Shown in pieces: positions 1-21,390 of a stretch of DNA of 21,390 nucleotides. Positions within the stretch are counted from its first letter, which is position 1. Each line of letters begins with the position of its first letter. Under the pieces are notes generated by a model. It was not told the origin of the DNA. It made no database searches and worked only from the letters and a program-made list of their open reading frames with translations. Source of the DNA: a virus; IMG/VR virus record IMGVR_UViG_3300025628_000014, positions 1-21,390 of that record, one strand, 5' to 3'. Made by a program: the position numbers and the translations under genes.

Positions 1-1035
1 GTCTGCCTGAGCGTCTGTTTCTACTTTAAACATTACACCGAAACATATGTAAGTTACTGCTGCTTGGTTCCAACCATTTCCTAAATAAGCGTCTGGGGCT
101 GCTGTTGGCATTCTTAATGCCATCCATTCAGCTGCAGTTAAATTGCCAGAGCTCATCTGCCATTCGTTGTAATTACTAGCGTCAGTTCCTATTCTTACAA
201 ATACATAATCAACGTCTGTAATGTCAGGTATCTTACAGCCTACTCCAACAAAGCCTCCTGCTTCGAATATCTCGCTAAAGTTAATTGCAGTAAAGGTGTT
301 GTCAACACCTGCATATTTCTTATTGTCTGCTCCATTGACTTTATCGAAGGTGATGGAGCCTGTGCCGAAAACATGGTCAAGTGAGTCTGCGAGGTTAAGT
401 GTATCGTTGCTTAAAGCTGCGTAGTCCGTGAAGTCATTACAGTTTGCTAAATCTAGTTGGCGTTGGTCTTTGGTTCTTAGTTCTCTCCATCCAGTAAGAG
501 AAGCTTTGTCACATTCTCCTTCTGCTTTTAATGTGCGAGTTTGCCCTTCGTTTATCTGACCGAGTATATCTATGCCAACTTGACCATCGGCGCATACGTT
601 CTGGGTCGCTACTACGTGTGTGCCTATTGTTCTTGCTGTATCAGCATCATTTATGTCTGCTTTGTTTGCTGCTGTTACTCCATCTGCTAAGGTTACTACT
701 CTGGAAGCAGGGTTTTGTTCCATGTAGGAGATTTCTTTTAATACTTGCATTAGGCTTATGGGAGTGGCATCTGTGGCAGTTGATTTTGCGTCTGCTTGGG
801 CACCTTGTGTTACGTCTGCACCGTCTGCTATTGTACAGGCTCCACTGAAGGTGGATACGACGGCTCCTGATGCATCTATGGCTTGGACTGCTAGGACCAT
901 GTTGCCTACGACTCTAGCAGTGTTGGCTGCTGATATTAACCATCTATTGTCGGAGGCTCCATCTTTTCCTTCTACTGCTCCTATTTGTACGTCTGATATT
1001 CCTAGTTCTACATCGTTTTTTGAATTGAAAGTCAT
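1..1035 (-). CDS. Phage structural protein, C-terminally truncated by window edge
   Basis: This frame is open for 345 codons from an ATG at 1035 to the left edge with no stop, so the gene is incomplete. A strong Shine-Dalgarno (AAGGAGATATAAAA) precedes the ATG. The protein is rich in Ala, Asp, Thr and Gly with few Lys or Arg in the first 150 residues, as in phage virion proteins. No signal peptide or membrane segment is seen. A stretch near residue 285 (DYVFVRIGTDASNYNEWQM) resembles beta-sandwich repeats in phage tail and receptor-binding proteins, but that is only pattern similarity. It is the last visible gene of the late operon, 12 nt after the 138-aa gene. By position it could be a tail, fibre or baseplate-type protein. 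The opposite strand here has only low-complexity shadow frames. That it is a real gene is near certain; its exact role is unknown. Confidence 0.8.
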   Translation of the reverse strand, partial: MTFNSKNDVELGISDVQIGAVEGKDGASDNRWLISAANTARVVGNMVLAVQAIDASGAVVSTFSGACTIADGADVTQGAQADAKSTATDATPISLMQVLKEISYMEQNPASRVVTLADGVTAANKADINDADTARTIGTHVVATQNVCADGQVGIDILGQINEGQTRTLKAEGECDKASLTGWRELRTKDQRQLDLANCNDFTDYAALSNDTLNLADSLDHVFGTGSITFDKVNGADNKKYAGVDNTFTAINFSEIFEAGGFVGVGCKIPDITDVDYVFVRIGTDASNYNEWQMSSGNLTAAEWMALRMPTAAPDAYLGNGWNQAAVTYICFGVMFKVETDAQAD

Positions 1036-1047
1036 TTTTATATCTCC

Positions 1048-1464
1048 TTAGATGGCTCTATCTATATAATGTCTTGGTAACTGTATTCTGTTTGGTTCAA
1101 AGTAAGTATTAAACACCTTTTCTGCTTTAGAGTGTTTAATGTATCCCATTCTTATTAGTCCACCTACTATGGCTCTCCAACCTCTTCCTAGTATTCTTTC
1201 TTCATAGGAATCAGCAAAACCTGTGGCTATTATTTCTTTGACTCGGTTACGTTTGTTGGCTTGGAGTAGTTCATTAAAATTTATGGCTGCTGTTGATAGT
1301 TCATATATGTATCCGTAGGGTATGGCCATTAGGTGTTTAGTACTACAGTAGAGTCCTTGTACGGGGTAGTCAGAACGGCCTGATGGGTATACAATATGGT
1401 TCGTGTCTATCCATAGGTCTTTGTTGCATTTACGTAGTTTATGTATAAAATCGAATGTGAACAT
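1048..1464 (-). CDS. Conserved-looking 138-aa protein downstream of the capsid gene
   Basis: The ATG is preceded by TTGAGGTAATA, a good ribosome-binding site. The 138-aa product is mixed alpha/beta with basic patches and has no membrane segment. Its visible signature is RGWRAIVGGLIRMGYI near residues 94-109, after a YPSG and IPYGYIYE segment. I recall similar RGWR...L...G proteins among phage hypotheticals but cannot name a function. It sits between the major capsid gene (54 nt upstream) and a large structural gene (12 nt downstream). That position often holds a head-completion or head-tail adaptor protein, but the position is the only evidence for such a role. Confidence 0.75.
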   Translation of the reverse strand: MFTFDFIHKLRKCNKDLWIDTNHIVYPSGRSDYPVQGLYCSTKHLMAIPYGYIYELSTAAINFNELLQANKRNRVKEIIATGFADSYEERILGRGWRAIVGGLIRMGYIKHSKAEKVFNTYFEPNRIQLPRHYIDRAI

Positions 1465-1518
1465 TATTACCTCAAGAATGGGGACTTATTGAATGTCCCC
1501 AAACTTCAAATAATACTA

Positions 1519-2505
1519 TTATCCACCTGTGGCTGCGCCTCTGATTTGGATACAAAGGTCTGCACTTGCACCTTCATGGTCACTGAAAGAACCACCGATG
1601 TACGAACTACCGAACTGCATCTTGTAACCTACGGTAGCTATCTGGTTCAATGGATCGGACGATCCACCACTGCCTACCTGTTTGGTTATCAATTCAATGA
1701 AATCTGAATCGAAAGATGTGAATGCAAAGGCATTCTTAGCAAACATGAGTGATCTATAAACATTAATCACTCCTGTATTAGCTACGGAGCTGATGTTGCT
1801 AGATTCTACTACTCTAGCACCGTAGACTTTGCCAACTTCGCCTTTTAGGGGTTTGTCAGCTAATCCTGCTACGTACTTGTTTAGTTCAATGAAGCCACCT
1901 GCGGAGGTGTCACTCTGGATGTCCATACTGATGAGGGGGTGGACTACCCATGAGTAATAGCCATCATCCATCATTGGGGCATCTTGTCCTTTGAGGACTC
2001 TTACGGCCTTTATGGAATCTTGGGCTATGAATACATCATTGGCTGTTACGGTGTTGTCTGCGGCAATGCCACTACCTACGTACTGTATGTTGGATGTAGC
2101 ACCTGCTATGCATACGTTACGGACTACTGAATCTGCTGATTTAGCGGCATCATAGCTAAGTTCTTTAACATGATCCTCTAATACAGGGTCAATAGCTGTA
2201 GAGATTAAGAGATCAGTTATGGGGATGTACTTACCATACTGATTCATACTGATAGTGTACTTGTTGGTTGCTAGGGAACTAGCGGTTGGGGTTACACCTT
2301 CACTTAAAGTGCTTAAATCCTCAGCTATGTGTCCATATCTCAATACATAGCTGTCTTTACCTGTTCTACGAGGGTGGAGCATTTTCTTACCTAATTGTAC
2401 TATTACGAGCTTTTTCTTTGCTTGTTCTAGAAGCAATTTGAAATAATAACTGTGTAAGTTATCACTCATGTTGGTTGTATTTTGTGCGAATCCTGCGGAA
2501 ATCAT
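1519..2505 (-). CDS. Major capsid protein, N4-gp56 family
   Basis: This 328-aa protein forms the icosahedral shell. It matches the N4-gp56 major capsid family (HK97 fold) as I know it. An N-terminal helix containing YYFKLLLEQAKKKLV is followed by a basic segment KKMLHPRRTGK. Then comes the family hallmark LSEGVTPTASSL at about residues 68-79, then MNQYGKYIPITDLL and IDPVLEDHVKEL around residues 88-117. The C-terminal half carries the usual P-domain-like core (VVHPLISMDIQ, YGARVVES, FDSDFIELI). Length is typical. A perfect ribosome-binding site (TTAAGGAGCTAAATT) precedes the ATG. The gene follows the scaffold gene by 19 nt, the classic scaffold-capsid order. The protein is highly expressed in such phages. 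I see no sign of a fused scaffold or a cleaved pro-region. Confidence 0.93.
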   Translation of the reverse strand: MISAGFAQNTTNMSDNLHSYYFKLLLEQAKKKLVIVQLGKKMLHPRRTGKDSYVLRYGHIAEDLSTLSEGVTPTASSLATNKYTISMNQYGKYIPITDLLISTAIDPVLEDHVKELSYDAAKSADSVVRNVCIAGATSNIQYVGSGIAADNTVTANDVFIAQDSIKAVRVLKGQDAPMMDDGYYSWVVHPLISMDIQSDTSAGGFIELNKYVAGLADKPLKGEVGKVYGARVVESSNISSVANTGVINVYRSLMFAKNAFAFTSFDSDFIELITKQVGSGGSSDPLNQIATVGYKMQFGSSYIGGSFSDHEGASADLCIQIRGAATGG

Positions 2506-2524
2506 AATTTAGCTCCTTAAATCT

Positions 2525-3346
2525 CTACTCGTCGTAGCTTAGATCGCCTTTTTCAAAGGCAGCTTTCATTTCGGAGGAAGAGAGTTTAGATATGTCTAGT
2601 TTCTTGGTTTTTGTGGTACTGGATGGTCCTTCAATCTTAGCTTTCCCTTTTCGACGATGGTTGTCTTCGCCTTTTTTAGCTCCTTTTATTGCAGCTTCTT
2701 TTGCTATTTCGGCTGCGTGTACTCCTCTAGCGGCTAAGTGTAGGATGTCTAGGAGTCTTGGGTCGTTTTGTAGACCTTCGGCCATAATCATGTCACCGTA
2801 CTGTGTTGCTATGTTTGCCATGATTGGTTCTAATTCAGCGAAGTCACTAGCTGTGTCTTTTACACGAGCGTCGTAGACTCTTTTAAATTCGCTGGCTTTT
2901 ACGTCTCCTTTTACTTCTCCCATTACTTTACGCATTCTTGCGTCTAGGGCTGCTTCGGGGTCTGAAGCTAATTCGTCTGCAAATCTTTTAAGGCGTACTG
3001 CTTTTTCCTCTGCGGATTCTCCCCTTTCTAGGGGTTCTGCAATGGATGTGCGGAGTTTTTGTATTTCTGAACTCTGTCTGCCTGTAAAGGATTCTAGTTC
3101 TGAATATGCTTTAAGCACATCTGCTTGGGTTTTGAACCTTCCTGGTACTACCCATTCTTCTTCGCCTTCGGAAGTTCCCTCAGTATGGGTATCGTCTGAG
3201 GCTTCGTTAGATGTTCCCTCATCTTCTGAGGCATCTTCTGCTTTGGATTCCACATTACTCTGAGTTCCCGTATTTTCGTCGTCAGTGTTGGCTTCTTCCT
3301 GATCTTCGATAATTGCGGCTCTGAGTTCGTCTAGTGACTTTTCCAT
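2525..3346 (-). CDS. Capsid scaffolding (internal head) protein
   Basis: The 273-aa product has a very acidic, low-complexity N-terminal third (residues about 10-65, mostly Glu, Asp, Ser, Thr). A Trp-containing linker (EEWVVPGRFK) leads into a long charged helical region (about residues 75-210) with heptad-like spacing. The C-terminus ends in a basic patch (GAKKGEDNHRRKGKAK) and a short amphipathic tail. This is the standard architecture of a scaffolding protein: the basic C-terminal region contacts capsid subunits and the acidic arm fills the procapsid. The gene lies directly upstream of the capsid gene and has a strong ribosome-binding site (AAGGAGAAATACA). The call rests on composition and gene order, since scaffold sequences are poorly conserved. 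Whether a protease processes it cannot be told. Confidence 0.8.
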   Translation of the reverse strand: MEKSLDELRAAIIEDQEEANTDDENTGTQSNVESKAEDASEDEGTSNEASDDTHTEGTSEGEEEWVVPGRFKTQADVLKAYSELESFTGRQSSEIQKLRTSIAEPLERGESAEEKAVRLKRFADELASDPEAALDARMRKVMGEVKGDVKASEFKRVYDARVKDTASDFAELEPIMANIATQYGDMIMAEGLQNDPRLLDILHLAARGVHAAEIAKEAAIKGAKKGEDNHRRKGKAKIEGPSSTTKTKKLDISKLSSSEMKAAFEKGDLSYDE

Positions 3347-3370
3347 TGTATTTCTCCTTGGTTACGTTGT

Positions 3371-3673
3371 CTATAAATCGTATTCTCTTATGTTTAGTTC
3401 GTCTTCTATTAGTAACTGTATGTCGTGGTGTAGTTTTTCTTTTATTGTTTTTGCTGATTGTATTGTCATTATTATACTACTGAATGCTCTATGTCTTTCT
3501 TGTAGTGTTATTATTTTATTGAAGTCTTTTTCTATTAATAGGGCATCTACTAGTACTGATTTTACTTTTTCTAGGTGGGCTACAAGTATGGGCCAGCCAT
3601 CTTGTTGTGTTAGGTTTTCTAGGGCTTCGTATTGTCTTACTTCGGTTAGTTTGGATTCTTTTTCACTAATCAT
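3371..3673 (-). CDS. Small helical protein between portal and scaffold genes
   Basis: This 100-aa, almost entirely alpha-helical, charged protein has an ERHRAFSSIIMTIQSAK segment in its middle. Its ATG overlaps the portal stop in an ATGA arrangement, and the ribosome-binding site (GGGGGAGG) lies inside the portal's last Gly codons, so translation is coupled. No motif is recognised. Position and size fit a head-assembly accessory such as a small connector or scaffold helper, as inference only. The plus-strand frame across the same bases is a shadow. Confidence 0.75.
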   Translation of the reverse strand: MISEKESKLTEVRQYEALENLTQQDGWPILVAHLEKVKSVLVDALLIEKDFNKIITLQERHRAFSSIIMTIQSAKTIKEKLHHDIQLLIEDELNIREYDL

Positions 3674-5544
3674 TTAGAACCTCCCCCTTCACCCTCTATT
3701 TGTTCTATGGGTACTACTTGTACTGGTTGACCCTTCTCATCTACTAGTTGTCCTTCTCCCATGTCTACTACTATGGTTGGTCCTTCTGGGTTTATGTATT
3801 TTTCGGGATTGCTGAATCCTTTTAATTCAAATGATTTGACTAGAATCTCCCTTAAGTTGGCTACTCCTGGGTTTACTTTTTCTATTTGGCCTATTACTTG
3901 GAGTAGGTAGTTTAGGGATTCTGCTTGTTCTGCTACTGTTTTTCTTATTGGGGTTGATTCGGGGACAAAGTCTATGTCGGCTTTAAATGCTGCTGAGTCT
4001 AGGGTAGCGAAGGGGTTTGTGTTGTCTCCGGTTACTCTATATTCTAATTGGTCTTTAGAGCCATCGCCTAGGAATTGTCTGTTGTACCAGAGGATTATTC
4101 TAGCTAGGGGTCTTATGAATGTGTATTGTAATAGTTTAGCTTTAGATGTCATGCGTAAGCCTGTAGCGGAGGCTAGGTAGTTTATGCCTGTGGCGGTTCT
4201 ACCGAAGGCTGCGCCTACGTTGCTTACGTCTTGGCGGGGGTTTAGTATTTGGGTTGTGTTTTGGATGTCGTAGTCTATGTGGCCTACTTCTTCTACTGAT
4301 GCAGGGTTGGGGCCTGTGTTTTCTAGTTTTTGGATTCCATTGATGTCGTCTGTTAGGATTACTTTGTCTGGGCTTGTGTAGAGTTCTCTGGTGTTTATTC
4401 CTGATTGTCTTTCTACTAACCACATGCTATTTAATGATTGGTTGGTTCTGTCTAGTCTGGCGTTTCTTAGGGCTGTTGATTCTGATATTAGGCCTTTTAT
4501 GTGGTTTAGTTCACCGTAGCCGTAGGCTTCTCCGTCTATGGGGTAGTCGTAGGACATTACGAAGGGTTTGAATTTGTATTTGAAGGGGTTTGGGTCTTTT
4601 CTTAAGAGGATTGGTTCCATATCATCTGGGTAGGCTAGTACTATTAATGTTGCTTCTTTGTAGCCTTTACCTAAGTCGTATCTTCCCCACCATTCTATTA
4701 CTCTCCATTTGCCTTGGTTTTTTGATTGTTGTTTGGATTCATTGCTGTATAGGGCTAGAGAAGCTTCTTTTGATTTGTCATAATCTGGTTTGGCTGCTGG
4801 TACTGATTTTTCTGATATTGGTATGTTCTTGTCTTTCTTACCTAGTATCTTAGATATTTTAGATTTACCTCTCCAATAGTTGTCATTATCTAATAGTTCA
4901 TCGGGGTCTCTATATACTTCGTGGGCTACCCAATCCATCTTCTGTACGTCGCAATGGGCAGTACCTTTTGGTATTCTAAATTCAAATAGGCTTAGGTTGT
5001 AGAATCTTGGACCGTCGAACATTACATCATCTCTAATTAGGCTTTTGGGTTCGCCTGATTGTTCATCAAATTCTATTTCATGGGGTTCTAGGTCTACTTC
5101 TATTGTGTCTTCTTCCCAGATTACTTTCATTACAGAGTTTCCTAGTTTGGCTAGGTTTCGGAAGTATTTTCTAGTTTCGGGGTAGAAGTCTCCTACTTCT
5201 AATTGCCATTGGGTAAACTCACTTACGTCTTCGGCTGTTTCTGTGTTTTCTGCTCCTCCGCGTCTTGGGGAATATGGTATGTATGGGGTTTCTCCGAACA
5301 TTAATTCTATTAGGTTGTCTACGAAGGGTTCTATTTGTTGGAAGGCTATTGGTAGGGCTAGGTTTGCTCTGCCTCTGGGGGTATTCTTTTTGGCTGCGCC
5401 TCTGGTATAGAGGTATTCAAAGGTGTTCCATTTCTTTCTTAGGGGGCGATAGAATGTTTCGGAGTCTCTTATAGCATCATCTATATAGTCTATACATGCT
5501 TTATCGGCTCTCTTTTGGGACTTGTTTTTATATTGTCTGGACAT
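3670..5544 (-). CDS. Portal (head-tail connector) protein
   Basis: The portal forms the dodecameric ring through which DNA enters the head, and it docks the terminase. At 624 aa it is in the usual range for podovirus-type portals. Recognisable portal-like segments include FQQIEPFVDNLIELMFGETP near residues 66-85 (wing entry). RNLAKLGNSVMKVIWEED at about 128-145 and KPFVMSYDYPIDGEAYGYG near 330-350 are typical of this class. A helical, Gly- and Ser-rich segment (VGAAFGRTATGINYLASATG) matches the stem/tunnel-loop region. The C-terminus ends in an acidic, Gly-rich tail. It lies 8 nt after the terminase nuclease part, with a weak AGG Shine-Dalgarno, and overlaps the next gene by 4 nt. Order terL, portal, scaffold, capsid supports the assignment strongly. 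Confidence 0.88.
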   Translation of the reverse strand: MSRQYKNKSQKRADKACIDYIDDAIRDSETFYRPLRKKWNTFEYLYTRGAAKKNTPRGRANLALPIAFQQIEPFVDNLIELMFGETPYIPYSPRRGGAENTETAEDVSEFTQWQLEVGDFYPETRKYFRNLAKLGNSVMKVIWEEDTIEVDLEPHEIEFDEQSGEPKSLIRDDVMFDGPRFYNLSLFEFRIPKGTAHCDVQKMDWVAHEVYRDPDELLDNDNYWRGKSKISKILGKKDKNIPISEKSVPAAKPDYDKSKEASLALYSNESKQQSKNQGKWRVIEWWGRYDLGKGYKEATLIVLAYPDDMEPILLRKDPNPFKYKFKPFVMSYDYPIDGEAYGYGELNHIKGLISESTALRNARLDRTNQSLNSMWLVERQSGINTRELYTSPDKVILTDDINGIQKLENTGPNPASVEEVGHIDYDIQNTTQILNPRQDVSNVGAAFGRTATGINYLASATGLRMTSKAKLLQYTFIRPLARIILWYNRQFLGDGSKDQLEYRVTGDNTNPFATLDSAAFKADIDFVPESTPIRKTVAEQAESLNYLLQVIGQIEKVNPGVANLREILVKSFELKGFSNPEKYINPEGPTIVVDMGEGQLVDEKGQPVQVVPIEQIEGEGGGSK

Positions 5545-5552
5545 TTAGATGC

Positions 5553-6254
5553 CTATATGGGGAATCCTGTTGTTGGATCGTATTGTTGGGCTTGGTGTTT
5601 GTCGTAGGATTTGTTGGAATGGACTGCTGATATTCTTGTTACTAGTACTTGTTCCCATGCTAGGGCTAGTGACATTATTCTATCATCTCTTGCAGAACCT
5701 TTGGCTCCTAGTTTGCCATTCTTTTCATCTACTACGAATGTGCTTAGTTCTCCTATGGTGTATTTGTCGTATACTTGGAGTTCACCATCTCTTAGGGCAG
5801 CTTTTAGGTTGCTTATTAGGTTACTCTTGTTAGAACCTGTAGTACGCCATCCTATTGTTTTAGTCTTCTTTTTGGTGTATTGATCGTATTCGTATCTTTT
5901 ATATAGGTATGGGTATCTTAAGCTATTGGAGTATACTCCTGAGAGGTTTGATATTACTGCATGTCCACTGTTGTTCTCTTCTACTATTATTCTAGCTCTA
6001 TTGAAGAAGTATCCGGCTTTGTATAGTTCTGCTGCGTAGTTGTCTTCGTCTATTGCGGGGGACCAGTAATTAGCTACTAATGTTCCAGTGTTGCAATCTA
6101 TTACTTGGGCGCAACTGGCATCTTTACCCTTACCTTCTGCTACATCTACACCTATGGCGTAGGTATGTGTGGATTTGGGCATTATGAATATGCGCCAACC
6201 CATGAACTCTTCGTCTTTGCCTTTATATATTCTTGGTTCAAATTCTATTTTCAT
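5553..6254 (-). CDS. terL: Terminase large subunit, nuclease-domain polypeptide
   Basis: This 233-aa protein is the RNase H-like nuclease half of a large terminase, which cuts concatemeric DNA during packaging. The metal-binding acidic residues are visible: Asp37 in YAIGVDVAEGKG, Glu92 in ARIIVEENNSGH, and Asp190/Asp191 in GSARDDRIMSLALAWE. It begins with the linker-like strand WRIFIMPK, which in one-piece terminases follows the ATPase domain directly. Its ATG lies 1 nt after the ATPase part's stop (TAA-T-ATG), with no convincing Shine-Dalgarno, so it probably depends on coupled re-initiation. Its frame is +1 relative to the ATPase part and is closed by an upstream TAA at 6273-6275. Together the two pieces total 577 aa, a normal TerL length. 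Confidence 0.85.
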   Translation of the reverse strand: MKIEFEPRIYKGKDEEFMGWRIFIMPKSTHTYAIGVDVAEGKGKDASCAQVIDCNTGTLVANYWSPAIDEDNYAAELYKAGYFFNRARIIVEENNSGHAVISNLSGVYSNSLRYPYLYKRYEYDQYTKKKTKTIGWRTTGSNKSNLISNLKAALRDGELQVYDKYTIGELSTFVVDEKNGKLGAKGSARDDRIMSLALAWEQVLVTRISAVHSNKSYDKHQAQQYDPTTGFPI

Positions 6255-6255
6255 A

Positions 6256-7290
6256 TTATTTAGCTGATATTCTTAAATCACCTTTGAATGTAGCGTCACG
6301 ACCGTTTATCCATAAGCCTCTTACAATGTCTGCATCAAAGATTGAATGGGCTCCGCTTAGGAAGCATGTAATGGGGTCTTCTGGGTATTTCTTTAAGAAC
6401 TCTGATTCGTTGTCACCTGATTCACTTATCTTGTTTCTACGCCATATTATGTGGTCTTCGTGTAGTTCGTATTTATCTATTAGCTTTTCTTCTTTATCTG
6501 TGGGTACGTATTGTCGGGGTCTTTTTAGGTAGGGTATATCTTGATGTTCTGGGTAGTGCCACCACCAGGGGTAGAAGTGGCATGTGAAGAGGGAACTGTC
6601 TGGGTCTGTTAGGAAGTTGCTCCAATGTTCGTAGAATATGCCTGATGCTCCATCGGGGGTACTTTCCATTACTACGTGGCCTGATAGGGGGACTGATTCT
6701 ATTGATTCTTCTATTCTACTATTGGGGACAAATGCTGCTTCGGCTATGTGTAAAAAATCCAAGGTTAGTCCCTTGGTTTCTGTGGCTACCATCATTATAC
6801 TACCTGTTTCATCAATGTGTAGCTCTGATACGTTATCTACTGTGTTTGTTACTGGGTAGAAGCAGCCCCAATCTTTTTGAAATTGTGTGAAGGCATTTTT
6901 AGTTATTCTGAAGTATTTTTTAACATTTGGTAGAACGTGGGCCATAATACAGGCATTGTTTCCATTGTTAAATAGGCACATGTCTAGGCCTATTATGCAG
7001 GATAGGGTTGTTAGTCCTATTTGTCTCATCTTTAGTACGGAGTCTCTATTTGTTCTATGGTCCCAATAGTGGTCTTGTACTTTATTCATTCTAAATGATA
7101 TGTATCTACTGCGTTCGCCTGGTATTGCTCTTTTAGGTCTTATCTTATAAAGGTTGTTTAAGCGTTCTTTTGGGCCTAATTCAATCATCTTTTCTCTGAA
7201 AAAGGCTTGTAAAACAGCAATGGGCTCATTATTAGCAGCCATTGAATCTATCTCTTTTAGTACTTCTTGGAATCGGGGGGTATAAGACAT
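6256..7290 (-). CDS. terL: Terminase large subunit, ATPase-domain polypeptide
   Basis: The ATPase motor of DNA packaging, 344 aa. The terminase-type deviant Walker A is VLKMRQIGLTTLS (residues 85-97), as in the K.RQ.G.ST pattern of phage terminases. Walker B with its catalytic Glu is LDFLHIAEAAFV (Glu184), and the coupling motif is HVVMESTPDGASG (about 205-217). The last 45 residues (FLKKYPEDPITCFLSG, FDADIVRGL) match the segment leading to the nuclease domain in one-piece terminases, but the frame ends at a TAA. The ATG is 13 nt from the nearest G-rich stretch (GAGGGG), an unusually long spacing. A consensus promoter ends about 20 nt upstream, so the gene can be transcribed apart from terS. 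Confidence 0.88.
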   Translation of the reverse strand: MSYTPRFQEVLKEIDSMAANNEPIAVLQAFFREKMIELGPKERLNNLYKIRPKRAIPGERSRYISFRMNKVQDHYWDHRTNRDSVLKMRQIGLTTLSCIIGLDMCLFNNGNNACIMAHVLPNVKKYFRITKNAFTQFQKDWGCFYPVTNTVDNVSELHIDETGSIMMVATETKGLTLDFLHIAEAAFVPNSRIEESIESVPLSGHVVMESTPDGASGIFYEHWSNFLTDPDSSLFTCHFYPWWWHYPEHQDIPYLKRPRQYVPTDKEEKLIDKYELHEDHIIWRRNKISESGDNESEFLKKYPEDPITCFLSGAHSIFDADIVRGLWINGRDATFKGDLRISAK

Positions 7291-7317
7291 GTATTTGATA
7301 TTTCCCCTCTATACTAG

Positions 7318-7347
7318 ATTATACCACATAATCGTCTATATTGTCAA
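7318..7347 (-). promoter_or_regulatory. Sigma-70-type promoter for terL
   Basis: On the minus strand, TTGACA (7347-7342), an 18-nt spacer, TATAAT (7323-7318) and a TGG extension directly before the -10. Predicted start is near 7311, about 20 nt before the terL ATG. The -10 overlaps the stop codon of the preceding 76-aa ORF (GTATAA). Both hexamers match consensus. Confidence 0.75.
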
Positions 7348-7549
7348 TATTATATGGGTCTATGATAGAATATCCATGTGCGTCTTCTTGGAGGTAGTCT
7401 AGGCTACTAGGGTAACTATACTCCTCTACTAAGTCTGCGTAGTTGGAATATTGTCCTTGGGGGGTTTGATCTAGGATTTGTTGCTTACTTAGATTTACCG
7501 TTACCTGACTTCCAAGTTGGGACAACAAGGCTTTGTTTACGATTATCAT
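7319..7549 (-). CDS. Small acidic protein between the terminase genes
   Basis: This 76-aa frame starts inside the last 65 nt of the small-terminase gene, in another frame, and ends 28 nt before terL. The product is acidic and Tyr-rich in its C-terminal half (SIIDPYNIDNIDDYVV), with no motif or membrane segment that I recognise. The ribosome-binding site (AGAAG) is weak. It fills the only gap between terS and terL and is the only open frame there, which favours a real gene. The long overlap and the promoter at its 3' end argue for caution. Confidence 0.5.
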   Translation of the reverse strand: MIIVNKALLSQLGSQVTVNLSKQQILDQTPQGQYSNYADLVEEYSYPSSLDYLQEDAHGYSIIDPYNIDNIDDYVV

Positions 7550-7919
7550 TGTAGGTCTTCTTTTCTGTTTCAGAGAGGAATTTAGCTACTTCTAGTACGT
7601 ACTTCCTAGCACCTTCTCTTACTCTGGGGTCTTCGTCCATTAGGTCACTATGTGCTGTATCTAAGGCTAGGCCCATTAAATCATGCTTCTTTACCCTATC
7701 TAGTGTACTGTCCTTTAGTGAAGCTACTTTAGCGTCTATTACATCTTTTATATAGTACTTATCTAGGTTCTGTCTACCTATATTGGCTGCATCACCCTTA
7801 CTTGTAGTGTCATAGGCTACTAGAGCGGCTTGTGTAGCATTACCACCGTTGTCTACGTAGGCATCTACAAATTGTTGTTGTTTTATAGATAGGCGTTTAA
7901 GTTTATTACCTTTACTCAT
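7485..7919 (-). CDS. terS: Terminase small subunit
   Basis: This 144-aa protein recognises phage DNA and recruits the large terminase. The N-terminus is basic, then LSIKQQQFVDAYVDNGGNAT and a following helix (GRQNLDKYYIKDVI) give the helix-turn-helix typical of Terminase_2-like small subunits. Central helices (about residues 68-120) would form the oligomerisation part. The C-terminal tail is basic and flexible. It is the first gene of the late module. No Shine-Dalgarno lies upstream of the ATG and there is no in-frame ATG, GTG or TTG in the next 20 codons. The promoter just upstream places transcription start about 2 nt before the ATG, so the mRNA is probably leaderless. Confidence 0.87.
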   Translation of the reverse strand: MSKGNKLKRLSIKQQQFVDAYVDNGGNATQAALVAYDTTSKGDAANIGRQNLDKYYIKDVIDAKVASLKDSTLDRVKKHDLMGLALDTAHSDLMDEDPRVREGARKYVLEVAKFLSETEKKTYNDNRKQSLVVPTWKSGNGKSK

Positions 7920-7927
7920 ATATAATA

Positions 7928-7957
7928 ATTATATCATATTATAGGCAATACTGTCAA
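7928..7957 (-). promoter_or_regulatory. Late-module promoter upstream of terS
   Basis: On the minus strand, TTGACA (7957-7952), an 18-nt spacer, TATAAT (7933-7928) and a TGA extension before the -10. Both hexamers are perfect. Start is expected near 7921, almost on the terS ATG at 7919. It shares TTTGACAGTATT and ATATG with the rightward promoter at 12,222. Confidence 0.8.
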
Positions 7958-8517
7958 ATAATGGCAGTTTAGTGTAAAATATAAAAAATAAAATAAAAGG
8001 GCTTCTTTCTCTGCTGGCTAGAGATGTTAGTTTAGGTCATTAACACTCACCCCCTTAAGTATGTGGGGTACGGGGGGGTATGTTACATATATAGGTATAT
8101 ACGTATAGTGTATAGTATACCGTACTATGTATATTATATTACTGTACTAATGTTTAATATGTATATGGTATGTCTTATATGGTATGTGTATATCATGTAG
8201 GGTATATAGTATATATGTCATGTACTGTATATAGTATTCTATTACTTATTATAAGTACGAATGTTACCGTAGGTATATATTAACGTATACACGTACAGCT
8301 ATTGCATCATGGCTAGTTATTACATACTAATTTGTATTAGCACCCTATATATACTCTTATAGGTATATTGTCACTTATACCATGTAGCTCTTTATAGTCT
8401 TATACCTATAGGCTATTAGTGTATATTATTTAATATTGTATTGATATTATTGGTGAATAGGGATAACACGTAGGTATATTGTATTGCAGTACAATTATAT
8501 CAGCTAACTATACACAA
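7958..8517. other. Gene-free TA-rich spacer between late module and accessory block
   Basis: No frame longer than a few dozen codons with a ribosome-binding site is present on either strand. Most of the stretch from 8080 to 8500 is built from alternating purine-pyrimidine words (GTATAT, TATACG, GTACTG), which would melt easily. Near 8050-8080 a C run (ACCCCC) and two G runs (GGGG and GGGGGGG) could pair. The position directly upstream of terS is where many phages keep a packaging site or terminal repeat, and the base composition would also suit a replication origin. The sequence alone does not decide between these. Confidence 0.6.
8092..8479 (+). repeat. Four dispersed TAGGTATAT direct repeats
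   Basis: TAGGTATAT occurs at 8092-8100, 8270-8278, 8360-8368 and 8471-8479. An inverted 8-nt version (TATACCTA) lies at 8401-8408. Spacing is irregular (178, 90 and 111 nt). In such a TA-rich stretch some recurrence is expected, but the GG within the word makes four copies notable. Confidence 0.4.
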
Positions 8518-8547
8518 AGACCCCCTGTAAACGTCTACAAAGGGCCT
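8518..8547 (-). terminator. Candidate intrinsic terminator of the leftward accessory block
   Basis: In the leftward transcript, AGGCCC pairs with GGGTCT and an inner TGTA pairs with TACA, with small internal bulges. The stem is followed by a short T-containing tail (TTTGTGT). It lies 29 nt after the last accessory gene. The stem is imperfect and the U-tract short, so it is weak. Confidence 0.4.
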
Positions 8548-8575
8548 AGAAGACACGATCATCTAATAATGGTAC

Positions 8576-8779
8576 TCAGGTATCAGATAGCACACTATCA
8601 TCTGCTGTAGGGCATTCTGTGAAGCTTGAGGCGTATGTACCAGTTAGCTCCATGATATGCCACGTATTAGAACAATCTAAATGATTAATTACCCAATGCC
8701 TTGCCTCGGTAATACTTTCAGACTTGAATGCTATTGGCTCAAATATATGGCTATTAGTTGCTATTGCAATATACTTCAT
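8576..8779 (-). CDS. Small hypothetical protein (67 aa)
   Basis: The last gene of the leftward accessory block. The ATG has a strong G-run ribosome-binding site (AAAGGGGGGACTTT). The product starts MKYIAIATNSHIFEPIAF, continues with ARHWVINHLDCSN, and ends in a Ser/Thr/Asp-rich tail. It looks like a compact alpha/beta fold of the kind seen in many tiny phage early proteins. No function recognised. Confidence 0.72.
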   Translation of the reverse strand: MKYIAIATNSHIFEPIAFKSESITEARHWVINHLDCSNTWHIMELTGTYASSFTECPTADDSVLSDT

Positions 8780-8839
8780 AAAGTCCCCCCTTTATAGTGT
8801 ACCTACAATTGATATCCATATAAATAATGATACCACACC

Positions 8840-8941
8840 CTATACCACACACTTTGCTGCATTACCTTTAAGCATATGATAAATCATAACACCAAAGTTG
8901 ACCGACATTAATGCTGTAAGCAACATAATATTTAAGCTCAT
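8840..8941 (-). CDS. Tiny predicted membrane peptide (33 aa)
   Basis: The ATG overlaps the stop of the upstream 59-aa gene in an ATGA arrangement, with the GGGGGT in that gene's last codons as a ribosome-binding site. The peptide is one hydrophobic span (NIMLLTALMSVNFGVMIYHM) followed by a short basic tail with Lys residues and a Cys. This is the pattern of a single-pass inner-membrane peptide. Short length limits confidence. Confidence 0.5.
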   Translation of the reverse strand: MSLNIMLLTALMSVNFGVMIYHMLKGNAAKCVV

Positions 8942-9117
8942 ACTACACCCCCATTATTATAATGGATTACACGGTCAACATAGGCCTTAAATGCTTTAAT
9001 GGTCTTATCTTTACTTGATTCCAATATTATTGCTTTATAGGTAAAGTTGACAGGCACTATTGCATAATACCCATTCTTAACCTTCTCAAGCTTGTATTTA
9101 TAACTCTTATATTTCAT
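8938..9117 (-). CDS. Small basic hypothetical protein (59 aa)
   Basis: The ATG at 9117 follows AAGGGGGTGTT, a clear ribosome-binding site. The product begins MKYKSYKYKLEKVKNGYYAI, is Lys- and Tyr-rich, and reads as a small beta sheet followed by one helix (DKTIKAFKAYVDRVI). It is stop-coupled to the 33-aa gene downstream and 9 nt from the 64-aa gene upstream. No family recognised. Confidence 0.65.
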   Translation of the reverse strand: MKYKSYKYKLEKVKNGYYAIVPVNFTYKAIILESSKDKTIKAFKAYVDRVIHYNNGGVV

Positions 9118-9126
9118 AACACCCCC

Positions 9127-9321
9127 TTATGATAACACTTCATAGTTAGGATTGCTCTCCAATTCACTTATAAATTCATCCTTTGTACAATCCAGACCAT
9201 ATTGATCAAAGGTACTGTCAAACTCTCCTCGTTCATTATAGTCTGCTACATATAGACCTATCTCATACTGTTGGAATAATAGTGTCCTTATTTCACCCGT
9301 TTTCATTATCTTTATTTTCAT
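9127..9321 (-). CDS. Small hypothetical protein (64 aa)
   Basis: The ATG overlaps the preceding stop (ATGA) behind a G-run Shine-Dalgarno (AAAGGGGGGTGTATT). The product opens with a beta-rich part (MKIKIMKTGEIRTL, then QYEIGLYVADY) and closes with an acidic helix (KDEFISELES). Small proteins starting with this kind of TGE hairpin are common in phages. No function recognised. Confidence 0.7.
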   Translation of the reverse strand: MKIKIMKTGEIRTLLFQQYEIGLYVADYNERGEFDSTFDQYGLDCTKDEFISELESNPNYEVLS

Positions 9322-9503
9322 AATACACCCCCCTTTGATAAGGTACAGAATCCATCAGCAACCAATGCCTTTGCTATACGGCCAATACTACCTTGCATCC
9401 TCCATGCGTCACCTGTATTAATTAGTTTTTGAAATAGTGCAATAATTGCTTCATTGTCCATATCACCTTGTTCGAATGCCATTATCATATCAATGATATC
9501 CAT
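9318..9503 (-). CDS. Small conserved phage protein (61 aa), AFEQG type
   Basis: The sequence contains MAFEQGDMDNEAIIALFQKL and then NTGDAWRMQGSIGRIAKAL. I recognise this pattern from a widespread small phage protein (FEQG...LFQ.LI.TG.AW.LQG.YGR.A..LI) of unknown function. The ATG at 9503 follows AAGGGGGGAATTA, and the stop is coupled to the next gene. It lies 11 nt downstream of the sigma-factor gene. The all-helical fold is unlikely to be an enzyme; a role in takeover or regulation is only a guess. Confidence 0.8.
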   Translation of the reverse strand: MDIIDMIMAFEQGDMDNEAIIALFQKLINTGDAWRMQGSIGRIAKALVADGFCTLSKGGVL

Positions 9504-9514
9504 TAATTCCCCCC

Positions 9515-10021
9515 TTACTTGGCTAGTTTGTTTTTAATGATATCGTGTAATAATGTAACTTTACCGCGTACAGTTTCATGGGATAGTTTATATTTCTTCC
9601 CAATATCCCTAAAGGATAAATCATTCATATATCTATCAAGGTACATTGCTGATTCGAGACTATTGTTTATAATACCTTTTATTTTATCAATAATATCATT
9701 GCATTCTAATTCCTTAGTAATATCATAAGTATCATGGTTATCATACACCATCGGTAAAGGAGTATTGCTCTTATTATTGCTCGGTACTCGTATCAATGAG
9801 CCTGTATTTTCAATAGCCCGTACAATAGTTTGTTTAATCCAATATGAGGCATAAGTTGTGAACTTGGTACCCATATCATCCCTATAGCGTGATTTTGCAA
9901 GTATTAATCCGATGTTACCTTCCTGCACTAAGTCGTCAAAGTCGAGGCCTCTGTGTTGATACCTCTTTGCTATTGACATCACTAGTCCTTTATTTTCAGT
10001 AATTAGTCTATTAGTTACCAT
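9515..10021 (-). CDS. Phage-encoded sigma-70 family RNA polymerase sigma factor
   Basis: The 168-aa product would bind host RNA polymerase core and redirect it to chosen promoters. Region 2 is intact: NKGLVMSIAKRYQHRG (residues 10-25), DFDDLVQEGNIGLI (27-40), and KFTTYASYWIKQTIVRAIEN (53-72) covering the -10 recognition and melting helices. LIRVPSN (77-83) resembles the region 3.0 start seen in primary sigma factors. The C-terminal LSFRDIGKKYKLSHETVRGK (135-154) is a region 4-type helix-turn-helix for the -35. Region 1 and most of region 3 are missing, so it is much shorter than RpoD. I start it at the ATG at 10021, which has a strong AAAGGGGA site and lies 1 nt after the previous stop, rather than at ATGs further upstream that lack such a site. 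Confidence 0.88.
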   Translation of the reverse strand: MVTNRLITENKGLVMSIAKRYQHRGLDFDDLVQEGNIGLILAKSRYRDDMGTKFTTYASYWIKQTIVRAIENTGSLIRVPSNNKSNTPLPMVYDNHDTYDITKELECNDIIDKIKGIINNSLESAMYLDRYMNDLSFRDIGKKYKLSHETVRGKVTLLHDIIKNKLAK

Positions 10022-10022
10022 A

Positions 10023-10235
10023 TTATATCCCCTTTCCATGATATACAGCATCCCTAAAACGCTGATAATCGAAACGAGGATTATCATTTATAAATATATC
10101 TGATATTTTATCAACTAATGACTCAAACCGAATACAAAGCGCCACATTTAATTCAAATGACACATCTTTATAGCTATCACCATTCCATTCAATACTTAGC
10201 ATTTTAGCAAACTTTACATAATCTTTTTTTCTCAT
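10023..10235 (-). CDS. Small conserved phage protein (70 aa), DNPRFD type
   Basis: The C-terminal half, NDNPRFDYQRFRDAVY, matches a widespread phage small-protein pattern (DNPRFD..RF..A) that I have seen annotated only as hypothetical. The N-terminus is helical and basic (MRKKDYVKFAKMLSIEW). The ATG follows AAAGGGAGTAATACT. It ends 1 nt before the sigma-factor ATG (TAA-T-ATG), so the two are probably translated together. Function unknown. Confidence 0.78.
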   Translation of the reverse strand: MRKKDYVKFAKMLSIEWNGDSYKDVSFELNVALCIRFESLVDKISDIFINDNPRFDYQRFRDAVYHGKGI

Positions 10236-10252
10236 AGTATTACTCCCTTTGG

Positions 10253-10612
10253 TTAATTTATCGTTATAGGTATAAATAGCCTTGCTTGGCTATATTGTGC
10301 ATTGTCTACATACCAACCGACATATCCCATACTTTGAATATATACATCCCTATCCCATAAATGTTCCCTTGGTAAAGTATTGAGATTATATAATTTAGTA
10401 CTATCTATTTCAATAATATGCTGAATACAGTTGCCGAATAGCCATTCCTCAAATCCTTTATTGTCAATGTACCAATTACTTTTAAGAAGGTATCCGGTCA
10501 ATAGCTTCCCAGTAGAATCAAATTCTTTGGACTCTCTACCCATACACCCCTTGCCCTGATACTTTGGGTCAACTACTTTTAATCGTTTTTCACTGTAATG
10601 ATATAGTTTCAT
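10253..10612 (-). CDS. Putative ADP-ribosyltransferase-like small protein
   Basis: The 119-aa product opens with MKLYHYSEKRLKVVDPKYQG, then KGCMGRESKEF. This resembles the first strands of ART-like domains found in phage polyvalent and MuF-type proteins (hyS...l..ldP...G.G..G.E). A middle IIEIDSTKLYNL and an end GYVGWYVDNAQYSQARLF fit the later strands, where Y.GY/W...n segments occur. No clear catalytic Glu can be assigned, so activity is uncertain. It lies in an early-type accessory block, where host-modifying enzymes are common. No good Shine-Dalgarno is visible beyond AAGGGTTACAACT. Confidence 0.5.
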   Translation of the reverse strand: MKLYHYSEKRLKVVDPKYQGKGCMGRESKEFDSTGKLLTGYLLKSNWYIDNKGFEEWLFGNCIQHIIEIDSTKLYNLNTLPREHLWDRDVYIQSMGYVGWYVDNAQYSQARLFIPITIN

Positions 10613-10623
10613 AGTTGTAACCC

Positions 10624-10905
10624 TTATATGAATTCAGTTTGTGATTGAATCACCTCAAAATAGATACATGACTCTTTCCAGTTGAATTGGTTATAATCCT
10701 TTATAAATTGCCTTATCTCATCGACTAATTGGGTAACAACTTCAAAGCGTATATTCTTATCAAATATCCTCTCCTTTCTTGTCAATGGGTCCTTAGTCCA
10801 TGCACCATCTACAGGGTATGAAGTATATCCTCCAAAATGTGACATTAGCCTATTAGTAAAATGCTTAGTTACTTTGTGACTCGGTACATAGAACATCACT
10901 TTCAT
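10624..10905 (-). CDS. Small conserved-looking phage protein (93 aa)
   Basis: The sequence contains LMSHFGGYTSYPVDGAWTK (about residues 20-38), followed by VVTQLVDEIRQFIKDY. The FGG.T.YP..GAW pattern is one I associate with a small phage protein family of unknown function. The C-terminus (CIYFEVIQSQTEFI) would be a beta strand. It is preceded by one copy of the AGTCAACCGAAAGGG leader repeat with a GGGAGG ribosome-binding site. No enzymatic motif. Confidence 0.72.
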   Translation of the reverse strand: MKVMFYVPSHKVTKHFTNRLMSHFGGYTSYPVDGAWTKDPLTRKERIFDKNIRFEVVTQLVDEIRQFIKDYNQFNWKESCIYFEVIQSQTEFI

Positions 10906-10931
10906 AATATAACCTCCCTTTCGGTTGACTG

Positions 10932-11093
10932 TTATTGATTGTTTTCTATATTCATTAGCTCACATTCTTCTTGTACTACTGGGTGCCACAGTTCGCTTAT
11001 CTCACTTCCCAATTCATAGTTATCCCTTGACCATTTTCTAAACTCGACTACCTCTTCTTGATTTAGTTGTCTAAACAACACTTGGATATCCAT
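10932..11093 (-). CDS. Small conserved phage protein (53 aa), WHPVV type
   Basis: An ATG at 11093, behind the repeat-borne AAAGGGGATTAT, opens 53 codons to a TAA. The product contains EEVVEFRKWSRDNY and then SELWHPVVQEECELMN. This matches a small phage family I recall (FR.WaRdNY..G..I...WHPVv..EC). Function is unknown; it is short, acidic and helical. The repeated leader, a good ribosome-binding site and the recognisable motif make it a real gene. Confidence 0.75.
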   Translation of the reverse strand: MDIQVLFRQLNQEEVVEFRKWSRDNYELGSEISELWHPVVQEECELMNIENNQ

Positions 11094-11115
11094 ATAATCC
11101 CCTTTCGGTTGACTA

Positions 11116-11292
11116 CTATTTACAGAAATTGCACTTAACTTGTGTCTTATCTAAGCAATGCCTAGCACAAAAGATACGCTTAGCCTCTTTACATGTCTTA
11201 CTTGCCATTGTAGAGCATTCGTAAGTCCAGTTTCCACGACCATTCTTAAGGAATATGTCTATTTTCTTGTGTGTCTTAAATGCCACTTTCAT
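11116..11292 (-). CDS. Small Cys-rich protein (58 aa), possible zinc binder
   Basis: An ATG at 11292, behind the repeat leader (GAAAGGGGGTTATT), opens 58 codons to a TAG. The C-terminal half has KTCKEAKRIFCARHCLDK and ends VKCNFCK, giving Cys residues in a Cx3C-like and a terminal CxxC arrangement that could hold zinc. The N-terminus is a basic beta hairpin (MKVAFKTHKKIDIFLKNGRG). Function unknown. A plus-strand frame overlapping this region is a shadow. Confidence 0.7.
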   Translation of the reverse strand: MKVAFKTHKKIDIFLKNGRGNWTYECSTMASKTCKEAKRIFCARHCLDKTQVKCNFCK

Positions 11293-11328
11293 AATAACCC
11301 CCTTTCGGTTGACTGCATTTATAATGTT

Positions 11329-11793
11329 TTACTTCCATTCCACCTTAAATATCTGTATTCTACCGCCATTATTAGTGCCGATACATTTAGTATGTTTATG
11401 CCTTGACATACCATTCGACGGGCGATGGAAGTATACTCGTAAACACTCTCCACAATTCGTGCATATAGCCTCATGGGTATGATAGCTCACATAACTACGT
11501 GCATAAGCATCAGGCCTTGCACCTAATGCTAGAGCCATTTCTTTCCACTGTATCCCATGCCCCGCATCAAATCCCACTAATGCGTGTGCAATCTCATGTC
11601 TCACGGTATTCAATACCACGGCTTTATCGTTTGCTAGAATCATTCGACGATTGAATTTTAATTTCTTGCAGAAAAAACTACATAATCCCAATGATTTTGT
11701 TAACTTTGCGGATATGGCCCATTTCCATCTAGTATGAGACAAGTAAGTATTGAATTCGTGAGCTATTAGTTGTTCAGCGTGTACTAATTCCAT
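11329..11793 (-). CDS. SprT-like zinc metalloprotease-family protein
   Basis: The zincin signature HEIAH lies at residues 66-70 (NTVRHEIAHALVG), with the third ligand probably His79 in the following AGHGIQW, as in SprT/Spartan proteins. A C-terminal zinc ribbon is indicated by CTNCG (Cys111, Cys114) and later RHKHTKC (Cys137). An upstream helical segment (VHAEQLIAHEFNTYL) and RMILANDK strand also suit SprT. Spartan-type proteins act on DNA-bound proteins, but phage SprT-like proteins have no settled role. I start it at the ATG at 11793 with GGGGAG 6 nt upstream, instead of a TTG four codons earlier that overlaps the ribosome site. Length 154 aa is normal. Confidence 0.85.
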   Translation of the reverse strand: MELVHAEQLIAHEFNTYLSHTRWKWAISAKLTKSLGLCSFFCKKLKFNRRMILANDKAVVLNTVRHEIAHALVGFDAGHGIQWKEMALALGARPDAYARSYVSYHTHEAICTNCGECLRVYFHRPSNGMSRHKHTKCIGTNNGGRIQIFKVEWK

Positions 11794-11806
11794 AATGCTC
11801 CCCAAG

Positions 11807-11989
11807 TTATAATATTTTATTCATCATATCCCTAGATACCAATACTATACCAGTATCGGGTGCGGTACGTTTAATCTGTTTTTTTAACCATCTATTTAAT
11901 GACTTCATACATATATGGATATGCAAGTAATCTTCCCCTTCCTGTATTTCATGCATATCAATAACTGCTATAGGCTCTAAATGTTTCAT
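11807..11989 (-). CDS. Small hypothetical protein (60 aa), first gene of leftward block
   Basis: The ATG at 11989 has an AAGGGGAC ribosome-binding site and is about 14 nt from the predicted start of the leftward promoter at 12,011. The product contains IAVIDMHEIQEGEDYLHIHI and then a basic helix (KSLNRWLKKQIKR). No family recognised. As the promoter-proximal gene it is probably made first after infection. Confidence 0.7.
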   Translation of the reverse strand: MKHLEPIAVIDMHEIQEGEDYLHIHICMKSLNRWLKKQIKRTAPDTGIVLVSRDMMNKIL

Positions 11990-12010
11990 ATTGTCCCCTT
12001 GTGTAAAATT

Positions 12011-12039
12011 AGATTACCATAGTCTAGTGGGCGTGTCAA
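12011..12039 (-). promoter_or_regulatory. Leftward promoter of the accessory/sigma block
   Basis: On the minus strand, TTGACA (12039-12034), a 17-nt spacer, TAATCT (12016-12011) and a TGG extension before the -10. Start is expected near 12,003, giving a short leader to the ATG at 11,989. The -10 keeps the critical T, A and final T. Confidence 0.6.
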
Positions 12040-12116
12040 GCAATAATTACTAGTCATCCATACTAATTTTATGATATAACCTAGAGGAACTTGGCATACA
12101 ATATACAATAGCAAGT

Positions 12117-12144
12117 AGCATACCAAGAATAAATAATATGTCAA
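12117..12144 (-). promoter_or_regulatory. Weaker second leftward promoter
   Basis: TTGACA (12144-12139), a 16-nt spacer, TATGCT (12122-12117) and a TGG extension, on the minus strand. Transcripts from here would carry a leader of about 120 nt, in which a 23-codon frame beginning MLLAIVYCM has no ribosome-binding site. Apart from promoters, the 300-bp divergent region holds nothing else I can support. Confidence 0.35.
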
Positions 12145-12221
12145 TAATAGATCGAAATGGCGTACAATATTTTTGGAATATTTCTACTAAATCCGAGAAA
12201 TACCGACTATGCCTTGGGTAT

Positions 12222-12251
12222 TTGACAGTATTATAAACAATATGGTATAAC
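12222..12251 (+). promoter_or_regulatory. Main rightward promoter of the replication operon
   Basis: TTGACA (12222-12227), an 18-nt spacer, TATAAC (12246-12251) and a TGG extension. Start is expected near 12,258, about 33 nt before the first rightward ATG. It shares TTTGACAGTATT and ATATG in register with the terS promoter. Confidence 0.8.
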
Positions 12252-12290
12252 TCTTAAGAGTGTTGATAGTTACTTAGGGGGGATTATAAT

Positions 12291-13601
12291 ATGATTACTA
12301 AGGTATGGAAGGATGAATTACAGCGTAGATGGTATTTACCTGATTCTGAGGCATATCCTTACATATCTGTATCCACCATTGTAGGTATTGCTAAAACATA
12401 TAGATATAAAGACTTTAAGAAAGATGAGAAATCAGCCCAAAGACTTAAAAAGGCAGGTCAGATAGGTACCGATATACATGCAGTGCTAGAGAAGTATAAT
12501 AGAGACATATTAGGACAACCGTTTAACATTAATCCCAAACTACAAGCAAGATACTCACATATATTAGAAAGATATATTGATAAAGTTGCATTAATATCAA
12601 TGAATGAAGGAGAAGTAAAGATATTAGAAGTAGAAAGACAATGTACTCACCCAATATACAAGTATGCAGGTAGATTCGATGTATTAATGCAAGTAGGGGA
12701 TGATATAGAACTATGGGACTATAAGACTGCTAGAAGAATACACGAAGAAGAAGGATGGGGCTTAGTAGCATATATGATGGCTTTAAGACATGAAGGTATT
12801 AATGTTAAAAGAGTACGTATTATACATATAGACAAGGTAAGTGGTAAGATAACAGATTTAAAGTATAAGAATAATAATTTTATGTTCTTACACTTCTTAG
12901 GCTTAATAGAAACATTCAAAGGTATGTACTTCAATGATCTATTAAAAGGACGAATACATGACATAGAAGAACTAGGAGTTAAGTATAAATGGCCACTAGA
13001 AGAATTGACAAATAACTACATACTATGGTATAACCAACACAAAGGAGATAACACTATGAAACTCGAAGAGGTAACAGGATTAGGCGATAAGCCAACATTT
13101 AAGAAAGACCCTAACAGAGTAGATTTCAGTGAACCAGTATCAGGAGTAATATTAGGCAATGTACCTAGTAGATGGGTACATAAAGTAGGTAAAGATAAAG
13201 TATTTACATGTGAAGGTAAAGATAAATGTGAAAGATGCGCATTAGGAATGAGAAAAGTAGTACAGTTTAAAGCTAATTTCCTTACCATTGATGGTACTGA
13301 TAAACCTATAATTAAGTTTATCGAATCAGAATCTTCAAGATTGTATTTTGCTCTTTCTGATGCCTTTGCATCTATCAAAGATAGTGGTGGTGATCTTAAA
13401 ACAGCAGTACTCCAAATTACGCGTACAGGTGAAAAGTTTGAAACCCAGTACAAAGTTGAGAACGTAGAACCTAAACATAAAGCATTTAAAGACATAGAAT
13501 CCACTATATCTGATATGGAACCATTTGAGTTAGCTTTTGCAAAGCCCGAAGGAGGCAATGCATTAGCAGTAGATAGGACTAACATAGTAGAGGGTAAATA
13601 A
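12291..13601 (+). CDS. PD-(D/E)XK nuclease fused to gp32-like ssDNA-binding domain
   Basis: The first rightward gene, 436 aa, with a GGGGGGATTATAAT ribosome-binding site. Residues 1-250 form a RecB/Cas4-like exonuclease: GTDIH (His63), Glu113 in ILEVERQ, GRFD (Asp130), DYK (Asp143, Lys145), then a helix with EGWGLVAYMMAL. Residues 256-436 look like a phage ssDNA-binding OB-fold protein. They carry a zinc-type motif His297-x9-Cys307-x5-Cys313-x2-Cys316, in the order of T4 gp32 (His-Cys-Cys-Cys). They then have KFIESESSRLYFAL and a C-terminal acidic part. The junction (YNQHKGDNT-M) is unstructured and carries its own promoter and ribosome-binding site. This looks like two ordinary phage genes joined by loss of a stop codon, giving a fusion plus a separately made second product. 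A full-length nuclease without the fusion is not otherwise encoded. Confidence 0.85.
   Translation: MITKVWKDELQRRWYLPDSEAYPYISVSTIVGIAKTYRYKDFKKDEKSAQRLKKAGQIGTDIHAVLEKYNRDILGQPFNINPKLQARYSHILERYIDKVALISMNEGEVKILEVERQCTHPIYKYAGRFDVLMQVGDDIELWDYKTARRIHEEEGWGLVAYMMALRHEGINVKRVRIIHIDKVSGKITDLKYKNNNFMFLHFLGLIETFKGMYFNDLLKGRIHDIEELGVKYKWPLEELTNNYILWYNQHKGDNTMKLEEVTGLGDKPTFKKDPNRVDFSEPVSGVILGNVPSRWVHKVGKDKVFTCEGKDKCERCALGMRKVVQFKANFLTIDGTDKPIIKFIESESSRLYFALSDAFASIKDSGGDLKTAVLQITRTGEKFETQYKVENVEPKHKAFKDIESTISDMEPFELAFAKPEGGNALAVDRTNIVEGK
13005..13034 (+). promoter_or_regulatory. Promoter inside the nuclease/ssDNA-binding fusion gene
   Basis: TTGACA (13005-13010), an 18-nt spacer, TATAAC (13029-13034) and a TGG extension. 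Start is expected near 13,041, followed at once by AAAGGAGAT (13041-13049) and an in-frame ATG at 13056. It has the same hexamers, spacer length and extension as the main rightward promoter. Confidence 0.75.
13056..13601 (+). CDS. Nested start: stand-alone gp32-like ssDNA-binding protein
   Basis: An in-frame ATG, codon 256 of the fusion, follows a near-perfect ribosome-binding site (AAAGGAGATAACACT, 8 nt from the GGAG) and a consensus promoter. The 181-aa product starts MKLEEVTGLGDKPTFKKD and has the motif His42-x9-Cys52-x5-Cys58-x2-Cys61. Its predicted role is coating single strands during replication and recombination, needed in large molar excess, which would explain the extra promoter. 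It shares its stop with the fusion. Assignment as ssDNA-binding rests on the gp32-like zinc order, the W.H...C..C layout of phage SSB-like proteins and the neighbours (polymerase, RecA). Phage RNA-binding OB proteins are an alternative. Confidence 0.7.
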   Translation: MKLEEVTGLGDKPTFKKDPNRVDFSEPVSGVILGNVPSRWVHKVGKDKVFTCEGKDKCERCALGMRKVVQFKANFLTIDGTDKPIIKFIESESSRLYFALSDAFASIKDSGGDLKTAVLQITRTGEKFETQYKVENVEPKHKAFKDIESTISDMEPFELAFAKPEGGNALAVDRTNIVEGK

Positions 13602-13756
13602 TGAAAAGTATATTTTTGGAGGGTATAGAACAAGCAATAGAAAAGGCCTATACTGCTCTTGAAACATTGAAACAGCTTGATAAAGAAGAAGAAGAGCTTA
13701 ATAAGGCTATGATAAGTACTCTAAACAATGTAGTGAAGGGATATATTTATGAGTAA
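13601..13756 (+). CDS. Small coiled-coil protein (51 aa)
   Basis: The ATG overlaps the fusion's TAA (TAATG) behind GAGGG. The product contains EGIEQAIEKAYTALETLKQL and an acidic run (DKEEEELNKAM), a single long amphipathic helix likely to form a coiled coil. It overlaps the next ATG by 8 nt. No family recognised. Close coupling on both sides supports expression. Confidence 0.65.
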   Translation: MKSIFLEGIEQAIEKAYTALETLKQLDKEEEELNKAMISTLNNVVKGYIYE

Positions 13757-14534
13757 GAAAAGTAAACAGAGTGTTAAGTCAATAGCATTAACAGCAGATT
13801 GGCACGTAGGTAGTATGACAGGACTATCTGCAATCCCTAAGAATGATACACAAAAGGCATTACTAAGTAAGTTTAAAGAATGTATTAGTATGTATGGTAA
13901 GCCTGATATGTTAATTATTAATGGGGATGCTACTGATGGGGATCAGCGTAAGTCAGGTGGTGTAGGCCTATCCGAAGCTGATCTTAGAGAACAAGAAAAG
14001 GACGTAGTAGCACTCATTAAACTATGGAAACCTAAAGAAGTATTTTTAGTGAGTGGTACTGCTTACCACGTAGGACTAATATCTAGTGAACAAAGAATAG
14101 CTGATACTCTTAATGATTATTGTAATATAAAGGCCACATATATACGTAAATTAAACTTAATTATCAATAATTGGTTTAGATTTCAAGCTAGGCACTTTAT
14201 AGGCTCATCCAATAACCCAGCAGGTAGGGCTACAGCAGCAGGTAGAGCCAATATGTGGGAAATATTAAATGCTTACCAATCAGGAGATAAAGCAGCAGAT
14301 TTATCAGTATTTGCTCACGTACATTACTATGATTTACACCAATCAGCATTTGGCACCACTATGGTATTACCATGTTTCCAAGCATACGGTACACCCTATG
14401 GTGATGAGAAGTGTAGTGGCCATATAGACATAGGTATGGTAAACCTAATAGTAGGTAAAACAGAGAAAGAAGGTTGGTCATGGTCAAAACAACTGTACTC
14501 GGCAAAAATAAAGTCACGAAACCTAAAACGATAG
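13749..14534 (+). CDS. Calcineurin-like metallophosphoesterase
   Basis: The 261-aa protein carries the metal-binding motifs of the superfamily: Asp17-x-His19 (TADWHVGS), Gly-Asp60-x2-Asp63 (INGDATDG), GTAYHV with His107 in place of the usual GNHE, His149 (QARHF), and His190-x-His192 (FAHVHYY, the GHxH motif with Ala). The set suffices for a two-metal phosphodiesterase, though the missing Asn of GNH may lower activity or change specificity. Relatives in phages act as nucleases of the SbcD/Mre11 type or as nucleotide phosphatases; the short length with no capping domain does not decide. The ATG follows GAAGGGATATATTT. Confidence 0.85.
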   Translation: MSKKSKQSVKSIALTADWHVGSMTGLSAIPKNDTQKALLSKFKECISMYGKPDMLIINGDATDGDQRKSGGVGLSEADLREQEKDVVALIKLWKPKEVFLVSGTAYHVGLISSEQRIADTLNDYCNIKATYIRKLNLIINNWFRFQARHFIGSSNNPAGRATAAGRANMWEILNAYQSGDKAADLSVFAHVHYYDLHQSAFGTTMVLPCFQAYGTPYGDEKCSGHIDIGMVNLIVGKTEKEGWSWSKQLYSAKIKSRNLKR

Positions 14535-14737
14535 AAGTATCTTGGGAAGACCTTTTAGAAACCACTAAAGAAGTACCCAAAGACTATAGGAGTATTAAAG
14601 AAATTAGTAAAGAAGCAGGATTAAGCCAATCAGCTACAAGAATAAAACTAGCTAAGTTACTTGAACAAGGACTAGTAAAGAAAATAGTACGTTGTAATAC
14701 AGCTTATTATACATTAAAGATAGGTAAATCTGAATAA
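14480..14737 (+). CDS. Winged-helix DNA-binding protein (85 aa)
   Basis: Residues about 35-80 form a helix-turn-helix with wing: RSIKEISKEAGLSQSATRIK, LLEQGLVKKIV, TAYYTLKIG. This is the MarR/ArsR-like layout of a small transcription factor or DNA organiser. I start at the ATG at 14480 with AAGG 6 nt upstream, rather than a TTG two codons earlier. The start lies 55 nt inside the metallophosphoesterase gene in another frame. It may regulate this operon; no target can be shown here. Confidence 0.72.
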   Translation: MVKTTVLGKNKVTKPKTIEVSWEDLLETTKEVPKDYRSIKEISKEAGLSQSATRIKLAKLLEQGLVKKIVRCNTAYYTLKIGKSE

Positions 14738-14763
14738 AAGGAAATACATTAAGGACAAACAAT

Positions 14764-15174
14764 ATGAAAATACAGCCTATTAAAGACCCAGAGTATATAG
14801 CTTACATAGAAAGCTTACCATGTACGGTATGTGGACATATATCTGGAGGTAATAGGAAGATATACAATGAATACCTTGATAAGTATACTTATAAGCCCTG
14901 TAAGAATACAGCACACCACGTAGATATAAAAATGACTAGAACTAAGAATGACCATAGAGTATTACCTATGTGTAGTCACTATGTAGTAAGTGGTAAAGGT
15001 ACTAATGATTGTCACTTAATGGAACATTCCTCTGGTGGTAATAAAAGTAAAGAATATAGACAAGCTCAGGTAGAATTAGCTGATAAGTATTATCAAGAAT
15101 TTTGTAATTTAAACGACATAGAGGCAGGAGTAGCCCCTGAGGATTCATGGGAGTTTGAAAATGAAGACCTATAA
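14764..15174 (+). CDS. HNH-like zinc-binding nuclease candidate
   Basis: The 136-aa product has CTVCG (residues 20-24), a second Cys in YKPCKNTAHHVDIK, then KNDHRVLPMCSHYV and CHLMEHSSG. The order C..C, AHH, D..LP.C..H, H is that of phage HNH/Ref-type nucleases, in which AHH supplies the catalytic His and the Cys residues hold a structural zinc. The Asn of classical HNH is not clearly placed, so activity is not certain. The ribosome-binding site is AAGGA, about 10 nt from the ATG. Its place among replication and recombination genes suits a RecA-associated nuclease. Confidence 0.7.
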   Translation: MKIQPIKDPEYIAYIESLPCTVCGHISGGNRKIYNEYLDKYTYKPCKNTAHHVDIKMTRTKNDHRVLPMCSHYVVSGKGTNDCHLMEHSSGGNKSKEYRQAQVELADKYYQEFCNLNDIEAGVAPEDSWEFENEDL

Positions 15175-15403
15175 ACTAACTAAAAAGCAAATAAAACAAT
15201 TAGAGAAGCAAGAATATAAAATGCTCCTCAAACACCCCGCTATTAACCTAATATATTGCTACCCACATACTAAGCAATACAAACTACTAACATTACTAAG
15301 TGAACTAATAGGTGAAACATTTGATGATGGATACAATACAGCAATATGTGAAATACGCAATAAATTAGATAAATTGGATAGTACATTGAAAGAGGTATTT
15401 TAA
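15161..15403 (+). CDS. Small basic helical protein (80 aa)
   Basis: The frame starts at the ATG at 15161, with GGGAG 7 nt upstream inside the previous gene, and ends in a TAATG junction with the next. The product begins MKTYKLTKKQIKQLEKQEYK, strongly basic, then has a hydrophobic middle (INLIYCYPH) and a helix with GYNTAICEIRNKLDKL. No family recognised. Operon packing supports it. Confidence 0.7.
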   Translation: MKTYKLTKKQIKQLEKQEYKMLLKHPAINLIYCYPHTKQYKLLTLLSELIGETFDDGYNTAICEIRNKLDKLDSTLKEVF

Positions 15404-15774
15404 TGCCAGTACAAGCTATATACATAGATGTTGATCTTACCCTAATAGATGCTGATGGTAAAGTATATCCTGGGGTAGCAGCAGCATTACAACGATATAG
15501 GCGTATGTATAGCCTTATGGTATGTTGGAGCCACACTGGAGGTCCCTACGCTAAAAAGACATGTACTGATAATAAACTAGACCAGTATTTTGACCTATTT
15601 CTCCATAAACCAGATATCATAATAGATGATGATCCCCAATTCTTACTAAAGTATGCACACATACTTAAAGTAGATAATAAAGCATGGTGGTTAGAAGCTA
15701 TGACTAGATTATACGGTAAAAAGGTTGATACTAAAGTACAAGCAAAGTTAGTAAATAAGAGGGGGAGAAAATAA
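15403..15774 (+). CDS. Phage HAD-like hydrolase
   Basis: The 123-aa protein shows compact haloacid-dehalogenase motifs: DVDLTL (Asp9, Asp11, Thr13; motif I), CWSHTGG (Ser43; motif II), a Lys-rich stretch after it, and DIIIDDDP (motif IV). With no cap domain it is likely to act on large substrates or nucleotides, as other short phage HADs do (5'-nucleotidase or polynucleotide phosphatase roles are known). It sits before the Nmad1-like gene, so a job in nucleotide metabolism is reasonable. The ATG overlaps the previous TAA. Confidence 0.8.
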   Translation: MPVQAIYIDVDLTLIDADGKVYPGVAAALQRYRRMYSLMVCWSHTGGPYAKKTCTDNKLDQYFDLFLHKPDIIIDDDPQFLLKYAHILKVDNKAWWLEAMTRLYGKKVDTKVQAKLVNKRGRK

Positions 15775-16101
15775 ATGGATATATACCAGGAGGTATCTAA
15801 AGAACAACTATTAGAACTATTTGATCTATTCAATGAACAGAATAGAGGTATTTTAGAAAGAAAAGGTAATGATTACTCAGGAGGTAATGATAGACTTAGA
15901 AATTTCAAAGCATCTAAAATCGTTAAGGTTAAACCAGAATATGGAATACTAGTACGTATTATTGATAAGATTACTAGAATTTCTGAGCTACTTGAACACG
16001 ATGCTATGGTTAAGACTGAAAGTATTGAAGATACAATCAGTGACATGTCAAATTATATATTTCTTCTATATGCTCTTATTAAGAGTAAGGGAAACAAATG
16101 A
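15775..16101 (+). CDS. Nmad1/DUF1599-type nucleotide-metabolism protein
   Basis: The 108-aa product has the pattern I associate with this family: RKGNDYSGGNDRLRNFK (residues 29-45), then PEYGILVRIIDKITRISELL (about 54-73) and ESIEDTISDMSNYIFLL (about 82-98). The helical fold resembles MazG/dUTPase-type pyrophosphohydrolases, with the acidic residues of ESIEDT and the DK..R helix as likely metal and nucleotide contacts. Members are common in phages and have been linked to modified-base pathways. It probably cleans or supplies dNTPs for the polymerase downstream. It starts 1 nt after the HAD stop and overlaps the next gene by 4 nt. Confidence 0.78.
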   Translation: MDIYQEVSKEQLLELFDLFNEQNRGILERKGNDYSGGNDRLRNFKASKIVKVKPEYGILVRIIDKITRISELLEHDAMVKTESIEDTISDMSNYIFLLYALIKSKGNK

Positions 16102-16454
16102 AATATAAACTAGACAATAAGACATTACAATACTTTAAAGATCGTTGTGAGTATTGGAAACATTTACTATGCGTACAATATGGTGTAAGCTATGCCTGGA
16201 CTAAAAATAATACCGTAGAGGCCAGTGTATCATACGATACCTCAAGCCGTACAGCCACAATATACTTAGCTAGAAAATGGGAACTAAAACCCACTAATAA
16301 GGATTTAGACATTGCAGCATTGCATGAGATATGCCATTTACTATTAGCACCCATATTTGAGATTTGTGATAGGTATTACAATAAAGATTACTTAATAAAT
16401 ATAGAACATAGTATTGTAACAGGACTTGAAAACATAATAGGGAGGAAAATATGA
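16098..16454 (+). CDS. HExxH metalloprotease-like protein
   Basis: The 118-aa product holds the zinc-binding HEICH at residues 76-80 (IAALHEICHLLLAPIFEIC), preceded by strand SRTATIYLARKWELKP typical of small phage metallopeptidase-fold proteins. A third ligand could be an acidic residue in the following helix. It differs from the SprT-like protein in lacking a zinc ribbon. The ATG overlaps the previous stop (ATGA). Substrate unknown; it could be a structural rather than catalytic relative of ImmA-like peptidases. Confidence 0.72.
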   Translation: MKYKLDNKTLQYFKDRCEYWKHLLCVQYGVSYAWTKNNTVEASVSYDTSSRTATIYLARKWELKPTNKDLDIAALHEICHLLLAPIFEICDRYYNKDYLINIEHSIVTGLENIIGRKI

Positions 16455-16675
16455 TAGCATTCGGTAATAAGGTAGACATGATGGACTTTTTTAAGTTTGT
16501 ACTCAAACGACTAGAAAAGGACTTAGGAGAATCAGCATTTGAAGTAAACCTATCAATAATGCCAGTAGATAAGTCCAACCTACAAGTAGTATATGATTCA
16601 TTCCAAGCTTATCAGAAATCAAAGAAGAACGTAATACAATCAAGCTATACACCAGGACTAGATATAAATACATAA
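16451..16675 (+). CDS. Small hypothetical protein (74 aa)
   Basis: The ATG overlaps the previous TGA behind GGGAGGAAAAT, a strong ribosome-binding site. The product has a helix DMMDFFKFVLKRLEKDLG followed by an FEVNLSIMPV strand and ends in a Ser/Thr-rich tail. No family recognised. It closes the first stretch of the rightward operon, before an 80-bp gap. Confidence 0.68.
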   Translation: MIAFGNKVDMMDFFKFVLKRLEKDLGESAFEVNLSIMPVDKSNLQVVYDSFQAYQKSKKNVIQSSYTPGLDINT

Positions 16676-16685
16676 AGAGCAATAG

Positions 16686-16737
16686 TATCAAAATATGTTA
16701 GAACAGTCACAATATAACTATCAAAATTTGATACAAT
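16686..16737 (+). promoter_or_regulatory. Candidate operator and extended -10 promoter
   Basis: TATCAAAAT is repeated directly at 16686-16694 and 16719-16727, 33 bp apart (about three helical turns). The second copy is part of an inverted repeat TATCAAA-A-TTTGATA (16719-16733). TGATACAAT at its right end is an extended -10 (16732-16737), but no -35 matches at 16-19 bp. The layout suggests a regulated promoter for the 73-aa and sigma-like genes downstream. Confidence 0.45.
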
Positions 16738-16755
16738 AAGGGAGAGGACTACAAT

Positions 16756-16977
16756 ATGGATGATGATCCTAAACGAATACCAGCCATATGTAAATTACTC
16801 GAAGAGGCCTGGTTAAAGGTACCAGAACAAAGATTTGGCCAATTCTTATCTAATTACGTATATGGACACCATGTAGACATATTCTATAAATGGGATAAAC
16901 ATGTATTAGAAATGTTAGAGGTTATATTACATAAAGGTAAACATGCCCCCAAAGCTACTAGAAAGAGGAAGAAGTGA
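16756..16977 (+). CDS. Small conserved phage protein (73 aa), DPKRIP type
   Basis: The sequence DPKRIPAICKLLEEAWLKVP then RFGQFLSNYVYG and DIFYKWD matches a widespread short protein of phages and bacteria (DP.RI..I..LLE..W...P.lRfgQl..N...d.FY..D), which has no agreed function. The C-terminus is very basic (HAPKATRKRKK). The ATG follows GGGAGAGGACTACAAT. Its TGA overlaps the GTG start of the next gene. Confidence 0.8.
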   Translation: MDDDPKRIPAICKLLEEAWLKVPEQRFGQFLSNYVYGHHVDIFYKWDKHVLEMLEVILHKGKHAPKATRKRKK

Positions 16978-17441
16978 ACATAGAACAATACATATCAACA
17001 CCCGAAGTTAAAAAGATACTATACTATTGGAGAAGAAGATATAGTACTAACTGTACATTATACACCAAAGAAGAACTATTAGCAGAAGCATACTTAGGAG
17101 CTTGGGAAACAATCTTAAAGTACCATTCTAAGCCCTTCCAAGAGCTATTAAAGCTCATATCCCTAGGTGTCAAGTGGAAACTATGCAACTACATATCTAA
17201 ACAATCTACCTGGAAGCTAATAAGTGTTACAGAACACATTGAAGAAAAGGGACATTCTAATAATATAGAGGGTAATATTTATGTTAAAGGTAAATTAGAT
17301 AGTTTAGATATCAAAGAGAAGTTAATAGTTACTAAGACATTAAAGGGATACACTATGCCAGAGATAGGTAAATCCCTAAATATATCTAAACAACGAGTAT
17401 TCCAATTACTTAGAAAGTGTGGTAAAGATGAAGATAGATAG
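16974..17441 (+). CDS. Sigma factor-like protein with C-terminal HTH
   Basis: The 155-aa product looks like a small sigma-70/ECF-type protein. A region 2-like part holds YTKEELLAEAYLGAWETILK (residues 31-50) and ISLGVKWKLCNYISKQ (about 62-77). The C-terminal LKGYTMPEIGKSLNISKQRV (about 123-142) is a region 4-type helix-turn-helix. The linker is short and Lys-rich. The -10 helix is degenerate next to the leftward sigma factor, so an anti-termination or DNA-binding role is also possible. The start is a GTG, chosen because AGAGGAAGAA lies just upstream and no ATG follows soon. Confidence 0.7.
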   Translation: MNIEQYISTPEVKKILYYWRRRYSTNCTLYTKEELLAEAYLGAWETILKYHSKPFQELLKLISLGVKWKLCNYISKQSTWKLISVTEHIEEKGHSNNIEGNIYVKGKLDSLDIKEKLIVTKTLKGYTMPEIGKSLNISKQRVFQLLRKCGKDEDR

Positions 17442-17547
17442 AATAGGATTACCAGTAGTATCTATACTACCATACCTAGGTTATGATTATAGACACAATG
17501 TATGGTACGTAGCATGGCTCACATGGCAATTTGCAATAGCTATATAA
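17428..17547 (+). CDS. Tiny Trp-rich protein (39 aa)
   Basis: The ATG lies 14 nt inside the end of the sigma-like gene. The 39-aa product has PVVSILPYLGYDYRHNVWYV then AWLTWQFAIAI. Short phage proteins of the form GYD...VW.VAWL are familiar to me as unannotated genes. Its ribosome-binding site (GGTAAAG) is weak. It may be translationally coupled. Confidence 0.5.
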   Translation: MKIDRIGLPVVSILPYLGYDYRHNVWYVAWLTWQFAIAI

Positions 17548-17563
17548 GGTAACTAGGTACATT

Positions 17564-17580
17564 ACCCCTATTTAGGGGGT
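17564..17580 (+). other. Short CCCCTA/TAGGGG hairpin in an 77-bp gap
   Basis: CCCCTATTTAGGGG can form a compact stem of five or six pairs. No U-tract follows (GTGATCGTTC), so it is not a standard terminator. It could slow transcription or protect mRNA ahead of the 131-aa gene. Confidence 0.3.
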
Positions 17581-17624
17581 GATCGTTCAATACAGGACAT
17601 CCTAGAGCGTTTGGGGGGTATATA

Positions 17625-18020
17625 ATGAATAATAAGGAATATGCTGATGCATTGAGAGAGATTGCACAATTCTATGAAGATAATCCCACATTTGTACAGG
17701 CATCTAAGATATTTGAGATATTTGGAGTCAGTGGTAAGGAGGATTTTGTTAAAGCTGCAAAAATGTTGGGTAAATGTAAAAAGGTATATGTAGATAGTAT
17801 GGCACATTTAGATCGTGATTTTGGGGGTATAGTATTGAGGGTCGTAGAATTTAGGGTTAATGTCTGTACAAAAACGGTAGTAGGTAGAAAGAAAGTAATT
17901 AGAAAGGTACCCGTAGGGTACGAAGAAAGGGAAGTTGAAGAAGATATTGTAGAGTGGGATTGTGGTGAATCATTGCTTAAAAGGGCTAAAGAACATGCTA
18001 AGGAAAAATTTAATGACTAA
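17625..18020 (+). CDS. Conserved-looking phage protein before DNA polymerase (131 aa)
   Basis: The ATG has a G-run site (TTGGGGGGTATA). A helical N-terminus (YADALREIAQFYEDNP) is followed by a beta-rich part with VEFRVNVCTKTVVGRKKVI. The end is VEWDCGESLLKRAKEH, where the WDC..SLL motif recurs in small phage proteins I have seen annotated as hypothetical. It overlaps polA by 8 nt. Role unknown; placement suggests replication. Confidence 0.72.
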   Translation: MNNKEYADALREIAQFYEDNPTFVQASKIFEIFGVSGKEDFVKAAKMLGKCKKVYVDSMAHLDRDFGGIVLRVVEFRVNVCTKTVVGRKKVIRKVPVGYEEREVEEDIVEWDCGESLLKRAKEHAKEKFND

Positions 18021-19794
18021 GTATATGGCTATAGACATAGAGACTACTGGCCTAGATTGGACTAGGTGTGGTATAGTAGGTATAGGGTCTTATTCTAAAG
18101 AGGATAAGGTAATAGGCTTTAGTAAGGAGCTACCTGATCTTGAGGGCTATGAGACTATTATGCACAATGGTTCTTTCGACGTAAAGGTAGCTAAAAAAGC
18201 AGGTATTGAAATACCCTACGATCATGATACTATTTTAATGGCTAGTTTAGTACAGTTTGCAGAGAATGTAAAACAATCATATAGGGATGAGTTTAATGAA
18301 CGTAAATTGAAAGATTCTTTAGCTTTAGATAATTTAGCTATTAGGGACTTAGGTATTAAGTGTAGTTGGAAGATAGATTGGGATAAGGAACATCCTGAAT
18401 ATGAAGAGATTAGGGAACATTGTTTAATGGACTGTAGGGTAACTTACTATCTCTTTGAATACTATAAAGAGAAATTAGTAAAATATGGATTATGGAATTA
18501 CTACACTAAACTCTTAATGCCATTAGCTAGATTATTAGTAGATGTAGAATGTAATGGCATACGGTTAGATGTTAATAAGCTATCAGAAATGAAAATTGAA
18601 TATAAGAATAGGTTAGATAAATGGTCCGGTACTTTCCATGAGGATAATAAAGAAGCGTTAGCAATAGTAATTAAATACTTAAAACAAGATAAGATAGATA
18701 AATGTAAGCCTGGAAAGAAAGAAGAAACATTAGAGAATAGGAGACAAAAGGTAAGAGATAGTGTAATAGTATTCAATCCTAATAGTTCTATACATATGAC
18801 TAAATTATTAAAGCTTAAAGGGATATCTCTTGTAGATAGGAATGGTAAGCATACTACAGCATCTAAGCTACTTTATAGATATAAGCATGATAAGATTATA
18901 GGACAAATAATAGATTTTAAAAAGACACGTAAGATATATAAAGACTTCCTATGTAAATGGGATGATTTGAGGATTAATGATATTTTACATACCAACTTTA
19001 GACTATGGGCCACGAGGACTGGACGTTTATCAAGTGCCGAACCCAACCTTCAACAAGTCCCCAAAGGAAGCGATATCAGAGGATTGTTTATACCTCGGAA
19101 CAATATGGTATTCACAGTGGCAGATGCTAAACAACTTGAAGCTAGGTTGGCAGCCTTTTATTCTAACGAAGAAGGGCTTATTCAAGCATTTAAAGAAGGC
19201 GTTGATGTATATAGTCAAATTGCTAAAGACTTAATGGACATACCAGTAACAGTAGCTCAGGTAAAGACTAGCTATCCCAAAGAAAGACAGGTAGGCAAAC
19301 AACTATTCCTTGCTTCCATCTATGGACAAGGTAGTAAAAGTCTACACTATATATTGACTAAAGAACACCAAATAGATATATCATTGGATGAGTGTAAAAA
19401 GTATAAAAGAATCTTTAATAAGACTTACTCCAAACTTAAATTATTTTCTGAGAAGCTAAAGGAAGAAGCAGAATACAATGGCTTTATTACTACATGGTTC
19501 GGTAGAAAGATATTTATACCACATGATAAAAGCTATAAAGCTATTAATTCTTATGTACAAGGATCAGGTAGTGACATAATAGGATTTAGTCAGTTAAATA
19601 TCGTACCGAACTTACCGAATCAAGCTAAGTTATTACTCTTAGTCCATGATGAGATTTTAATCGAAAGTCTCCCAGAAGATGTAGAAGCTATCAAAGCTCT
19701 AATACATAAATATATGGAAAAGAGTATATTAGATAAATATGGTATCTATATGGAAATGGAAATAAAAACTGGAATGTCATGGGGAGTGAAATAG
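18013..19794 (+). CDS. polA: Family A DNA polymerase with 3'-5' exonuclease domain
   Basis: The replicative polymerase, 593 aa, without a 5'-nuclease domain, as in T7-like enzymes. Exo I is IDIETTG (Asp8, Glu10), Exo II HNGSFD (Asp57), Exo III HCLMD (Asp140, with His136 where Tyr is usual). Polymerase motifs follow: TGRLSSAEPNLQQVP, motif A VADAKQLEAR (Asp371), motif B RQVGKQLFLASIYG (Arg425, Lys429, Tyr437), motif C VHDE (His545, Asp546). The residue equivalent to Phe762 of E. coli Pol I is Leu433. I start at the ATG at 18013, behind AAGGAAAAATTTA, rather than 17 codons upstream. A diverged copy of this gene's 3' end lies about 115 bp downstream. Confidence 0.93.
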   Translation: MTKYMAIDIETTGLDWTRCGIVGIGSYSKEDKVIGFSKELPDLEGYETIMHNGSFDVKVAKKAGIEIPYDHDTILMASLVQFAENVKQSYRDEFNERKLKDSLALDNLAIRDLGIKCSWKIDWDKEHPEYEEIREHCLMDCRVTYYLFEYYKEKLVKYGLWNYYTKLLMPLARLLVDVECNGIRLDVNKLSEMKIEYKNRLDKWSGTFHEDNKEALAIVIKYLKQDKIDKCKPGKKEETLENRRQKVRDSVIVFNPNSSIHMTKLLKLKGISLVDRNGKHTTASKLLYRYKHDKIIGQIIDFKKTRKIYKDFLCKWDDLRINDILHTNFRLWATRTGRLSSAEPNLQQVPKGSDIRGLFIPRNNMVFTVADAKQLEARLAAFYSNEEGLIQAFKEGVDVYSQIAKDLMDIPVTVAQVKTSYPKERQVGKQLFLASIYGQGSKSLHYILTKEHQIDISLDECKKYKRIFNKTYSKLKLFSEKLKEEAEYNGFITTWFGRKIFIPHDKSYKAINSYVQGSGSDIIGFSQLNIVPNLPNQAKLLLLVHDEILIESLPEDVEAIKALIHKYMEKSILDKYGIYMEMEIKTGMSWGVK

Positions 19795-19884
19795 GTGTCA
19801 AATAAGGACATACAAAAACGAAGAGAGTATGCTAAAGCATACCGTAGCCATACTAAACTACATTGGGGACCAGATAGCAGGTAG
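19795..19884 (+). CDS. Possible tiny basic protein (29 aa)
   Basis: A GTG directly after the polA stop, with GGGGAG about 7 nt upstream, opens 29 codons to a TAG. The product (SNKDIQKRREYAKAYRSHTK, then LHWGPDSR) is basic and helical. It lies between the polA end and the duplicated polA tail, so it may belong to an inserted segment. Could be chance. Confidence 0.4.
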   Translation: MSNKDIQKRREYAKAYRSHTKLHWGPDSR

Positions 19885-19914
19885 TTGACAAAAAATATAA
19901 AATAGTGGTACAAT
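19885..19914 (+). promoter_or_regulatory. Promoter for the recA-proximal genes
   Basis: TTGACA (19885-19890), an 18-nt spacer, TACAAT (19909-19914) and a TGG extension. Start is expected near 19,921. It would serve the two small genes and recA. The -10 lies at the left end of the polA-tail remnant. Confidence 0.72.
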
Positions 19915-19985
19915 CTATTGAAGACAAATACGGTATATTAATGGATATGGATATTAAGGTAGGGGATAATTGGGGGATCAAATGA
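19911..19985 (+). pseudogene. Remnant of a second polA 3' end
   Basis: Read from 19911, 24 codons and a TGA encode QSIEDKYGILMDMDIKVGDN then WGIK. The intact polA ends KSILDKYGIYMEMEIKTGMS then WGVK. Fifteen of 24 residues are identical with no gap, and both end at a stop. It has no upstream polymerase body and no start codon that would make sense, so it is a leftover tail. Its last codons now provide the Shine-Dalgarno (TTGGGGGATC) of the next gene. Confidence 0.85.
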
Positions 19986-20194
19986 GTAAATCAAATGGAG
20001 GACCAGCATTTGCTTGTGCAGCAGAGAATGGGTACCAAGAAGGCATGACGCTCTGGGATTATTATGCTGCACAGGCTTTAAGTAGTTTTGTGGTTACTCC
20101 AAGTTGTGACAGTGGGAATGAGGTAGAAGCAGTACAGGCTGCATGTATAATGGCGGATGAGATGATTAAAGAAAGAGAAAAGAGGTTTAAATGA
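19982..20194 (+). CDS. Small conserved phage protein (70 aa), GGPAF/GMTLWDYYAAQA type
   Basis: The sequence NGGPAFACAAENG, then QEGMTLWDYYAAQALSSFVV and later ACIMADEMIKERE matches a very common phage protein (GGPAFP...GMtlRDYfAaqaL......A..iAd.ml..R) with no known function. Here the usual Pro and Arg are replaced (AFA, LWDY). I start at the ATG at 19982, 5 nt after GGGGGAT, not at a TTG four codons earlier. Its TGA is coupled to the next ATG. Confidence 0.8.
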   Translation: MSKSNGGPAFACAAENGYQEGMTLWDYYAAQALSSFVVTPSCDSGNEVEAVQAACIMADEMIKEREKRFK

Positions 20195-20433
20195 ATATAT
20201 ATAGAGACATTGAAGTAGGGCATAAATGGTATTTCGTTGAAGCAGTTGTATGTAAGTACATCGAAGACTTTGGACATGACTATGATGGTAATAGGGGGAT
20301 AAGTAGAAATGCTGTAGAATTGGATGATTGTAAAGTATTTGATGAAAATGATAATGATGTAACAGATACTATTTATCCACTAATTGAGAATGATATAATG
20401 GAATGGGTAGCTACCTATGAATACGAGGGATAA
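20191..20433 (+). CDS. Small acidic hypothetical protein (80 aa)
   Basis: The ATG overlaps the previous stop (ATGA) behind AGAGG. The product has DIEVGHKWYFVEAVVCKYIE, many Asp and Glu (DDCKVFDENDNDVTD) and ends EWVATYEYEG. It is probably a small beta-sheet protein. No family recognised; operon packing and the ribosome-binding site support it. Confidence 0.68.
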   Translation: MNIYRDIEVGHKWYFVEAVVCKYIEDFGHDYDGNRGISRNAVELDDCKVFDENDNDVTDTIYPLIENDIMEWVATYEYEG

Positions 20434-20435
20434 TT

Positions 20436-21390
20436 ATGCCAGATAATGAACCCACAAATGTAAATGACCTTACTGATGTTATTAGAGGTATTAATAAAGC
20501 CTACGGTACTAAGGAAGAAGCAGGTATTACATATCTTGATGGTGAACACTATAAACCAAAAGAAATAATACCTACAGGACTTATATCCTTAGATTTAGCA
20601 GTAGGTAATGGAGGATTAGCAACTGGAAGTATAATGGAAATATATGGACCAGAATCTAGTGGTAAAACTACTATGGCATTATTTATACTTGCTGAGGCTC
20701 AGAAGCTTGGACATAACGTAGCTTTTATAGATATGGAACATGCTTTAGATAAAGACTTAGCTAAAGCTTATGGTATAGATGTTAAGAAAGTATTGTTTAA
20801 ACAACCTGATTGTGGAGAAGAAGCATTAGGTATCGTAGAAATGCTTGTAGAATCAGGTAAAGTAAAAGCAATAGTGGTTGATAGCGTAGATTCATTAGTA
20901 CCTAGATCAGTATTAGAAGGAGACTTTCAAGATAGTAATATGGGTAAACAAGCTAAGATGATGAGCCAAGCTATGCGTAAGTTATCACCTGCTGTAGAAA
21001 AGAATGGTGTATTACTTATATTCATTAACCAAATAAGAATGAAGATAGGTGTAATGTTTGGATCACCAGAAACTACTAGTGGTGGTAATGCTTTAAAGTT
21101 CTACTCTAAATATAGATTAGATGTTCGTAGTAGAGATAAGATTAAAGAAGGTGACTTAATAGTAGGTGCTAAGATTAATGTCAAGGTTAAGAAGAATAAG
21201 AAAGCCCCACCCTTTAGAGAAGCAATGTTTACTCTAATATATGGTAAAGGTTTTGATAAATACCAAGAACTAGCAGATACAGCTAAAGCATTAGGATTAG
21301 TAACTATGAGTGGTGCTTGGGTATTTATGGGAGAAGAAAAGATAGGTCAAGGTATTAAGTCATTGGTAGCTAAGTGTAAAGAAGATAAAG
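20436..21390 (+). CDS. recA: RecA recombinase, 3' end cut by window edge
   Basis: The ATG, behind ACGAGGGATAATT, opens 318 codons to the right edge. Walker A is GPESSGKTT (residues 71-79), the catalytic Glu is in IDMEHALD (Glu101), Walker B is AIVVDSVDSL (about 145-154), and the L2-flanking NQIRMKIG with MFGSPETTSGG is of bacterial RecA type, not UvsX. The C-terminal part (AKINVKVKKNKKAPPFREA) keeps the RecA core end. It catalyses strand exchange on ssDNA and would work with the nuclease and ssDNA-binding protein as a phage recombination set. Confidence 0.92.
   Translation, partial: MPDNEPTNVNDLTDVIRGINKAYGTKEEAGITYLDGEHYKPKEIIPTGLISLDLAVGNGGLATGSIMEIYGPESSGKTTMALFILAEAQKLGHNVAFIDMEHALDKDLAKAYGIDVKKVLFKQPDCGEEALGIVEMLVESGKVKAIVVDSVDSLVPRSVLEGDFQDSNMGKQAKMMSQAMRKLSPAVEKNGVLLIFINQIRMKIGVMFGSPETTSGGNALKFYSKYRLDVRSRDKIKEGDLIVGAKINVKVKKNKKAPPFREAMFTLIYGKGFDKYQELADTAKALGLVTMSGAWVFMGEEKIGQGIKSLVAKCKEDK

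Follow-up and report, generated by a model that had tools for sequence, protein, structure and literature searches.

Putative gene within a gene: internal promoter and start signals in a phage gene for a predicted nuclease-SSB fusion

Why should a phage gene for a single polypeptide carry a promoter, a ribosome-binding site and an in-frame start codon at the very point where its two predicted domains meet? The question is raised by the window analysed here, the whole of a 21,390-base stretch of DNA that is a complete IMG/VR record. Pfam and PHROG annotation of the window assigns terminase, portal and head proteins to the leftward genes; those running rightward, from position 12291 on, are assigned to replication, and a family A DNA polymerase is among their products. 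The gene that begins there (12291..13601, + strand) encodes a predicted PD-(D/E)XK nuclease followed by an SSB-like domain of probable OB fold, and a first-pass annotation had proposed that it yields both a nuclease-SSB fusion and, from a nested promoter and start, a free SSB. On the sequence evidence set out below, we consider this gene-within-a-gene reading to be probably correct. Gene callers give one product per frame and therefore usually miss internal promoters and starts; a nested SSB of this kind would never be annotated.

The fusion gene, its relatives and its domains

The positions given for the junction in the first-pass annotation proved exact. TTGACA is located at 13005-13010 and TATAAC at 13029-13034, separated by an 18-nt spacer that ends in TGG; AAAGGAGAT at 13041-13049 is followed by an ATG at 13056-13058, which is in frame with the ORF 12291-13601. 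The predicted sizes also hold, at 436 aa for the whole ORF and 181 aa from the internal ATG. The fusion gene itself has a strong Shine-Dalgarno (SD) sequence, AGGGGGG (pairing -12.7), at its start at 12291.

Relatives were sought by several scan routes, some of them profile-guided, over 2.9 million viral contigs, and the same few contigs were returned. Besides the window, five contigs carry the complete gene, giving six contigs and four distinct sequences from a small set of uncultured phages. Full-length identity to the window is 77% for G001, 73% for G002 and 65% for G003; within the gene, at most one base sets G004 and a further contig apart from G003, and a fragment, G005, shows no difference from the window in its first 142 residues. 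By domain, identity to the window is 64-76% for the SSB part and 65-78% for the nuclease. The conservation tests described below rest on four distinct sequences and are of limited power. Two scans of bacterial and archaeal genomes returned no relative of the fusion, and tblastn searches with the fusion and with its SSB part gave no match among 50,697 phage records. A stop or frameshift at the junction, for which a look at relatives had been advised, is found in none of the six independently assembled contigs (four distinct sequences), and beside the junction the length varies by one whole codon only. Judged from these alignments, the open reading frame across the junction is genuine.

The N-terminal domain (residues 1-255; 255 codons, 12291..13055, + strand) scores 36.3 bits with PF12705 (cut-off 22; E=7.5e-9) and matches phrog_298 with E=1.8e-16. 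Its conserved residues include H63, D130, D143 and K145, and the motif GRFD130 ... WD143YK145T is invariant in all four distinct sequences. By prediction, the domain is a PD-(D/E)XK nuclease of the RecB/Cas4 type. The curated Cas4 cut-offs were missed (TIGR00372, 29 bits vs 65; PF01930, 16.4 vs 22.7), and a sequence search against the PDB gave no meaningful match for either the nuclease domain or the SSB domain. Nuclease homologues in other, cultured phages are stand-alone proteins of 205-275 aa. In seven neighbourhoods of such homologues none was fused to, or annotated next to, an SSB, and the 302-aa gene beside the nuclease in Flavobacterium phage immuto is without a family match. For example, gp214 of Synechococcus phage ACG-2014d (Cas4/RecB-like, phrog_298) is a homologous nuclease with 25% identity over about 190 aa (tblastn E=0.1); phage exonucleases of phrog_298 such as this one are encoded by a stand-alone gene, unlike the fusion.

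At residue 157 (about 12759-12761), a QxxxY-like position, the window and G001 have Gly, and G002 and G003 have Gln. Nucleases of the PD-(D/E)XK type often have Gln at this position, and the Gly may affect catalysis or specificity.

The C-terminal domain comprises residues 256-436, which correspond to the nested gene for a putative free SSB-like protein (13056..13601, + strand, 181 aa). It contains the motif H-x9-C-x5-C-x2-C (H297/C307/C313/C316 of the fusion), which is invariant in the four distinct sequences and consistent with a zinc site, and a conserved C-terminal tail reading DRT(D/N)IV. Weak matches to SSB PHROGs were obtained for all four members. For phrog_1607 the match to residues 256-436 is weak and partial in each of them (E = 1e-4 to 1e-3, best 1.1e-4), and covers 46 of 285 positions in the window protein. 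An AlphaFold model of the entire fusion reached only a poor pLDDT of 49 and was left unused; the model of the SSB domain, with a modest pLDDT of 69, has the strands of an OB-type barrel. Its best solved neighbours in Foldseek are RPA, PrgE, BRCA2 and SSB, all as weak matches to the PDB (no E-value <1e-3, TM-scores of 0.2-0.3), and its viral structural neighbours include named SSBs. These comparisons, each weak by itself, in combination suggest SSB as the likeliest identity of the domain. The earlier description as gp32-like draws on the Cys/His motif, the predicted OB fold and the weak phrog_1607 match, and not on membership of the gp32 family, for which there is no Pfam match.

The bacterial SSB profile PF00436 matched none of five contigs, and a second SSB (phrog_1607, phrog_1192 or PF00436) was not found in these five contigs, which are fragments of up to 41.5 kb. 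Because no other SSB was found in them, the free protein is probably the working SSB of the phage.

Internal start and internal promoter

The internal SD, AAAGGAGAT (13041..13049, + strand), with the core AAAGGAG, precedes the in-frame ATG 13056 and has a pairing energy of -8.7 kcal/mol. This is the strongest pairing with the 16S tail among the 69 internal in-frame ATGs of window genes; the value falls within the range of real gene starts and is reached by 2.8% of all codon positions. The claim that the SSB can start independently is upheld by the relatives, as the internal ATG and an SD are kept in all four distinct sequences (energies -8.7, -8.7, -8.7 and -9.1). In G003 (L007) the SD is formed by GAG GAG (Glu-Glu), and in the others by AAA GGA GAx (Lys-Gly-Asp/Glu), the codon phase being different. 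In G003 both the residues and the codon phase have changed and the SD is kept, so that the base motif has outlived the amino acids. No other single observation argues as strongly for independent synthesis of the SSB. The fusion and the internal start both appear well supported.

A generic promoter match is no evidence by itself in this AT-rich genome, since a generic sigma-70 scan finds no more sites than in shuffles (50 vs 53 per 10 kb); the scan misses the internal site, whose -10 ends in C. The phage has a promoter family of its own, TTGACA-N15-TGN-TATAAY. When TTGACA (at most one mismatch)-N15-TG-N-TATAAT (at most two mismatches) with an 18-base spacer was counted, there were five sites in the window vs 0.75 expected, and no other spacer was enriched as much. 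Likewise, an exact TTGACA with a near-consensus -10 at normal spacing occurs five times in the window, always with the 18-base spacer. The family sites lie at 12222, 13005 and 19885 (+) and at 7957 and 7347 (-); four of the five are just upstream of genes, and the fifth is the internal site at 13005. Members of the family precede the genes for the small and the large terminase, the rightward operon and a gene that follows the polymerase gene. They occupy matching places in the window, G001 and G002, with sites also in G005, and have mostly been lost or have diverged in G003/G004.

The promoter of the rightward operon (TTGACA-N15-TGG-TATAAC, 12222..12251, + strand) has counterparts in the corresponding position in G001 (37853, -) and G002 (11889, -), and is also present in G005. 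It shares its hexamers, the 18-base spacer and TATGGTATAAC with the internal promoter (TTGACA-N15-TGG-TATAAC, 13005..13034, + strand), which is situated in the coding end of the nuclease and kept in G001 and G002. The candidate promoter first noticed inside the gene is thereby recognisable as one of the phage's own promoters, kept by three of the four sequences, and we infer a transcript start near 13041. A different sequence, TTGATA-16-TATAAT at 12263-12290, was rejected as the promoter of the fusion gene because it overlaps the fusion ATG; the site at 12222 is preferred.

Using a matrix trained on the relatives' other promoters, the score of the site at 13005 is of a level expected 0.05 times per whole window. 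When internal sites were left out of training, the internal site was the next best after the other promoters in the window, G001 and G002; training on G001 and G002 alone placed it sixth in the window, with one unrelated site just above it. At the junction of G003/G004 the matrix scan found no recognisable internal promoter (score -17). The TTG in the internal -35 is seldom used for Leu (4% of Leu codons), and when the gene was recoded synonymously the motif reappeared, at any position within it, in 1.07% of cases; thus, the internal promoter does not appear to be a by-product of the protein. Among the three phages, 10 of 12 synonymous codons at the junction are identical, vs 42% gene-wide (P = 0.003), a value obtained for an interval chosen around the site. 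The junction is the most conserved such interval of the gene, and significance is gone once G003 is included, which is to be expected if G003 is without the promoter. The internal promoter can be regarded as fairly well supported by these comparisons.

Two side observations concern other promoters. The small-terminase promoter (7957-7928, -; also G001 1008, G002 14079 and G005 4760) has a -10 from which the ATG is only 7-8 bases away, an arrangement kept in four contigs. Because of this short distance, and because the small-terminase gene of the window is without an SD (energy -2.2), a leaderless mRNA is predicted for it. The likely promoter of the fusion in G003/G004 (L007 3147-3176) is found inside an upstream 203-aa lipoprotein-like ORF, with 83 bases between it and the GTG start codon of the fusion.

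Two products from one gene, and the alternatives

If the gene-within-a-gene reading is correct, transcription from 12222 and translation from 12291 would produce one polypeptide consisting of the nuclease, a short linker and the OB-fold SSB domain. The second promoter of the phage family, at 13005, would give a short mRNA from near 13041, with a leader of about 15 bases that starts at the SD, and on this mRNA the SD and ATG 13056 would direct synthesis of the SSB alone. The internal SD should be usable on the long mRNA too, and would be the sole route to free SSB in the G003/G004 lineage, which is without the internal promoter. The free SSB might coat replication or recombination intermediates. 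A minority of SSB units would carry the nuclease, which might be brought to or held at ssDNA/dsDNA junctions and resect DNA for recombination or for processing of replication ends, at a dose set by the ratio of fusion to free SSB. More tentatively, with a chance that we put at somewhat under even, the locus may be a replication/recombination module whose SSB coat is doped with covalently attached nuclease in a set proportion, amounting to an exonuclease-SSB recombinase of genetically fixed stoichiometry. Such co-assembly and dosage are inferred; if the two products do co-assemble, the locus would be a simple case of a phage dosing a nuclease on ssDNA by gene architecture.

Points against the gene-within-a-gene reading include the missing internal promoter in G003/G004 and the -10 that ends in C, besides the weak SSB matches and the Gly at residue 157. 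The first two favour an alternative in which only the internal start matters: free SSB would come from the long mRNA, and no use would be made of the promoter-like site at 13005. In its favour, all four sequences have the SD and ATG, the G003/G004 fusion has the SD without the promoter, and the -10 reads TATAAC, not TATAAT. We consider this alternative unlikely, as the promoter of the clade at 12222 also combines TATAAC with an N18 spacer, and the internal site, which depends on a rare Leu codon, has been kept in three diverged phages with a score a little below those of the other promoters.

Less probable is a self-control of the Rpn kind, in which the C-terminal product would act mainly as a brake on the fusion, by binding it or its ssDNA substrate, and so protect phage DNA. 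The anatomy is indeed that of rpn genes, whose small product is often more abundant and inhibitory (PMC10327210). However, the C-terminal domain here is SSB-like and the sole SSB candidate found in the contigs, so that a general SSB role is to be expected, and whereas Rpn C-termini vary highly between strains, this SSB domain is as conserved as the nuclease. No family of the Rpn type matched the fusion among the Pfam or NCBIfam results.

More improbable still is a plain fusion that yields nothing but the 436-aa protein, with internal signals that either arose by chance or survive from an SSB gene that was once separate. Stand-alone nuclease homologues exist elsewhere, and therefore a fusion event must have occurred; relics, however, should decay over 25-35% protein divergence, and here the SD and ATG are intact in four of four sequences and the promoter in three. 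The internal SD would also happen to be the strongest of 69, and the phage would be left without free SSB. That a sequencing or assembly error erased a stop or frameshift between two ordinary genes, a general possibility for metagenome contigs and nothing more, has a negligible chance in view of the same frame in six contigs (four distinct sequences) and the clean whole-codon indel.

Comparison with described systems, and neighbouring genes

The first-pass annotation knew of no described phage system with this layout. As regards the pairing of nuclease and SSB this seems to hold, as the pair is apparently undescribed, but the layout itself has precedents in rpn, M13 and T7. In T7 gene 4 an in-frame internal start separates the 4A primase-helicase from the 4B helicase, and the shorter, C-terminal product acts together with the full-length protein. 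Its product is a helicase hexamer, not an SSB, and not a nuclease, and we know of no conserved promoter at its internal start. Papers on 4A/4B are cited, by title, in PMC9484634. The M13 genes I/XI and II/X are likewise in-frame nested genes with internal starts that give the C-terminal product (PMC9228878). They resemble the fusion gene in this internal start, but their products are an assembly ATPase and a replication initiator, with unrelated domains.

The rpn genes encode a PD-(D/E)XK nuclease and contain an internal transcription and translation start, from which the C-terminal part is made at a higher level and inhibits the long form (PMC10327210). Thus a PD-(D/E)XK gene, an internal promoter, an in-frame internal start and a C-terminal domain that is made separately, often in larger amount, are features in common. 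In contrast to the fusion gene, Rpn is not a phage replication module but a host-defence toxin-antitoxin system with a nuclease of a different family, and what its C-terminal domain provides is an inhibitor, small, variable and dimerising, rather than an OB-fold SSB. The locus described here would extend this nuclease gene-within-a-gene layout from bacterial defence to a phage's own DNA metabolism.

An exonuclease in complex with a ssDNA-binding or annealing protein is known from lambda Exo/Red-beta and RecE/RecT (PMC7496540). The logic of exonuclease plus ssDNA-binding partner is the same, but in Red and RecET the genes are separate, the complex is non-covalent and an annealase with a different fold takes the place of the SSB. 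T4 gp32 and T7 gp2.5 are phage SSBs with an OB fold and a conserved C-terminal tail, and gp32 has a Cys3-His motif. The SSB-like domain resembles them in its predicted OB fold and its conserved C-terminal tail, and gp32 in carrying a candidate Cys3-His motif; it differs from T4 gp32 in Cys/His spacing and has no gp32 or PF00436 family match, and neither gp32 nor gp2.5 is nested in a nuclease gene. No report of an exonuclease-SSB fusion was found in open-access papers; what seems to be new is that a phage joins nuclease and SSB covalently and conserves the internal signals.

Elsewhere in the window, the gene at 9515-10087 (-) encodes a sigma-70-like factor (PF04542, E=3e-18), for which the ATG at 10021, with a strong SD, is probably a better start than 10087, and a second, short sigma-like protein is encoded at 16974-17441 (+). 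The next gene after the fusion (13749-14534, +) codes for a calcineurin-type phosphoesterase (phrog_7339, DNA repair exonuclease); in G003/G004 a different-looking metallophosphoesterase is found in its position instead.
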